Below, one piece after another: positions 1-64,000 of a stretch of 64,000 nt of DNA. The DNA lies in NCBI GenBank assembly GCA_020072585.1, contig JAIQGL010000020.1:1-64000 (forward strand), in the 5' to 3' direction. The translations under genes and the position numbers were made by a program. The first letter of the stretch is position 1, and every line of letters starts with the position of its first letter. This DNA is from Terriglobia bacterium. Lineage in GTDB: Bacteria; Acidobacteriota; Terriglobia; Terriglobales; Acidobacteriaceae. Under the pieces are notes generated by a model. That model made no database searches. It worked only from the letters and a program-made list of their open reading frames with translations, and had not been told where the DNA came from.

Positions 1-11
1 CTTGCCGCTAA

Positions 12-139
12 GGTTGGAAGCTCAGCTCAAAAGCAAAGACGCTTCGCTTCCAACCCGGCTCGATTCTGGGGCGCTGGAAACGCCATCAAGGGTCAAGATG
101 AACGCCGAAAGCGGGCGCCCTTGACTGCGTTTCCAGCGC
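12..139. repeat. Two adjacent REP-like hairpins
   Basis: The first 382 bases hold no convincing gene but contain two inverted repeats. The first pairs 12-21 with 46-55 (10 bp, perfect, GGTTGGAAGC). The second is longer: 71-92 pairs with 118-139, 22-bp arms with about two mismatches, starting GCGCTGGAAACGC and closing around a 25-nt loop. The arms are GC-rich and not followed by a T-run, so a REP-type palindrome is likelier than an intrinsic terminator. The remainder up to 382 shows nothing else recognisable. Confidence 0.6.
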
Positions 140-382
140 GATGCCCCCGTCTGTCTTTTTTAGACTTGACACCGGCCGTTGTCGTCATAGACGGGATGAC
201 GATTTTTTTGTTCCAAAATGTACCACTACCATTGCTCGTCTTTCGTTGACCCTGCCGTATGCGGCATTTAAACTGAAAGGCAAGTTTCTTCGCCGCTGGA
301 ACGGGATTCAAAAATCAAACGAAAGGCCCTCAACCAACCGCCCAGCCATGCGCAGGGGCAACAGCCGGAGCCGAGTTACCCG

Positions 383-1252
383 ATGAGTACAACTGCCGAC
401 GTGACCACAGCCAACAGAATTGAATCCATTGCCGAACTGAAACGCCTGGCAAACCGATTGCGCATTGAGATCATTAAGATGATCGGCACTGCCGGCAGCG
501 GACACCCCGGAGGGTCGCTCTCCGAGGTTGAGTTGCTGAGCGCGCTCTACTTCCGCGTGCTTCGGCACAATCCCAAAGATCCGCAGTGGCCGGACCGCGA
601 CCGTTTTATTCTCTCCAAAGGCCACGGCTGCCCGGCGCTTTATGCCGTGATGGCCGAGGCCGGCTACATTGACCATTCCGTGCTGAGCACGCTGCGCAAG
701 ATGGGTTCGCCTTTGCAGGGGCACCCGGACAAGCGCTTTTTCCCCGCGCTTGAAGCCAATACCGGATCACTGGGGCAGGGGATCTCCATTGGCTGTGGCA
801 TGGCACTGGCTTCGCGGCTGGACAAAAAAGACTGGCACACGTTTGTGATGTCGGGCGATGGCGAGATACAGGAAGGCCAGAACTGGGAAGCCGCCATGTT
901 TGCCGCTTACCACAAGCTTGAGAACCTGACAGTGATTGTGGACTACAACCATATACAGCTGGATGGCTTCCTGAAAGACATTCTGGATGTGTCTCCGCTG
1001 GCGCAGAAATTTGAGGCGTTTGGCTGGCGGACGCTGGAAATTGATGGACATGATTTCAACCAGGTGATCCCGGCGCTGGAAACAGCGCGCGCCGCAAAAG
1101 ACGGCAAGCCGACCTGCATTGTGGCCAACACGGTCAAGGGCAAGGGCGTTTCATTCATGGAGAACAATCCGGAATGGCACGGTGTGGCTCCCAAGCCGGA
1201 CCAGGTGGCGGCGGCAGTGGCTGAGCTGGAAGCGGCGGCGAAGAAGCTGTAA
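383..1252 (+). CDS. Transketolase, N-terminal (thiamine diphosphate-binding) subunit
   Basis: This 289-residue protein is the PP (diphosphate-binding) half of a split transketolase, the pentose-phosphate/Calvin enzyme that moves two-carbon ketol units between sugar phosphates. Visible family motifs are the SGHPGG loop with His about residue 41, SKGHGCPALYA, NTGSLGQG and the ThDP/Mg motif GDGEIQEGQNW near residue 158 ending in VDYN. It stops after the PP domain, as split archaeal/bacterial forms do, and the partner half follows at 1520. The gap between the halves is about 267 bp, wide for co-translated subunits, and contains an inverted copy of a dispersed repeat (1361-1413). The start ATG has only a weak upstream GGAG at 367-370. 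Confidence 0.95.
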   Translation: MSTTADVTTANRIESIAELKRLANRLRIEIIKMIGTAGSGHPGGSLSEVELLSALYFRVLRHNPKDPQWPDRDRFILSKGHGCPALYAVMAEAGYIDHSVLSTLRKMGSPLQGHPDKRFFPALEANTGSLGQGISIGCGMALASRLDKKDWHTFVMSGDGEIQEGQNWEAAMFAAYHKLENLTVIVDYNHIQLDGFLKDILDVSPLAQKFEAFGWRTLEIDGHDFNQVIPALETARAAKDGKPTCIVANTVKGKGVSFMENNPEWHGVAPKPDQVAAAVAELEAAAKKL

Positions 1253-1360
1253 ACGCAGATCAGGATTAGCCGCGAATGAACGCGAAAAACGCGAATGAAC
1301 TGAAGCAGGGCATTTGGTGAGAACTCCCTGAGGCAGTAAACGAGGGTAGAAGCTTTGTCG

Positions 1361-1413
1361 GGATCCTTCGGCGCGCACCAACTCCTACGTCGCCGGTGCT
1401 TGCTCAGGATGAC
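1361..1413 (-). repeat. Dispersed GTCATCCTGAG...GGATCC repeat, reverse copy
   Basis: Read on the minus strand this runs GTCATCCTGAGCAAGC, a variable middle, then CGAAGGATCC. It matches the layout of the copies at 4918, 16651, 18578 and 40673 (conserved GTCATCC head, GGAcCtt tail). It lies between the two transketolase genes. Confidence 0.5.
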
Positions 1414-1519
1414 AGGGTTTAAGGGTTTCGTTTTAGTTAGAGAGTGATCAGGGACAAGCATAGATAGATTGATCCAAGCTAAGCATAGATGGATTGAAAA
1501 TAGAACAAAGGAGAGTTAC

Positions 1520-2509
1520 TTGAGCTCAGCAACCATTCCCAATACCAAGCCTAAATATGAACCCAAGATGGGTGTGGCCACGCGCGAGGCCTACGGGCAA
1601 GCGCTGGTTGAGCTGGGCACGATCAATCCTAACGTCGTGGTGCTTGACGCTGATCTGGCCAAGTCAACGTTCAGCGCCAAATTTCAGAAGGTATATCCCG
1701 AGCGGTTCTTTACTGTGGGCATTGCTGAGGCCAACATGGTTTCCATTGCCGCAGGACTGGCGCTGGCGGGAAAGCTGCCGTTTGCTTCGTCGTTCGCGGT
1801 CTTTCTCTGCGACAAAGGTTACGACCAGCTCCGCGTGGGTGCGGCCTATTCACGTGCGAACGCCAAATATGTTGGCTCGCACGGCGGCATCTCAATCGGC
1901 GAGGACGGCCCGAGCCAGCAGTCAGTAGAAGATTACGCGCTCATGTGCGCACTGCCCGGCTTTATCGTGCTCAGCCCTTCTGATGAGTTCTGCGCGCGCG
2001 CCCTGGTGCGCCGCATGGCGGAGCATGAAGGTCCGGCGTACATGCGCACCGGACGCCCCAAGACGGCAATCATCTATGGCCCGGATGACACGTTTGAGAT
2101 TGGCAAAGCCAAGCAGCACGGCGATGGGCGCGATGTGGCGATTATCGCGTGCGGGCTGGAAGTGAACTACTCGCTGGAGGCGCAGGCGCTGCTTGCCGGT
2201 GAAGGCATTGACGCCCGCGTGATCGACATGCACACCATCAAGCCCGTGGATGAAGCTGCAATCGCCAAAGCCGCGGAAGAGTGCGGCGCAATCGTCTGCG
2301 CGGAAGAGCATCTGCTGGATGGAGGACTGGGATCACAGGTAGCGCGCGCGGTGGGCAAATCGCGTCCGGTGCCAATGGAGTTTGTGGGAATCCAGAACAC
2401 ATACGCTGAATCCGCTACGCCAGAGCAGTTGATGGAGAAGTACGGGCTGACAGCGCCATTTATCGTGAAGGCAGTGAAGGCCGTGCTGAAGCGGAAAAGC
2501 CGGACATAA
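1520..2509 (+). CDS. Transketolase, C-terminal (pyrimidine-binding) subunit
   Basis: This is the Pyr plus C-terminal half of a split transketolase, pairing with the product of 383-1252. Motifs seen are VVLDADLAKST, TVGIAEANM with the catalytic Glu that activates ThDP, and the GSHGGISIGEDGPSQQ loop with VEDYALM. The longest frame opens at 1469, but I prefer the TTG at 1520: AAAGGAG at 1507-1513 lies 6 nt upstream, and the 17 residues before it are unlike the family. That start gives 329 residues. The alternative ATT/ATG-like starts upstream cannot be excluded. Catalysis needs both subunits because the active site forms at their interface. Confidence 0.93.
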   Translation: MSSATIPNTKPKYEPKMGVATREAYGQALVELGTINPNVVVLDADLAKSTFSAKFQKVYPERFFTVGIAEANMVSIAAGLALAGKLPFASSFAVFLCDKGYDQLRVGAAYSRANAKYVGSHGGISIGEDGPSQQSVEDYALMCALPGFIVLSPSDEFCARALVRRMAEHEGPAYMRTGRPKTAIIYGPDDTFEIGKAKQHGDGRDVAIIACGLEVNYSLEAQALLAGEGIDARVIDMHTIKPVDEAAIAKAAEECGAIVCAEEHLLDGGLGSQVARAVGKSRPVPMEFVGIQNTYAESATPEQLMEKYGLTAPFIVKAVKAVLKRKSRT

Positions 2510-2635
2510 AGGCCGGAGTTACAACTTCCCAAAATAGAACACGACATCGTTTTAATTTGAAAATTTCTTCTGCCGTTGTGATTGGCCGCGCATATACTAA
2601 CGAAGGTTTTTGGATCGATTGAACGAGGTTCTGCC

Positions 2636-2794
2636 ATGACAAAAAATACGCTGAACAATTTCTCAACTCTGGCTCTGGGCGAAGAGGGTCATACGACGTC
2701 GATCATAGGCGAAGAAGACTTTTCGGCGCACGCCGAAACAGAACGCAAACTTCACACTGACGGCCGAAAAGGCGGGCCGTTCGGCGCCTACTAA
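2636..2794 (+). CDS. Candidate graspetide (omega-ester RiPP) precursor, plesiocin-like
   Basis: A 52-residue peptide beginning MTKNTLNNFS, with GAGG at 2625-2628 seven bases before the ATG. Residues 10-17 read STLALGEE and 20-27 read TTSIIGEE: two copies of the TTxxxxEE pattern, one with Ser in the first position. TTxxxxEE is the core of plesiocin-type (group 2) graspetides, in which Thr/Ser side chains are esterified to Glu side chains by an ATP-grasp ligase. The tail, residues 28-52, is charged and ends GGPFGAY, with no further repeat. The ATP-grasp gene starts 27 bp downstream, which is the main support. An in-frame TTG at 2582 would add 18 residues but lacks a ribosome site. The function is inferred; whether the motifs are core or leader-recognition sequence is open. 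Confidence 0.75.
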   Translation: MTKNTLNNFSTLALGEEGHTTSIIGEEDFSAHAETERKLHTDGRKGGPFGAY

Positions 2795-2821
2795 ATATTC
2801 CTGTCCCGGAAATCTGAATCC

Positions 2822-3697
2822 ATGGCGTTCCTGCTGGCCGGCGGTCATGAGGACCCCAATCTAACCGTTCTGGCGCATGCCGCGCAAAGAACGAATGTGG
2901 AGTTGCTGGACGTGCGGCTGCCTGTTTCAGGGAGCCATGCATTCTGCTGGAATCCCGATGAAGGTGCGGCGCGGTTTGCCGGCAGAGAACTCAAGGCCAC
3001 TGCCGGGTTCATTCGTCACGACGTGTTCGGCGGGATGAATGATCCCAGGCCCGAAGTTTCCGCTCGAGCCTATGCCTGGTACCAGACGGTGATGGGCTGG
3101 CTTCTATCTGAGCCGCAGATCCGGATCTTCAATCGCCGGATGTCACCGGTTGCAACCAATAAGCCGGCCTCGTTGGTGCTCGCCCGGAAGGCCGGCCTGC
3201 GCATACCGCCGACCATGATCACCAATCAAGCGGGCAACTTCCACGGCCAGCAATTGGAGTCCATGATCGCCAAGCCGGTGGGCGGCGGTGATTACTGTTA
3301 CTCTCTGGCAGACGCGTTAGCCAAAACAGATCTGCGCAGCGGACTGGCGGCGAGTCCGGCCATCGTGCAGAAACGCCTGGCGTCTCCAGAGGTGCGTATC
3401 TACGTGATCGGGCAGTCCGCCTTTGCCTTTGAAGTGCGCAGCAGCTCACTGGACTATCGCGTGAACCAGGACGCCGAGCTCATCCTGTTGCCGGAAGTAC
3501 CGCAGGAGCTATCCATGCTGCGGCAATTGATGTCACAGTTGGGCCTCGACTTCGGCGCAGCCGATTTCAAGACTGATCCAGATACCGGTCACCTCGTCTT
3601 TCTGGAGTTGAATACCTCGCCGATGTTTGCGCGGTTCGATCAGGTCAGCGGTGGACAACTCTGTGCCGCCATCATCCACGAATTGATGGCGGAATAG
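2822..3697 (+). CDS. MvdD/PsnB-type ATP-grasp peptide macrocyclase
   Basis: A 291-residue enzyme of the RimK-like ATP-grasp family that makes side-chain ester or amide bonds in graspetides. The N-terminal domain (about 1-110) resembles the substrate-binding half of microviridin ligases. The ATP-grasp part shows ATNKPASLVLARKAG (Lys114), IAKPVGGGD (Lys151, nucleotide binding), VQKRLASPEVRIYVIG (Glu190, Arg192), FGAADFKTD (Asp248) and the Mg-binding FLELNTSPMF (Glu262, Asn264). It lies 27 bp after the putative precursor in an apparent two-gene operon. No exporter, protease or acetyltransferase is adjacent, so maturation and export would use genes elsewhere. The ATP-grasp assignment is sure; the graspetide role rests on context and precursor motif. 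Confidence 0.88.
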   Translation: MAFLLAGGHEDPNLTVLAHAAQRTNVELLDVRLPVSGSHAFCWNPDEGAARFAGRELKATAGFIRHDVFGGMNDPRPEVSARAYAWYQTVMGWLLSEPQIRIFNRRMSPVATNKPASLVLARKAGLRIPPTMITNQAGNFHGQQLESMIAKPVGGGDYCYSLADALAKTDLRSGLAASPAIVQKRLASPEVRIYVIGQSAFAFEVRSSSLDYRVNQDAELILLPEVPQELSMLRQLMSQLGLDFGAADFKTDPDTGHLVFLELNTSPMFARFDQVSGGQLCAAIIHELMAE

Positions 3698-3803
3698 GGC
3701 AAAGCCAAGCGCCTATTCGACTAAAAGTATTTACCTCTCCGTACGGCACGCTGAGCCACAACGTTGCCGGCTTGCGTCGAGCCCAGCCCGAAAGCCACGG
3801 TAA

Positions 3804-4748
3804 TCAGCGCCCGTTCAGAAAATCTTCCAGCACGGTAACGTATTTTTCCAGCTCTTCATATGCGGGCAGATGGCCGCTCTTCTCAAAAAAGACGATCTTT
3901 GCTCCCGGAATCGCATGTGCCAGCCGCCACGCCGTAAGCGGCGCAACGTTCATGTCATACCGGCCGGTAATGACCAGCGCAGGGAACTTGAAACCGGCAA
4001 GCTTTTGCGTCAGGTCCAGATCGGTGGTTGCTTTTGCCACTGCTTCGGCCACTGCGGGCTCGTATCCCAGATCGCCCATGCGGCCCATGTAGGCGTCACG
4101 CTTTTCCGGCGAATAAAAGATCATGCGGAAGTGGTTGCGCAGGCTGGCGCGGGCCGCCGCGTCGGTTGCGGGACCAAGCTTTTTCTCCTCCTGCGCATTC
4201 TCTTCTTCAATGTCAGGAAAGACCTCCGGCAGCACGTGCACAATGCTCTTCCATGAAGGGCCCGGTGAATCGGAGAGCACCAACTTGGCCACGTGCTCAG
4301 GATGGGCCGCCGCATACGCCATCACCAGCAGACCGCCGTAAGAGTCGCCCAGCAGCGCAACTTTCTCCAGGCCAAGCGCCTGCCGGACTGCGTCCAGATC
4401 AGCCACCTGCGCGTCCATTGTTTGAGAGAGTGTCGCCTGGGCCGCTCCTGATTGAAGCCGCTTCGATGCGCCGGTGCCACGCTGGTCATACAGCACCACC
4501 ATGCGATTTTTGGCCACGCGCTCCCAAACGTCATTCTGCACCATGTAGGCATGGGAAAGTCCGGGCCCGCCATTTACGGCGATCACAGGAAGCGCCGTGG
4601 CAGCCGCTCCCGGAGTTCCCGCCGGGCCAAAAGTTTCATAGGCGATATCGACCTGGTCGGTGTGGGCCACGCCTTTCGCGTGCGCAACGGGTTGCGCCGT
4701 CACGTTCAGGGAGCAGAGAAAAAACGCGGACACAGTTATCAGCTTCAT
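3804..4748 (-). CDS. Secreted alpha/beta hydrolase, proline iminopeptidase-like (S33)
   Basis: An alpha/beta-hydrolase fold enzyme resembling prolyl aminopeptidases, which remove N-terminal proline or hydrolyse related amides/esters. It has the oxyanion NGGPGLSH, YDQRGTGAS, the nucleophile elbow GDSYGG, the acid TGRYDMN and the catalytic KSGHLP near the end. The first residues, MKLITVSAFFLCSLNVTAQP, form a signal peptide, so it should act in the periplasm or outside. The reading frame runs open to 4913, but those 55 extra residues precede the signal peptide, so I take the ATG at 4748, giving 314 residues. The substrate cannot be told from sequence. Confidence 0.9.
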   Translation of the reverse strand: MKLITVSAFFLCSLNVTAQPVAHAKGVAHTDQVDIAYETFGPAGTPGAAATALPVIAVNGGPGLSHAYMVQNDVWERVAKNRMVVLYDQRGTGASKRLQSGAAQATLSQTMDAQVADLDAVRQALGLEKVALLGDSYGGLLVMAYAAAHPEHVAKLVLSDSPGPSWKSIVHVLPEVFPDIEEENAQEEKKLGPATDAAARASLRNHFRMIFYSPEKRDAYMGRMGDLGYEPAVAEAVAKATTDLDLTQKLAGFKFPALVITGRYDMNVAPLTAWRLAHAIPGAKIVFFEKSGHLPAYEELEKYVTVLEDFLNGR

Positions 4749-4917
4749 CAAAGCAGTGGACCTCTCAATATCAATATCAAGGATGGAGCGAGGATAGCAG
4801 AACCCAGGGTGGAGGGGAGCTTTTGGATAGTGGTGCAGTTTGAATATTCCGCCTTGTTGCAGTGTCTGCACAAGTCGGTGATCTTTGCTCGCAGCAATCG
4901 TGTTCTCTTCCACTGAT

Positions 4918-4990
4918 CGTCATCCCGAATCCCCGTCAACGAGCGCGCGCTTTTACCAGCGCGTGAGTAGGGGTGAGGGACCTTGCGTTG
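4918..4990 (+). repeat. Dispersed GTCATCCCGAA...GAGGGACCTTG repeat
   Basis: Starts CGTCATCCCGAATCC, contains GAGCGCGCGC and CAGCGCGTGAGTAGG (partly self-complementary) and ends GGTGAGGGACCTTG. Same head and tail as the copies at 16651, 18578 and 40673. Confidence 0.65.
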
Positions 4991-5017
4991 TGACTGCAAC
5001 TCAAACTGTACCTCTAC

Positions 5018-5330
5018 CCAAAATTGTCAATTTTGGCAATGACCCGATTTTGGCAATTCTGGCAATTCCTTCGCCCCCCTCCCCCACCTGGCATTCCACG
5101 CCATTTCACCCGACTCGCACCCCATGTCACCCCACTTTCACCCCAGGCTTGAACCCCAGAGTACGCCACCCCACCCCGTCATTTTGCAGGCGCGTTGCAG
5201 ATAAAAGACTTCCGCAATTCGATCCTTGCGCCACGCTTGGGAGACCCTTGGGTGGCCCTTGCGTGGCCCTTGCGTGACCCTTGGGTCACCCAATCCCAAT
5301 CCCAGACCCAATCCCAGAGATTGGACGTAG
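5018..5330. repeat. Low-complexity intergenic tract with short direct repeats
   Basis: Three kinds of simple repetition follow each other: TTTGGCAAT/TCTGGCAATT units (5028-5070), a run of CACCCC/ACTTTCACCCC motifs (about 5090-5160), and CCCTTGGGTGGCC / CCCTTGCGTGGCC units leading into AATCCCAATCCCAGACCC (5241-5320). No plausible protein covers it. The frames that stay open translate to low-complexity Pro/Thr or Gln/Ser strings. The GGCAATT units also occur at 45915-46026. Confidence 0.5.
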
Positions 5331-5679
5331 GTTTACCCTTTTCCGGCTCTCTTTCTGGATCAGTGTTATCAGCGTTGATCAGCGGTAAGGTTTGGCCCTG
5401 GTTTTCAATGATCTTGCGCACGTTCGCGCAGCTTCATCCTAGCCGATTTTTGGTTACGAACAAAGCACGAATTGGTACATCTTGACAAAACGCTCCTGCG
5501 GCGCTGTTCGTTTTCGCGCACCCCTGTGGAATGCAGTCCCGCCTTGATGCGCCAGCTCCCAGAAGGGAGCGGAAGAGCCTGGCCCAGGCGCGGAAGCCCT
5601 CGAATCGATGGACTCAGAAATAGTCCCCGCCCCGGCACGCGCTGATGCTTGCGCGTGCTGGGTTGAAAGGGGGACTTGG

Positions 5680-5866
5680 TTCGTATCAGGGCACCAGCCC
5701 AGCCCTCGCTTTCAAGCGGGGGTGAGCGAAGCGAAAGGTGCCGTCCGAACACATACTTTTTGGTTCGTATCAGGGCACGAGCCCAGCCCTCGCTTTCAAG
5801 CGGGGGTGAGCGAAGCGAAAGGTGCTGTCCGAACACATACTTTTTGGTTCGTATCAGGGCACGAGC
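5680..5866. repeat. 84-bp tandem repeat, two full copies plus a partial third
   Basis: Unit 1 at 5680-5763 and unit 2 at 5764-5847 differ at only two positions. A third copy begins at 5848 and diverges after 19 bases. Each unit opens TTCGTATCAGGGCAC and ends CACATACTTTTTGG. There are no spacers, so it is not a CRISPR array. The surrounding 5.3-5.9 kb has no supportable gene. Confidence 0.85.
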
Positions 5867-5894
5867 TTCAGTCGTGCCGTCGCGGAGTATTAAA

Positions 5895-5917
5895 TTCAGG
5901 GGCTTTTAGCCCCTGAA
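5895..5917 (-). terminator. Perfect 10-bp hairpin downstream of the 5922-6230 gene
   Basis: TTCAGGGGCT (5895-5904), a TTT loop, then AGCCCCTGAA (5908-5917). It sits just after the stop of the minus-strand gene at 5922-6230. The T-run following it on the minus strand is poor (TTTAATAC), so it could equally be a mobile repeat palindrome. Confidence 0.4.
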
Positions 5918-5921
5918 AATA

Positions 5922-6230
5922 CTATTTGGGAGAAGCCCTTTTCTGTTCTCCCTTTCCGGCCAGAACCGCAAGCAGTTCGCGGTTGGCCTGGGCGCGGAGC
6001 TCTTCCGTCCGGTTGCGGATATCGCGCAGGCATTCCCCCGGAAGGACCTCCGGCCTGGTCGCGGTGTTCATCAGCTCCAGATTGTCAAGGCTGATCAGGG
6101 CTGTGCCGTATCCACGGTTGAGCTGGTTCAGGATCTCATATAACTGGGGTGTGGCCAGCGGGTTGGGGCGGCGGCGCGGGGGTTGATGTTGCGCCAAAGG
6201 ATTGGAGCGTTTAGCTTTAAGAACAGCCAT
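5922..6230 (-). CDS. Small hypothetical protein
   Basis: 102 residues, basic at the N-terminus (MAVLKAKRSNPLAQHQPPRR) with a central segment LYEILNQLNRGYGTALISLD and an amphipathic helix NRTEELRAQANRELLAVLAG. I do not recognise the family. It lies 80 bp downstream of the HTH gene at 6311-6583 on the same strand, next to an insertion sequence, so the two may form a small accessory operon. The composition is protein-like and no overlapping frame is better. Confidence 0.55.
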   Translation of the reverse strand: MAVLKAKRSNPLAQHQPPRRRPNPLATPQLYEILNQLNRGYGTALISLDNLELMNTATRPEVLPGECLRDIRNRTEELRAQANRELLAVLAGKGEQKRASPK

Positions 6231-6310
6231 CGTTGCCTCCTTAACAGGTGATGTTGGTCAGGGCGCGTTCGGTGTTACTAGCACCGGGCGCTGCCCGTTG
6301 GGTTTGGGTT

Positions 6311-6583
6311 TTACTTCTTTTTGGTTTTGCGAGGCACGGCCTTTTTGGGCTGTGCCTTTTGTTTCTCCCGGAGTTTTGAGTAACGTGTTTTCCTGCCGTT
6401 GGCGATCTTCGGCAGAAGCTTGCGGACGTTTTCGATTTCCTCTTCAGTCCAGGCGTGGATTGTCATCCCGCCGCTGCTCAGCATTTTCGGTGTTGGCACC
6501 TTGCCGGAAGAGATATAGCGGCTTAGTGTGGCTCCTGCTATGCCGAGCTTCTTTGCAACCTCCTGTGTTGAAAATGTCCGCAT
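6311..6583 (-). CDS. Small MerR/excisionase-type helix-turn-helix protein
   Basis: 90 residues. The N-terminus reads MRTFSTQEVAKKLGIAGATL, followed by SRYISSGKVPTPK: the winged-helix DNA-binding pattern of MerR-like and excisionase-like proteins (STxEVAKxLGIxxxTLxRYxxxGxxP). A second segment, HAWTEEEIENVRKLL, is also typical. The C-terminus is strongly basic (KAQPKKAVPRKTKKK). No effector domain is present, so it is likely a local regulator or recombination-directionality-like factor. Its position beside an IS and repeats fits an accessory origin; its targets are unknown. Confidence 0.75.
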   Translation of the reverse strand: MRTFSTQEVAKKLGIAGATLSRYISSGKVPTPKMLSSGGMTIHAWTEEEIENVRKLLPKIANGRKTRYSKLREKQKAQPKKAVPRKTKKK

Positions 6584-6720
6584 TCTGTATGAATCATACA
6601 GATAACTATTGGGACTGTCAAATTGAAATTACTTTGATTTTGAAAATCCGATCTAAGTTGAATCAACAAAGTTCTTTGCAAGCACAAACGTCAGAGCGCC
6701 GGAGGCGCGAAAGAGGTTAG

Positions 6721-8236
6721 CCCAGCGCGTAAGAGGGTGTTACGAAACACATTGCAACCACTGTTGGCAAATTGCTGAATCTTAGAGTGACCGCTGCAAC
6801 AGAACGCGAAGATGTTTAAAGATCTTCAGGCTAGCGCAAACTTTGCCGCCAGCAATGAACCGCCCAGAATGTTGATCATGCGTTTCAAGTTGTAAGCCAT
6901 GACTCCCAAACTGATTTCTGTTTGTGCTCCCCTAGTCCCGCGCAACAGGAATCGCGGATGTCCGAAGATCTGATATTTCAGCGCAGCAAATGGGTGTTCT
7001 GCAATCGATCGCCGCAGCCGCATCGCTTTCGCCGTGGCTCGTTGCTGCATGCGCTCCAGCGCTCCATCCTGCTGGTGCTTCTTCAGTAACCGACGTTTAC
7101 CTACAGTACAACGCGACTTCAGAGGACACGCCCCGCAGACCTCCGGCGGAGCCGCGTAGACCATGTAGCGGTCCTTGCGCTGACGCCGATTCAGACGCTG
7201 TCCTGCTGGACATAAAAATGTGTCGCTGGCCTCCTCATAAAGAAACTGGCTGCGCTGAAACAGGGTCCCGTCTCCACGATTGTTCACTCCTCGGTTCGCC
7301 GGCACGTGCGGAACGATTCCCTTGCTCTCGCATCTTTCCGCCTGTTCTCCATTTGAATAGCCCGCATCTGCCACCACGTTCAGCTTTTGTCCCGGCTCGC
7401 TCACCGCAGCTTGCGCTGCTTCCGCCATCGGCTCCAGACTGCGATTATCCGTGGCTTCCGTGCTTACCTGCTGCGCCACAATCAGAGCATGTTCGGCATC
7501 CACCGCGGTTTGCACGTTGTAGGCCGGAACCTTGCCAGCGGGGGTGCGCATAAAGCGGGCTTCCGGCTCGGGATGCTGCTTTAGTTTCTCCAGCGCTGCC
7601 GCTACCGCTGCTGAATCAATCTCCACTTCTTCCTCAGCATCGGCCTGCTCCATCCCCTCCAGATACCGCTCCAGCGCCCTGCGCTCATGCACGCTTTGGC
7701 TGCTGCTCACGGCGCGAAATTTTGATCCATCGATGGCCACCCACTCGCCCCTCACCAACCCGACAGAACGGGCAAACCGAATCAGTTCCGCTCCCGCATC
7801 CGTTACCGCCGCACCATGCAACCGCCGGAACTCGGCAATCGACTTATGGTCCGGCGCTAGCCGCCCCAGCAACCACATCACCTCAATGTTGCGCTGGCAC
7901 TCGCCTTCCAGCCTTCGCGACGAACGGATCTGATGCAGGTATCCGTACAGATAGAGCCTCAGCAAATCGCGTGGATCATATCCCGGCCGCCCCGTCTCGG
8001 CAGCTTCGGCGCGCGCGAATCCCAACCTCTCCATATCCAACCTGCCGACAAAGGCATCGATCACTCGGCACACATGATTTGCCGGAATCAGTTCCTCCAG
8101 CGTCACTGGAAACAGCGTGCCCTGCTTCCTTCCCACTCCTTGGATATAAGCCATGCCTTGCTACTCGCTCCTGCCCGAATCTTCTCATTCTTTTGTGCAA
8201 CGTCAAGAGTTTCGTAACGGCCTCGTAAGCGCTGGG
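6721..8236 (-). mobile_element. IS1182-family insertion sequence with long imperfect terminal inverted repeats
   Basis: The ends are 6721-6748 and 8209-8236. Read inward, both start CCCAGCGC and finish GTTACGAAAC, matching at 24 of 28 positions. They enclose a single transposase gene with 70-80 bp margins. The short bases outside (TTAG at 6717-6720, TAAG at 8237-8240) do not form an exact target duplication. The element boundary is my inference from the repeats; the true tip could be the inner GTTACGAAAC, with the outer part belonging to a palindromic target. Confidence 0.8.
6826..8154 (-). CDS. IS1182-family transposase
   Basis: 442 residues with the N-terminal DUF772 region (PANHVCRVIDAFV, GRPGYDPRDLLRLYLYGYL, IRSSRRLEGECQRN) and a DDE catalytic core: VAIDGSKFRAV (first Asp), VVADAGYSNGEQ (second Asp) and SIAEHPFAALKY (Glu). 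A Cys-containing insert (CPAGQRL...CGACPLKSRC) is usual for this family. The frame is complete with no stops, so the element may be active. It catalyses cut-and-paste or copy transposition between the terminal repeats at 6721 and 8236. The bases from 8237 to 8526 show no gene. Confidence 0.95.
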   Translation of the reverse strand: MAYIQGVGRKQGTLFPVTLEELIPANHVCRVIDAFVGRLDMERLGFARAEAAETGRPGYDPRDLLRLYLYGYLHQIRSSRRLEGECQRNIEVMWLLGRLAPDHKSIAEFRRLHGAAVTDAGAELIRFARSVGLVRGEWVAIDGSKFRAVSSSQSVHERRALERYLEGMEQADAEEEVEIDSAAVAAALEKLKQHPEPEARFMRTPAGKVPAYNVQTAVDAEHALIVAQQVSTEATDNRSLEPMAEAAQAAVSEPGQKLNVVADAGYSNGEQAERCESKGIVPHVPANRGVNNRGDGTLFQRSQFLYEEASDTFLCPAGQRLNRRQRKDRYMVYAAPPEVCGACPLKSRCTVGKRRLLKKHQQDGALERMQQRATAKAMRLRRSIAEHPFAALKYQIFGHPRFLLRGTRGAQTEISLGVMAYNLKRMINILGGSLLAAKFALA

Positions 8237-8526
8237 TAAGCTGAAATTAAGAGAGGCAAGCCCCGTAGGGGCGGCACAAAATTTTATTCGCGCTCCACTT
8301 TGCTGCGCGCAAGCCTGCGGCGCAAGGAAAGGTTCTTTTGCTCAGCTAACCGAGCACTTACCCCCGTCAACGCGCGCTGCGCGCTTCGGGGACGTACTGG
8401 GCTATCTTCGCGACGCGCCTATCGGCGCTGAGCGTAGATTACCGCTGAATGCTTCATGGGATTTGAGAGTCTGAGCAAACGATAGCTTCTGTGGTGAAGA
8501 GAACCATCTTGAGTAATGCGGCTAAT

Positions 8527-9255
8527 TTAGAAGGGAGGCCTTGCATTCATTGCAGACCATAGGACGCAGTCTTTCAACGCAGGTGCGTAATGCCTTACCA
8601 CAGCGGTTACGGTTTCCATGAACGAGCTGTCGGCCTCGGGGTGAACTCGGATCAATTCCAGACGCTTTTCGGGATCCCAATCGACACCACGGCCGAGAGG
8701 CTCCTGTTCGGGATCCGTTCCATCCATTCCTTCTGTAAAGAGAACCACGCGAACCTCCCGTTCGTATGCGAACATCGGTCGCTTCTTTGTTACGAGATCG
8801 GAAAGCGTAGGAGTTTGCTTGTTACTGCCAGGAATTCCGTAGGTCACTGGATACAGAGGTAAACTGCCAATGGACTCTCGTAGCTTAGCAAACGTCGTTT
8901 GGATTGCGACTCCTTCAATGGAGCGGCAGTAGATGCGCCACAAAGCATGCGACTCGTGGTCTGAGGCGCTCCAGCAATTAACAAACGTCTGCCGACGCCA
9001 CATTTTGATGATCCTCTCGGATCGTTGCATCGCGGCTTCTGGCATCATGTCAGGTGAAGGGAGCGTGATGGGCGGGTGGCGGGAAATCACGTGGGCGAGC
9101 TGGTCACCAGTGAGGGTGATTTCCCACGGATCGCCGAGAACATCCGCTCGCGATAGCCAAAGCTGCTTCTTTTGAAGCAACCAGACGAACCGCGCGAAAC
9201 TCATGTAGCGCCAGACCTTTTCCTCATCGGCGGGAACGGGGCCAGTTTTCGTCAT
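8527..9255 (-). CDS. DUF2971 domain protein
   Basis: 242 residues with the DUF2971 pattern: VWRYMSFARFVWLLQKKQLW, SRADVLGDPWE, VNCWSASDHESHALWRIYC, GVAIQTTFAKLRES and FAYEREVRVVLF. The molecular function of the family is not established; members are common in mobile and defence-rich regions. The start overlaps the stop of the upstream gene by 4 bp (ATGA, 9252-9255), so the two are translationally coupled and probably act together. No membrane segments or signal peptide. Confidence 0.85.
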   Translation of the reverse strand: MTKTGPVPADEEKVWRYMSFARFVWLLQKKQLWLSRADVLGDPWEITLTGDQLAHVISRHPPITLPSPDMMPEAAMQRSERIIKMWRRQTFVNCWSASDHESHALWRIYCRSIEGVAIQTTFAKLRESIGSLPLYPVTYGIPGSNKQTPTLSDLVTKKRPMFAYEREVRVVLFTEGMDGTDPEQEPLGRGVDWDPEKRLELIRVHPEADSSFMETVTAVVRHYAPALKDCVLWSAMNARPPF

Positions 9256-10469
9256 TGAGGCGTTTCCCCGCTAGCTTCTGTATGCGGGGCCGGCCCGCAC
9301 AAATGCACAAAATCTGAAGCAAGATTACCGAAGCATTCGAGTTCAGATTGAGCAAGAAGCACCGCGTTTGAATTGTTTGTGGGGTAAACGTCTCTTGTGA
9401 TCTCAATCTCCGCACTGATTTTCGTCTTTTCCATGACAACAGCTGAAACCCTCGTGGTTTGGCCAAAGAAGCCATTTCGCCGATGACCGACCTCGGATTC
9501 GAAGTGTTGGCGTTCATTTCCCACACGGAATGTGATTTGCATGTCACCATAAAGCGCGGACATCAGCGCTTCCTGACCAATCCCTAGTTTTTCGAGATCC
9601 GAAAGATCAAGCACGATAATCCCCGGGCCAGCCTTTGGGAGTTGCTCACGCTTCTGGTGGAGAATTCCACGCAATCTGAGATGTGTTTTGTCTGGTTTCA
9701 GAAGCTTTGGGTCTGAGCCAAGTGGGTGTACGGCAACGGCAGTGTGGTCGTTCTCTGAACCGGTGTCATCGAATCGAGCAACAAATGGTGCTCTCTCTAC
9801 TAGGTCGGCTTGCTTGATCTGCGCTTTCAGCTTCTCGCTGTCAGTGTAGTCAAAAGTGGGTTCTGCCGCCGCACCCTCCACGACGATACTGTTGTCTTCA
9901 GGTCCGTAATGATATAGCGTCGCTTTCTTTACGTTCCTTTCAGTGAGATCCTTCAGCATCTGCCCAACTCGTTTCGTGGCACGCTTCAATTGCGAAGAAT
10001 AGGCACCAAAATCTTCGGTCATGGAAATCAGGATCGAGAAGCGTGACGGTACCTTGCATAGTCGAGCGAATATTTCTTCGGTGGCGGAGTCTGCGCTGGC
10101 ACGGGCTTCGTCGAGACCAACCTTTCGGATCTCAACAAAGTAATCCTTGTCGCGTGCGACACAAAGATCAGGCCCAGCCTTAGGAGCAAAGGGCTCCATA
10201 GCTACATGAAATCCCTGTCTTCCTAGAAAGACAGCATATCCCATCTCGCCCAAAGTTTCTGCGAAGTCGGCTTTCAGTTTGCTCGCTAATCGAATCGAAT
10301 CACACTTGATCAATCCACTATTGAGAATAAAATCGGCGAGATCGTCAGCGTAGCGCCCCACTAAATTGTTAGCCTGCCTATTCCAAAGAGCCAGGGGGTG
10401 TTGCGAATCGGCCGGTTTGATCAATCGCTCGACCCATTCAGTACCGAAAAGTTGTTCAAGATGTTTCAC
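9252..10469 (-). CDS. PD-(D/E)xK nuclease-like protein of unknown role
   Basis: 405 residues. Near residues 67-116 there is an arrangement typical of the restriction-endonuclease-like fold: a helix with Glu71 (KADFAETLGEMGYAVFLG), then KAGPDLCV with Asp101, then YFVEIRKVG with Glu113 and Arg115/Lys116. Full family membership is unproven. Lys is replaced by Arg or shifted by one, so activity is uncertain. The C-terminal 280 residues have no recognised domain. It is the upstream partner of the DUF2971 gene, overlapping it by 4 bp, and both lie next to an IS. A role in defence or DNA processing is inference. Confidence 0.65.
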   Translation of the reverse strand: MKHLEQLFGTEWVERLIKPADSQHPLALWNRQANNLVGRYADDLADFILNSGLIKCDSIRLASKLKADFAETLGEMGYAVFLGRQGFHVAMEPFAPKAGPDLCVARDKDYFVEIRKVGLDEARASADSATEEIFARLCKVPSRFSILISMTEDFGAYSSQLKRATKRVGQMLKDLTERNVKKATLYHYGPEDNSIVVEGAAAEPTFDYTDSEKLKAQIKQADLVERAPFVARFDDTGSENDHTAVAVHPLGSDPKLLKPDKTHLRLRGILHQKREQLPKAGPGIIVLDLSDLEKLGIGQEALMSALYGDMQITFRVGNERQHFESEVGHRRNGFFGQTTRVSAVVMEKTKISAEIEITRDVYPTNNSNAVLLAQSELECFGNLASDFVHLCGPAPHTEASGETPQ

Positions 10470-10547
10470 CGCTCAATCACACTATTATTTCCGAGTACTA
10501 CCAAATGGTGCAAGGCGCAAATCTGGCGAGCAGGCGAACAGGGTTTC

Positions 10548-12116
10548 TCAATCCAACTCCCTCAACCCTCTCCTCCCCAGATACACACCCAAACTTCCCA
10601 GCAGTGCCAGCGCTGACATGCCTGCAATCGCGTGCGGAGCGCCGACCAGGTGCGCCATAGAACCGGCGACGAGGCAGCCGATCGGAGGCAGTCCGAGGAA
10701 GGCCGTGGAGTAGATGCTCATTACGCGGCCGCGCATCGGGTCTTCCGCCAGATGCTGGAGCGTCGAGTTGATCGTCGCCACGGAGATGATCATGCAGTAT
10801 CCGGCCACCATGAGCAGGAATCCGGAGAGATAGAAGTTGCGCGAGAAGGTAAAGGCGATGATGGCGGCATAAAATCCCACGGAAGCGCGGACCACGAAGA
10901 GCCCGCGGCGGCGGATATACATAAGAGACGCAATGGTGATGGCGCCGAGAAACGCTCCGGCGCCGGAGCAGGCCATGAGCACGCCCAGGCCGGACTCATT
11001 GCTGTGGAGGACGTCGCGGGCGAAGTAAGGAACAAAAGTGAGATAAGGAATGGCCAGCAGGCTGCCGATAGCCACCTGCAACACCAGTGACGACATGGCC
11101 GCGTGCTTGAAGAGATAAGCGAATCCCTGTTGCAGCTTCTCCCAGAGGCGGCCTTCCTGATGATGCGCGGGCTCAACGTAGCGGATGCGGGTTAAGGCCA
11201 CCAGCACGGCCAGGAAGCTCAGTCCGTTGAGGAAGAAATTTCCGGCCACGCCGACCAGGGCCATGGCAAAGCCGCCGAGCGTGGGACCAAGCACGCGCGA
11301 CATGTTGAACTGCGCGGAGTTGATGGCGATGGCGTTGGTGAGGTCTTCTCGGGGAACAAGCTGCGGCATCAGCGCCTGGTAGCTGGGCGTGTTCAATGAC
11401 ATGGCGATGCCGGTGCCCAGCGCCAGCAGCACGATCTCCTTTACGTTGATGAGCGGGTGGCCGTTGACTTTGATGTACGCCAGCGCCGCCATGGTGAAAG
11501 CAAAAAGCATCATGGCCGATTGCGTGATCATGAGCAGCTTGCGCTTGTTCATATGGTCAGCAATCACGCCGCCGATGAGAGCAAACAGCAGAATGGGAAT
11601 GGACGAAGAGAAGCCGACCACGCCCAGCCAGAAAGCGGAGTTGGTGAGCTGAAGCACGAGCCAGCCCTGGGCGATGTTCTGCATCCAGGTGCCGATATTG
11701 GAGAGGAAGTTGCCGGTCCAGAAGAGGCGGAAGTTGCGATGGCGCAGGGCGCGGGCGATGCGCGGAATCTCGATGACGGTGGTTTCGGCGGCGTCCGTCA
11801 CCGCGCCATGGGCGAGACCGTCCACGGCGTCAGCGCGCGGCAGGCTGGGCTCATCGAGCTTTATTTCGACGGGCTTTGATTTGACGGGCTTTAGTTCGCC
11901 GGGCTTGGGTTCGCAGATCGCTGCCGCGATCTTTGCTTGGTCGGTCGCTTCCTCGACTTTTGTTTGTCCGTTCGCATCCGCGACCGGGGGCGGCTCAGCC
12001 GCGCTACCGCCATTGATCTCCGCATCCGTACTCAATTGATCCTGACCCTGTAAGTGGCGGATTCGAATAAATGCCACTCTATAGTGTAAGCTTTTTCGTT
12101 CCCACCGCAGCGGCAC
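10548..12116 (-). CDS. MFS transporter, DHA3/EntS-like exporter family
   Basis: A major-facilitator membrane protein. About 12 transmembrane segments begin near residue 128 (RNFRLFWTGNFLSNIGTWMQ), with GGVIADHMNKRKLL as the loop 2-3 motif and RVLGPTLGGFAMAL further on. This subfamily exports siderophores, macrolides or other small molecules; the substrate cannot be assigned. The first ~115 residues are a hydrophilic Pro/Lys/Glu-rich extension with imperfect KPxE/KPV repeats, unusual for the family. Part of it may be untranslated: an in-frame TTG at LSTDAEINGG, preceded by AGGAT, is an alternative start. It is read away from the M28 peptidase gene. Confidence 0.85.
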   Translation of the reverse strand: MPLRWERKSLHYRVAFIRIRHLQGQDQLSTDAEINGGSAAEPPPVADANGQTKVEEATDQAKIAAAICEPKPGELKPVKSKPVEIKLDEPSLPRADAVDGLAHGAVTDAAETTVIEIPRIARALRHRNFRLFWTGNFLSNIGTWMQNIAQGWLVLQLTNSAFWLGVVGFSSSIPILLFALIGGVIADHMNKRKLLMITQSAMMLFAFTMAALAYIKVNGHPLINVKEIVLLALGTGIAMSLNTPSYQALMPQLVPREDLTNAIAINSAQFNMSRVLGPTLGGFAMALVGVAGNFFLNGLSFLAVLVALTRIRYVEPAHHQEGRLWEKLQQGFAYLFKHAAMSSLVLQVAIGSLLAIPYLTFVPYFARDVLHSNESGLGVLMACSGAGAFLGAITIASLMYIRRRGLFVVRASVGFYAAIIAFTFSRNFYLSGFLLMVAGYCMIISVATINSTLQHLAEDPMRGRVMSIYSTAFLGLPPIGCLVAGSMAHLVGAPHAIAGMSALALLGSLGVYLGRRGLRELD

Positions 12117-12205
12117 GCAGTAGCTGAAAACCCGGATGGAAAAACCCTAATGTGGGAAAACCCGATGTGGGAAACCCAGATATGGGGAAAATCAGGAGCC
12201 AAGAA

Positions 12206-14398
12206 TTGAAACGCGCCAAACTCATCGTCGTCTTATCCGTCTTTGTGATTTCCAGCTTTGCTATGCCGAACCCGGCGGGCTCGGCCCAGCCTGCGCAGGG
12301 CGCAGCGCCACAAGCCGCACCGTCAGCAAGTGCCCCCCAGCGAATTTTCGGTTTTCGCGATTTCAGCAAGCAATATCAGGTGGACCAGGAATTTCTGGCT
12401 GTCCCCAGCCCGGCGCGCGCGGAGCAGCACTTGAAGATACTGACGGCGCTGCCGCACATCGCGGGATCGCCGGAAGATAAAGCGACGGCTGATTATGTGG
12501 CCAAGCAATTCACGGTTGCCGGTCTGGAGACTGAGGTAGTGAAGTATTCAGTGTGGATGAACCGGCCGGCGGAAATCAGCGTGGCCGTGACCGCGCCCGC
12601 GAACGTGAAGATGAATGGCCCCACACGCGAACATGTGGACGGCGATCCCATGGCGGACAGCGCGCGCGTGGTGATGCCGTTTAACGGGTCGTCGCCTTCA
12701 GGCGATGCGGAGGCCGAGGTGGTGTACGCGAACTATGGCCGTCCGGAAGATTTTAAAAAGCTTGAGGAGATGAAGGTCGATGTAAAAGGGAAGATCGTGA
12801 TTGTGCGCTATGGCGATAATTTTCGCGGCGTGAAAAGTTTTGTCGCAGAAGAACATGGCGCCGCCGGAGTGATCATCTATTCGGATCCGATCGATGATGG
12901 CTATTTCAAAGGCGATGCGTATCCCAAGGGGCCGTGGCGTCCGGAGAGCGGTGTGCAGCGCGGGTCGATCCAGTACATGTTCAAATATCCGGGCGACCCG
13001 ACGACGCCGGGAGTTGCGTCGGTGACGTCGCTGCCGGAGTCGCAGCGCGTGCCGCCGGAGAAAGCCGTGGACCTGGCGAAAATTCCCACCACGCCGCTTT
13101 CGTATGGTGACGCGCGTCCCATCCTGGAAAACCTGGCTGGGCCGGAGACGCCGCGCGACTGGCAAGGCGCTCTGCCGTTTACCTATCACGTGGGCCCTGG
13201 CCCGGTGAAAGTAAAGATGCACCTCAAGCAGGATTATCGCTACTGGACGATCTGGAACGTGATCGGAAAAATTCCGGGGACGAAATATCCTGATGAGTGG
13301 GTCGTGCTGGGGAACCATCGTGACGCATGGGTCTACGGCGCGGTCGATCCCAACAGCGGAACCGCGGCCATGCTGGAAACAGTGCATGGGCTCGCGGAAT
13401 TGCTGAAGCACGGCTGGAAGCCGGAGCGAACGATAGTCTTCGGCAGCTGGGATGCCGAGGAGCAAGGTTTGATCGGCTCCACTGAATGGGGCGAGGAGCA
13501 TGAAAAAGATCTGGCCCATGCCGTCGCTTACTTCAATCTGGATGTCGCGGTCTCCGGCACAAACTTTGGCGCGTCAGCGGTGCCAAGTTTGAAAGGCTTT
13601 GTGCGTGACGTGACCAAAGTTGTGCCCAGCCCCAAGGGCGGAATGCTATACAACGTATGGAAGGACGAAAGGGCAAATCGCGCTGACCGCCGTCCTGACT
13701 CAGGCCAGAACCGCGGACCGAACGCGCGCGTGGAAAATGATGTTCCCGTGGGCGACCTCGGCAGCGGCTCCGACTACAGCGTTTTCATCCAGCATCTGGG
13801 CATTCCATCCACTGACATGACGTCAAGCGGCTCTTACGGCGTGTATCACTCGGCCTTTGACAACTTCAACTGGTTCAAGAAATTTGGCGATCCCACATTC
13901 GTTTACGAGCAGGAAATGGCGCGTGTGTTCGGCGTGGAAGCGCTGCACATGGCCGCGGCTGACGTTTTGCCGTATGACTACGAGCTGTATGGCAAAGAGA
14001 TTGGCGCTTACATTGATAACTCTCGTGACAAAGCCGCGCGCGTGCTGGGCGGCAGCGCACCCGATTTCAGCAAGGCCTCCGATGCAGCCAGGCGCTTTAT
14101 GAATGCCGGCGCAAAGATTCTGGCCATCCAGAAAAGTCCGCCGCAGGATTCCGCCAGGCTGAACCAGGCGCTCATTGGTGCGGAGCGCGCGTTGCTCTCT
14201 CCGCAGGGACTACCAAACCGGCCATGGTTCAGGCACGTGATATATGCGCCGGGACAGTACACCGGATACGCGGCCGTGGTGATTCCCGGCGTGAATGAGT
14301 CCATCGACGCAAAGGACGCGCAACTCACAGCGGCACAGCTACAGGTATTAACGGACGCTCTCAACCATGCTGCCGCCGTGCTCGAAGGATATCAATGA
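12206..14398 (+). CDS. Secreted M28 zinc peptidase, glutamate carboxypeptidase II-like
   Basis: A two-zinc aminopeptidase/carboxypeptidase with three domains: a PA-like insert (about 120-300, with KGKIVIVRYGDNFRGVKSF), the M28 catalytic domain (LGNHRDAWVYGAVDPNSGTA with the His-x-Asp ligand pair, SWDAEEQGLIGS with the catalytic Glu-Glu, NLDVAVSG, and GVYHSAFDN with the last His ligand) and a transferrin-receptor-like dimerisation domain at the C-terminus. I choose the TTG at 12206: AGGAG at 12194-12198 is 7 nt upstream, and it places MKRAKLIVVLSVFVISSFAM directly as a signal peptide. The longer frame from GTG 12152 adds residues encoded by a GGGAAACCC-type repeat. It likely digests peptides outside the cytoplasm. 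Confidence 0.92.
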   Translation: MKRAKLIVVLSVFVISSFAMPNPAGSAQPAQGAAPQAAPSASAPQRIFGFRDFSKQYQVDQEFLAVPSPARAEQHLKILTALPHIAGSPEDKATADYVAKQFTVAGLETEVVKYSVWMNRPAEISVAVTAPANVKMNGPTREHVDGDPMADSARVVMPFNGSSPSGDAEAEVVYANYGRPEDFKKLEEMKVDVKGKIVIVRYGDNFRGVKSFVAEEHGAAGVIIYSDPIDDGYFKGDAYPKGPWRPESGVQRGSIQYMFKYPGDPTTPGVASVTSLPESQRVPPEKAVDLAKIPTTPLSYGDARPILENLAGPETPRDWQGALPFTYHVGPGPVKVKMHLKQDYRYWTIWNVIGKIPGTKYPDEWVVLGNHRDAWVYGAVDPNSGTAAMLETVHGLAELLKHGWKPERTIVFGSWDAEEQGLIGSTEWGEEHEKDLAHAVAYFNLDVAVSGTNFGASAVPSLKGFVRDVTKVVPSPKGGMLYNVWKDERANRADRRPDSGQNRGPNARVENDVPVGDLGSGSDYSVFIQHLGIPSTDMTSSGSYGVYHSAFDNFNWFKKFGDPTFVYEQEMARVFGVEALHMAAADVLPYDYELYGKEIGAYIDNSRDKAARVLGGSAPDFSKASDAARRFMNAGAKILAIQKSPPQDSARLNQALIGAERALLSPQGLPNRPWFRHVIYAPGQYTGYAAVVIPGVNESIDAKDAQLTAAQLQVLTDALNHAAAVLEGYQ

Positions 14399-16569
14399 AG
14401 CCGTAAAGCTCTTGCCAGAGACTCTTCAAGCTCCGCAGGTTCGGCGATGGGTGGCTGGCAGGTAAAGCCGCTGCAGACCACGGCAACGGTGTGTCCTTTC
14501 TTCACCGCCGGCAAATTGGGAATGGTTTCCGCCAGTGCTGGCGGCAACATGTGCGCCGCCACCTTCCCTTCCAGCAGATGCAGAACGGACTGATTTAACC
14601 CCAGGGGTCTAAGTGCTGCGGCTTCCAGTTGTGCGCCTCTCTCTCCGCCGCCGGTGATTACCACCTGCGTATGCGGTTGCAGATACATGCCCAGCGCGAT
14701 TCCGTAGGTGGCGGCAAACAAGCCATAGTGCGCGGCAATGCCGGCAAAGGCCTTGAGCGTGCCTTCGGCCACATCGCGGTGCCGCGCGGCGTTTGTATAA
14801 GCGTGGAGCCGCAACAGGGCAATCGCAGCGGCAGGATTACCGGCCGGCGTCGGCGAATCCTGCAATGGCTTGCGTCGCGCCGCGAGCGCGCCCAGAATCA
14901 GTCCATCGCCAACATCTGGCCCGCTTGCCATATCAAAAAAACCACCCTCACGCGGATCATGGAAGCGTGCCACCATGGCGTCGGCAATCTTCTCTGCAAA
15001 ATGGAAATAGCTCAGATCGGTGCTGGCCTCATAGGCGTCCAGGCAGGCGATCACGGTAAAAGCATAGTCATCCAGCACGCCGGGAACGTGGCGTTTGGCG
15101 GCCTGCGGGTCGGAATATGCGATCACATGCTGCAATCCCTGTTTTGCGCTCCACCCGTGGGAGAGAATGCGGTCCAGCGAGCGCAGGGCAAATCTGCGCG
15201 CGCCATCCAGCTTGAGCACGCGGGCCGTCTTCAGGTATGCGGAGACACACAGCGCATTCCAGCCTACATAGACCGTCTTGTCCACAAAAGGGGTAGTGCG
15301 TTGGAGCCGCGCGGCATGCATTTTCTTTTTTGCTGAATCAAGAACCACCTGTACTTCCTGCGGCGTCTTCTTCACGCGCTCCGCCACTTCTTCAATGCTG
15401 GCGCGAAGGTAGAGCACGTTCTTGGCGGGATTGTGGTGCATCTCGCCCACTTCGCCAATGTCATAGTGCAGCATCGCCACCTGCAGCTCATCGCTGCTGA
15501 GCACGGCTTCGGCTTCGTCCAGCGTCCAGGTGAAGTAGTCGCCATCGTCCTCAAGCGTGACATCCGCGTCCTGCGACGCATAAAAGCCGCCGTGCTCCCG
15601 GTCCGTGAGCACTTCATCCATCCAGCGCACAATATCTTTTGCCACAAATGCAAAAAACTCATTGCCGGTGAGCTGATAACCATGCACGTAATTCTTCAGC
15701 AGCTCAGAATTGTCATACGACATTTTTTCAAAATGCGGAACGATCCAATGCTCATCCACTGAGTAGCGATGGAAGCCGCCGGCAAGCTGGTCATACACGC
15801 CGCCGCGCGCCATCTTTTCCAGCGACGTGGTAATCACGTTCAACAGTTGCTCGTCGCCGTTTTCGGGCCCCCATTCGCGCGCCGGTTTTGCGCGTGAATG
15901 GGCTGAGCGTTGCATCAGCAAGTCCATGCCGCTGGGATGAGGGAATTTTGGTGATGAGCCAAAGCCGCCATGCTCGGGGTCAAACAGCTTCACCGCCGAT
16001 TCCACCATGGCGTCAATCAGCTCCGGCTTGAGCGAGCCTGATTTGCCGGCGAACCCCTCGGCCTGGCTGATCGCGCCCATCACGCTCTCCGCTGATTCCA
16101 TCACATCGCCGTGCTTCTCGCGGTAGGCCTGCGCCAGCGTCAGCAGCACCCGCCTAAAGCTCGGCCGCCCCTGATAATCCTGCGGCGGAAAATAGGTTCC
16201 CGCATAAAACGGCTTGCCCTCAGGCGTAAGAAACGCCGTAAGCGGCCAGCCGCCCTGTCCGCTGATGGCCTGCACCGCGCTCTGGTACCGGCTGTCCACA
16301 TCAGGGCGCTCGTCGCGGTCAACTTTAATGGCGATGAAATGCTCATTAATGATCGCTGCAATCTCCGGGCTCTCATACGATTCGCGGTCCATCACATGGC
16401 ACCAGTGGCACCACACCGCGCCAATGTCCAGCAGGATCGGCTTGTTCTCCCGCTGCGCCGTGGCAAATACCTCCGCTCCCCACTCATGCCAGTGGATCGG
16501 CTGGTGCATGGCGGAGCGCAGGTAAGAAGAGGAGGCCTGAGCAAGAGAGTTGGGAGCGACTTCGGACAT
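14392..16569 (-). CDS. YyaL/DUF255 thioredoxin-domain protein (SPATA20-like)
   Basis: 725 residues. The N-terminal thioredoxin-like DUF255 domain carries WHEWGAEVFATAQ, WCHWCHVMDRESY (CxxC), FIAIKVDRDERPDVD and GGWPLTAFLTP. An (alpha/alpha)6-barrel resembling N-acylglucosamine epimerases follows (PHFEKMSYDNSELL, FYASQDADV). Such proteins are widespread and of uncertain function; a thiol redox or sugar-related role has been suggested from the folds. The gene converges on the M28 peptidase, their 3' ends overlapping by 7 bp. Cytoplasmic; no signal peptide. Confidence 0.92.
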   Translation of the reverse strand: MSEVAPNSLAQASSSYLRSAMHQPIHWHEWGAEVFATAQRENKPILLDIGAVWCHWCHVMDRESYESPEIAAIINEHFIAIKVDRDERPDVDSRYQSAVQAISGQGGWPLTAFLTPEGKPFYAGTYFPPQDYQGRPSFRRVLLTLAQAYREKHGDVMESAESVMGAISQAEGFAGKSGSLKPELIDAMVESAVKLFDPEHGGFGSSPKFPHPSGMDLLMQRSAHSRAKPAREWGPENGDEQLLNVITTSLEKMARGGVYDQLAGGFHRYSVDEHWIVPHFEKMSYDNSELLKNYVHGYQLTGNEFFAFVAKDIVRWMDEVLTDREHGGFYASQDADVTLEDDGDYFTWTLDEAEAVLSSDELQVAMLHYDIGEVGEMHHNPAKNVLYLRASIEEVAERVKKTPQEVQVVLDSAKKKMHAARLQRTTPFVDKTVYVGWNALCVSAYLKTARVLKLDGARRFALRSLDRILSHGWSAKQGLQHVIAYSDPQAAKRHVPGVLDDYAFTVIACLDAYEASTDLSYFHFAEKIADAMVARFHDPREGGFFDMASGPDVGDGLILGALAARRKPLQDSPTPAGNPAAAIALLRLHAYTNAARHRDVAEGTLKAFAGIAAHYGLFAATYGIALGMYLQPHTQVVITGGGERGAQLEAAALRPLGLNQSVLHLLEGKVAAHMLPPALAETIPNLPAVKKGHTVAVVCSGFTCQPPIAEPAELEESLARALRLH

Positions 16570-16650
16570 GTGTTTAGTTTATCGTTTTATCTGGCAGTGA
16601 TGTAATCGGACAGTGTGAATAGCAACGAAGGTGAACACACTCACTAATTT

Positions 16651-16765
16651 CGTCATCCCGAACCCCGTAAATGAGGGCGCGTTTGCACTAGCGCCCGAGT
16701 CTGGGGCCCCCAAGCGCGCCGTTTTTGCGCGATTGGGGTGGAAATAGGGGTGAGGGACCTTGTGT
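16651..16765 (+). repeat. Dispersed GTCATCCCGAA...GAGGGACCTTGTG repeat, long version
   Basis: Same head (CGTCATCCCGAACCCCG) and tail (AGGGGTGAGGGACCTTGTG) as the 4918 copy, but with an extra internal block, CCCAAGCGCGCCGTTTTTGC. It lies between the DUF255 gene and the phosphoesterase gene. Confidence 0.65.
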
Positions 16766-16815
16766 TTGGCTTTTCTAAAGGCGCTTGAACTCACAGCTCA
16801 ACAGGAGCCAGCCAT

Positions 16816-17553
16816 ATGCGCATCGCCATCATCTCCGACATTCACGGCAACCTGACGGCGCTTGACGCCGTTCTGGCCGATCTCCGTCAGCAAAAGCCGG
16901 ATGTGGTTTTCCATGGCGGCGACCTCGTGTTCGGCGGATGCAACCCGGCCGAGGTGATTGACTGCATCACGCAGGAAGGCTGGCAGGGCGTTCTGGGCAA
17001 TACAGACGAAATGCTCTGGGACCAGCAAGCCCGCGCCGCTCTGGAAGCCTCGGCGCCCAAGCTGAAGCCGCTGTTCCGAGCGCTGTTCGATTTGTGTGGT
17101 CCGGCGACAACGCAGATGATCGGCAAATCGCGACTTGCATGGCTGCATGAATTGCCCACCGAACTTCGGCATGAGAATCTGCTGCTTCTCCACGCCAGTC
17201 CCGGCAACCTGTGGCGTGCTCCCATGGACACGGCTGACAACACTGAACTGGAAGCGACCTATGGGAAGCTGAACGCCGCGATTGTCGTCTACTGCCACAT
17301 CCACCGGCCATTCATCCGCAAAGTTGGAACCATGACCGTTTGCAATACCGGCAGCGTGGGCGCACCGTATGATGGCGATCCTCGCGCTTCGTATCTTCTA
17401 ATCGACGATGGTGTATCGGCAATCCGTCGCGTGGAATATGACGTGGAGAAGGAAGCCGCACGCCTGTTGTCCTCTAGTTATCCGCTCAAGGAATGGATCG
17501 CGGAAACCCGGCGCCGCGGAAGCTACGTGCCGCCGCCGGAAGAGAATGGATAG
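16816..17553 (+). CDS. Calcineurin-like metallophosphoesterase (YfcE/MJ0936 type)
   Basis: 245 residues. It opens MRIAIISDIHGNLTALDAVL (metal-binding Asp and His) and continues with VFHGGDLVFGG, GVLGNTDEM (the GNxD motif), CHIHRPFIRKVG and CNTGSVGAPYDGDPRASYLL. This is the classical two-metal phosphodiesterase core of small YfcE-like enzymes, which hydrolyse phosphodiester bonds of still unclear natural substrates. AGGAG at 16803-16807 sits 8 nt before the ATG. The C-terminal 40 residues are Arg/Glu-rich and end in a Pro-rich tail. No partner gene is close. Confidence 0.93.
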   Translation: MRIAIISDIHGNLTALDAVLADLRQQKPDVVFHGGDLVFGGCNPAEVIDCITQEGWQGVLGNTDEMLWDQQARAALEASAPKLKPLFRALFDLCGPATTQMIGKSRLAWLHELPTELRHENLLLLHASPGNLWRAPMDTADNTELEATYGKLNAAIVVYCHIHRPFIRKVGTMTVCNTGSVGAPYDGDPRASYLLIDDGVSAIRRVEYDVEKEAARLLSSSYPLKEWIAETRRRGSYVPPPEENG

Positions 17554-17698
17554 TCCCTCAAGCCGTAAAACCGCCATGGTGCACGCACCGCCTGTGCCTC
17601 TTGTCCGCTCGCCGCGGCCTTGTCTTTCTGGCAAACCAAAGTAACGCGAGGGGTCACACCAAACTGCTGCATAATGACTCCATTCTGCTTAGGGCTAG

Positions 17699-18532
17699 AT
17701 GGGGGAAACTGTGAATTTCATTCGCTCAAGAAGTTTCAAGCCGGTTCCGGTGCGCTTCTGGGTTGGCTTGTTCAGCGTTGCCTTGTTCTCTGCGGTGATG
17801 TCTGCCCAAACCGCCGGCAGAAAAGAAATCGTAAAGCAGGCAAGGCAGTCCTACTACTCCCTGAAAGACCAGGGGTTGGCAGAGTTCCAGTGCATCACCG
17901 TGCCCAACTGGCAGCTGTTGCTTACCGAGCAGAAATTAGACGCGGACCAGGTCAGCCGGGCAGTGCAACTGCTGAACAAAATCCAGTTCTCGGTCTCGCT
18001 GGTAGCCGGAGGCGAGGCCAGGGTGACCCACAACGAGGTCTTCGCCGAGAATGAAGAGGTGGCCAAGGGGCTGAGCCAGATTTACAGCGGAATGGAGCAG
18101 ATGACCACTGGTTTCTTCCAGACCTGGTCGGCGTTCTCCATGTCGCCTGCTTTGCCCGAAATTGGAGGGGATTATCAACTGGAGAAGACGGGGACCGAAT
18201 ACCGCCTCTCCTACAAAGACGGAACGGCTGACGTCGTGACCCTCCTGGATCGGGATTTTGTCATGAGCTATCTCAAGACCACGACGCCGGAATTTGACAG
18301 CACAATCAGGCCCCAGTTTAAGAAGACTGCCCAAGGCTTATTAATGACCGGCTATAGTGCGACTTATACGGGCAAATCAGCCGCCGATACGACTGAGTTA
18401 CAGATCGCAATCGATTATCAAACAGTGGACGAACTGCAGTTACCACAAAAGCTGGATTTGAAGGGTGCCTATGGCGGCTCGCCGTTCCACGTGGAGGTGA
18501 CCTTTAGCGGTTGCCATGCGGTCCGGCACTGA
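17699..18532 (+). CDS. Secreted protein of unknown function
   Basis: 277 residues with an N-terminal hydrophobic segment (VRFWVGLFSVALFSAVMSAQ) that looks like a signal peptide with a cleavage-like SAQ. The mature part is soluble, with alternating charged and hydrophobic stretches and a tail pattern FHVEVTFSGC reminiscent of beta-rich periplasmic proteins. I recognise no family. The ATG at 17699 or a GTG four codons on (17711, five bases after GGGGGA) are both possible starts. It stands alone between repeats. Confidence 0.7.
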   Translation: MGETVNFIRSRSFKPVPVRFWVGLFSVALFSAVMSAQTAGRKEIVKQARQSYYSLKDQGLAEFQCITVPNWQLLLTEQKLDADQVSRAVQLLNKIQFSVSLVAGGEARVTHNEVFAENEEVAKGLSQIYSGMEQMTTGFFQTWSAFSMSPALPEIGGDYQLEKTGTEYRLSYKDGTADVVTLLDRDFVMSYLKTTTPEFDSTIRPQFKKTAQGLLMTGYSATYTGKSAADTTELQIAIDYQTVDELQLPQKLDLKGAYGGSPFHVEVTFSGCHAVRH

Positions 18533-18577
18533 TTGAAAAAACAACGACGAACATAGTCAGTCCTCTCCCCTTAGCAA

Positions 18578-18650
18578 CGTCATCCCGACGGCCGTCAACG
18601 AGCACGCGCATCCTTCAGCGTGCGAGTAGGTCGGAGGGACCTTGTGCTTG
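18578..18650 (+). repeat. Dispersed GTCATCCCGA...GAGGGACCTTGTGCTTG repeat
   Basis: CGTCATCCCGACGGCCGTCAAC head, GCACGCGCA...CAGCGTGCGAGTAGG stem-like middle and GGAGGGACCTTGTGCTTG tail. It is closest in layout to the 4918 copy and lies just downstream of the unknown secreted protein gene. Confidence 0.65.
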
Positions 18651-18739
18651 AAGAGCTCGCCTTCACCTACCAACCTGCAAATATTTTTTTCATATTGCTC
18701 AAAGCTCATGACTTTCTTCAAAGAGATCGTGATATCACC

Positions 18740-19594
18740 TTACCCCGCTCCCACTTCCGCCGCTTCCTTCTTCAGCTTTGCCAGCTTGCTCATCAGGAAA
18801 AGCAGATAGCCCACGTAGATTCCCCACGCCGCCAGGTAGCCTGCCCAGAGATAGCTGATTGGAGCAACATGGCCGGGCGTGGCAAAGAAAACCGCCGGCA
18901 AAAGCATCATGCCGACTGCGCCGCCCGCGGCCCTCTGGATGTGGCCGGCATTGATTTTCTGCGCGGTGCGCTCCATCTCATAGCGGAACCAGCAAATCAA
19001 CACGCTGAAGCACAGGAATGCCAGCATATTGATGGACATGATGTGCCCCATTCGGGGATCAATACGAGGGGTGAACAGCATTGGCGGGGGATGGTGGGTG
19101 CGGAACCAGCGGTTCGCCATATAGACAATCGGCACATCAAGAAACGCGAAGATGGCCAGGGCGGAAGCCAGCACGGAAGTTGAGCCGCCTGTTGACGACC
19201 GGCGCATCACCAGGTAGCTCACGTAGAGCAGCCAGAGCATGAGGGTGGTGTTCAGCCGCATGTCCCACGGCGACCACCAAACGCCCCAGGCATAGCGCGC
19301 CCAGATGGGGCCGGTAATCAGCACCACGGAGCAGAAGACCACGCCCACTTCAGCCGTAGTCGCGGCCAGCGCGTCTGCCTGTGGGCTACGCTTCCACAGG
19401 TAATAGATGGAGGCGAGAAAGTTGACGAAGAACAGCGTGAAAGCGACCGTCGCGGCCGGCACGTGGACGTAAAAAATTCTCTGCACATCGCCCATGGTTT
19501 CTTCCGTGGGCGCCACGACCAGGCCCTGGTAGGTCCCGTAGGCCAGGAACAGGCAGCAAAAGGCGGCGAAAGCGAAAAATAGTTTGGTTTTCAT
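18740..19594 (-). CDS. ccmC: Cytochrome c maturation protein CcmC (haem handling)
   Basis: A 284-residue integral membrane protein with the tryptophan-rich haem-binding signature WGVWWSPWDMRL and the flanking His residues in YVHVPAATVAF and WFRTHHPP. CcmC loads haem onto the chaperone CcmE in System I cytochrome c biogenesis. About six to eight transmembrane helices are visible. It overlaps ccmB by 4 bp and is the last gene of ccmE-ccmA-ccmB-ccmC. The Lys/Glu-rich C-terminus is cytoplasmic. Other maturation genes (ccmF, ccmG, ccmH) are not in this window. Confidence 0.94.
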   Translation of the reverse strand: MKTKLFFAFAAFCCLFLAYGTYQGLVVAPTEETMGDVQRIFYVHVPAATVAFTLFFVNFLASIYYLWKRSPQADALAATTAEVGVVFCSVVLITGPIWARYAWGVWWSPWDMRLNTTLMLWLLYVSYLVMRRSSTGGSTSVLASALAIFAFLDVPIVYMANRWFRTHHPPPMLFTPRIDPRMGHIMSINMLAFLCFSVLICWFRYEMERTAQKINAGHIQRAAGGAVGMMLLPAVFFATPGHVAPISYLWAGYLAAWGIYVGYLLFLMSKLAKLKKEAAEVGAG

Positions 19595-20289
19595 TCTGCG
19601 TTTAACACCGTTTCAAATAGCAGGAAGCATGCCGTGGTAAAGATCACGCAAAATCCCGCCAGAAATTTTAACTGCACATTCGGGGAGCCATCACCGCTCA
19701 GCACCTGCGTTGTGCCGGTTACCATGCTGAGCACCGCCGGAATGGAAATCGGCAGCAGCAGCAACGGCAGCATGAGCTCGCGGTTGCGCGTGCGTATGGA
19801 CATGGCGGCAAAAAACGTGCCGTTTACCACCAGCGCCCAGGTCCCCAGCAGGGTCACCACCACCAGCTGCCAGAGCGGCCCCACTGAACTAAGATTGTAA
19901 AAGACCACGAACAAAGGGGCCATCAGGCATTCCAGCAGGGTAATCAGGATGAAGTTGCCTATGACCTTGCCCAGAAAGAGCGCCTCGGCAGGCGCCGGAG
20001 AGACGCGATAGGCGTCCAAAACGCCGTTGCGCAGCTCGCGCGCCCAGGACTGGTTCAGCGCCATGGTGGTGGAAAAAAGGAACGCGATCCAGATCAGCCC
20101 GCCCATCACCGGACGCGAATCTTCGCGCTCAAAAGCAAAGCTGAAGACCACCACCACGATCAGGGCAAAAAACATCATGGAGTTAAAAACGTCGCGCGAG
20201 CGCCACTCCAGACGAAGGTCCTTGGATACGTTGATCCAGGCGAGTTTTGCGAACGACCCAGTCATGCCTGGCCCTTCATGGACCTTCAT
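19591..20289 (-). CDS. ccmB: Cytochrome c maturation ABC exporter, membrane subunit CcmB
   Basis: 232 residues, six transmembrane segments, with the CcmB pattern KDLRLEWRSRDVFNSMMFFA near the N-terminus and ARELRNGVLDAYRVSPAP in the middle. It forms the membrane part of the CcmAB transporter, which uses ATP to release holo-CcmE. The start overlaps the ccmA stop by 4 bp and its own stop overlaps ccmC, so the operon is tightly coupled. An internal Met at MTGSFAKLAW, eight codons on, is an alternative start. Confidence 0.94.
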   Translation of the reverse strand: MKVHEGPGMTGSFAKLAWINVSKDLRLEWRSRDVFNSMMFFALIVVVVFSFAFEREDSRPVMGGLIWIAFLFSTTMALNQSWARELRNGVLDAYRVSPAPAEALFLGKVIGNFILITLLECLMAPLFVVFYNLSSVGPLWQLVVVTLLGTWALVVNGTFFAAMSIRTRNRELMLPLLLLPISIPAVLSMVTGTTQVLSGDGSPNVQLKFLAGFCVIFTTACFLLFETVLNAE

Positions 20290-20951
20290 GTTTGACTCCG
20301 CGTCATAGGCCCATGGTCCACGAGCTGCCCGTGCGAGAGCATGAGATATTCGTCCGCCAGATTGGCCAGCAGTCCTACCTGGTGCGTGACCAGCAAAATG
20401 GTGGCGCCGCTGGAACGCATCCCGGCCAGCAGCGTGGCAATCTGTAGCGCCGAGTCAGGGTCGACATTGGAAAACGGTTCATCCAGCAGCAGCAGCTTGG
20501 GCTCGTGAAAAATAGCGCGGGCCAGTGAAAGCCGCTGGCGCATCCCCTGGGAGTACTGCCCCACGCGACGTTCCAGCGCAGGATCAAGTCCAACGCGCTC
20601 CATGGCTTTCGTGAGCGGCACGTCAGAGTCCATGCCGTATAGCTGGGCGAAAAAGCGCAGGTTCTCCATGCCGGAAAGTTCGTCATAGAGCAGAGGAGCG
20701 TGTGCCATGTAGCCCATGCGATCCAGCGCCTGCTTGTTGGGAATACCGTAAATAAGGATGTTGCCTTCCGTGGGCTCATTGAGTCCGGCAATCATGCGCA
20801 ACAGCGTGGACTTGCCGGCGCCATTTTCACCGCGCAGCACGTAGAACCGCCCTGGCCGCAGTTCAAGCGAAATTCTTCGTACCGCGGCTGTGCGGCCATA
20901 GATCTTGGAAACGTTTTCCGTCCGGACAGGAGAGGCGTCGAGATTCGTCAG
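20286..20951 (-). CDS. ccmA: Cytochrome c maturation ABC exporter, ATPase CcmA (apparent CTG start)
   Basis: An ABC ATPase with Walker A GENGAGKST, a Q-loop-like region GYMAHAPLLYDELSG, signature YSQGMRQRLSLARA, Walker B LLLLDEPFSNVD and the H-loop His in LLVTHQVG. It powers CcmB. The first ATG/GTG/TTG in frame is GTG at 20840, just before Walker A, which would delete the conserved first strands (ENVSKIYGRTAAVRRISLEL) that are clearly encoded upstream in the same frame. Between the ccmE stop (20961-20963) and 20840 the only near-start codons in frame are CTG, ATC and ATT. The CTG at 20951, seven bases after GAGG, gives 221 residues, the normal length. Translation coupled to ccmE is likely. 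Confidence 0.88.
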   Translation of the reverse strand: MTNLDASPVRTENVSKIYGRTAAVRRISLELRPGRFYVLRGENGAGKSTLLRMIAGLNEPTEGNILIYGIPNKQALDRMGYMAHAPLLYDELSGMENLRFFAQLYGMDSDVPLTKAMERVGLDPALERRVGQYSQGMRQRLSLARAIFHEPKLLLLDEPFSNVDPDSALQIATLLAGMRSSGATILLVTHQVGLLANLADEYLMLSHGQLVDHGPMTRSQT

Positions 20952-20960
20952 CGGCGGACC

Positions 20961-21419
20961 TCAGTATCCTTTATTTGACTGAGGTTGGGCCGCGGGGGCT
21001 CCCGGGGCCCCAGGCTGTCCCGGCTGAGGAGCATATTTTGAGGCGCATTTCGCCTGTAGCTCATTGGCGTAGAAAACGCCATCATGTTTGTAAATGCCCA
21101 TGGCCAGCGCCTGCGAGTTGTCTTTAAAGGTATCTGGCGGCGGCTCACTGCCTTTGTACACCACGTGCAGCGTCTCGCCGTTTTCTACCAGCAGGAAGTC
21201 AGCATGAGGACCGTCCAGCTTGATGGATCCCGGCTGCACACTGCCGGCCACGCGCAGGTTTCTCTTGTACACATCGTCGCCCATTCCATGCAGTTCTTTA
21301 ATGGTGACGTAATAGCTTTTGCTTTCCTGCGCGCCCAGATAGGCCAGGTAAGCCAGGGTCAGTACGATCACGGCAATCGCGGACCCAAACTTGAGATATT
21401 TGCTGGTTGCTAGTGACAT
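20961..21419 (-). CDS. ccmE: Haem chaperone CcmE, CxxxY variant
   Basis: 152 residues with one N-terminal membrane anchor (about 10-28) and an OB-fold periplasmic domain (YVTIKELHGMG, NLRVAGSVQPGSI, DFLLVENGETLHVVY, ALAMGIYKHDGVFYANELQA). In the usual CcmE a His in HxxxY binds haem covalently. Here the aligned position is Cys125 in AKCASKY, i.e. CxxxY, the form described in some sulphate reducers and archaea (System I*). The C-terminus is a Pro/Gly/Ala tail. First gene of the ccmEABC operon. Confidence 0.92.
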   Translation of the reverse strand: MSLATSKYLKFGSAIAVIVLTLAYLAYLGAQESKSYYVTIKELHGMGDDVYKRNLRVAGSVQPGSIKLDGPHADFLLVENGETLHVVYKGSEPPPDTFKDNSQALAMGIYKHDGVFYANELQAKCASKYAPQPGQPGAPGAPAAQPQSNKGY

Positions 21420-21508
21420 GGCATCTCAAAGGTTATCCCCGCTTGCCGCGCGGGTCAAGAGGCTTATGAAGATGCGTGACAATGATCACATAGGCTTTCT
21501 ATGGCGCG

Positions 21509-21514
21509 TATAAT
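21509..21514 (+). promoter_or_regulatory. Possible -10 box of thiC
   Basis: TATAAT at 21509-21514, 32 bases before the thiC ATG, with no convincing -35 at the usual 17-bp spacing. AAGGTGG then precedes the ATG by 7 bases. The 126-bp leader shows neither of the conserved TPP-riboswitch segments (CTGAGA, ACCTGA). Confidence 0.35.
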
Positions 21515-21533
21515 AAAGGGTTTCCGGTCATAA

Positions 21534-23006
<1,473 letters not shown>

Positions 23007-23039
23007 GCAGTGCATTGCTGACCTGTCTGGAGTGTTGCC

Positions 23040-23780
23040 ATGGCCTTTTGCACATCATGCGGTAGTGAAGTAGCCGACTCTGCAAGCTTCTGTACGTCCT
23101 GCGGCCAGCGGATGACTGCCAGCGCAGCCAGTGTAGCCAGTGCACAGCCTGCCGCTGTTGACACCATGGTAGTTTGTTCAGCATGCGGCGCCAAAGTGGA
23201 TGCCGCATCATTGTTCTGTACTGGCTGTGGCAAACGAATGGCGGCAGACTCTCCCATTGTTGCTGCGCAAGCTGTTCCGGCTGAAGCAACCGCAGCGGCA
23301 GTTGCTCCGGCGGCAACTTCATCCGTGGCGGCAGCGCCAACACCGGCTGAGACGGCCTTCCACCCAACGCCTGTTCAACCTTCCGCTGAAGCGGCGGCCA
23401 CGCCACAACTTGCTGCGCAATCGTATGCTGCACCGAGCGATTACCAACCGCCTCAGCCAGGCGGCGGAAAATTTCGTGCCGTTGTGCTGGTCCTTCTGCT
23501 TGTGATCGTAGTTGGCGCTTGCGGAGGCTGGTATTTCCTGGGTGTGGAGACTGTCATTGTTTGCAGTCCGCCGGATGTCACGGTCTTTCTGGATGACAAG
23601 GAGCTGACGCCGGCGTCTTACGGCAGGTATGTGGTTCCACACCTGTCGCGCAAGACGCATCTTCTTAAAGTGCAAAGCCCTGGTTTTGCCGATACGATTC
23701 AGCGGCTTGATTTTCCGCTGACCTCGCTGCATGAATGGGTGAATATCAGGCTGGTGTCCAGCCGGCAGATTCGCCGCTGA
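23040..23780 (+). CDS. Double zinc-ribbon membrane protein with PEGA-like tail
   Basis: 246 residues. Two zinc-ribbon modules open the protein (FCTSCGSEVADSASFCTSCG and VCSACGAKVDAASLFCTGCG; four CxxC pairs). An Ala/Pro-rich linker, one transmembrane segment (VVLVLLLVIVVGACGGWYFL) and a short beta domain (VTVFLDDKELTP, LLKVQSPGFAD) like PEGA repeats follow. This implies cytoplasmic zinc ribbons and an exported C-terminus. The exact role is unknown. It follows thiC by 33 bp and ends at a strong terminator. Confidence 0.85.
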   Translation: MAFCTSCGSEVADSASFCTSCGQRMTASAASVASAQPAAVDTMVVCSACGAKVDAASLFCTGCGKRMAADSPIVAAQAVPAEATAAAVAPAATSSVAAAPTPAETAFHPTPVQPSAEAAATPQLAAQSYAAPSDYQPPQPGGGKFRAVVLVLLLVIVVGACGGWYFLGVETVIVCSPPDVTVFLDDKELTPASYGRYVVPHLSRKTHLLKVQSPGFADTIQRLDFPLTSLHEWVNIRLVSSRQIRR

Positions 23781-23810
23781 CCGGCTGAGAACAAGGTTCA
23801 GTAAAAAGAA

Positions 23811-23840
23811 AGCCGGCGCAAAAGGCGCCGGCTTTTCTTG
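23811..23840 (+). terminator. Rho-independent terminator after the zinc-ribbon gene
   Basis: AGCCGGCGC (23811-23819), 5-base loop AAAAG, GCGCCGGCT (23825-23833), then TTTTCTTG. A perfect 9-bp GC-rich stem with a T-tract. Preceded by an A-run, so it may also work for the convergent gene at 23855. Confidence 0.9.
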
Positions 23841-23854
23841 TCTGCCGGATCTTT

Positions 23855-25519
23855 CTAGTTTTCTAAATCAGAAAAGTGTTTCAATCCTGCCTGCTGCCCT
23901 GCCTGCTTCGGCTTTTGTGTGGGCACAGGGCGTGAGAAGTGCCGGATCACAACGTCATCGCCAATCGCGTTTTCAAACTGCTGCGCAACCAGGTGTTGTG
24001 CCTGCTGAATGCGCGGTGAAGGCTTTGCCGGTGTTTGCGGGTTGGCCTGCGCCTGTGTGGTTGCCCCAGGTTGTGCTGGTTTTAACGGCGTTGGTTTTGA
24101 CGCTGTCTGCACGCCTGCCGGAGGCTGTGGTTTAGCCGAACCAGTCTGCACGGTTACACCACCAGTCTGCACGGTTACACCGCCGGTCTGCACGGTAACG
24201 CCTCCGCTCTGTGTGGCTTCGCCATTCGAGGCATGGTTTGCCGGGCTGGCCAGCGGCGTTCGCGAATGAAACAACCCCAGGGCGATTCCCATGATAAACA
24301 GTGCGCTCACAGCCACGGCGCCTGTAAGAATGGCGCGCAAGGGCGGGTTAATCCGCTGCCAGAGATGGACCGGAACCGGTGGAACGTCTGCGCGACCTTG
24401 CCTCATGGCTGCTGGCGCAGGCACTGAAGAAACAACGGGTGCCATTTCGCGTTCGCGGTTCCTGGAGTTTTCCCGGGGGGCTTCCCTGGAGTCTTCCCAA
24501 AGAGTGCTCCGTGCATCCATGCTCCGGTCAGACAGCCTTTCTTCGTGCAAACTTTGCTCTGACTGGCTCGGTTCATGCAAACCTGGCTCCCGTTGACGGA
24601 CCAATTCCATCAGGCGGGCTGCTGCCAGCTCGCGTGCGGCTTCCAGTTCCGCCGCGCGCTGTTGGGCGTCTGCTCTGCGTTGTTCAAGATCAAGCAGGCG
24701 CGCCGCATGTGCGGCCCGCGCTTCTGCTGAACGGACCTGCGCCCGCTTCTTGTATTCCTGAAAGTGGTCGCGGACTGATGCCGCCGTGGATGAGGTCAAG
24801 GCCAGTGCGTCTGCCCAGGTCCTTGCCGCTATTTTCGCGCCACTCTCCAGCACGTTATTTCGAGGGTCGTCATTTCCGGACTTGTTGTTGTGAAGATCGC
24901 TGGCCTGTGTCTGTTGCGCGCGAGTTCCTGGTGCGCTGAACGGCGTCAGCTGCGCCAGGTATGGCATGGGATCAGCGGCCCTGGATGGTTCTGAAAATGC
25001 AGCGGGTTCATCCAGGAAAGCCACCGGCGGAAGTGGCTCCTGCTCCATTACTGGTATATCAATGACCGCGGCCGGCATTTCAATCACGGGAGCAAATGCG
25101 GCTTCAAATTCGCGTTCAGGATCGCGCTGCTCTGAGGCTTCGGCGGTCAGCTCCTCTGTATGTCCGGCCATGGATTGTGCATTCACCGGGGCTGTGGGGC
25201 TTGGCTGGTTTTTCAAAGTTTCGGGTTGCAAAGCGCCGGATCGCGAAATACCGGGTTGCAAGACAGTGGGTTGCACAACACTGGGTTGCAAGACCCCCGG
25301 TGCAACCGCCACGTCAGCTTCCAGTTCCGTTGCCAGGTCGGCCGCGCGTGCCAGCACGTCCGTCCGTTCGCAGACTTCAAACTCAATTTCCAGATCGGCG
25401 GGAGCAAGGTGTGCCTGGTCCGGGCTGACCACCTCAACCGTATAGCCTTGTTGCTGCAATTGACTGGAAAGGTCCGTGGTACGTTCGGGATTGCGCGTAA
25501 ATATGCGAGCCAGTGGCAT
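23855..25519 (-). CDS. Large Ala/Pro-rich single-pass membrane protein, unknown
   Basis: 554 residues from the ATG at 25519 (GGGAGG upstream; the frame is open to 25576 without support). N-terminal ~75 residues (MPLARIFTRNPERTTDLSSQ...) form a compact conserved-looking domain. A Gln/Pro-rich tract with VLQP-type repeats, a coiled-coil-like Arg/Glu/Ala region (RLLDLEQRRADAQQRAAELE), one transmembrane helix near 393-418 (AILTGAVAVSALFIMGIALG) and a tail follow. After the helix, TGGVTVQ is repeated three times (21-bp units, 24140-24205). The topology suggests a cytoplasmic N-terminus and an exported Pro/Gln-rich tail. No family recognised. Confidence 0.75.
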   Translation of the reverse strand: MPLARIFTRNPERTTDLSSQLQQQGYTVEVVSPDQAHLAPADLEIEFEVCERTDVLARAADLATELEADVAVAPGVLQPSVVQPTVLQPGISRSGALQPETLKNQPSPTAPVNAQSMAGHTEELTAEASEQRDPEREFEAAFAPVIEMPAAVIDIPVMEQEPLPPVAFLDEPAAFSEPSRAADPMPYLAQLTPFSAPGTRAQQTQASDLHNNKSGNDDPRNNVLESGAKIAARTWADALALTSSTAASVRDHFQEYKKRAQVRSAEARAAHAARLLDLEQRRADAQQRAAELEAARELAAARLMELVRQREPGLHEPSQSEQSLHEERLSDRSMDARSTLWEDSREAPRENSRNREREMAPVVSSVPAPAAMRQGRADVPPVPVHLWQRINPPLRAILTGAVAVSALFIMGIALGLFHSRTPLASPANHASNGEATQSGGVTVQTGGVTVQTGGVTVQTGSAKPQPPAGVQTASKPTPLKPAQPGATTQAQANPQTPAKPSPRIQQAQHLVAQQFENAIGDDVVIRHFSRPVPTQKPKQAGQQAGLKHFSDLEN

Positions 25520-25649
25520 GGAGGAGCCACCTCCCAGAAATTTGTAACTTGGGTGCCGGACCAACTCCGGCCACACGAGTTAATAGTACAGCAGTGGCGT
25601 GATAATTTAGACGCAAATTGCCGGGCGAGGGGTGTCCGGAAGGTGACTA

Positions 25650-25853
25650 TTAGTTCACTTCGGCAAAATCCATACCGTCGGCATACTGCAGGCCGGCGAT
25701 CTGCTTTGCGTGATGCTGCACTTCCAGATAAGCCGTCATAATCGCAATATGAATCGACTCACGTTGGGCTGCACTGGTGCATTCGGTACGAATGCGGTCA
25801 AGTTCCAGATACCGGTCATGGGCCTGCACGAATTTATTAACGACTTTATTCAT
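25650..25853 (-). CDS. Small hypothetical helical protein
   Basis: 67 residues, MNKVVNKFVQAHDRYLELDR then a helical acidic/basic stretch with Cys25, ending YADGMDFAEVN. No domain recognised. It is the only sound frame in 25577-26106, and the ATG is preceded by a modest purine tract (TGGTGAAAC). The flanking 25854-26106 contains a short direct repeat AACGTTAC(T/C)TGCA around 25935-25965 and nothing else. Confidence 0.55.
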   Translation of the reverse strand: MNKVVNKFVQAHDRYLELDRIRTECTSAAQRESIHIAIMTAYLEVQHHAKQIAGLQYADGMDFAEVN

Positions 25854-26106
25854 AGTTTCACCATTGTTCTGGCTGTGAGCGCAACCGCGAATCGCTCAAA
25901 GACCTTAGAACTCTGCTTAGTATCCACTAGCAAAGTAACGTTACCTGCATAACGTTACTTGCACGGTGCAGAAGCAGTTTGCGTCCTGGCCCGGACAATT
26001 TTCTGTGAGATGAATCACAGCCGTTGCCGATGCCGGACAGCACTGAAGCAGAACAAAATCAAAAACTGAGAATCATCTTATCTTTCCCATGCTGCAGCTG
26101 AACCTT

Positions 26107-26559
26107 TTATGCCGGCTCTTCTGAGTAGACTGATTCTTCCGGAGCGTCCGTGTAGCTCTCAAAATCAACTCTGTAGCCGTCCGGATCGCGCAGCGATGTG
26201 ACCCACATGCTATTTCCCACAAAAGGCTTCTGCGCTTCAATGCCCCGGGCAATCACCTGCCGATAGATCGCCAGTGCATCTCTGCAAATGAAGCAGATTG
26301 AAACGCCGGCGCCCAGTTTTCCCTCTGGACTTCCCGAATTTGGATGGTGATCTTTGCGAAATTCCTGCAGCATCAGGGCCGCCTCGCCTAGCTCCAGCCA
26401 GCACCAGCGCACCTTGCCATCACCATCGGGTGTCCATTTTTTCGTCATCTCAAAGCCGAGCCCGTCCACGTAAAAACGCAGAGACGCCTCCATGCTGGAA
26501 ACCATAAAGAACGGCACCGCCTGTTGAACGTTCACTTCGATCTTTGTCTGTGTTGGCAT
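26107..26559 (-). CDS. VOC (glyoxalase/bleomycin-resistance fold) family protein
   Basis: 150 residues with paired beta-alpha-beta-beta-beta modules: AVPFFMVSSMEASLRFYVDG, WTPDGDGKVRWCWLELGEA and the second module GAGVSICFICRDALAIYRQV, SLRDPDGYRVDFES with the metal-ligand-like Glu near the end. VOC proteins isomerise, dioxygenate or bind small molecules; nothing here fixes the substrate. Standalone gene, about 110 bp from glcF on the same strand. Confidence 0.88.
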   Translation of the reverse strand: MPTQTKIEVNVQQAVPFFMVSSMEASLRFYVDGLGFEMTKKWTPDGDGKVRWCWLELGEAALMLQEFRKDHHPNSGSPEGKLGAGVSICFICRDALAIYRQVIARGIEAQKPFVGNSMWVTSLRDPDGYRVDFESYTDAPEESVYSEEPA

Positions 26560-26670
26560 GATGAATCCTCATAAACGGACGGTTGGGATTTCCGTCCCGC
26601 TGTTTCAGGTTTAGCCTTTAGCCGAAGCCGCACACGCAACCTGCTTTTGCTAACGGCCAATTGCCAATTG

Positions 26671-27996
26671 CTAACTGCTCGCGTACGCCTCATCCAGCAG
26701 CTCGATCACATGTTTTACTGGGGTCTTCAGGCCGTGCTGCTCCATACCCGCACGCAACTGGATCATGCAACCCACGTTGGCCGTGGCCAGCATGTCATAG
26801 GAGACAGAAGTTACGTCTTCCATCTTTTTTTCCAGGATCTTCATGGAGAGCTCGTTTTGCGCCACGTTATAAACTCCCGCGCTGCCGCAACACTGGTCAG
26901 AGTGCGGCAACTCCACCAGCTCGCACCCGATGGCCGTCAGCAACTCGCGCGGCTGCGTGCGGATGCGCTGGGCGTTGGCCAGATGGCACGGGTCCTGGTA
27001 CGCAACTTTCTGGCCGATCTTCCTCTTCGGCGTTCTCAGGCCAATGCCAGCCAGGTACTCGGTCACGTCTTTCATCTTGGCCGTAAATTCTTTGGCCCGG
27101 CTTAAGTACGCCGGATCGTTTTCCAGCAGGTCGTCATACTCTTTCATGTTCGATCCGCAGCCAGCGGCGTTGGTCACAAAGGCGTCATAGCTGCCGCCAA
27201 GAAATATGTTTATGTTGTGCCGCGCCAGTTCGCGGGCTTCATCACGCAGGCCGGCATGGGCGTGCAGAGCGCCGCAGCAGCCCTGGCCCTGGGGAATGTG
27301 GACCTCAATCCCGTTCTGCGTGAGCACATTTAGCGTGGCCCGGTTCAGGTGTGAGAACGCGACATTATTAATGCATCCGGCAACAAAGGCGACTGTGCCT
27401 CTCTTCTCGCCCACGGCGGGGAAGACCTTGCCGATCTCGCCGAAGAAAAACTCCCGGTCGATCTGCGGCGAGAGTCTATCCAGGTCCGCCACGCCCATCA
27501 GCTTCAGCAACCCGGACTTCCGTACCAGGGTTTGTAAGCCGGATCGCTGATAGAAACGCATGGTCCCAGCCACAAAACGCAGCGTGTCGAAATTAGGAAT
27601 TACCCTGTTATAGAAGAAGTTTCGCAGCGTCCGCTGGATGAATGGCCGCTTATAGCCTTGCTCAATCTGGGCCCGCGCCCGCTCCACAATGCGTCCGTAC
27701 TTTACGCCGGAAGGGCAGGCAATTTCACATGCCACGCAGCCCAGGCAGCGGTCAATATGCGTCACGAACGTATCGCCCAGCGGCATCCTGCCTTCATTCA
27801 CCTGTAGCATCTGGTAGATGCGTCCGCGGGGTGAATCCATCTCATTGCCCAGCAGTTTGTAGGTAGGGCAGTGGTTCAGGCAGAGTCCGCAGTGCACACA
27901 GGTGGAGAGCAGCTCCCAGCTTGGCCGGTCGTGTACCGCGACCACTGGCTTCAGCGAGTCATGCACATGAGGTTCAGGCGCGGTTGTCTCAGACAA
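26671..27996 (-). CDS. glcF: Glycolate oxidase iron-sulfur subunit GlcF
   Basis: 441 residues. Two 4Fe-4S ferredoxin motifs lie near the N-terminus (CVHCGLCLNHCP and CLGCVACEIACP), followed by two CCG domains (QGCCGALHAHAG and DQCCGSAGVYN) typical of subunits that pass electrons from flavin to quinone. Together with GlcD and GlcE it oxidises glycolate (or a related 2-hydroxyacid such as lactate) to the 2-oxoacid. Last gene of glcDEF; its start overlaps glcE by 8 bp. Confidence 0.95.
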   Translation of the reverse strand: MSETTAPEPHVHDSLKPVVAVHDRPSWELLSTCVHCGLCLNHCPTYKLLGNEMDSPRGRIYQMLQVNEGRMPLGDTFVTHIDRCLGCVACEIACPSGVKYGRIVERARAQIEQGYKRPFIQRTLRNFFYNRVIPNFDTLRFVAGTMRFYQRSGLQTLVRKSGLLKLMGVADLDRLSPQIDREFFFGEIGKVFPAVGEKRGTVAFVAGCINNVAFSHLNRATLNVLTQNGIEVHIPQGQGCCGALHAHAGLRDEARELARHNINIFLGGSYDAFVTNAAGCGSNMKEYDDLLENDPAYLSRAKEFTAKMKDVTEYLAGIGLRTPKRKIGQKVAYQDPCHLANAQRIRTQPRELLTAIGCELVELPHSDQCCGSAGVYNVAQNELSMKILEKKMEDVTSVSYDMLATANVGCMIQLRAGMEQHGLKTPVKHVIELLDEAYASS

Positions 27997-29356
27997 TGAA
28001 TCTTCCCCTGTTCAGAATATTTTTGGGATCAATGGCCCGCTTCACTGCGCGCATCATATTCACATCGGTGGGCGTGGTGCCCCAGACGTCAAAGTGGTGC
28101 TTGGCCTCCATGGGGCAGTGGGCCACCTCGGCGGAGGAGCCCGGCGGCAGCATTCCACGAAATGCGGAAACACAGTTGGCATATTGCATGGCGGAAGGCG
28201 GATCGACCGACAGAGGCAGGAATGCCAGCACCAGATTGCCCGTGGCCGCTCGCCCCACGGCGGCAGGAATCAAATTGTAATCCGGCGCTGCGCGCTCCAT
28301 CGCCTGCAACGCGGGGCCCACGCTCTGGATGGCCAGATGCGTGTACATCACCATCGCATTCTGGTGCCGGGCCAGCACGCTTTGTTCAAAGTGGGAAATC
28401 CATCGCCAGAATTGTTCTTCCCGCACTCCTTCCAGCGTGCGCGTTACCGCAGTGCCCAGTTCGCGGGCATAGCGGGCCAGCACGTTGTCGCTGCCGGCGG
28501 CGCGCAGAACAACTTGCCACTCCTCGGCGGGCAGTGACAAAGGTTGTTCCGGGACGTAGTCGTCAGGATCATGCACCGGACCGGGATTGCGCAGATACTC
28601 CATCGCTCGCGGCGAGATGATCTCCATGCACATGGGAGTAAGCGGCGACTGAAAGAGGCGTGTCCTGAATTGCAGCGTCTCTTCAAGCGAGTGAAATGAG
28701 CAGATAAACGTTCGCGTCTGCCTGGGGCGGGGAAAGACCTTGAAGTTGGCCCGCGTCATCACGGCCAGTGATCCATAACTGCCCGTGAGCAGCTTCATCA
28801 GATCGTAGCCGGCAACGTTCTTTACCACGCGTCCGCCGCCCTTCACCACTTTGCCGTCGGTGGTGACGAACTGAATGCCGATCAGAAAGTCCCGCATGTG
28901 GCCGAAGGTGGATTTGAGCGGCCCGGCCGCGCCCGTTGCCAGCAACCCGCCGATGGTGGACCGCTCCAGATTAGCGGCATCGCACGGCACCCACTGCTGG
29001 TGTTCTCCAAGCCGGCGCTGCATCTCGGCAAACGGCATGCCTGCCGCCACGGCAATTGTCAAATCGCCCGGATCGTACTCTTCAATCTTGTTCAAACGCG
29101 CGGTACTGAGCAGAATGTCAATGCGCTCCGGCACTCCGCCAATCTGCTGCCGGGTCAGGCCGCCCGCGGGCGCCACCACCAGGGCACGCTCATTCGCCAG
29201 CCGCAAAACCGCGCCCACTTCTTCCGCTGAGCCAGGATGGACCACCACCGCGGGAACTATGCCGTTGATATCGAACGCAGTGCTGCTCACGTGGCTTGCG
29301 CCGACAATCGCGGCCAGATCGCGATCAAGCGAAGCCGGACTACTTACCGTGTTCAT
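27989..29356 (-). CDS. glcE: Glycolate oxidase FAD-binding subunit GlcE
   Basis: 455 residues of the FAD-linked oxidase (PCMH/VAO) family: AVVVHPGSAEEVGAVLRLAN, APAGGLTRQQIGG, STIGGLLATGAAGPLKSTFG and GGRVVKNVAGYDLMKLLTGS. It is the shorter flavin-domain partner of GlcD and lies between glcD and glcF with overlaps on both sides (4 bp and 8 bp), as expected for a complex made in equal amounts. Confidence 0.94.
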   Translation of the reverse strand: MNTVSSPASLDRDLAAIVGASHVSSTAFDINGIVPAVVVHPGSAEEVGAVLRLANERALVVAPAGGLTRQQIGGVPERIDILLSTARLNKIEEYDPGDLTIAVAAGMPFAEMQRRLGEHQQWVPCDAANLERSTIGGLLATGAAGPLKSTFGHMRDFLIGIQFVTTDGKVVKGGGRVVKNVAGYDLMKLLTGSYGSLAVMTRANFKVFPRPRQTRTFICSFHSLEETLQFRTRLFQSPLTPMCMEIISPRAMEYLRNPGPVHDPDDYVPEQPLSLPAEEWQVVLRAAGSDNVLARYARELGTAVTRTLEGVREEQFWRWISHFEQSVLARHQNAMVMYTHLAIQSVGPALQAMERAAPDYNLIPAAVGRAATGNLVLAFLPLSVDPPSAMQYANCVSAFRGMLPPGSSAEVAHCPMEAKHHFDVWGTTPTDVNMMRAVKRAIDPKNILNRGRFIV

Positions 29357-30798
29357 GCCTGCACTCCCTCCACGGGCTCAATCCTGGCTTTGGGCAGAGG
29401 GCCGGTGATCTCGCGGCAGAAGTGCAGATCAGGAATCATCTTCTGCGGATTAAGAATGGACTCGGGATTGAAGGCGTTGCGCAGCCGCACCATCACCTCC
29501 AGATCGTCCTCAGTGAACATGGCGGTCATCAGCCCCATTTTTTCCAGGCCTACGCCGTGTTCGCCCGTGATCGATCCGCCAAACTTCAGGCAGCACGCCA
29601 TGATTTCTTTCGCTGCTTTGCGGCTGTTTTCCGTCTGCTTGGGATCGCGGCTATCAAAAAGAATCAGCGGATGAAGGTTGCCATCGCCGGCATGGAAGAC
29701 GTTGCCGATAATCAGATTGTATTTTTTGCTGATGCGCTCGATCTCCGCCAGCGTGTACGGGACTTTGGTGCGGGGAATCACGCCATCCTGCGTGTAATAA
29801 GAAGGAGAAACCCGCCCCACGGAGCCGAAGGCGGTTTTACGGCCCAGCCACAAAAGCTGGCGCTGCTTTTCGTCCTTGGCATGGCGAACTTCCCGCGCCT
29901 TCTGTTGCAGGCAGACCTCGCTCACCGCTTTGGCCTGCTCCTCCACAACTTCCCGCATGCCCTCAAGCTCAATCAACAGCACTGCCGCCGCATCTTCCGG
30001 ATAACCTGCGTGTACATTGGCTTCCACGCAACGGACCATCCAGCCGTCCAGCATTTCCAGGGCCGCCGGTGTTACGCCGCTCTGTGTGATTGCCACCACG
30101 GTATTCGCGGCATCTTCCACGGTGTTGTAGATCGCCAGCAACGTGGCTACATGCTCCGGCAGCTTGGTTAGTTTCACGGTGATTCGCGTCACCACGCCCA
30201 TGGTGCCTTCCGATCCCACAAAGAAGCCGGTCAGGTCCAGGCCGGTGGAATCCTGCGCTTTGCCGCCCAGTTCAATCACTTTCCCGTCCGGCAGCACAAC
30301 TTCAAGTCCGGTGACATGGTTCACTGTTACGCCCAGCGCGAGTGTATGTGGTCCGCCGGAATTTTCGGCAACATTCCCGCCGATGGTGCAGGCCTTCTGG
30401 CTGGATGGATCGGGTGCATAGTAGTAGCCATGCTTGACTGTGGCATTGCTCAGCTCAAGATTCACCACCCCCGGTTCCACCACGGCCCTCTGGTTGGGGA
30501 CGTCAATTTCCAGGATCTTGTTCATGCGCGCCAGTGAAAGCACGATTGCCTCCCGCCGTGCGATGGCCCCGCCGCTCAGCCCCGTGCCTGCTCCGCGCGG
30601 CACAACAGGAATCTTTTTCTCGCTGGCCAGCCGCATGATCTGCGAAACCTGCTGCGTGTTCTGGGCAAATACCACCGCGCCGGGACGGTGCTTATCCACG
30701 CCCGCGTCATACTCATAGAGCATGAGCTCTTCCGGGCGGTCCAGTACTGCGTCTTTGCCTGCAATTTTTTTGAGTTGGCGAAGAATCGAGGAGTCCAT
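29353..30798 (-). CDS. glcD: Glycolate oxidase catalytic FAD subunit GlcD
   Basis: 481 residues. FAD-binding PCMH motifs PVVPRGAGTGLSGGAIARR and TIGGNVAENSGGPHTLALG, plus the C-terminal substrate domain with HAGDGNLHPLILFD and GSITGEHGVGLEKMG. It carries the flavin at which glycolate, or a similar 2-hydroxyacid, is oxidised. First gene of the glcDEF operon. No regulator such as GlcC is next to it. D-lactate dehydrogenases share the fold; the three-subunit layout favours glycolate oxidase. Confidence 0.94.
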   Translation of the reverse strand: MDSSILRQLKKIAGKDAVLDRPEELMLYEYDAGVDKHRPGAVVFAQNTQQVSQIMRLASEKKIPVVPRGAGTGLSGGAIARREAIVLSLARMNKILEIDVPNQRAVVEPGVVNLELSNATVKHGYYYAPDPSSQKACTIGGNVAENSGGPHTLALGVTVNHVTGLEVVLPDGKVIELGGKAQDSTGLDLTGFFVGSEGTMGVVTRITVKLTKLPEHVATLLAIYNTVEDAANTVVAITQSGVTPAALEMLDGWMVRCVEANVHAGYPEDAAAVLLIELEGMREVVEEQAKAVSEVCLQQKAREVRHAKDEKQRQLLWLGRKTAFGSVGRVSPSYYTQDGVIPRTKVPYTLAEIERISKKYNLIIGNVFHAGDGNLHPLILFDSRDPKQTENSRKAAKEIMACCLKFGGSITGEHGVGLEKMGLMTAMFTEDDLEVMVRLRNAFNPESILNPQKMIPDLHFCREITGPLPKARIEPVEGVQA

Positions 30799-31011
30799 GG
30801 ATTGTCAGCCTCTTGCGCCTTCTGTGTGTTCCTGAAATTCGAGCTTTGCCTGATTGCCTAAATTGTAAACCTTCAGGCGGAAATCGCCAGAATGGAATGA
30901 TTGTCCCTCCAGGCATTGCCATCTCTGCGGCTGAAAGGGAACCCATGGCGCTTAACGTTATTGCTAGTGTTACGAAAAAGGGGGCTTCTCGCCCGAAACG
31001 GAGGATTTGAG

Positions 31012-31344
31012 ATGGGTATATTTTTTACTTCGCCAAAGCCCGCGGCGCCAGCTATCCAGGAGGCGCTCGAGTCTGCATTGACACAGGACCCAAAAGCGCT
31101 TGCCGCGCCGCTAAAAACTGAGGCCGCCGCCAGGGCCCACGCGCTGGCGCAAACAACCGCACCTCAGTTCAACCTGAGGAACTTTGTACTTGCATTGATC
31201 ATCTCGGCGGTCCTGTTGGCCGTCGCAATCTGGGCGGACGATCAGCACAAGGAAATTTCGAAGGCTTTGATGACTTCCTTTACGTCCTTTAGCGGTATTG
31301 TGCTGGGGTTGCTGGGTGGCGAAGCGCAGAAGTCTGCTAGTTAA
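31012..31344 (+). CDS. Small two-helix membrane protein, unknown
   Basis: 110 residues from the ATG at 31012, chosen because GGAGG (31000-31004) lies 7 bases before it; the frame is open to 30901 without a ribosome site. The N-terminal half is Ala-rich and soluble, then LRNFVLALIISAVLLAVAIW forms a membrane helix and SFSGIVLGLLGGE a second hydrophobic segment. No family recognised. It stands alone, divergent from glcD. Confidence 0.75.
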   Translation: MGIFFTSPKPAAPAIQEALESALTQDPKALAAPLKTEAAARAHALAQTTAPQFNLRNFVLALIISAVLLAVAIWADDQHKEISKALMTSFTSFSGIVLGLLGGEAQKSAS

Positions 31345-31369
31345 GAAGCAATAGGAGGCGCGATAGGCT

Positions 31370-31594
31370 TTACAAGCCCAGCGTTACATACTGCGTGCGC
31401 CGATGGAGCGCATGGCCTGCGTACTGCCATTTGGCCTGGAAAAAGACGCTCCCTTTGACGCAAAAACGATGCACTGCGATCTGGGCTTTCCTCAACACGA
31501 GCCTCGGTGAGTGGGAATCCGCGCACATCCACCGGTCATGCGTTGCCGGATCCAGTCCCAGTTTCTCAATCGTTTTGCAGATTTCGCATTTCAT
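31370..31594 (-). CDS. Possible small CxxC protein
   Basis: 74 residues beginning MKCEICKTIEKLGLDPATHD, with a CxxC pair plus further Cys and His residues, suggestive of a small metal-binding protein. No ribosome site is obvious and no family is recognised, so it may be non-coding. The rest of the 465-bp gap (31345-31809) holds a CACTGAT-type short direct repeat at about 31750-31778 and no other gene. Confidence 0.4.
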   Translation of the reverse strand: MKCEICKTIEKLGLDPATHDRWMCADSHSPRLVLRKAQIAVHRFCVKGSVFFQAKWQYAGHALHRRTQYVTLGL

Positions 31595-31809
31595 GGCTGT
31601 ATGCTCACTAGGTAGGAACCCTTAAGCGGCAAAAGAGTTGTGCAGCTCTGGATCTTTCCTGCCTGTCTTTACTTAAAGATTCCCTCCTTCACAAAAAGTT
31701 ACACGAACCCGTTCGCGGGACCTTAGTCCGGCTGCGCTCAAAAAACCTCACCACTGATTTCACTGATCACACTGATCTGAAAATAAGACCGGAGTTTCCC
31801 TCTACAGAG

Positions 31810-32571
31810 TCACTGCTCATCGCTCAGCTCCACCGTCTCTCCGTCTTCGGGGATAGCCACCAGCGTGCCGGCTGAGCGGGCCTGCTCTGCCAACTCCTCT
31901 CGCGTGAGCAGGCAGTGGTTAATCGCCTCCATGTGGACGGCGATCACCTTCGCGTTCGGTGCTGCGCGGCATACCCGCACCACATCTCCCGCCGTCATGG
32001 TGATGGGATCGCCGTGCAGGAACTGGGCTGCTCCTGCGTTCACCACAATTACATTCGGACTATGTTCTTTGATGGTCTTTGCTACCTGGTCATACCAGAT
32101 TGTGTCGCCGGTGATGTAGATGGTCGGCTCGCCCTCACTGCTGAGGATGTAGCCGCTCGAAGGAGCCATGGCGCGTGCAATCTCTCCTGAGCCGTGCTGC
32201 GCTGGGGTGCGCGTGACGCAGATGTGACTCCAGTGTTTCTTGTCATGCACCGCTGAGGCATTCACAAAATGCACTGCTTCCATCTTTTGCAGGTCTTCCG
32301 GCTGGCACAGCAGCGGCAGGTCTTTGGGCACAAGCTGGATTGCGGCGTCGTCCCAGTGGTCGCGATGCGTATGTGTGACCAGCACCAGTTGCACACCATC
32401 CAGCACCTGCTCCACCGGAAAGGGAAGCGGCACCAGCGGGTTCGGGCGCGGACGCGGCGAATTCTGGATGGCTGCCATCGCTCCCGTATCGCTCAGCATG
32501 GGATCAACCAGCAACTTCATTCCTGCATAGTCCAGCAACAGAGTTGCGTGGCGGACAAGTTGCAGCTTCAT
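31810..32571 (-). CDS. MBL-fold metallohydrolase (UlaG-like)
   Basis: 253 residues from the ATG at 32571, which overlaps the stop of the upstream HDAC-like gene (ATGA). Metallo-beta-lactamase fold with MKLQLVRHATLLLDYAGMKL, LVTHTHRDHWDD (HxHxDH variant: HTHRDH), ITGDTIWYD and VIAVHMEAINHCLLTREEL. Such UlaG/RNase-Z-like hydrolases act on lactones or phosphoesters; the substrate is not evident. Translational coupling suggests it works with the deacetylase-like protein. Confidence 0.9.
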   Translation of the reverse strand: MKLQLVRHATLLLDYAGMKLLVDPMLSDTGAMAAIQNSPRPRPNPLVPLPFPVEQVLDGVQLVLVTHTHRDHWDDAAIQLVPKDLPLLCQPEDLQKMEAVHFVNASAVHDKKHWSHICVTRTPAQHGSGEIARAMAPSSGYILSSEGEPTIYITGDTIWYDQVAKTIKEHSPNVIVVNAGAAQFLHGDPITMTAGDVVRVCRAAPNAKVIAVHMEAINHCLLTREELAEQARSAGTLVAIPEDGETVELSDEQ

Positions 32572-33566
32572 GAGAAGACCTCTTTCGCCGCCAGCACGGT
32601 ATTGCAATGGATCGTTACCGTGTCTTCCACGCGCCGCGCGTATCCGCCGGCATAAGTGATCATGACCGGGATATTTCGCGTCTTTGCCACATTCAGCACC
32701 AGTTCGTCGCGCTTCTTCAAACCTTCAATCGTCAGCGCCAATCCGCCCAGTTGGTCTTCTTTATAGGGGTCGGCTCCGGCGATGTAGCAGAGCAACTCCG
32801 GTTCAAAATGGCGGAAGGCCGAACTCAGTGACTGCTCCAGCCAGCCGAGATATTCGTCATCGTTGGTTCCGTCAGGCAGGTTAATGTCAATCGATGACGG
32901 CGGCTTATACATGGGATAGTTGTGCGCCTGGTGCAACGAGATGGTGAATACCTCAAGCTTGCCCGCCTCATGCAGCAGGTGGTCTTCATGGGTTGCGTGG
33001 ACGTCGCGCAGGCTCGCGCTGGCGCTGGGCAGCGGGTGCCCGGGCCTGATCTTCGGCGGAAAGATCACCGCAGTGCCGTTGCCGTTGTGCACGTCACAAT
33101 CCACGGTCATGGCGCGCGTAATCTTTCCTTCCTGGTGCATGCGCTTGATCGCCACCGCAACATCGTGAATCACGCAGAAGCCCTCGCCGTGATCCGGGAA
33201 CGCATGATGGAAGCCTCCGCCAATGTTGCATGCCACGCGCTCACGCAGCGCCAAGTCCGCGGCCAGAATGGATCCGCCCGCCGCCAGCCAGAATGCCTTC
33301 ACCAGCTCCGGCGAATATGGCACTTCCATCTGCTGTTCTTCCTCGGCTGAGAGCGTTCCTGTCTTTAGTTTCTGCACGTATTCGCGCGTATGCACCAGCA
33401 GAATATCTTCGTCCTGTGCCGGCTTTGGCGTGATGAAATCCTCGGGCTCGGCCAGCCCGCTTTCCAGCAACCGCTTGTGGATCAACCGGTATTTCTGGGC
33501 CGGGAAAACATGCGCGCCGATGGGCAGGTAATAGTCGTCGCTATAGACGAGTTTGAAGGGAAGCAT
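32568..33566 (-). CDS. Histone deacetylase/AcuC-family amidohydrolase
   Basis: 332 residues of the zinc-dependent deacetylase superfamily. Conserved parts are NIGGGFHHAFPDHGEGFCVI with the two active-site His, TVDCDVHNGNGTAVIF with the Asp-x-His zinc ligands, ISLHQAHNYP, GADPYKEDQLGG (the third ligand Asp) and TYAGGYA (catalytic Tyr). Bacterial members deacetylate acetyl-lysine proteins or polyamines. A few bases overlap with the following MBL gene. The start gives a normal N-terminus, LVYSDDYYLP. Confidence 0.93.
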   Translation of the reverse strand: MLPFKLVYSDDYYLPIGAHVFPAQKYRLIHKRLLESGLAEPEDFITPKPAQDEDILLVHTREYVQKLKTGTLSAEEEQQMEVPYSPELVKAFWLAAGGSILAADLALRERVACNIGGGFHHAFPDHGEGFCVIHDVAVAIKRMHQEGKITRAMTVDCDVHNGNGTAVIFPPKIRPGHPLPSASASLRDVHATHEDHLLHEAGKLEVFTISLHQAHNYPMYKPPSSIDINLPDGTNDDEYLGWLEQSLSSAFRHFEPELLCYIAGADPYKEDQLGGLALTIEGLKKRDELVLNVAKTRNIPVMITYAGGYARRVEDTVTIHCNTVLAAKEVFS

Positions 33567-33688
33567 CTCTCGATAAGGGTATCAGTGGAGTCGCTGCTCC
33601 CGCAAAGCCAATCTGAGCTTGAAAAATGATCTCTGAATACAAACCACCCGCTCGAACATCCAATTGAACTAGAATCACGGAGAACCGT

Positions 33689-34732
33689 ATGCAGAGAGCT
33701 TCAAAGCTTCCCCAGACGCCTCTTTCAATCCTGGATCTGGCGCACATGCGGCAGGGTGGGACCGCTGCTGATGCATTTCGCAATACGCTCGACCTCGCCC
33801 GCCATGCTGAGCAGTGGGGCTACAAGCGTTTCTGGCTGGCGGAGCATCACAACATCCCCGGCGTCGCCTGCTCCGCGACCTCCGTGTTGATTGGCCACGT
33901 CGCTGCCGGTACCTCCAAAATTCGCGTGGGCTCCGGCGGCATCATGCTGCCGAATCACGCTCCTCTTGTGATCGCCGAACAATTCGGGACACTGGAAACG
34001 CTCTTTCCCGGGCGTATCGATCTTGGCCTGGGCCGCGCCCCTGGCGGCGATTTTGCCGTGGTGCGCGCGCTGCGTCGCGATCTCCACACCAGCGGTGAAG
34101 ATTTTCCGGAACTCCTGGCTGAGTTGCGCGGATTTCTTGGCGATCCCAAGCCAGGCCAGTCGCCGCGCGCTTTTCCGGGAGCCGGTACAAAGGTTCCCAT
34201 CTGGTTGCTTGGTTCAAGCGGCTACAGCGCACAGCTGGCGGGTGCGCTCGGTTTGCCATTTGCCTTTGCAGCTCACTTCCAGCCGGAAGGCATGCTGGAG
34301 GCTTTTGAGCTCTACCACAACAACTTTCGTCCGTCAGAAGTTCTGGATCGCCCATACAGCATGGCTGGCGTGCCGGTTCTGGTGGCTGAAACCGACGCGC
34401 AGGCAATGTACCTGGCCACTACGGCGCAACAGATGTTCCTGAACCTCATCCGCAATCGGCCGGTTGGGCTCATGCCGCCTGTGGAGCGTCTGGACTGGAA
34501 TGCGTTTGAGGAAGCGGCCGTTGCCTCCAAGTTTCGGGCCGCCATCATCGGCAGCCCTGAGACGGTGCGGGAAAAGATGGAAGACTTTCTGCGGCAAACA
34601 CAGGTCAACGAATTGATGGTTGTCACCAACACCTATGAACCGGCTGACAGGCTGCGCTCTTATGAGTTGTTGGCCGGCATTGCCGGAAGCACGAAGAGTG
34701 CGAATGAAATTGTGGAGACCGTCACTTCTTAG
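33689..34732 (+). CDS. LLM-class flavin-dependent oxidoreductase
   Basis: 347 residues of the luciferase-like monooxygenase family in its single-subunit YhbW-type form: [70 protein letters not shown] and [20 protein letters not shown]. It uses FMNH2 or F420 and oxidises an unknown substrate. Start ATG follows a GGAG-like tract (ACGGAGAACCGT). Divergent from the HDAC-like gene. Confidence 0.93.
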
Positions 34733-34848
34733 CCGATCGTACGTGGAAGTGCGCCGCCAAAATCGGACGCAGAATTTTAACCCGCTCGAGTGGCAATTTA
34801 TGGCGCACAGTCGTACCATTCCAGATCGTTTGTTGAGGGAGATACACC

Positions 34849-35343
34849 GTGGTCTTTGGCATGTCACTCGCCACATATACCTTGATCCACGTCATCATTA
34901 GCCTGGCAGGCATCGTCTCTGGCCTGATTGTTTTACTTGGCATGTTCGGCGGAAAGAGGCTGGACGGCATGACCGCTGCCTTTCTTGTGACCACGGTGCT
35001 GACCAGCGTGACCGGCTACGGCTTTCCCTTTGAACATCTTTTGCCCGCGCATATTGTCGGGGCAATATCGCTGGTGGTGCTGGCGATTGCCATCGTCGTG
35101 CGCTATCCCTTTCGCCTTGCCGGAAAGTGGCGCGCGATCTACGTTGTTACCGCTGTAATGGCCCTTTATCTGAATTGCTTTGTCCTGGTGGTGCAGGGCT
35201 TTCTAAAAGTGCCCGCTTTGCACGCCATGGCTCCAAAAGGGAATGAGCCGCCGTTTGCGATTGTGCAGGGCATATTGCTGGTACTGTTCATCGTGGCCGG
35301 CATTCAAGCAGTAAAAAAGTTTCATCCGGCGGCGGCAGCCTGA
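34849..35343 (+). CDS. Four-helix membrane protein, unknown
   Basis: 164 residues starting with GTG, 7 bases after GAGGGAG. Four transmembrane stretches: VIISLAGIVSGLIVLLGMF, MTAAFLVTTVLTSVTGYGF, IVGAISLVVLAIAIVVRYPF and VTAVMALYLNCFVLVVQGFL, with a fifth possible near the end. The pattern is common in proteobacterial and acidobacterial hypothetical proteins. No function known; no clear neighbour link. Confidence 0.8.
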   Translation: MVFGMSLATYTLIHVIISLAGIVSGLIVLLGMFGGKRLDGMTAAFLVTTVLTSVTGYGFPFEHLLPAHIVGAISLVVLAIAIVVRYPFRLAGKWRAIYVVTAVMALYLNCFVLVVQGFLKVPALHAMAPKGNEPPFAIVQGILLVLFIVAGIQAVKKFHPAAAA

Positions 35344-35446
35344 GCTTAAGGAAGCGAGCCTTGTGAGGCGCGCGATTGTTTAGATGCAGCTTGCGCTTGC
35401 GCTCCAGCCGTGCCACGAAAGACAATATGCATGAGGGACTTTAAGG

Positions 35447-35725
35447 ATGTGCAGAAATATTAAAACCCTGTTCAACTTTGATCCGCCGGTCACTGACGAC
35501 GAAGTCCATGCGGCCTCGCTCCAGTTCGTAAGAAAGATCATGGGCTTTAATAAGCCATCCAAAGCCAATGAAGAAGCATTTGAGGCCGCGATTGATGAGA
35601 TCGCCGGCATCTCCAAGCGGCTTCTGCGTTCGCTTGAAACGACGGCTCCGCCCAAGAACCGCGAAGAAGAGGCAGCCAAAGCCAAGGCGCGCGCCGCGGA
35701 GAGATTCGGTAGCGGAGCAGCTTAG
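35447..35725 (+). CDS. DUF2277 family protein
   Basis: 92 residues opening MCRNIKTLFNFDPPVTDDEV, the DUF2277 signature, followed by AASLQFVRKIMGFNKPSKAN. The Lys/Glu/Ala-rich tail is typical. Function unknown in the family. Short separate gene; the start is fixed by the conserved MCRNIK. Confidence 0.93.
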   Translation: MCRNIKTLFNFDPPVTDDEVHAASLQFVRKIMGFNKPSKANEEAFEAAIDEIAGISKRLLRSLETTAPPKNREEEAAKAKARAAERFGSGAA

Positions 35726-35739
35726 CTGCCCCGCTACCG

Positions 35740-35878
35740 GGTATCAGCGTCTAGTGTCCCGGCGAGCCGGGGCGCGTGTCTTTAGACAGACGATCTTAAG
35801 ACAGACGGTCATCGCAAAATTTCTGCACCAAATCTAAAGCTTAAAAGCTGCCCACTATCGGATATCAGCGTCTAGTGA
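35740..35878. repeat. Short direct repeats in an intergenic region
   Basis: TATCAGCGTCTAGTG occurs at about 35742-35756 and again at about 35863-35877, about 121 bp apart, each next to a C(G/A)CTA-rich context. Between them lies ACAGACGATC / ACAGACGGTC. The 35726-35991 gap shows no gene. Confidence 0.5.
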
Positions 35879-35991
35879 TTCGGCTGCGAATCGCTGGCCC
35901 AGCCCGGGATTTAATCTTGGGTGTGCACCACAAACGCCCGCGCGAATCAACAAATGCAAATCCAGCAAATGCAAAACGCCATTCCTGCCAT

Positions 35992-37173
35992 TTACTGCCG
36001 GGCTATCACTACAATGTCCGTGGGCGCGTTCAAGCTTCCGGAAAAAGGCGACCCGCGGAGTGGAGAAAGCGTTCCGGTCGATGAATTCACGGAGTAGCCG
36101 GAGATGGTGTTATCAACTTTGTTGACCACAAACAGAAACCCGGCCGCAGGGTCAAGCGCCACGCCAAACGGGTGCTGCCCGGTGGGAACGTCTGCAATCG
36201 AGGAGAGCACGCCATTCGTCATTTTGAATATGGACACGGTGCCGGCCTGCACATTGGTGGCGTAAACAAACTGGTCATTCGGATGCACCGCAAGCCGCAA
36301 TGGATTATTGTGGCAGGAAACAGAGCAAGCCGGCGCCGGAGCGGGCAGTGCCGATACCGGTGTCAATGCGCCTGTAGACGCGATGTTGAATGGGACAATG
36401 GCCTGGGACATGTGATCGCCTACCAAGAGAAACTTTCCCGCCGGATCGATGGCGAGTCCGATGGAGGACGCAAAGCCCGCCGTGCTGGAAGTTGGGAATG
36501 GCGAGCCTGCAATCGGGCTCAAAGTACCGTTGGCTCCAATCTGGAAAGATGAAACGCTATTGAGGTCGGAGATTGAAGAATCAGGAAAATTGTTGGCAAA
36601 CAATACCGTCCCCGCGGCATTCACGGCCAATCCGAAAGGGTTGCTGGCGGTGAAGGGTGACCCGGCAGCGGGCGAGAGCGAACCGTTCGCACCGATGCTG
36701 AAAACGGAAATGCTGTCCGCCGCCTGGTTGGCCACGAAAACAAATCTTCCCAGCGGATCTACGGCAATCCCGGTGGGTCGTGCTCCGGTGGCAAACGGAG
36801 AGCCGGGAACAGCTGTGAGCCCTCCAGTGCCGGTATTTACGGAAAACGCCGAGACGGTGTTCGCATTCTGATTGCTGACGAAGAGAAATTTATGCACTGA
36901 ATCAAATGCCAGGAACTCCGCGCCGGCGCCGGCCGGAAACGGAGCGCCGGAGATGAGCGATAAAGAGCCGGAGCTATCCACGGCAAATGCAGATACCGTG
37001 CCGGACCCTGAATTGCTCACGAAGGCAAAGCCAATGGTGGCCATTTGCGGCGCGTTTTTGCCACCCATGCCGCATCCATTCAGCAGCAAAACAATCGCCA
37101 GCGTAAGCAGTTGGCGGAAGATCAACCATCGGGCAGGCTGGAGAGTGCGCGAACGCAGTTGCGATGGGAGCAT
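35992..37173 (-). CDS. Seven-bladed beta-propeller lipoprotein, lactonase/YncE-like
   Basis: 393 residues from the ATG at 37173. N-terminal hydrophobic helix then the lipobox LLLNGC, so probably a membrane lipoprotein. The mature part repeats the propeller blade pattern, e.g. FAFVSNSGSGTVSAFAVD, FLFVSNQNANTVSAFSVN, FVFVANQAADSISVFSIG and FLFVVNKVDNTISGYSVN, characteristic of lactonase/40-residue YVTN repeat proteins. Whether it is an enzyme or a binding scaffold is not evident. Divergent from purA, with about 180 bp between. Confidence 0.9.
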   Translation of the reverse strand: MLPSQLRSRTLQPARWLIFRQLLTLAIVLLLNGCGMGGKNAPQMATIGFAFVSNSGSGTVSAFAVDSSGSLSLISGAPFPAGAGAEFLAFDSVHKFLFVSNQNANTVSAFSVNTGTGGLTAVPGSPFATGARPTGIAVDPLGRFVFVANQAADSISVFSIGANGSLSPAAGSPFTASNPFGLAVNAAGTVLFANNFPDSSISDLNSVSSFQIGANGTLSPIAGSPFPTSSTAGFASSIGLAIDPAGKFLLVGDHMSQAIVPFNIASTGALTPVSALPAPAPACSVSCHNNPLRLAVHPNDQFVYATNVQAGTVSIFKMTNGVLSSIADVPTGQHPFGVALDPAAGFLFVVNKVDNTISGYSVNSSTGTLSPLRGSPFSGSLNAPTDIVVIARQ

Positions 37174-37352
37174 GGCTTTCAGTCTCCGCCCTTTGAGTAT
37201 ATCGTGAATTACGCTGTGCCCATACAAGGTTGCCCCCGCAAACCCCTTCAACTTTGTTAAAATCTATAAGTAACAGAAACTTTCCCATCTGGATTTCCCA
37301 GGATTATTTTTCAGTTTACGCAATAGTTACGAGCGAGGAGTGTGCATTCCAA

Positions 37353-38702
37353 GTGAAGCGCGGCAAAACAGCTGTGATTGTGGGCGCCCAGTGGGGCGAC
37401 GAAGGCAAAGGCAAGATTGTTGATGTTCTCTCACACAACTTTTCCGTCGTGGCCCGCTATGCCGGAGGCCATAATGCCGGGCATACGGTCATCATCAAGG
37501 GAAAAAAGTTTGTGTTACAGCTTGTGCCCTGCGGCGTGCTGCGCAAAGGCTGCCGTTCCGTGATCGGCAATGGCGTGGTCCTTGATCCGCTGGCTTTCCT
37601 CAAAGAAGTGAGCATGCTGCGTGACGCCGGCGTGCAGGTGGATGGCAATCTTTTTGTCTCCAATCGCGCGCACGTGATTCTGCCGTATCACCGCATGATT
37701 GAGATGGGCGCGGAGAACGCCCCCGGACGGGTGAAGATCGGCACCACCTCGCGCGGTATCGGCCCGGCCTATGAGGACAAGATGGGACGCCGCGGCTTGC
37801 GCGTGGCTGATCTGCTTGACTCCAGCCTGCTCAGGACCACGATTGAAAATGCCTGCCGCGAAAAAAACATGATCGCGCACACGCTCTTTAACTCTGACCC
37901 GCTGGACGCCGATAGCATGTATGCCGAGTATGCGCGGGCCGCGGAACAGATTGCGCCGTTCGTCGCCGATACCGCCATGCTGCTCAATCAGGCGCTCGCC
38001 GCAGGCGAATCCGTGATGTTTGAAGGCGCGCAGGCCACCATGCTCGATATCGACCATGGCACCTATCCGTTTGTTACATCTTCAAGCTGCACCGCGGGCG
38101 GCGCGGCCACCGGCACAGGTGTTCCACCCAACGCAATCCAGAATGTGATTGGCGTGACCAAGGCGTATTGCACCCGCGTGGGCGGCGGCCCATTCCCCAG
38201 CGAAGTGGAAGGCCCACTGGCCGAGCAACTTCGCGCGCGCGGCAATGAGTATGGCGCGGTTACCGGAAGGTCCCGCCGCTGTGGCTGGATCGATATGCCG
38301 CTGCTGCGCTACGCGCAAATGATCAACGGCGTGAACTGGTGGGTGATTACCAAACTCGATGTGCTCGACGTGCTGGACCAGGTTCCGGTATGCATCGGCT
38401 ACAAGATCAAAGGCAGGAAATACGATTCTATTCCCGCGCTGGCCACGGGCTTTGAACAGATAGAGCCTGTCTATGAAAATATGCCGGGGTGGAAGAAATC
38501 CACTGAAGGCGCGGCCGGCTTTGACGATCTGCCCAAGAAAGCGCAGGAATATCTGCGCTTTATTGAACGTGAGAGCGGGGCGAAGATCGGAATGGTCTCC
38601 ACCGGCCCTGAACGCGACCAGACCATGCTGCTTCCGGAATTTGCGGCGGAAGTTATTAACATGGAAAAATCTGCGCCGCAGAAAAGTGCGAAAGCGAAAT
38701 GA
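37353..38702 (+). CDS. purA: Adenylosuccinate synthetase PurA
   Basis: Joins IMP and aspartate using GTP, the first committed AMP-synthesis step. Motifs: VGAQWGDEGKGK (phosphate loop, catalytic Asp16), NAGHTV, GIGPAYEDKMGRRG, EGAQATMLDIDHGTYPFVTS and the ligand-binding VTGRSRRCGW. The frame opens at 37230, but the conserved protein starts at GTG 37353, with GGAG 12 bases upstream. This gives 449 residues, normal for PurA with a short Lys-rich tail. The next gene overlaps it by 4 bp. Confidence 0.97.
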   Translation: MKRGKTAVIVGAQWGDEGKGKIVDVLSHNFSVVARYAGGHNAGHTVIIKGKKFVLQLVPCGVLRKGCRSVIGNGVVLDPLAFLKEVSMLRDAGVQVDGNLFVSNRAHVILPYHRMIEMGAENAPGRVKIGTTSRGIGPAYEDKMGRRGLRVADLLDSSLLRTTIENACREKNMIAHTLFNSDPLDADSMYAEYARAAEQIAPFVADTAMLLNQALAAGESVMFEGAQATMLDIDHGTYPFVTSSSCTAGGAATGTGVPPNAIQNVIGVTKAYCTRVGGGPFPSEVEGPLAEQLRARGNEYGAVTGRSRRCGWIDMPLLRYAQMINGVNWWVITKLDVLDVLDQVPVCIGYKIKGRKYDSIPALATGFEQIEPVYENMPGWKKSTEGAAGFDDLPKKAQEYLRFIERESGAKIGMVSTGPERDQTMLLPEFAAEVINMEKSAPQKSAKAK

Positions 38703-38986
38703 TTGTTCTCAAAGTTGACATGCTGGTGAAGCCCGGCGCCGAGCAGCAGTGCCGTGAATATATTCACATTTTGCAGGAGCATTCGCGCCAGGAACCGGGC
38801 TGCCTGCTGTACATTGGCCACCAGTCCACGGAAGACCCGCGCCAATTTCTTTTTTACGAACAATATAAAGATGAAGCGGCGCTCCAGGCCCACCGTGACT
38901 CTCCGCACTTCAAGCAGTACGTGATCGGCGGCCTGGATACCATCATGGAACATCGGAGCAGGGATTTGTACCGCGTGGTGGATTAG
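38699..38986 (+). CDS. Antibiotic biosynthesis monooxygenase (ABM/YgiN-like) domain protein
   Basis: 95 residues with the dimeric ferredoxin-like ABM pattern: LKVDMLVKPGAEQQCREYIH, SRQEPGCLLYIGHQST and FLFYEQYKDEAALQAHRDSP. These small proteins oxidise quinols or act as haem-degrading or detoxifying monooxygenases. The ATG overlaps the purA stop (ATGA), so translation is probably coupled. Function not further assignable. Confidence 0.88.
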   Translation: MIVLKVDMLVKPGAEQQCREYIHILQEHSRQEPGCLLYIGHQSTEDPRQFLFYEQYKDEAALQAHRDSPHFKQYVIGGLDTIMEHRSRDLYRVVD

Positions 38987-39009
38987 CAGGTGATTTTTTA
39001 GTTCGAGCG

Positions 39010-39198
39010 CTATTTCCTGTCTTCCATCAGCACGCCAGCGCTGGCATAATCTTCCCGGCTGACCTCAATAAACGTGATGGTCACGGCCTCTTTTGTGGCT
39101 TTTGCTTCTTCCACCATCGCCTGCGTAAGGCGTTCCGCGAGCTTCCGTTTCTGCTCCACGGTACGCCCCTTCAGCATTGTGACTTGAATCACTGGCAT
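39010..39198 (-). CDS. 4-oxalocrotonate tautomerase family protein
   Basis: 62 residues with the mature N-terminal Pro1 after Met (MPVIQVTMLKGRTVEQKRKL), which is the catalytic base of the tautomerase superfamily, plus AERLTQAMVEEAKATKEAVT and the VSREDYASAG segment. It forms small trimers or hexamers and tautomerises 2-hydroxymuconate-like acids. No ring-cleavage genes are near, so the natural role is unclear. Confidence 0.93.
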   Translation of the reverse strand: MPVIQVTMLKGRTVEQKRKLAERLTQAMVEEAKATKEAVTITFIEVSREDYASAGVLMEDRK

Positions 39199-39263
39199 CG
39201 ATGGGTCCTCTCTACGGCGCTTTCCGCAGCCCGTTTACGTGGGTGCGCGCGCGTAAGGCGCTC

Positions 39264-39689
39264 TTATTTACAAAACTCGTATCCGGCAAAGAAGTAGCTT
39301 AGCTCAAAGCGGGCGGTTTCGTCCGCGTCAGAGCCGTGGATCGCGTTGTGCTCAATGCTGGACGCCCATTTTTTGCGGATGGTGCCTTCTTCCGCATTGG
39401 CCGGATTGGTTGCTCCCATCAGCTTGCGCAGATCGGCGATAGCGTTATCTTTTTCAAGGGCCATCACAACAATGGGACCGCTGGACATGAAGGTGGTGAG
39501 CGAATCAAAGAACGGCCGGCTCGCGTGGACCGCGTAAAAGCCCTCCGCTTGTTGCTTGTTTATTTCCAACATTTTTAAGCCAATGATGCGAAAACCCTTC
39601 TCCTGGATCATGTGGAGAATGTCGCCGGTCGCGCCTTTCTCAACAGCGTCTGGTTTTACGATGGAAAATGTGCGTTGCAGTGTTTGCAT
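39264..39689 (-). CDS. ndk: Nucleoside-diphosphate kinase
   Basis: 141 residues. Balances NTP pools by moving a phosphate from ATP through an active-site His. Motifs: [20 protein letters not shown] and the catalytic [15 protein letters not shown] (phospho-His). Length is standard. Followed upstream on the same strand by sucD and sucC, a common arrangement for central metabolism. Confidence 0.97.
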
Positions 39690-39751
39690 TCCTTTTACCT
39701 GCTCCTCAATGATGAAATCTTTGATTTTCGCGGTACATGTCGGCGCGCTTG

Positions 39752-40636
39752 CTAGACCTTCGCCGTACCGATCCGGTCCAGCAGCGTCTGCGCCATCATG
39801 GCCGGTGACTTTGCCACCGCGATCCCTGCCGCTTCCAGCGCCTTGATTTTTTCTGATGCGGTGCCGTGCCCGCCGGAGATGATCGCGCCGGCATGTCCCA
39901 TGCGGCGTCCCGGAGGCGCGGTCTGTCCGGCGATAAAAGAAACCACCGGCTTCTTCACGTGCTGCTTCACGTACTCAGCCGCGGTCTCTTCCGCGTTGCC
40001 GCCGATTTCGCCGATCATGATGATGGCGTGCGTCTCCGGATCTTCGTTAAACAGCTTCAGCGCGTCGACAAAATTTGTGCCGATAATCGGGTCGCCGCCA
40101 ATGCCGATCGCCGTCGACTGGCCGATGCCGCGCTGCGTCAACTGGAACACCGCTTCATAGGTCAGCGTGCCGGAGCGCGAAACTATGCCGACGTTTCCTT
40201 CCTTATGGATGTGGCCGGGCATGATACCGACCTTGGCCTTGCCCGGAGAAATAATGCCGGGACAGTTCGGCCCAATCAGCCGCGATTTTCCTTTGATCTT
40301 CAGGAACTCATAAGCCCGCACCATGTCCAGCACCGGAATTCCTTCGGTGATGCTGATGATAAGCGGGACCTCAGCGTCGATGGCTTCCAGCAGCGCGTCA
40401 GCGGCAAACATCGGCGGGACAAAAATAATCGTGGCATTGGCGCCGGTCTTTTCTTTCGCTTCAGCCACGGTGTTAAAGATGGGCCAGCCTTCATGCGTGG
40501 TGCCGCCCTTGCCCGGCGTGACGCCGCCAACAATGTTGGTGCCGTAGGCCGCGCAGGTCTTGGCATGGAATGTGCCTTCGCGCCCGGTAATGCCCTGGAT
40601 CATCAGCCGCGTGGATTTATCAACAAGAATAGCCAT
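39752..40636 (-). CDS. sucD: Succinyl-CoA synthetase alpha subunit
   Basis: 294 residues. CoA-binding Rossmann domain with [50 protein letters not shown], the active-site His region [17 protein letters not shown] and [15 protein letters not shown]. Catalyses succinyl-CoA to succinate with NTP formation together with SucC, in the TCA cycle. It is separated from sucC by about 143 bp that contain a dispersed repeat, whereas in many genomes the two genes touch. Confidence 0.97.
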
Positions 40637-40672
40637 GTAGTTTTCTTCTTATATCCCATCATTCGTACGATT

Positions 40673-40780
40673 CGTCATCCTGAGGGCCGAGAGCGAACAA
40701 GCGCTTTCGGGCCCTATTCGCGCCGGTTTTGGCGGGAATGGGCAGATCAGCTTGTGAGCCGGCCCGAAGGACCTTGTGCT
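40673..40780 (+). repeat. Dispersed GTCATCCTGAGG...GAAGGACCTTGTGCTT repeat between sucC and sucD
   Basis: Head CGTCATCCTGAGGGCC, tail CCGAAGGACCTTGTGCTT, with an internal inverted segment (CCCTATTCGCGCC and GGCGGGAATGGG). Same family as the copies at 4918, 16651 and 18578, closest to the reverse copy at 1361. The insertion lies inside an operon-like pair. Confidence 0.65.
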
Positions 40781-41952
40781 TATTTCCCCGCGGCAGCCAC
40801 TACTTTTTCCGCTGCGTCCTTCATCGTTTCCGCCACCTGGAAATTCAACCCGGAGTTCTTCAGGATCTCGCGGCCCTGCTCCACGTTGGTGCCTTCCAGC
40901 CGCAGCACCAGCGGCAGCTTCAGGTTTGTCGCTTTGGCTGCCTGCACCACGCCGTCCGCCAGCGTATCCACGCGCAGAATGCCGCCAAAAATATTGATCA
41001 GGATCGCCTTCACATGCTTGTCGCTCAGCAGGATCTCAAACGCATGCCCAATCTGCTCTGCGTTGGCGCCGCCGCCCACGTCCAGAAAGTTGGCCGGCGA
41101 GCCGCCTGCATACTTAATAATGTCCATCGTCGCCATGGCCAGGCCCGCGCCGTTGACCAGGCAGGCGATGTTGCCATCCAGTTTGATGTAATTCAGGTTG
41201 TACTTTGAGGCTTCCACTTCTAGCGGGTCTTCCTCGCTGATGTCGCGCAGCTCTTTCAGGTCTTTGTGCCGATAAAGCGCGTTGTCGTCAAAACCAAACT
41301 TGGCGTCCAGGGCAAACACCCGGCCGTCCGTGGTGGTGATGAACGGATTGATCTCGCACAGAGAAGCGTCCGTATCGACAAACGCGCGATACAGGCCAGT
41401 CATCAGCTTTACGGCCTCATTGATCTGCTCCGGCTTCAGGCCAAGCCCAAACGCCAGCTTGCGCGCATGAAACGCCTGAAAGCCGATGGTGGGATCAATG
41501 GCTTCCTTGATAATGGCTTTCGGATCTTTCGCGGCGACCTCTTCAATCTCCATGCCGCCGGAGGCTGACGCCATGAAGACGGGCTTCGCCGTGGCGCGGT
41601 CCACCACAATGCCCAGATAAAGTTCGCGCTCAATCGGGAGCGTCTCTTCAACCAGCAGACGCTGCACGATCTTGCCTTCCGGTCCGGTCTGGTGCGTCAC
41701 CAGGCGCATGCCCAGGATTTTGTCGGCCCAATGCTTGGCTTCTTCCAGGTTCCTGGCCACTTTCACGCCGCCGCCTTTGCCGCGGCCTCCGGCATGGATC
41801 TGCGCCTTGACCACCACGCCTTTTGCGCCTTCCTCAAACAGGCGGTGCGCGGCTTTTTCCGCTTCAGCTCGGGTAAGGGCCATCTCGCCACGGGGCACGG
41901 CCACGCCATACTTCGCAAGAATTGTTTTTGCCTGGTACTCGTGAATTTTCAT
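40780..41952 (-). CDS. sucC: Succinyl-CoA synthetase beta subunit
   Basis: 390 residues. ATP-grasp domain beginning [39 protein letters not shown], then [20 protein letters not shown] with a Glu Mg ligand and the C-terminal [20 protein letters not shown]. Makes ATP or GTP from succinyl-CoA with SucD. The gene ends where the following repeat begins. Standard length. Confidence 0.97.
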
Positions 41953-42214
41953 GTTGGGGTTCTATAACGAAGTGTTCTACTGGAGACTCGAACACACGCA
42001 AAGGAACCTGTGATTTTATAGGACGAATGACAGGTTCGGCAAACCGCGGCTCTCTCCGCGTCCCGCTGTGAATCCCGCTCGATCACGGAGATTTCCTCAT
42101 TAACCAATCTTTGGGATACTTCGTAAAACTTTATTCTGGCCGGCGCCGCTGCCGTCCTATCATCTATATGACTGTAAGCTTTGGAATTCCGCAATGTACA
42201 GCCGGAGGAAGGCC

Positions 42215-42709
42215 ATGAGAGTCGCCATCATCATTGTGCTTTTAGCAACAGCCGCATTTGCCCAGAACCAGTCCGCCGTTGTTCCATCTGCCTGCGGCCC
42301 CAAGGACACCGACGTTGACGTGAAGCTGGACAAATCCCAGCACATAATCTCGCAACCTGAAGCGGGAAAGGCGCGGGTTTACTTCATCCAGGACATCGGC
42401 AAGATAAGCTGCATTGGCACTTGTGTGAAGACAAAAATCGGGCTCGATGGGACCTGGGTTGGCGCCAACAAGCACAATTCCTATTTCTCAGTGTCGGTGG
42501 AGCCCGGCGAGCGTCATCTCTGCGCTACCCCGGGACCAATGACGGCATTCGCGCATTTCACGGCGGAAGCCGGGAAGACCTACTACTTTCGCACGCGCGC
42601 CTTTAGTGGGGACGCTCAGTGGCTCTTCGATTTTGATCCCATCGATAGCGACCAGGCCAAATATTTGATTGCTTCATTCCCACTGAGCGTTTCGCACGTC
42701 GATCAGTAA
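42215..42709 (+). CDS. DUF2846-like secreted protein
   Basis: 164 residues from the ATG at 42215, preceded by GGAGG. Signal peptide MRVAIIIVLLATAAFAQ. Mature part: KARVYFIQDIG, KTKIGLDGTWVGANKHNSYF, SVEPGERHLCA and AEAGKTYYFRTR, the pattern of DUF2846 proteins, which are small exported beta-rich proteins of unknown function. Two Cys pairs may form disulfides. The 41953-42214 gap upstream shows no gene. Confidence 0.85.
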   Translation: MRVAIIIVLLATAAFAQNQSAVVPSACGPKDTDVDVKLDKSQHIISQPEAGKARVYFIQDIGKISCIGTCVKTKIGLDGTWVGANKHNSYFSVSVEPGERHLCATPGPMTAFAHFTAEAGKTYYFRTRAFSGDAQWLFDFDPIDSDQAKYLIASFPLSVSHVDQ

Positions 42710-42766
42710 ATGCGGCTTCTCCTCGGCGCCACGCGGTTTTCGCGCGATAACGGCGATGACATGCAA

Positions 42767-43171
42767 TCACGGCACTACCACCGCGTTCTTCCAGATTTCC
42801 GCCAGGCTTTGCAACTCGATTACCTCCAGCGGACACTCCGGCCAATTGTGTCTCCAGCACACGATCAAGTCACACCTGGAGACCGGGTGCATGTGCGTCA
42901 GAAAATTGCGGCTCTCATATTCGAATTCAATCCTTACGCGCTGCCATTTGTGTTCGCCCACGTATCGCAGCGCGTCACAATCGGGAAATTCGGCTTGAAT
43001 ACGCAAATTGAAAACCCGAGTTTGCGAAGCTCGCTCTCTGCGCCGACCTCCATGTAATCAACTAGATTCTGGCCCAGCTGTTCGATGAGCGTGACAAAAT
43101 CAATGGCGCGGCCGGAACGCTTCTCCGTTTCGCGTTCCGTGCCTGAAATTGGCGACTCCCATGCCCATCAT
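42767..43171 (-). pseudogene. Frameshifted remnant of a conserved hypothetical gene
   Basis: Three minus-strand frames each carry a protein-like piece in the right order. From ATG 43171, preceded by GAGGAG: MMGMGVANF, ending after 23 codons. In the next frame: GTERETEKRSGRAIDF then VTLIEQLGQNLVDYMEV, GAESELRKLGFSI. In the third, ending at 42767: RIQAEFPDCDALRYVGEHKW, VRIEFEYESRNF, CDLIVCWRHNWPECPLEV. The last piece has a restriction-endonuclease-like look (VRIEFEYES, DLIVCWRHNW). At least one frameshift, near 43005-43020, and probably a second near 43150, break the gene. I recall similar intact proteins but cannot name the family. Confidence 0.65.
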
Positions 43172-43204
43172 GTAAACTCCTCGCCGGTTACTAACGGAGC
43201 CTTC

Positions 43205-44614
43205 ATGCGCGTTCATTCATTCGTCAAAAAGCTCTCTTTGCTTTTCTGCTTTCTCTTCTGCACCGTCACCGCCGCCTCTCCCCAAGCGCCGCCCGTCACG
43301 GCCCGTCCGGACATCGACGACATCGTCACCAAGGCCCTGGCGGCCAGCGGGGTCCCCAGCGTGTCGGTGGCCATCGTGGAAGGCGGCAAGCTGACCTACG
43401 TCAAGGCCTATGGGCAGGCGCGGCTTGATCCTCCGCTGCCCGCGCGGACGGACATGCGCTATTCCATCGGCTCCATCAGCAAGCAGTTCACCGCCGCGGC
43501 CATTCTCATGCTGGCGGAAGAAGGCAAGCTCTCGCTTGACGACCATGTGGAGAAGTTCGTCCCCGGGCTGACGCGCGGCAATGAAATCACCGTGCGCCAG
43601 TTGCTCTCGCACACCTCCGGCTATCAGGATTACTGGCCGCAGGATTACGTCCCGCCCTTCATGCTGGCCACCGTTACTCCGCAAAAGATCGTTGAGCGGT
43701 GGGCGCGCAAGCCGCTGGACTTTGAACCCGGCGCCAGGTGGCAGTACAGCAACACCAACTTCGTTATTGCCGGAATGATCGTGGACAAAGCCAGCCACAT
43801 GCCGTTTCTCGACTTCCTGCGCCAGCGCATCTTCAAGCCGCTGCACATGGAGAGCGTGGCTGACATTGACCAGAACACGCTGGCCGCAACGGACGCCACC
43901 GGCTACTTCCGCTACGCCCTGGGCCCGCCGCGCGTGGCGCCCAAGGAAGGCAAAGGCTGGCTGTTTGCCGCCGGCGAGCTGGCCATGACCGCCGCAGACT
44001 TGCAGAAGTGGAACATCGCACTGCTTCAGAAGGGCCTGCTCAAACCGTCGTCATACAAAGAGCTGGAAACCGAAACGCACCTCAAAGACGGCAGCGGCAC
44101 GAATTACAGTCTGGGCATACGCGTGAACCACCTCAACGGACATTTGATCCTTCAGCATACGGGAGAAGTTTCCGGCTTCACCGGCGCCAGCGTTGTACTG
44201 CCTGACGACGGCGTGGCCGTGGTGGTGCTGGTCAATCAGGACGCGGTGGATGCTGCGTCCGTGATTATCCGGGCGATTGTGGCCAAGCTGGTGGCGATCA
44301 ATCCTCCGCCTGAGCCTGAGCGCGATGAGCGCGTGAAGAAAATTTTGGAAGGCCTGGCCCACGGGCAGATTGATCGCGCGTTGTTCAGCGACAACGGAAA
44401 TGCTTATTTCTCTGACGTTGCGTTGAAAGACTATGCCGCAAGCCTGTCGCCGTTGGGCGCAGTGGAGAACGTGCGCCAGACGTCCACCGGCAAGCGCGGC
44501 GGCATGACGTTCTGGGATTACACGGCCCGCTATTCTGGCAAGGCCGTGGCGATTTCCGTCTACGCTTTGCCCGACGGGAAAATTGAGCAATTCCTGGTGA
44601 GCCCTCAGCAGTAG
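43205..44614 (+). CDS. Secreted serine hydrolase, class C beta-lactamase/D-Ala carboxypeptidase-like
   Basis: 469 residues from the ATG at 43205, GGAG 6 bases upstream. Signal peptide MRVHSFVKKLSLLFCFLFCT. Catalytic motifs of the beta-lactamase-related family: SIGSISKQF (SxSK nucleophile), WQYSNTNFVIAG (YxN) and HTGEVSGFTG (HTG in place of KTG). A C-terminal extension (~100 residues) beyond the core could be a lipocalin-like or binding domain. Such enzymes hydrolyse esters, beta-lactams or muropeptides; the substrate is undetermined. The frame continues 40 codons upstream over the pseudogene and is not used. Confidence 0.92.
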   Translation: MRVHSFVKKLSLLFCFLFCTVTAASPQAPPVTARPDIDDIVTKALAASGVPSVSVAIVEGGKLTYVKAYGQARLDPPLPARTDMRYSIGSISKQFTAAAILMLAEEGKLSLDDHVEKFVPGLTRGNEITVRQLLSHTSGYQDYWPQDYVPPFMLATVTPQKIVERWARKPLDFEPGARWQYSNTNFVIAGMIVDKASHMPFLDFLRQRIFKPLHMESVADIDQNTLAATDATGYFRYALGPPRVAPKEGKGWLFAAGELAMTAADLQKWNIALLQKGLLKPSSYKELETETHLKDGSGTNYSLGIRVNHLNGHLILQHTGEVSGFTGASVVLPDDGVAVVVLVNQDAVDAASVIIRAIVAKLVAINPPPEPERDERVKKILEGLAHGQIDRALFSDNGNAYFSDVALKDYAASLSPLGAVENVRQTSTGKRGGMTFWDYTARYSGKAVAISVYALPDGKIEQFLVSPQQ

Positions 44615-44809
44615 AGGATTTGTATGGCCACTTATCCGCGGTGCCCCTTTCAATTTCTGAATTGGCATGGGCGGGGCCTGATTTCGGGCCTCGCCTACTA
44701 GTACATATCCATTAGATTTCCGTTGTCATTCTGGCAATGTCTGAATTTGCATACAGATTTGAATTCCTTAATCGCTCGCGCTGCCTGATAATAGAACCAC
44801 CCTTATCGA

Positions 44810-45868
44810 ATGATTACTGAATCATTGTGCAAAATCGCGAACCATCGTGCCTCGCTGAGCCGGGAAGAGTCTCGCGCCGTGATGGGTGAACTGCTGGCCG
44901 GCAAGGCCACGGACGCGCAGGTGGCCGCGCTGCTTGTCGCGCTGCACATGAAGGGCGAGACCGTGGACGAAATTGTGGGCTTTGCGGAAGCCATCCGCGC
45001 TGCCGCACAACCAATCTCCAACGCTGACGGCACAGCGCTTGACGTGAGCGGCACGGAGCGCGATGCCCTTGTGGATACCTGCGGCACCGGCGGCGATGCC
45101 AGCGACACTTTCAACATCTCCACGGCCACGGCGCTCACCATTGCGGGCGCGGGTGTGCGCGTGGCCAAGCACGGCAATCGTGGCATTACTTCACGTTGCG
45201 GCTCGGCTGACGTGATGGAGGCGCTGGGTGTGAACATCACCATTCCTCCGCCGCGCATCGCTGACTGCCTGCGCGAGGTTGGTATCGCGTTCATGTTTGC
45301 TCCGGCCATGCACTCTGCTACCAGGCACGTGCAGCCGGCGCGCAAGGACCTGCGCCCATTGCGGTCTGTATTCAATCTTCTCGGGCCGCTGACCAACCCC
45401 GCGCACGCTTCAGCGCAGGTGGTGGGCGTTTATTCAGAGGACCTGGTGGAGAAGCTGGCCCAGGCGCTCAAGTTGCTGGGACTGCGGCGGGCATTGGTCG
45501 TTCACGGCCAGGACGGTCTGGACGAGATCTCCATCGGCGGGCCGACCAAGATCGGCGAGGTGCGCGGCGAATGGGTCAGGGTTTATGAGGTCACTCCGGA
45601 GCAGTTTGGCCTGGAGCGTGCGCCCATGAGCGCGATTGTTGGCGGCGATCTGAAGACCAACGCCGACATCATCTGGAAGATTCTGGATGGAGAAAAGTCC
45701 GCACGGCGCGACATTGTTCTTATGAACGCCGCTGCCGCACTGGTGGCCGCCGGCCGCGCAGACTCCCTGGCCGATGCCATGCCCGTGGCAATAGCATCCA
45801 TTGATTCCGGTGGCGCAAAGGCGAAGCTGGGTGCGCTGGTGGAGTTTACGAACAGAAGATATCTGTAG
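44810..45868 (+). CDS. trpD: Anthranilate phosphoribosyltransferase
   Basis: 352 residues. Transfers phosphoribose from PRPP to anthranilate in tryptophan synthesis. Motifs: [38 protein letters not shown] (PRPP-binding), [34 protein letters not shown] and [10 protein letters not shown]. Isolated here from other trp genes. The ATG has little ribosome-site support, but no better start is present and the protein is full length. Confidence 0.96.
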
Positions 45869-45914
45869 CCCATCGACAGCCAAAACATCACCACGGATAA
45901 AACACGGATCAGGA

Positions 45915-46026
45915 AGAATTGCCAGAATCGCCGACACTGCCAAAGAATGCCAAAAGTGAAAATCATCGCCGGTAAATTCCACTTTCGGCGATCTTTGCCA
46001 ATTTGGGCATTGCTGGCAATTTTTTG
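45915..46026 (+). terminator. Long imperfect inverted repeat after trpD, terminator-like
   Basis: Arms at about 45915-45960 and 45978-46021 are imperfectly complementary, with outer AATTGCCAG...CTGGCAATT and inner GCCAAAGA...TCTTTGCC, AAAGTGAA...TTCCACTTT. The right arm runs into TTTTTTG, so transcription from trpD could stop here. GGCAATT modules of the same kind occur at 5028-5070, which points to a mobile repeat used as terminator. Confidence 0.5.
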
Positions 46027-46093
46027 ATCCGGTCAAGGTTTTGTCTTGTTGTGCCCGGATTTACAATACCCCCAAGCACCGCAAGGAGTCCCA

Positions 46094-47296
46094 ATGCCTC
46101 TATCCCTGAGCCGCCGCGCAGCGCGCACCGTGCAATCCGAGATCCGTGCCATGTCTATTGCCTGCGAGAAGGTAAAGGGTATCAATCTGGCCCAGGGCGT
46201 CTGTGATACCGAGGTCCCCGCGCCGGTGCGTGAAGGAGCCAAGCAGGCGATCGACCACGGCATCAACAGCTATACGCGCGCGGAAGGACTTGCGCCCATC
46301 CGCCAGGCCATCGCGGAAAAGATGCGGCGGTTCAACGGAGTTGAATGCGATCATGAGACGGAAGTCATTGTGAACTCCGGCTCCACGGGCGCGTTTTATG
46401 CGGTGTGTCTGGCGCTGCTGAATCCCGGCGACGAGGTCATCCTTTTTGAACCTTATTATGGATACCACCTGAACACGCTGGTTGCCGTGGAGGCTGTGCC
46501 GCTTTACGTGACGTTACGCGCGCCGGACTGGACGTTCAACCGTGAAGACCTGGAGCGCACCGTCACGCTGCGCACCCGGGCCATTATGCTGAACTCGCCG
46601 TCGAACCCCTCGGGAAAAGTTTTTACGCGTGAAGAGCTGGAGTGGATTGCCAACTTCGCCAAGCGCCATGACCTGTTCGTCTTTACTGACGAGATTTACG
46701 AATACTTCATCTTTGAAGGCCGGCATATCAGCATGGCCACGCTTCCGGGCATGCGTGAGCGGACGATCACCATGTCCGGATATTCCAAGACTTTCAGTAT
46801 TACCGGCTGGCGCATTGGGTATACGGTCTGTGACCGCCGCTGGGCGCAGGGCATCTCGTATTTTCACGACCTTATCTATGTGTGCGCACCGGCGCCATTG
46901 CAGATCGGCGTGGCGGAAGGGATCCGGCAGTTGCCGGAGAGCTTTTATGAAGAGATCGGCAAAGAGTTTATCCAGAAGCGCGACCTGCTTTGCAACACGT
47001 TGCATGAGATTGGATTGACGCCTTCAGTGCCGAACGGCGCATATTATGTTCTGGCTGATGCCTCGATTCTTTCCGGCACAACCAGCCGCGAAAAAGCCAT
47101 GTGCCTGCTCAATGAGACGGGCGTGGCCACGGTCGCAGGATCAGCTTTCTACCATGGCAATGGTGGTGAAAACCTGATCAGGTTCTGTTTCGCCAAAACA
47201 GATGCAGAGTTGGCCGAGGCGTGCCGGCGGTTGAAGGCCTTGCCGGAAAAGCTTCCTTCTGAAATCCCGAGCGGAGCGAGGGATCACTATCGCTAA
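46094..47296 (+). CDS. Class I/II pyridoxal-phosphate aminotransferase
   Basis: 400 residues from the ATG at 46094 (AAGGAG 5 bases before; the frame opens earlier without support). Fold-type I aminotransferase related to kynurenine/aspartate aminotransferases: INLAQGVCDTEVP, NSGSTGAFYAVCLALLNPGD, NSPSNPSGKVFTREEL, VFTDEIYEYFIFEG and the PLP-lysine motif SGYSKTFSITGWRIGY. Substrate preference cannot be read off. Oddly, the last ~11 residues (EIPSGARDHYR) are encoded by a dispersed repeat, so the natural stop was probably displaced. Confidence 0.93.
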   Translation: MPLSLSRRAARTVQSEIRAMSIACEKVKGINLAQGVCDTEVPAPVREGAKQAIDHGINSYTRAEGLAPIRQAIAEKMRRFNGVECDHETEVIVNSGSTGAFYAVCLALLNPGDEVILFEPYYGYHLNTLVAVEAVPLYVTLRAPDWTFNREDLERTVTLRTRAIMLNSPSNPSGKVFTREELEWIANFAKRHDLFVFTDEIYEYFIFEGRHISMATLPGMRERTITMSGYSKTFSITGWRIGYTVCDRRWAQGISYFHDLIYVCAPAPLQIGVAEGIRQLPESFYEEIGKEFIQKRDLLCNTLHEIGLTPSVPNGAYYVLADASILSGTTSREKAMCLLNETGVATVAGSAFYHGNGGENLIRFCFAKTDAELAEACRRLKALPEKLPSEIPSGARDHYR

Positions 47297-47416
47297 GATG
47301 AATGATCGGGGCTATCGTGGACCGTTCTGCAGTTGGCGTTGGCGGGTCTAGTCTTTCCCTGAGTTTTACGTTGCTATAGGGTTCCCTCCCCTTCGGCTGG
47401 CTCAGGGTCGGGATTG
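47264..47416. repeat. Inverted pair of ATCCCGAGC...GGGATC repeats
   Basis: ATCCCGAGCGGAGCGAGGGATC at 47264-47285 and, about 100 bp on, TCCCTCCCCTTCGGCTGGCTCAGG with TCGGGAT (47384-47414), roughly its reverse complement. It belongs to the same repeat style as GTCATCCTGAG...GGATCC. The left copy supplies the end of the aminotransferase coding sequence. Confidence 0.45.
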
Positions 47417-47471
47417 CAGAAAAAGCTCTGTCCATACACCTGCCAGAGTTGTTGAATATAATCTAAAGACA

Positions 47472-49010
47472 ATGAACTTCTCTGAACTGTTGTGGGGCCT
47501 GGGTGTCTCGCACAGCGGTGGCGATCCTGAAATCTCCGGTCTGGACTACAACTCCCGCCGCGTGCAGCCCGGATGGGTGTTTGTGGCCATGCGGGGCGAG
47601 AGCAGTGATGGCAACAAATACATTGACACCGCGTTGAAGCATGGCGCCGTGGCCGTAGTAACGGACTCCAAATTAGAGCACCGGCGGCCGCATGTTCCCT
47701 GGGCCGTGGTCGCGAGCGGGCGGCGCGCTCTTGCCCGCATGAGTGCCAATTTTTACGGCCATCCGGCGGAGAAGCTGAAGGTCATCGGCATCACCGGCAC
47801 CAACGGCAAAACCACAACAAGCTTCTTGTGCGAATCAATTCTCCGTTACTGCGGCAAATCTTCCGCGTTGATTGGGACCATTGAATATCACGTTCCCGTA
47901 AAACCAGCGCAGCCGGGAGCGGCCCCTTCGTTTCGGGTCCTGCCATCGCCGCATACCACGCCGGAAGCGCTGGAGCTGAACCAGGTTTTCGCGGAGGCCT
48001 TTGCCGCGGGCGCCACCCATGCTGTGATGGAAGTTTCATCCCACGCCCTGGCGCAGGAGCGTGTGTGGAGCGTGCCGTATGAAGTGGCGGTCTTTTCCAA
48101 TCTCACCCGCGACCATCTGGATTTCCACAAAGACATGGATAGCTACTATGAGGCCAAGAGCGTCTTGTTTACCGGTTGCGGCTCGCGGCCGCCTCGGGCT
48201 GCCGTGATCAATGCCGATGATGAATACGGGCAAAGCCTGGCCCAGACCAAGGCCACTGGAAGCGAGCAGATCATTCTTTATGGAATCCAGAACGGTGACT
48301 TCCGCGCCACCAACATCGACCTGAAAACAGACGGTACAACCTTTGACCTGATCACGCCCAGCGGGACGACGAAGGTCGAAACCGCGCTCATCGGCGGCAT
48401 TAACGTCTATAACATCCTGGCTGCGGCCGCGGCAACATTTGCCTGTGGATGCTCACTCCAGCAGATTGCTGAAGCCATCGGCCGTTTCAAGCAGGTGCCG
48501 GGACGGTTTGAGAAGGTGGATTGCGGCCAGCCGTTCACGGTGATTGTGGACTACGCGCACACGGATGATGCGCTGCGCAACCTCACGGCCATTACCCGGG
48601 ATTTTGTTCAGCGCGGCCTGGGCTTGGGGCGCGTGATTACGGTCTTTGGCTGCGGAGGTGACCGCGATCGGAGCAAACGCCCTTTGATGGCAGAGGCGGC
48701 AGGTCAGGGCAGCGACTTTGTGATCCTGACTTCTGACAACCCGCGCAGTGAAGATCCTTTGCAGATCATTGGTGACGCGGTCCCCGGACTGCGCAAGGCC
48801 GGCAAGCGGTTTGAAGTGGAGCCAGACCGTAAAAAAGCCATCCGCCTGGCTATGATTGAAGCCATGCCCGGCGATATGGTTTTGATCGCGGGAAAGGGAC
48901 ATGAGAAGGTTCAAATCACGCGCGAAGGTACATTCCCTTTCGATGATGTGCAGGTGGCGCGGGACGCGTTACAACAGATGAGCTACGCCAGGGGAGGAGG
49001 AGCACAATGA
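47472..49010 (+). CDS. murE: UDP-MurNAc-L-Ala-D-Glu:meso-diaminopimelate ligase
   Basis: 512 residues. Adds meso-diaminopimelate to the peptidoglycan stem peptide. Mur ligase ATP motif GITGTNGKTTTSF, central NLTRDHLDFHKDMDSYYEAK and C-terminal VDYAHTDDALRN and VFGCGGDRDRSKRPLMAEAA. The substrate loop reads DNPRSEDP, the DNPR signature of meso-DAP enzymes, which predicts a Gram-negative type wall. First gene of the cluster; its stop overlaps murF by 4 bp. Confidence 0.97.
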   Translation: MNFSELLWGLGVSHSGGDPEISGLDYNSRRVQPGWVFVAMRGESSDGNKYIDTALKHGAVAVVTDSKLEHRRPHVPWAVVASGRRALARMSANFYGHPAEKLKVIGITGTNGKTTTSFLCESILRYCGKSSALIGTIEYHVPVKPAQPGAAPSFRVLPSPHTTPEALELNQVFAEAFAAGATHAVMEVSSHALAQERVWSVPYEVAVFSNLTRDHLDFHKDMDSYYEAKSVLFTGCGSRPPRAAVINADDEYGQSLAQTKATGSEQIILYGIQNGDFRATNIDLKTDGTTFDLITPSGTTKVETALIGGINVYNILAAAAATFACGCSLQQIAEAIGRFKQVPGRFEKVDCGQPFTVIVDYAHTDDALRNLTAITRDFVQRGLGLGRVITVFGCGGDRDRSKRPLMAEAAGQGSDFVILTSDNPRSEDPLQIIGDAVPGLRKAGKRFEVEPDRKKAIRLAMIEAMPGDMVLIAGKGHEKVQITREGTFPFDDVQVARDALQQMSYARGGGAQ

Positions 49011-50380
49011 AGTTGCCGTTATGGCGAATCGCCGAGTTTGTTGGGGCCAAAGGCGAGTGTGACCAGGAATCGGTCGCCATGGGGTATTCCATTGATTCGC
49101 GCACGCTCAATCCTGGTGACCTGTTTATCGCCATCGCCGGGGAACGCTTTGACGGCCATGACTATGTAGAGGCGGCGCTGGAAAAAGGCGCGGTGGGCGC
49201 CATTGTTCATTCAGATAAAACATACGCCGCTGATGCGCGACGGGTGCTTCGGGTTGAAGATACGGTCAAGGCGCTGCAATCGCTGGGCGCGGCGGCGCGA
49301 AGGCTGTGGGGCAAGCCGCTGCTGGCCGTGACCGGATCAGCCGGGAAGACCACAACCAAGGAAATTCTGGCGGACATTCTGGCTACCCGGTTCCGCGTAA
49401 TGAAGAGCTCCGGCAACCTCAACAATCACATCGGGCTGCCGTTGCAGTTGCTGAAGCTTGAAGCCGAGCATGATCTTGCCGTAGTGGAAATGGGCATGAA
49501 CCATGCGGGCGAGATCCGCGCGCTGGGTGCGCTGGCGCACCATGACCTGGCGGTGGTTACTACGGTTGCTCCGGTCCATCTGGAGTTCTTTGGCTCGCTG
49601 GCTGAAATTGCCCGCGCAAAATACGAGATTATTGAGACGCTGCACTCCGGCGGCGTGGCCGTGCTGAACGCTGATGACGAATATGTTTGCCAGTTTGGCC
49701 GCGACTTTAAAGGCAAAGTGATAACGTTCGGCATCCGGCGCGCGGCGGACGTGAGCGCGCAGAAGGTAAAGCTGAATGGTGCGGAAGGCTCCACGTTTGA
49801 GCTGGTGGCTGGAAGCGTAGGCGAGCCGGTGACTTTCCCGTTGGTGGGCGAGCACAACATTTATAACGCGCTGGCTGCGGCTGCGGCAGCCATGCAGCGG
49901 GGCATAACACCATCGCAGGCGGCAGCGGCGCTTTCCAGTATCCGTCCTCCGGACAAGCGCGGACAGGTGCTGCACATGGGCGGCGCAACCATTATTAATG
50001 ATTGTTACAACTCCAACCCCCGGGCTTTGGCGGCGATGATCGACACCCTGGCCAGCATGAAAGCGGAGCGGCATATTCTTATCGTCGGCGAGATGCTGGA
50101 GCTTGGGGCCACGGCGGAAGCGCTGCACCGTGAATCCGGACGCCACGCGGCGGAAAAGAAGATTGACCTGGTGATCGGCGTTCGCGGTCTGGCCCAGGCG
50201 CTGGCGGAAGCGGCTTGCGGCGCCGGCATCCAGGCGCAGTTTGTAGAGACGCCGGAACAGGCGGGAGAGTGGATGGCGCGCAATCTTCGTCCCGGAGACG
50301 CCGTGCTGCTCAAGGCTTCGCGCGGCGTGAAGCTGGAGCGCGCGCTGGAGATGTTGCAGGATAAGGTTCCCGCGAAATAG
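49007..50380 (+). CDS. murF: UDP-MurNAc-tripeptide D-Ala-D-Ala ligase
   Basis: 457 residues. Completes the muramyl-pentapeptide by adding D-Ala-D-Ala. Motifs: AVTGSAGKTTTKEILADIL (P-loop), EMGMNHAGEIRALG, NADDEYV and INDCYNSNPRALAAMIDTL. Start overlaps murE (ATGA). The next gene mraY starts 87 bp further on; this gap has no gene. Confidence 0.96.
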   Translation: MKLPLWRIAEFVGAKGECDQESVAMGYSIDSRTLNPGDLFIAIAGERFDGHDYVEAALEKGAVGAIVHSDKTYAADARRVLRVEDTVKALQSLGAAARRLWGKPLLAVTGSAGKTTTKEILADILATRFRVMKSSGNLNNHIGLPLQLLKLEAEHDLAVVEMGMNHAGEIRALGALAHHDLAVVTTVAPVHLEFFGSLAEIARAKYEIIETLHSGGVAVLNADDEYVCQFGRDFKGKVITFGIRRAADVSAQKVKLNGAEGSTFELVAGSVGEPVTFPLVGEHNIYNALAAAAAAMQRGITPSQAAAALSSIRPPDKRGQVLHMGGATIINDCYNSNPRALAAMIDTLASMKAERHILIVGEMLELGATAEALHRESGRHAAEKKIDLVIGVRGLAQALAEAACGAGIQAQFVETPEQAGEWMARNLRPGDAVLLKASRGVKLERALEMLQDKVPAK

Positions 50381-50466
50381 TTTTTCCTCACTATTCGGGT
50401 CTGTACTGATTATTGTAAGGTGGGATACTAGACTGCCTGCTTGTGCGCTGACGTACCGGAGGAATA

Positions 50467-51600
50467 TTGCTTTACTGGCTTCTCTATCAACAGCTGTTCG
50501 CCCACTTTCCTCCTTTCCGCATTTTTAAGTACGTCACGTTTCGAACGGCTTTCGCCAGCCTCACGGCGTTGTTCATGGGTTTGATCATCGGCCCGGCCAT
50601 TATCCGCCAGCTGCGCGACTTCCAGATTGGCCAGTACATCCGCGAAGAAGGTCCCAAGGGCCACCAGAAAAAGGCCGGCACGCCCACCATGGGCGGTGTG
50701 CTGATCACCATTGCCATGATTGTGCCTACGCTGCTCTGGGCCGACCTTTCCAATACATATATATGGTTGGCAGTATTTTCCACCATCGCATTCGGCGCCA
50801 TTGGATTTGCTGACGACTACATCAAGGTGGTGCGTAAAAGAAACCTTGGGTTGACCGGGAGGACCAAGCTGGTGCTTCAGTTTCTGGCCGCCGGATTTGT
50901 AGCCGTGGCGCTGGTTACCCTGACGGCCACGCGCCAGTATTCCACCCACCTGATGGTTCCTTTCTTCAAGCAGTTCCGGCCAGACCTGGTGATTGAGAGC
51001 TTTCGCCATTATCCGCATCTGTGGTGGCTGGCTTTCATTCCGTTTGTGCTTTTTGTCATGCTGGTTCTGGTGGGCTCAAGCAACGCCGTGAACCTCACGG
51101 ACGGGCTTGACGGTCTGGCCATCGGTTGCACGGTGATTGCCGCCGGCGCGCTCACCGTCCTGACGTATCTAAGCGGGCATGCGGTGTTCTCCGAGTACCT
51201 GGAGCTGCAAAAGATGCCGCAGGTGGCGGAGTTGACTGTCTTTTGCGGGGCCATGGTGGGGTCGAGTATCGGGTTCCTCTGGTATAACGCGCATCCGGCG
51301 GAAATTTTTATGGGCGACGTAGGCTCGCTTGCGCTGGGCGGAGCTATTGGGACCGTGGCCGTCATCATCAAGCAGGAGCTGCTGCTGCCGTTCATTGGCG
51401 GAATCTTTGTGCTGGAAGCGCTTTCGGTGATCATCCAGGTGGTTTCTTATAAGTTGCGCAAGAAGCGTGTCTTCAAGATGGCGCCCATCCATCATCACTT
51501 TGAGCTGGCCGGATGGTCGGAGTCCAAGATCATTATCCGGTTCTGGATTCTGGCGCTGATCTTTGCTCTCTTCGCGCTCACGACTCTGAAGTTGCGTTAA
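50467..51600 (+). CDS. mraY: Phospho-MurNAc-pentapeptide translocase
   Basis: 377 residues with about ten transmembrane helices. Moves phospho-MurNAc-pentapeptide onto undecaprenyl phosphate to form lipid I. Conserved parts: KKAGTPTMGGVLI, GFADDYIKVVRKRNLGLTGR (catalytic Asp pair), NLTDGLDGLA and the C-terminal RKKRVFKMAPIHHHFELAGW. Start is a TTG at 50467, four bases after GGAGG; the spacing is short, but no ATG fits. Confidence 0.97.
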   Translation: MLYWLLYQQLFAHFPPFRIFKYVTFRTAFASLTALFMGLIIGPAIIRQLRDFQIGQYIREEGPKGHQKKAGTPTMGGVLITIAMIVPTLLWADLSNTYIWLAVFSTIAFGAIGFADDYIKVVRKRNLGLTGRTKLVLQFLAAGFVAVALVTLTATRQYSTHLMVPFFKQFRPDLVIESFRHYPHLWWLAFIPFVLFVMLVLVGSSNAVNLTDGLDGLAIGCTVIAAGALTVLTYLSGHAVFSEYLELQKMPQVAELTVFCGAMVGSSIGFLWYNAHPAEIFMGDVGSLALGGAIGTVAVIIKQELLLPFIGGIFVLEALSVIIQVVSYKLRKKRVFKMAPIHHHFELAGWSESKIIIRFWILALIFALFALTTLKLR

Positions 51601-51650
51601 CCGAAGGCCAGCTGCAGATGGCTGGAATGGAAGGAGCAAAGAGGAACTAA

Positions 51651-52877
51651 GTGAATGCACCAGCCGCCGGCCCGAACTTGTCAGGCGAGGCTTTAAGCGT
51701 AAGGTCGCGTCTGTATTCCGTCGATATGCTTCGCGGCCTGGTGATGGTCGTCATGGCTCTTGACCATGTCCGCGATTACTTCTCGAATGCTTACTTCTTC
51801 GAACCTACCGATTTGACCCAGACCAACGCAGCCCTGTTTTTCACTCGTTGGATCACACATTTTTGCGCTCCTGTCTTTGTATTCCTTGCAGGAACTGGTT
51901 CTTTTCTGTCTGCTTCACGAGGGAAAACAAAAAAGGACCTCTCTGGCTTTTTGCTGTCGCGTGGTCTGTGGCTGGTTTTTCTTGATCTCTTTGTCGTTCA
52001 CACCTTTGGCTGGTGGTTCAATTTCGATTACCACTTGCTTTATGGTGACGTACTTTGGGCTTTGGGCTGGTCCATGGTAGCGATGTCGGGTTTGGTTTTT
52101 CTCCCTGTTTGGTCGATTACGGCTATCGGTGTTGCAATGGTGGCACTGCATAACATTTTTGACGCTGTGTCCGCCGATAGCTTCGGTTCTTTCCGCTGGC
52201 TCTGGGCGATTCTTCATAGCGGCGACATGTTGGAACCGTTCTCCGGAGTCCACTTTGTTCCCGGATACCCGCTTGTGCCCTGGATTGGTGTAATGGCTGC
52301 GGGTTATGGGTTTGGTAAGCTGATGCTTCGCCCCCAAGACAAGCGGCGAAAGGAGCTGTTGGTTCTCGGTATCGGACTCACGCTGGCTTTCGTCGTTATT
52401 CGCGCCACGAACCTTTATGGCGATCCGCACACGTGGTCTGTGCAGAAAACCGCCTTGTTTACGTTCTTCTCGTTCATTAACTGCGAAAAATACCCGCCGT
52501 CACTTCTCTATCTGCTCATGACATTAGGGCCCGCCATCACTGCCCTGGCTTTGTTTGAACGAATACCAAATTTGGTAAACCGCCCCTTATTAACACTGGG
52601 TCGAGTGCCGCTATTCTATTATTTGCTCCACCTCACATTGATACATGCGTTAGCCGTTGCCTTCGCCTACGCAAAATATGGACAGGCTACATGGATGTTC
52701 AAGCTCCCTCCTTTGCCGGTCAGCTCGGCGGTGCTTCCTTTTCCGGCAGGCTACGGCTACAGCCTGGCAACGCTGTACGCCATCTGGCTTGGTGTGGTGG
52801 TAATCCTTTATCCCGCTTGCCGATGGTTCGCAAGCGTGAAAGATCGTCGTCGCGAAGCGTGGCTGAGCTATCTATAA
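51651..52877 (+). CDS. DUF1624-type membrane acyltransferase (HGSNAT-like), inserted in the mur cluster
   Basis: 408 residues with 8-10 transmembrane helices. It opens with the DUF1624/YeiB pattern RLYSVDMLRGLVMVVMALDH and continues THFCAPVFVFLAGTGSFLS and PVWSITAIGVAMV. Members are related to heparan-alpha-glucosaminide N-acetyltransferase and are thought to acylate sugars across membranes. GTG start, GAGGAA 6 bases upstream. It is unusual between mraY and murD and its base composition looks less GC-rich than its neighbours, so lateral acquisition is possible. A role in modifying a cell-wall intermediate is inference only. Confidence 0.85.
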   Translation: MNAPAAGPNLSGEALSVRSRLYSVDMLRGLVMVVMALDHVRDYFSNAYFFEPTDLTQTNAALFFTRWITHFCAPVFVFLAGTGSFLSASRGKTKKDLSGFLLSRGLWLVFLDLFVVHTFGWWFNFDYHLLYGDVLWALGWSMVAMSGLVFLPVWSITAIGVAMVALHNIFDAVSADSFGSFRWLWAILHSGDMLEPFSGVHFVPGYPLVPWIGVMAAGYGFGKLMLRPQDKRRKELLVLGIGLTLAFVVIRATNLYGDPHTWSVQKTALFTFFSFINCEKYPPSLLYLLMTLGPAITALALFERIPNLVNRPLLTLGRVPLFYYLLHLTLIHALAVAFAYAKYGQATWMFKLPPLPVSSAVLPFPAGYGYSLATLYAIWLGVVVILYPACRWFASVKDRRREAWLSYL

Positions 52878-53020
52878 AAGGGGGCCAGCCCGTGCTTTCT
52901 GCTGGCCCGGGTGATGCCCGGGGTTGTCGCGAGGAACCGCATAGCCTGCCTCAGCAAACGCAACACATCTGGAGCAATCCGGAGGACCCTGAGCGCAAAT
53001 TCGTGGCACAATGGGATGGG

Positions 53021-54421
53021 ATGGAGTTGAAGAATAAACGCGTGCTGGTGGTCGGACTGGGGCGCTCCGGCGTGGCTTCCGCATTTTTTTTACAGGAGCA
53101 TGGCGCCAAGGTCATCGTTTCTGACTCCAAGGCAGAAGCCCAGCTGCAGAAAGAAGTACCCGCGCTGCTCGATCGCGGCATCTCCATTGAGACGGGCCGT
53201 CACGGCGAACGCACTTTTCGCGACCAGGACCTGATCGTCGTAAGCCCTGGCGTACCTTCTGACCAGCCGCAGTTGCAGCACGCGCGCACGCTGGGAATTC
53301 CAGTGATCGGTGAAGTTGAGCTGGCGTTCCGCTTCCTGCAAGGCAAGGTCCTGGCGATTACCGGCTCAAACGGCAAGACCACTACTACCACGCTCGTGGG
53401 AGAGATTCTGGCCAAGAGCGGGAAGAAGACGCTGGTGGGCGGTAACATCGGCACACCGGTGATCTCGCTGGCGGGGCAATCGACGCCGGACACAATGGTG
53501 GTGCTGGAGGTTTCGAGCTTCCAACTGGAGAGCATCGAACAGTTCTGCCCATGGGTCGCGGCAATCCTGAATATCACGCCGGATCATCTGGACCGCCATC
53601 ATACTTTTCAGGCGTATGCTGACGCGAAAGCGCGAATCTTTGAGAATCAGCATGCGGCGCATGCCGGTGGAAATCAGCAGACGGGTGATTTTGCCGTGCT
53701 GAACGCCGATGATCCGGCTTGCGTTGCCCTGAAAGACAAGGTCAAAGGTTCGCTGCTTTGGTTCAGCCGGAAGCAAAGCGTCGAGAACGGCGCGTTTGTC
53801 AAAGATGGACAGATCATCTTCCGCCAGAATGGACAAGAGCAGACAGTGCTGGATCGCTCCGATATTCCGCTCAAAGGTGAACACAATCTGGAGAACGTGC
53901 TGGCCGCCGTGGCCATGACCATGGTTGCGGGCTGCACGCCGCAGCAGGTGCGCCAGGCAGTGCAGGAATTTCGCGCCGTGGAGCACAGGCTGGAACAGGT
54001 GGCCGCCATCAACGGAGTTACTTTTTATAACGATTCCAAAGCCACCAACGTTGATGCCACGATGAAAGCGCTGGAGTCATTCCCCGGCAACATCCACATT
54101 ATTCTTGGCGGCAAAGACAAAGGCAGCGACTACTCCGTGCTGAACCCGCTGCTGCGCGAGCGCGCCAAACGCGTGTACCTGATTGGCGCGGCTTCAGACA
54201 AGATTGCTTCGCAGATACAGAACTCCACCGCGGTGGTGCGCTCCGGCACGCTGGAGCGCGCGGTGCGCCAGGCCTTTGAGGCGGCAAAGTCCGGTGACGT
54301 GGTGCTGCTGGCGCCGGCCTGCGCCAGCTTTGACCAGTTTGAAAACTATGAGCACCGTGGACGCGTCTTCAAAGAACTTGTACGTGCGCTTGCACCTGTT
54401 ACCACAGGAGACAGAAGCTAG
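53021..54421 (+). CDS. murD: UDP-MurNAc-L-alanine:D-glutamate ligase
   Basis: 466 residues from the ATG at 53021; the frame is open to 52691 but the extra part overlaps the acyltransferase gene and is unlike MurD. Adds D-Glu to the muramyl peptide. Motifs: VLVVGLGRSGVASAFFL, ITGSNGKTTTTTLVGEIL, EVSSFQLESIEQFCP, TPDHLDRHHTFQAYADAKAR and FYNDSKATNVDATMKALESF, ending in APACASFDQFENYEHRG. ftsW begins inside its stop codon. Confidence 0.95.
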   Translation: MELKNKRVLVVGLGRSGVASAFFLQEHGAKVIVSDSKAEAQLQKEVPALLDRGISIETGRHGERTFRDQDLIVVSPGVPSDQPQLQHARTLGIPVIGEVELAFRFLQGKVLAITGSNGKTTTTTLVGEILAKSGKKTLVGGNIGTPVISLAGQSTPDTMVVLEVSSFQLESIEQFCPWVAAILNITPDHLDRHHTFQAYADAKARIFENQHAAHAGGNQQTGDFAVLNADDPACVALKDKVKGSLLWFSRKQSVENGAFVKDGQIIFRQNGQEQTVLDRSDIPLKGEHNLENVLAAVAMTMVAGCTPQQVRQAVQEFRAVEHRLEQVAAINGVTFYNDSKATNVDATMKALESFPGNIHIILGGKDKGSDYSVLNPLLRERAKRVYLIGAASDKIASQIQNSTAVVRSGTLERAVRQAFEAAKSGDVVLLAPACASFDQFENYEHRGRVFKELVRALAPVTTGDRS

Positions 54422-55515
54422 TGGCAAAGAGAGTTGGCATTGATAAATGGATGTTCGGCTCAACGGTGCTGCTGGTTGTGGCTGGCGTTCTGATGGTCTT
54501 CAGCGCGTCAGCGGTCATGGCCAGCGAGCGCTTTGGTTCGCCGTATCATTTTCTCTTTCGCCAACTGGGCTGGGCCGTTGCCGGACTTGCGGCCATGGCC
54601 GTGGCCATGAAGATCGACTACCGCCGCTGGAAAAAGCCGGCCATCGTATTTAGCTTGCTGGGCGTGACGGCTGTGCTGCTGGTGGCAGTCTTCTTTCTCG
54701 ATCGCTCGCACAACACGCACCGCTGGATCAAGCTGGGCAGCTTCATGTCATTCCAGCCCTCTGAGCTGGCCAAGCCCGCGCTCATTCTTTTTCTGGCGTT
54801 CTTTCTGGAAGCGCGCAGCAAGTCCATGGACGACTGGCGGCATACGCTGCTGCCTGCCGTGCTTCCGGTCTTTCTTTTTGCCGCGCTGATCATGAAACAA
54901 CCTGACCTGGGCACGGCGCTGGTCTGCCTGGGCGTGACCGCGGCCATTCTCTATGCGGCCGGCATGCGGCTCAGGTATTTTGCCGCTGGCCTGGTCCCAA
55001 TTGTGCCGGTAATTGCGTACATGCTGATCTTTGTTCCATGGCGGCTGGCGCGCATGGAGGTCTTTCTTCATCCTGAGCGCGACCCGCAGGGAATCGGCTT
55101 CCACATTAACCAGTCGCTTATCGCTGTGGGCACCGGCGGTTTGACTGGCCTGGGCCTGATGGAAGGCAAGCAAAAACTTTTCTACCTGCCTGAGCCGCAT
55201 ACCGATTTTATCTTTGGCGTGATTTCAGAAGAGCTGGGGCTGATTGGCGCGGTGCTGATCGCCGTCCTGTTTTCCGTTTTTGCCTGGCGCGGCCTGCGCA
55301 CGGCCCTGCGCGCTCGCGATAACTTTGGCCGCTACATCGCCATCGGCGTTACGACGATGATCGTAGTGCAGGCCTTCTTCAACATCAGCGTCGTCCTGGC
55401 GCTGCTTCCGACCAAGGGAATCCCGCTGCCCTTTATCTCGTATGGTGGGTCAAGCCTCTTCGTGATGCTGGCAAGCGTGGGCGTCTTGCTGAATATCAGT
55501 CAGCAGACGGAGTGA
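54421..55515 (+). CDS. ftsW: FtsW, division-specific SEDS glycosyltransferase
   Basis: 364 residues with ten transmembrane helices. SEDS-family peptidoglycan polymerase that works with PBP3 at the septum. Family marks: LMVFSASAVMASERFGSPYH, RWIKLGSFMSFQPSELAKPA, ISEELGLIGAVL and PTKGIPLPFISYGGSSLF. GTG start overlapping the murD stop by one base. RodA is the homologue with the same motifs; position in the mur cluster favours FtsW. No murG follows: the cluster ends here. Confidence 0.95.
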   Translation: MAKRVGIDKWMFGSTVLLVVAGVLMVFSASAVMASERFGSPYHFLFRQLGWAVAGLAAMAVAMKIDYRRWKKPAIVFSLLGVTAVLLVAVFFLDRSHNTHRWIKLGSFMSFQPSELAKPALILFLAFFLEARSKSMDDWRHTLLPAVLPVFLFAALIMKQPDLGTALVCLGVTAAILYAAGMRLRYFAAGLVPIVPVIAYMLIFVPWRLARMEVFLHPERDPQGIGFHINQSLIAVGTGGLTGLGLMEGKQKLFYLPEPHTDFIFGVISEELGLIGAVLIAVLFSVFAWRGLRTALRARDNFGRYIAIGVTTMIVVQAFFNISVVLALLPTKGIPLPFISYGGSSLFVMLASVGVLLNISQQTE

Positions 55516-55628
55516 GTTGTTTCTTCGACGCATGCTCCTTTACTCAACAATTGCTACCACACGAGCTAAACGAGCGATCGACCGTCAAAATATCAAAACG
55601 TCACGCCTTGTCTTCGGTTCTTATGTTT

Positions 55629-55665
55629 CTCTGGCCAAGAATAATCGGCTAACCAGAGAAAAATC
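55629..55665. terminator. Hairpin after ftsW
   Basis: TTTCTCTGG (about 55627-55635) and CCAGAGAAA (about 55654-55662), 9-bp perfect arms around an 18-base loop, followed by AATCG rather than a long T-run. It may terminate ftsW and/or the convergent immunity-like gene. Confidence 0.4.
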
Positions 55666-55686
55666 GAAGAGCTCAAGCCACCTTCG

Positions 55687-56508
55687 CTAGACAGCCGAAC
55701 CCCAGCCGTCGTACTCTCCTCCCAATTCTTCTGCCAAATCCTCTAATTTGTCGCGGATGTCTCCGATACTCTCCTCTATGGGAGCAGGCTGCTTCGCTAA
55801 AACCAGCCAGTTTTTTCCGTCGGCTCCCATCCTTAGCTCTACTATCCACCCTTGGGTTCGCAACTGGTCGGCTGCTTGTTCGGCGTTGTGCCGTTTAGGG
55901 AAGTACAGATAGTGGTCGATGAACCTGGCTTCCGGCTGCTGAACTTTTCCGGCTTGCGCCTCACGCTCCGCCGCTTTTTGCCGGTCTGCTTCCTCAATCT
56001 CCTCGTTGCGTTCAGGCAACCAACCCCTCTCAATTTCCGCAGCAAGTGTTGAAGCTGGCCATATCGAGGCAATCGAAAGTTTCTTTTGCTCTGGAGTCAG
56101 ATCCCGCACGTGTTGCGCTTGTTGTATTTCCTGAACAGTGTAGATTCTTAAGCCATGACCGATGACCCAGCCGGTGATTTTCCCCCCTCTTTCTCGTCCT
56201 GCTTCCTTGCGCATTATGGGAAATGGTTTTACTCGTTCGGGAATCGGTTGATTAGAAACCAGTTCGACTTCTTTTTTGCGCAATGCATGAACAAGAGTCA
56301 AGAAAATGAAATATAGTTCCTTCTGCACAGCGAGCAGGCCAAAATCAACTGGGCGATTCAGGTAAACTCCGGGAAGCACCCGCACAAGCTGCCCCATTAC
56401 ACTGCTTTCATGCGTGAACTGAAAGTACGCCAACCCGCTGGGCACATTGATTTCGTAAATATCACCAATTTTCGGTTTTTTAATTCGAAACATTTTTCTT
56501 TTGCTCAT
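55687..56508 (-). CDS. Probable immunity protein: Imm26-like N-terminus plus RraB-like domain
   Basis: 273 residues. The N-terminal ~110 residues (KIGDIYEINVPSGLAYFQFT, VRVLPGVYLNRP, GWVIGHGLRIY) resemble the Imm26-type immunity fold. After a charged linker (EEIEEADRQKAAEREAQAGK), residues ~195-273 match the RraB/RNase E inhibitor domain: DHYLYFPKRHNAEQAADQLR, WLVLAKQPAP and LEELAEELGGEYDGWG-like (here LEDLAEELGGEYDGWG). It starts 12 bp after the Rhs toxin gene on the same strand, the classic immunity position. Neutralising the GIY-YIG toxin is inference; domain resemblance is by eye. Confidence 0.75.
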   Translation of the reverse strand: MSKRKMFRIKKPKIGDIYEINVPSGLAYFQFTHESSVMGQLVRVLPGVYLNRPVDFGLLAVQKELYFIFLTLVHALRKKEVELVSNQPIPERVKPFPIMRKEAGRERGGKITGWVIGHGLRIYTVQEIQQAQHVRDLTPEQKKLSIASIWPASTLAAEIERGWLPERNEEIEEADRQKAAEREAQAGKVQQPEARFIDHYLYFPKRHNAEQAADQLRTQGWIVELRMGADGKNWLVLAKQPAPIEESIGDIRDKLEDLAEELGGEYDGWGSAV

Positions 56509-56520
56509 GAATCTCTAAAT

Positions 56521-59500
56521 CTACAACGGATAACCTATGCTCCTTAGCGCGTCAAAGCCCATTTTTACGTAGTCTGCAAACCTCAGGTTTCTGGGAGATA
56601 TGCTGTTGATTTTATTCATTAAAGTGCCTCCATTTTTCTCCAGACCATGGTGCTGAATCAGCGCTTGCTCAACGGCTCTTGCATCCAACCTCGATCCCAT
56701 AGTTAATATATGTCGGAGCGCCGTGCCGTGCTCTACTTCCCGTCGGAGCAAATCATTGGTAATTCCAACGTATATCACCTTGCCATCTTTTACAATTTGA
56801 TAAACGTGAACTGCCTCCTCTGCCTTTTTGCCACCTGGGATCAATGCTAATCCGATCATCAGAATGGCTTCGCCGTTCTTGCCTTTGGAAACACTCTGAG
56901 TAGCCGAGATAATTCCACTCGGATCCAAAACGGCAGCGGTTTCGCCAACAAATTGAAGGGCCTCTCCGGTTTGTTTCATGCTGTCTGCCACTACAGCATT
57001 GTTATCAAAGCCGAGCGCGTTAGTTTGAGGTGCGGTCTGTCCATTTTTCGCGCTCGACATTTCGCTACTCAACCAGGCCCTGGTCTCTGCTAACCACTTC
57101 TGGAAGGGGTCATCATCATCGCTAGATCCATTGGAGGAACTCCCGGCACCACCGAGCGGGGTTAAATGCCCATCTATATCCGGCAATGTGACGGGGTTGT
57201 TCAGAACGTATGCATAGAGATTGAGCGACTGTGGGTTATCCATGCTGCCATAGGGCACAGGCGTTGGATCTGCGGACCAGTCCGGCGTGAGCCAACGGCT
57301 CCAGGCAGAGGAATAAAGGCGTGCACCAAATTCATCGAACCCTGTTTCCGGATCACGCTCTTTACCGTTGAACTTGTAATGCTGGTCGGAGAGGGTGTGA
57401 GTGACGAGCTTCTCTTCACCCCAGGGGCGGTAATCGGACTCTTCCTCGATCGTGCCGCTGGCGCTGGTAACAACGCTGACTGATTTCAAACGGTCAGAGA
57501 AGTAGTAATGCACAGTGCCCGAGGGGAGATCACGGCGAGCCACCCGTTCTCCGTCGAAGAACATATATTCAGCACTAATGTTGCCGCTGAGGTCACTCTC
57601 TGCGACGATGCCGGCAGCACCAGACCAGTACAACCGGCCCGAGGACTTCTTCACCCGCTCGCCGGCTCCGTCATAGGTGTAAGTCACCCCTGCTGCAACG
57701 GCGATCTGGTTCTCAGCATTGTAGGTATAGGAATTGATGCCGTCATTGGTGGTATTTCCGGCGGCATCATAGCTGAAGCCGGTCAGCCGGTTGTTGGAAA
57801 ACGCTACCTGGGAGAAATTCTCACCAGTGAGCATTCCGGGCATGATGGTTTTTTGCGTGAGATTGCCCCACGGGTCAATGGTGTAATTGGTCCCCCACGC
57901 GCTGGAGGCTGAAGTTTTTCCGCTGGTGAGGCGATTGAGCTGGTCGTACGTAAAGACTTGGGACCGGGTATTGTCTTTGTTGTTTGTCAGTTGGTAAACG
58001 TTGCCGTTGTCGCCATTGGTCAGATGGAAGTCATAGCTGACATTGAAAACGGTGGCGCTGGGGCTGGAAGCTTGGATTGCGAGTGGCTGCAGGCGGTCGT
58101 TGTAACTAAACGTGTTCGCGATGCCGGTGAAGCCCGTGGCATACCCGCTCTTAAAGCTGGAGATGGCTCCATCCGGAGCATAGATGGCATATGTGCCCGG
58201 GCCGCTGGAACCAGTCACATAGTTGATATTGTTGGCAAGGTCCTGCACGGCTCCAGCCCTGCCTGCGCTGTTTGCGCCATTCTGAGCTGGGGTATACGTG
58301 ATGGTATTACCGCTGGGATAAATGATGCTGGCTACTGAGCCATCGAGGTTATATGAGTAGCTGATGTTTTTGGCTACCGAGCCAATCGTTTTGAGCTCCG
58401 CGTTGAGCCTGCCTTCCTGATCATAGGCCCAGGCAGAGGAGCCGGAGGCATCGGTCATGCTGGTCTGGCGCCCAATGCCGTTGTGAATCGTGAGGCCGTT
58501 CACAACTGAGCCTTCCGCTGCATCGTAAACGTAGGAAATAGCGGGCTCGCTGTTGGAGTAGGTCCGTCCGGTGTGGCGGTGCAACTCGTCATATGCGTAA
58601 TTGATGGTGAGAATTGCCGAACCGGTCTGGTTGGGCGCAGGCGAAGTTTTGCTGGCCAGCTTGCCCTCACCGTCATAGGCGAAATTGATGGTCCCCGATT
58701 CCGGATTGTTTGACTGAGTCAGGTGAGAGAGCGAGTCATACTGGAAAGTGCGGACACGCCACTGGCTGGTGTCCGTGGTGCCGCCATGCTGCTCCACCTG
58801 GGTAAGGTTGTTGAGCATGTCATAGCTGTAGAGCGTTGCGTAGGTGGTTGCGAACGGGCTTGAAGGATCAATTCCATTCGTCATGGCGGAGCCAGAGGGT
58901 GAGACAGTGAATGATGGCGAGGAGAACGAGAACTGGGTCGTGACGCTGCTGCCTGAAAGAGCATAGTTGCCGGCAACACCCAGGGCCTTGCTGGTCAAAT
59001 TGATGGTGCCGCCCGAGGTCGTGGCGGTGACAGGAGATTTCAAGTCAGAATTCAGAACGTTCGCGATGGCAGTAGCCAGAGACGCCACAGTGCTGTTCTG
59101 ATCGTAGTTGACTGTAACCGGATATCCCGCCACCGAGATGCTAACCTGACCTGCATCGTACGAGAATGAAGGGAAGACCCCACCGCTCAAAGTGCCGCTC
59201 GCGGGGCCTATGGTGATCTGTGGACTGGTGAAGTCGGCCGTGTCCCAGGTCTGGGAAGTCGTGAACGTATAATTCGGCCCCGGCGTCCGGGCGGTCAACG
59301 TAACAGTGGAGGTACCCCCGGTGCTTGCAGAGATGTTAGGGTTGGCATTGAAGCCGCTGGCGAGTTGGCTCGCAATTGTAATTGCGGTATTGGAAGTACC
59401 GTTATAGCCGGCGGATGAAGACCCGGCGCCCGCAACATTAATCATCACTGATCCTGCATCCGTGATGAAGTTGCATTGGGTCGGGTGACCGCTACATTTT

Positions 59501-62133
59501 CTGACCTGCACGACCGAGCCGCCTATCTGCACGGTGCCGGTGGCATAAGCCCCACCTTGTTGATGGCTCTGGTCGCCGCCGAAGGGCGCGCCTATGGTGA
59601 AACTGCCGGTGGCGAAGCTTCCTCCGGTGCTTGCAACTCCCGGCTCGTCAACTTCCGTCACGCGGCCGAGTGAGTCCATGTAGCGCTTGCGCTGGTTGCC
59701 GGCCTGGTCGGTTGTAACCGTGTAGTTTCCGCCGAATGCGACTGTGCTGTTATTAAAGTAAACGCTGCCGTCAGGAGGAATCACCATTGTGTTGCGGCCC
59801 AGAGCATCGTAGACATACGATGTGAACCCGTACGTTGCATCACTGGTGGAGCGGTAGGGATTGCTTAGCGTGGCTTTGCGGCCCATCAGATCATAGGTGA
59901 TGTCGCTATATGTCACACCATCAGGGTCCGAAAGCAGAGCGGTGCGCGTTGTGCGTCCCAGGCCGTCATAACTGGTTTTGACTATGTGGTTGAGAGTCGA
60001 AGTGATCTTTGTGGTCTCGGTGGAGTTGAGATCGCTGAGGCTGTCGTTGTAGGTATAACTGGCCTGCCCGCCATCAGAAGCCGTTTTGCTGAGTGTGCGC
60101 TTTATCGCGTCATAACTAAACGTGGTTCCAACGCGTCCATTGTTGATATCATTCTGGTCCTTGGCTGACTGTACCTGCGCAGTACAAGGAAAGTATGTGC
60201 TATGCGCATGCTGGCTTTTGGCATTGGTTGTGTCCGTGAGGAAGGCGAAACTGTTTGAAGGTGGTAGACAGGCAGCGTTCGTGCTCCAGCCATTCCAATC
60301 GTCAGAATAATTAAAAATCGTAGTGTGATTGCCAGGATCGGTAGTGCTGATCAGGTTTCCAAGCAGGTCATAATTGTTGGTCGTGGCGAGCCATGAGTTG
60401 CTGGTGTTCAGCCAGACGCGAGTCTGGGTGAGATTGCCGCGCAGAGTGTTGGAGGTGTCGAAATTGGCATCATCATGGCCCGGAACAGAGACCGGCGTCG
60501 GGGAGCCGTTTGCGTTTAACAGCGGGGTTGTATCGTAGGAAGATTGCGTCTCGGCAATGCGTGTGCCACCTGTATAAGGCGTGCCAAACACCCCAACCGT
60601 TCCCGGAGCCGTGCACTGGCCGCCGGTACAGTCATAAACGATCTTATCGGTAACTCGGTTCGCTATGTTGAGCGCGTCATAACGGCTATCTGCCTGATGC
60701 AGATACGTGTAATCGGTTTTGCGAACGAGTTGGGGATTGTTGCCCGTGCTGTCATAAATGAATTCGCGCTGCTCAATCACATCGCCACGCGTGAACAGGT
60801 CCTGCTCACCCGGAAAAGTCAGAGTCTGGCCGTCATAGTCCGTTTCGACACGGGTTTTCATGACTGATGAATCACCCGGGATCGCACTGTAGACCGTGGT
60901 GGTAACGGCCCTGGGAACTGAAGCAAGGCCGCTCCAATAATCAGTATGAACAGTTTTCAACAACACTGACGTTCCACTATAAAAACTGACATCGGTAATC
61001 TGGCAGGGGAGTTTGCCTTGAACAACATTCGGAGGCGGTATAGAGCCAGCGCCGATGGGCACACAGGTATAAACTGTCTGGTTATTGTAAGGGTCGAGTA
61101 CCGTGGTGGTGAATACGTCAGGCGATGGCTCGGCATAGGTATAAGTCCAGTGCGCGGACTGGCCATTTGCTGTGACCGTTCGCGAGGCTACCCGTGAGCC
61201 GCTGTAATCACCGGTGAAAGTTGTGTACGTGTAAGAAATCACCGCCCCAGTGGGAAGCGTGAGAGAAGTAACGTCAGATCCGCTGTACTGGAAAGAATAA
61301 CTGAGCCCATTCGGTAAAGTTATCTGCGAAGGCGCGTTACCCAGAAGGGTTGTGTCTTCCCCGCACTGGCTTGGCGGCGTGGGAACCAGGCATAGGTGGG
61401 TATTTGCGGAGATGGAGACGTAGGTAACGGCGGGCGTTTGCAAAGTCCCGTTCGCATCATAATAACCATTCGGTATGGTTCTTCCAAGGGTATCAGTTGT
61501 GGCAGTGACGATATTGCCATTGCCGTCCTGGGTGCCATTCAGCGACCCGTCCTTCCGGTATGCCTTGTTGGGAGTACCTGGATATAAAATCCAGCCCGAT
61601 CCGTCGTCCGCATACCGGGTTGTGTTGAAAGGAATCTGGCACCCCCAAGCTCCTTGGGGATCTGGAACCATATGGTGAGAAGTGCCATCAGGTTCTGTAA
61701 CCGTAAAACCATTTGAGATAAAAACGTTGGTTTGGCCGCCATCGCACGACGTTTGAAAGGTAGAGCTGCCTGAGCTTATGCTCGAACTTCCAATGATTTT
61801 GGGGACTAATTGATTATTTCTCGATTCTTTGACCAGATAATTGCAAGTTGACCCCGTGCACAATTCGCTGAGGTAATAGCCTTTCGAGTTGTAAATCAGG
61901 AACTGTCCCGTGGAGATACCGCGGCCGGGAGTCGCCGATAACGGAATCTTGATCATCAGGTTTCCGTTATTCAGTTGAACATTGTCAATATCTGACCCTT
62001 GGAAAACCCCATTGTGCGGTGTTCCGCCGCTGTTCCCGGCGCTTGGATCCTGAGCAAGTGAAGGAAGCGAAATCGCGAAGATTATGGCGAATAAGAAACA
62101 TACCTTTCGTGCGACTGTAGAAGGGGTTTTCAC
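56521..62133 (-). CDS. Rhs/YD-repeat toxin with C-terminal GIY-YIG nuclease domain
   Basis: 1870 residues. Signal peptide (CFLFAIIFAISLPSLAQ), then many YD repeats (e.g. NNYDLLGNLIST, FSYDAAGNTTNDG, YTYNAENQIAVAAG), forming a secreted Rhs cage. Around 890-1110 there are inserted modules with TVASLATAIANVLN, ITIASQLASGFNAN and GGTINLTSKALG, like flagellin-hook repeats. The Rhs core ends near 1600-1650 (KERDPETGFDEFGARLYSSA, NLYAYVLNNPVTLPDIDG). The tail (about 1770-1845) is a GIY-YIG nuclease: VYQIVKDGKVIYVGITNDLL, RREVEH, the catalytic Glu in AVEQALIQHHG and Asn in GGTLMNKINSISP. All expected active-site residues are present. Predicted contact or competition toxin. Confidence 0.9.
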   Translation of the reverse strand: MKTPSTVARKVCFLFAIIFAISLPSLAQDPSAGNSGGTPHNGVFQGSDIDNVQLNNGNLMIKIPLSATPGRGISTGQFLIYNSKGYYLSELCTGSTCNYLVKESRNNQLVPKIIGSSSISSGSSTFQTSCDGGQTNVFISNGFTVTEPDGTSHHMVPDPQGAWGCQIPFNTTRYADDGSGWILYPGTPNKAYRKDGSLNGTQDGNGNIVTATTDTLGRTIPNGYYDANGTLQTPAVTYVSISANTHLCLVPTPPSQCGEDTTLLGNAPSQITLPNGLSYSFQYSGSDVTSLTLPTGAVISYTYTTFTGDYSGSRVASRTVTANGQSAHWTYTYAEPSPDVFTTTVLDPYNNQTVYTCVPIGAGSIPPPNVVQGKLPCQITDVSFYSGTSVLLKTVHTDYWSGLASVPRAVTTTVYSAIPGDSSVMKTRVETDYDGQTLTFPGEQDLFTRGDVIEQREFIYDSTGNNPQLVRKTDYTYLHQADSRYDALNIANRVTDKIVYDCTGGQCTAPGTVGVFGTPYTGGTRIAETQSSYDTTPLLNANGSPTPVSVPGHDDANFDTSNTLRGNLTQTRVWLNTSNSWLATTNNYDLLGNLISTTDPGNHTTIFNYSDDWNGWSTNAACLPPSNSFAFLTDTTNAKSQHAHSTYFPCTAQVQSAKDQNDINNGRVGTTFSYDAIKRTLSKTASDGGQASYTYNDSLSDLNSTETTKITSTLNHIVKTSYDGLGRTTRTALLSDPDGVTYSDITYDLMGRKATLSNPYRSTSDATYGFTSYVYDALGRNTMVIPPDGSVYFNNSTVAFGGNYTVTTDQAGNQRKRYMDSLGRVTEVDEPGVASTGGSFATGSFTIGAPFGGDQSHQQGGAYATGTVQIGGSVVQVRKCSGHPTQCNFITDAGSVMINVAGAGSSSAGYNGTSNTAITIASQLASGFNANPNISASTGGTSTVTLTARTPGPNYTFTTSQTWDTADFTSPQITIGPASGTLSGGVFPSFSYDAGQVSISVAGYPVTVNYDQNSTVASLATAIANVLNSDLKSPVTATTSGGTINLTSKALGVAGNYALSGSSVTTQFSFSSPSFTVSPSGSAMTNGIDPSSPFATTYATLYSYDMLNNLTQVEQHGGTTDTSQWRVRTFQYDSLSHLTQSNNPESGTINFAYDGEGKLASKTSPAPNQTGSAILTINYAYDELHRHTGRTYSNSEPAISYVYDAAEGSVVNGLTIHNGIGRQTSMTDASGSSAWAYDQEGRLNAELKTIGSVAKNISYSYNLDGSVASIIYPSGNTITYTPAQNGANSAGRAGAVQDLANNINYVTGSSGPGTYAIYAPDGAISSFKSGYATGFTGIANTFSYNDRLQPLAIQASSPSATVFNVSYDFHLTNGDNGNVYQLTNNKDNTRSQVFTYDQLNRLTSGKTSASSAWGTNYTIDPWGNLTQKTIMPGMLTGENFSQVAFSNNRLTGFSYDAAGNTTNDGINSYTYNAENQIAVAAGVTYTYDGAGERVKKSSGRLYWSGAAGIVAESDLSGNISAEYMFFDGERVARRDLPSGTVHYYFSDRLKSVSVVTSASGTIEEESDYRPWGEEKLVTHTLSDQHYKFNGKERDPETGFDEFGARLYSSAWSRWLTPDWSADPTPVPYGSMDNPQSLNLYAYVLNNPVTLPDIDGHLTPLGGAGSSSNGSSDDDDPFQKWLAETRAWLSSEMSSAKNGQTAPQTNALGFDNNAVVADSMKQTGEALQFVGETAAVLDPSGIISATQSVSKGKNGEAILMIGLALIPGGKKAEEAVHVYQIVKDGKVIYVGITNDLLRREVEHGTALRHILTMGSRLDARAVEQALIQHHGLEKNGGTLMNKINSISPRNLRFADYVKMGFDALRSIGYPL

Positions 62134-62354
62134 GTCAGTGCTCTCCCAGGTGATCGGACAAAGTTCAAATGTCCAAGATTAGCGGTTGCCCGGCGGGACT
62201 TGGCAACTCAGAAGCAGCTACTCTGAAATAGAGTAAAAAAATAACACAATCTAGCTTAGAAAAACAAACAAATTTTTATGCTGGTTCACATCTACAATGT
62301 GACATAGCAAAAAATACAACTGCTTCCCATTTCGGACATTTTGCACAGATCAAA

Positions 62355-62397
62355 AAAAAATCAAAAACAAAAGGCCGCAGCTAGTGCCACGGCCTTC
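62355..62397 (-). terminator. Rho-independent terminator of the MFS gene
   Basis: On the minus strand AAGGCCG...CGGCCTT (7-bp arms at 62371-62377 and 62390-62396) followed by TTTTGTTTTTG, 24 bases beyond the MFS stop. The rest of 62134-62420 is AT-rich and holds the upstream region of the rhs gene; no further gene is seen. Confidence 0.75.
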
Positions 62398-62420
62398 AAT
62401 AACGTATCTATCAATCTAGT

Positions 62421-63674
62421 TTAGCTTACTTTTGCTACAACCATGGATGGCTCTTGCTGGCGGTTTAGCGCAGGAAGCGGCAGGGTACGCAATATCAGGA
62501 TCAACATCGCGGAAAGGAAGGCCATTCCCGCCGCGCAGTAGAACACGGCGTTCCAGTTACCAAACTTCTTGAAGAACAGGGCGGCAACCCATCCGGCGAA
62601 AATGGCAGCCACGCCCTTAGCCATATAAAGGAAGCCGTAATTGGAAGTGGCATAGTTGGAGCCATAGTAGTCTCCAATGATTGCGGGGAAAAGCGAGAAC
62701 ATGCTGCCCCAGATGAAATACAGTGCGATCAAGGAGATAGTGAACGCGGTCCCAGAGGTGCGGCCGACCAGCAGAACGGCAACCAGGCCGACAGACTGAA
62801 GAATGTAAGGAACAAACATGGCCATTTCACGGCCCACGCGGTCAGAGAGCCAGCCCCAAAAGATGCGGCCTGCACCGTTGGAGAGGCGTCCCAGGGCGAG
62901 AGCTGCGGTGACGGCTGCGGCGCTGATCTTGAAGAAATCGGCCACAACCGCGGTCTGGATGGTGACCATGGATCCGCCCGTGTTGATCATCACAAAAGAG
63001 AAGAACAGGAGATAGAAGTGAGGAGTCGCCATCATTTGCAGGCTGTTGAATTGTTGCGTGTTGCGCCGGACACGCGGCGAAACCGGCTTCTTGGCCGCAG
63101 GCGAGACGTGAAAGTCCGGCCCGGGATTGTGTAGAAGCTGCGCCGCGATCACGATCAGCACGCCCTGGGCTATGCCGGTATAGAGAAAAGCTTTGTGGTA
63201 GTCAGATGTGCGAATCACAAAGCTGATCATCGGAATGAAGAGAGCAGCACCCGCGCCGAATCCAGCGGTGATAAAGCCGGAGACCGTGCCACGTTTGTCG
63301 GGGAACCACTTCAATGCGGTGGCGACGGAGCCGCTGTAGATGAAAGCCGCGCCCACGCCGGCAATGGAATAGAGCACCTTCAGCTGTGTGAGGGTATCGG
63401 CGTAAGCCATGCCGGTCCAGCCGACGCCAACCAGCACGCCGCCGGCGGTGAGAAAAAGGCGCGGCCCGAGCCGGTCAATCAGCCAGCCCTCCACGGGCGT
63501 GATCCAGGTTTCAAAAACCAAAAATAAAGTTGCCGCCAATTGAATGCCGACGAGGCCCCAATCCTTGTGGGCCGCCTGGAGTGGCTTTACGAATAGCGCC
63601 CAGGCATATTGGAGGTTGGCGATCATAATCATGCAGACTAGAGCGCTGCCAAATTGAATCCACCGCTTGCTCAT
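62421..63674 (-). CDS. MFS transporter, oxalate/formate antiporter (OFA) family
   Basis: 417 residues, twelve transmembrane helices. OFA marks: NLQYAWALFVKPLQAAHKDW, the GWLIDRLGPRLFLTAGGVL loop motif, SGSVATALKWFPDKRGTVSG and GAGAALFIPMISF. OFA members exchange monocarboxylates or oxalate, e.g. pyruvate or lactate; the substrate here is unknown. It follows a ketopantoate reductase gene by 17 bp and ends at a terminator. Confidence 0.92.
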   Translation of the reverse strand: MSKRWIQFGSALVCMIMIANLQYAWALFVKPLQAAHKDWGLVGIQLAATLFLVFETWITPVEGWLIDRLGPRLFLTAGGVLVGVGWTGMAYADTLTQLKVLYSIAGVGAAFIYSGSVATALKWFPDKRGTVSGFITAGFGAGAALFIPMISFVIRTSDYHKAFLYTGIAQGVLIVIAAQLLHNPGPDFHVSPAAKKPVSPRVRRNTQQFNSLQMMATPHFYLLFFSFVMINTGGSMVTIQTAVVADFFKISAAAVTAALALGRLSNGAGRIFWGWLSDRVGREMAMFVPYILQSVGLVAVLLVGRTSGTAFTISLIALYFIWGSMFSLFPAIIGDYYGSNYATSNYGFLYMAKGVAAIFAGWVAALFFKKFGNWNAVFYCAAGMAFLSAMLILILRTLPLPALNRQQEPSMVVAKVS

Positions 63675-63691
63675 ATTGTCATCTCCAGATT

Positions 63692-64000
63692 TTAGGTTTT
63701 TTGCGCCGCCGCGCTACGGCGCTCGGCCAGTAATTTGGTACAAGCGTACACAGTGCGCGTATGCGGCATGGGCAGGCCGATCCGTTCTCCCACCTCCAGC
63801 ACCGCGCCTACAATTGCTTCCAATTCCAACGGCCGTCCTGCTTCCAGGTCTTGAAGCATTGACGTTTTGTGCTCACCAACTTTTGCCGCCCCTGCCATGC
63901 GCTGTTCGATTGAGACCTGCATCTTCACGCCTAGTTTCTCGGTCAGCGCTTCCGTTTCCTGCATGATGTTGCGGACCAAAGCTGTAGTTTCCTGATTAGT
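63692..64000 (-). CDS. 2-Dehydropantoate 2-reductase, C-terminal part (cut by the window end)
   Basis: About 103 C-terminal residues, continuing past base 64000 without a start. The segment ALTEKLGVKMQVSIEQRMAG, then VGEHKTSMLQDLEAGRPLEL, EAIVGAVLEVGERIGLPMPH and VYACTKLLAERRSA is the conserved ApbA_C/PanE domain. These enzymes reduce ketopantoate with NADPH for pantothenate synthesis, but several families of related 2-ketoacid reductases share it, so panE itself is not claimed. Probably co-transcribed with the OFA transporter. Confidence 0.88.
   Translation of the reverse strand, partial: TNQETTALVRNIMQETEALTEKLGVKMQVSIEQRMAGAAKVGEHKTSMLQDLEAGRPLELEAIVGAVLEVGERIGLPMPHTRTVYACTKLLAERRSAAAQKT

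Follow-up and report, generated by a model that had tools for sequence, protein, structure and literature searches.

A putative acidobacterial graspetide locus in which a C-terminal recognition tail is proposed to replace the N-terminal leader

The natural order of a graspetide precursor is described as one with an N-terminal leader (PMC13003496). A Phhx(1,2)h motif is found in about half of graspetide precursors, typically within the first 30 residues (PMC8939145), so an N-terminal leader motif is not strictly defining for these peptides. The original 24 graspetide groups have been joined by 19 new ones; groups 27, 28, and 35 comprise only a ligase and a precursor, and groups 34 and 35 have long repeat precursors (PMC13097080). 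Plesiocin (PsnA2/PsnB), with its tandem Thr-Thr-xxxx-Glu-Glu cores, inhibits serine proteases (PMC13097080) and carries two esters per repeat (PMC12291112). In fuscimiditide (ThfA/ThfB), the key recognition tetrapeptide of the leader is RPFG, of which PFG is a part. In natural ThfA the leader is N-terminal and 67 residues long, and the donors are Asp rather than Glu. Shifting this leader to the C terminus, in an engineered variant with the core first and the leader last, still guided ThfB at about half the rate (PMC13003496). ThfB has made a Ser-Asp cross-link (PMC12291112), which makes Ser plausible as an acceptor. A natural RiPP in which a follower replaces the leader is bottromycin (PMC10885120), although its enzymes and chemistry are different. 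In literature titles and the openings of abstracts, with the group lists of surveys excluded, we found no natural graspetide that is recognized at its C terminus or guided by a follower or by a leader placed C-terminally. The words "acidobacteria," "PrcB," and "PFG" do not occur in the main text of PMC8939145.

The locus described here lies in the window, a 64,000-nucleotide stretch from a 6.9-Mb Terriglobia genome. A sequence-only reading had placed a 52-residue peptide with the motifs STLALGEE and TTSIIGEE 27 nt upstream of an ATP-grasp enzyme, and this was confirmed. The precursor gene occupies positions 2636 to 2794 of the plus strand (coding sequence 2636 to 2791 and TAA 2792 to 2794). 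After 27 nt, the ATG of the 291-residue ligase, a proposed graspetide synthetase, follows at 2822 on the same strand, and the gene ends at 3697 including the stop codon. Core motif 1 (STLALGEE, 2663 to 2686) differs by one residue from TTLALGEE of a PsnA-type precursor (locus L046). Core motif 2 (TTSIIGEE, 2693 to 2716) corresponds to TTTITGEE in the related locus L003. A charged, variable spacer (2717 to 2773) aligns with a stretch of L003 that contains three extra motifs. The last six residues, GPFGAY (2774 to 2791), form the proposed C-terminal recognition element, or follower. At least one [ST]T....EE motif was present in only 2 of 1,249 stop-to-stop frames of the window (at least 30 residues each), and the precursor alone had two. 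At least two motifs arose in 0.014% of 200,000 shuffles of the 52-residue peptide.

The precursor reading frame is kept in relatives and appears to be under purifying selection, judged from substitution rates that rest on short sequences. Between the window and L003, dN was 0.13 and dS was 0.73 over the alignable parts (47 of 52 codons, the first 38 and the last 9). The corresponding values were 0.052 and 0.119 for L011 and L024 over all 62 codons, and 0.15 and 0.54 for L011 and L023 over the last 33 codons. To the left of the pair is a transketolase ORF, identified by Pfam, which is itself preceded by another ORF that looks transketolase-like by eye; to the right, on the opposite strand, is an alpha/beta hydrolase. 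At L003 the neighbors are instead a glyoxalase-type protein and an Obg GTPase, so only the ligase/precursor pair is common to these two loci. This comparison covers the window and L003 only. No cleavage or export gene was recognized adjoining the window pair, and scans for promoters, terminators, upstream alignment, and Rfam families gave nothing useful. Elsewhere in the window, at 5405 to 5909, ORF translations contain repeats (LSLRSPPLESEGWA.ALIRTK) shortly 5' of a transposase-like ORF (6826 to 8154).

The ligase had been assigned to the MvdD/PsnB type. This held for the fold but not for formal family membership. The best NCBIfam match was TIGR04187, the family of TgmB (SAV_5884 family), with 92.6 bits against a cutoff of 350. 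MvdC (51.1 bits; cutoff, 425), MvdD (48.4 bits; cutoff, 475), and RimK (29.5 bits; 4.5e-7) were likewise below their cutoffs, and no Pfam family matched at an E value of 0.01 or less. The L046 ligase differed in this respect, matching RimK of Pfam at 4.9e-14. A sequence search of the PDB returned PsnB (7drm) at the top with 9.8e-15, making it the nearest solved ligase. Most of the AlphaFold2 model of the ligase was confident. In a Foldseek search with this model, ranks 1 to 24 were taken by PsnB, AMdnB, PruB, MdnC, and a Chryseobacterium RiPP ligase, before LysX at rank 25 and RimK from rank 37. Judged from sequence matches and the predicted model, the graspetide feature of a RiPP-type ATP-grasp ligase is thus met, and grouping with nonpeptide ATP-grasp enzymes, which would have counted against the graspetide reading, was not seen.

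Homologous ligases were sought in 100 relatives (including G000), of which four (G000, G001, G004, and G006) matched at an E value below 1e-100. Further searches covered 399 genomes of the class, 396 of the phylum, and two overlapping sets of 377 and 282 genomes from the phylum of G443 and G444. A contig search gave four ligase loci, two of which were the G001 and G006 loci over again. A pattern matched 26 stretches of viral contigs, none of them a relative, and all 36 plasmid records were below 60% identity. As a separate observation on plasmids, L079:1904-2302 on Sinorhizobium americanum plasmid B encodes three repeats of the ITTKT/IQTKT...ESDD/EGDD type, directly followed by an ATP-grasp ORF; both are annotated as hypothetical.

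In a 28-row tree, the window ligase and those of L003, L011, L023, L024, L052, L025, L026, L044, L045, and L083 made up one side of a branch with a support of 100/100 and a length of 1.08. The ligase was thereby placed, as had been proposed for it, yet in a clade that excludes the PsnB type, the group with TgmB, and others. Clustering with PsnB, which would mark the plesiocin group (group 2), was not met, whereas TTxxxxEE repeats, the other mark of that group, were met, with two motifs and with Ser replacing the first Thr in motif 1. The root is a midpoint used for drawing only, labels were given by eye (10 rows as C-terminal, 7 as N-terminal leader, and 11 of 28 unlabeled), and ThfB is omitted. 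The 11 ligases come from 10 genomes of Acidobacteriota and Myxococcota (G000, G001, G004 with two, G006, G348, G443, G444, G512, G618, and G1033), and several of the loci are metagenome assembled. The clade is sparse in the genomes sampled. It could be one of the groups of PMC13097080.

Immediately 5' of 10 of the 11 clade ligases is a precursor that is small or rich in repeats. Absence of the peptide next to homologous ligases would have refuted the graspetide reading, which is instead supported by this pairing and by the Foldseek ranking, with the cross-links remaining inferred. The exception is G348, whose ligase (L052:4933-5811; G348:C259) is directly 3' of a DUF1259 protein; no precursor was detected in its 11.8-kb contig, by protein search, or by either tail pattern. 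ORFs next to distant ligases in L029, L032, and L048 that terminate in PFG or close to it were attributed to chance and excluded from the precursor count. Two other ORFs located just 5' of distant ATP-grasp ligases (L034 and L042) are of low complexity and, in two phyla, have FIRPEERP.V.ER near the C terminus in common.

Clade precursors vary in length, N terminus, and motif number, with strict [ST]T....EE counts from 0 to 23. At least one strict motif is present in six of the ten: two in the window, five in L003, one in L023, nine in L025, seven in L026, and 23 in L083. None occurs in L011 and L024, which have the variants TTNLLEE and TPAVMGAE, or in L044 and L045, which have KTMAIPEE twice (2368 to 2577, minus strand, in both). 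This variant has Lys in the first motif position, which might give amides. Two motifs and a Ser start, which the sequence-only reading had listed as unusual, vary within the family, judging from this set; the unusual point is the position of the tail, which that reading missed. The gap between precursor and ligase is 27 nt in the window and L003, 23 nt in L011, L023, and L024, 6 nt in L044 and L045, and 2 nt in L083, and the genes overlap or touch in L025 and L026. N termini follow MT[EK].. in five of the ten (the window's genus), MAETTKK in two, and MAEKKSK in one. A long upstream region with similarity to PrcB_C distinguishes two (L025 and L026). The first motif begins at residue 10 to 15 in five precursors and at 28 to 29 in three. 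In L025 the repeats (4003 to 4986) come after a weakly PrcB_C-like region (17.1 bits, not reaching the cutoff of 24). In L026 (4025 to 4986) a PrcB_C protein (27.1 bits) is encoded in a separate frame just 5' of the repeats and adds three strict motifs to the seven of the repeat frame, a split that could be an assembly frameshift. The longest array belongs to an acidobacterium of a different class (L083:2409-3440, minus strand; G1033), with 23 TTxxxxEE motifs in 334 residues. Outside the clade, L047:452-1492, without a Pfam match, encodes a longer ORF (MKALSFVGYSKEF...) that ends with two TTMAVGEE motifs.

On alignment, the segment common to clade precursors is the tail. It reads GPFGAY in six of the ten (window, L003, L011, L023, L024, and L025), NPFGGF in L083, GPFG in L026, and KAFGEK, without the proline, in L044 and L045. 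Its codons vary between precursors, and the L083 tail was found only after the tail idea had been formed. A degenerate pattern for PFGAY plus stop gave six matches in 14 genomes, all directly 5' of a clade ligase, and the backwards pattern gave none in the same genomes, which had been picked because they carry the clade or belong to the same genus. Across 299 genomes of the class, the pattern gave 14 matches, three at known ligases (G000 and twice in G004) and 11 elsewhere. Two of these 11 end in TGG (Trp, no stop), and none of their frames contains [ST]T....EE. The 11 are apparently background, because the backwards control gave 21 matches (12 forward and 9 reverse) in the same set. The pattern alone is not rare, and its coincidence with a ligase is what counts. 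A looser pattern in six genomes gave seven matches, five of them with TGG and two with a genuine stop codon; the latter two lie at ligases (G000 and G1033). Chance presence of the tail was rejected.

An N-terminal leader with a recognition motif was not met in the ten precursors, in which the PFG-type motif is C-terminal. All ten lack an LFIE-type leader like that of PsnA, and a regular expression for Phhx(1,2)h found no match within their first 30 residues; PFAEQ at residue 13 of L023 does not match it. PFGAY itself fits the published motif only if Gly is taken as hydrophobic. The known systems have a different layout. L046 is the psn locus, with a ligase identical to 7drm over all 314 residues. 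Its precursor begins with the N-terminal leader ELKELFIEDLGQVTGG, followed by the cores, and L049 has the same plan. In two Acidobacteriota loci on the PsnB side of the tree (L084 and L085), MRELFIEELEEV.GG precedes a TTMACCEE core. In TgmA from two Streptomyces plasmids, RPW[VA]LRF lies ahead of the end region, and RPW.LRF precedes the core; the window ligase also belongs to a lineage separate from TgmB. A PFG ending was absent in these six comparison precursors. As a side observation, L084 and L085, from two acidobacterial genomes of one genus, combine a PsnA-type leader with a Cys-rich core (PTTMACCEE).

The locus is, in our judgment, probably a graspetide locus of a separate branch in which the order is reversed: the cores come first, and a C-terminal recognition tail, whose binding is inferred, replaces the leader. 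An ordinary graspetide with a very short recognized N-terminal leader (MT[EK]...) and a tail of other purpose is unlikely. The five precursors of the window's genus do have this N terminus in common, and the characterized leaders named in the cited papers are all N-terminal. However, the N terminus differs in L025, L026, L044, L045, and L083, which belong to the same ligase clade, and the tail is what they have in common. We also consider it improbable that the tail is retained on the product for target binding, localization, or stability rather than for ligase recognition. The absence of a recognized protease gene adjoining the pair would suit retention, as would a terminal aromatic residue that could face a protease, but conservation across products of very different cores and the likeness to RPFG of ThfA (PMC13003496) speak against it.

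An enzyme like RimK that adds amino acids to the peptide instead of cross-linking it is very unlikely: both the RimK family and RimK structures match, yet RiPP ligases rank above RimK in sequence and structure, and the Thr/Glu pattern of the motifs suits ester formation. Hardly credible is a second core in the tail region, even though the spacer offers Ser, Thr, Lys, Glu, and Asp. The spacer is variable, and GPFGAY, which lacks Thr, Ser, Lys, Glu, and Asp, offers neither an acceptor nor a donor and so is not a core. The sequence-only reading had left the tail as a second core, a follower, or a recognition element; the core falls away, and a recognition follower is proposed from conservation and likeness to leader motifs. 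Structure prediction did not help to place the tail. When AlphaFold2 modeled the precursor, joined to the ligase by a 10-residue linker, as one chain, residues 1 to 28 and 34 to 58 had pLDDT values below 50. This is a weak test, with the precursor covered by 2 of 21 rows and a short linker.

For the preferred tail-guided locus, the ligase would bind the precursor through its last residues (PFG plus an aromatic residue), and the flexible spacer would give the N-terminal motifs access to the active site. ATP would serve to phosphorylate Glu side chains, which hydroxyl groups of Thr/Ser in STLALGEE and TTSIIGEE would then attack. As in plesiocin, each motif could carry as many as two nested esters, for a maximum of four (-72 Da), and KTMAIPEE could give an amide and an ester. 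Tail removal and export have no explanation in this scheme. Sequence evidence shows that the two genes are paired and conserved, that the tail is conserved, and to which fold class and clade the ligase belongs; the cross-links and their number, tail binding, and later tail removal are inferences. By analogy with plesiocin, a protease inhibitor is a first guess for the product, because the TLALGEE part of motif 1 is also found in the first PsnA core of L046 and serine proteases are inhibited by plesiocin. We counted against our interpretation the missing precursor of G348, AFGEK without proline, the four precursors of ten without a strict motif, the conditional fit of PFGAY to Phhx(1,2)h, the absence of a recognized cleavage or export gene, and the lack of bench data. 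The unplaced precursor in the AlphaFold2 chain was taken as contrary or neutral evidence.

Graspetide mining and engineering follow the rule of leader first and core last. If a natural clade does carry its tag at the C terminus, loci of this kind would be easy to miss: the window ligase has no Pfam match at an E value of 0.01 or less, and the motif lies beyond the first 30 residues, the region in which leaders are looked for. We lean toward the view that a natural synthetase clade of Acidobacteriota and Myxococcota has lost the N-terminal leader and uses a PFG tag of about six residues at the C terminus, leaving the N terminus free for up to 23 motifs or a PrcB_C-like folded domain. If true, nature would have been ahead of the leader-to-follower engineering of 2026, and a very short tag (about six residues versus the 67-residue ThfA leader) would be available for modifying N-terminally free peptides or proteins. 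A natural clade with C-terminal tags would also mean that the position of the leader evolves.
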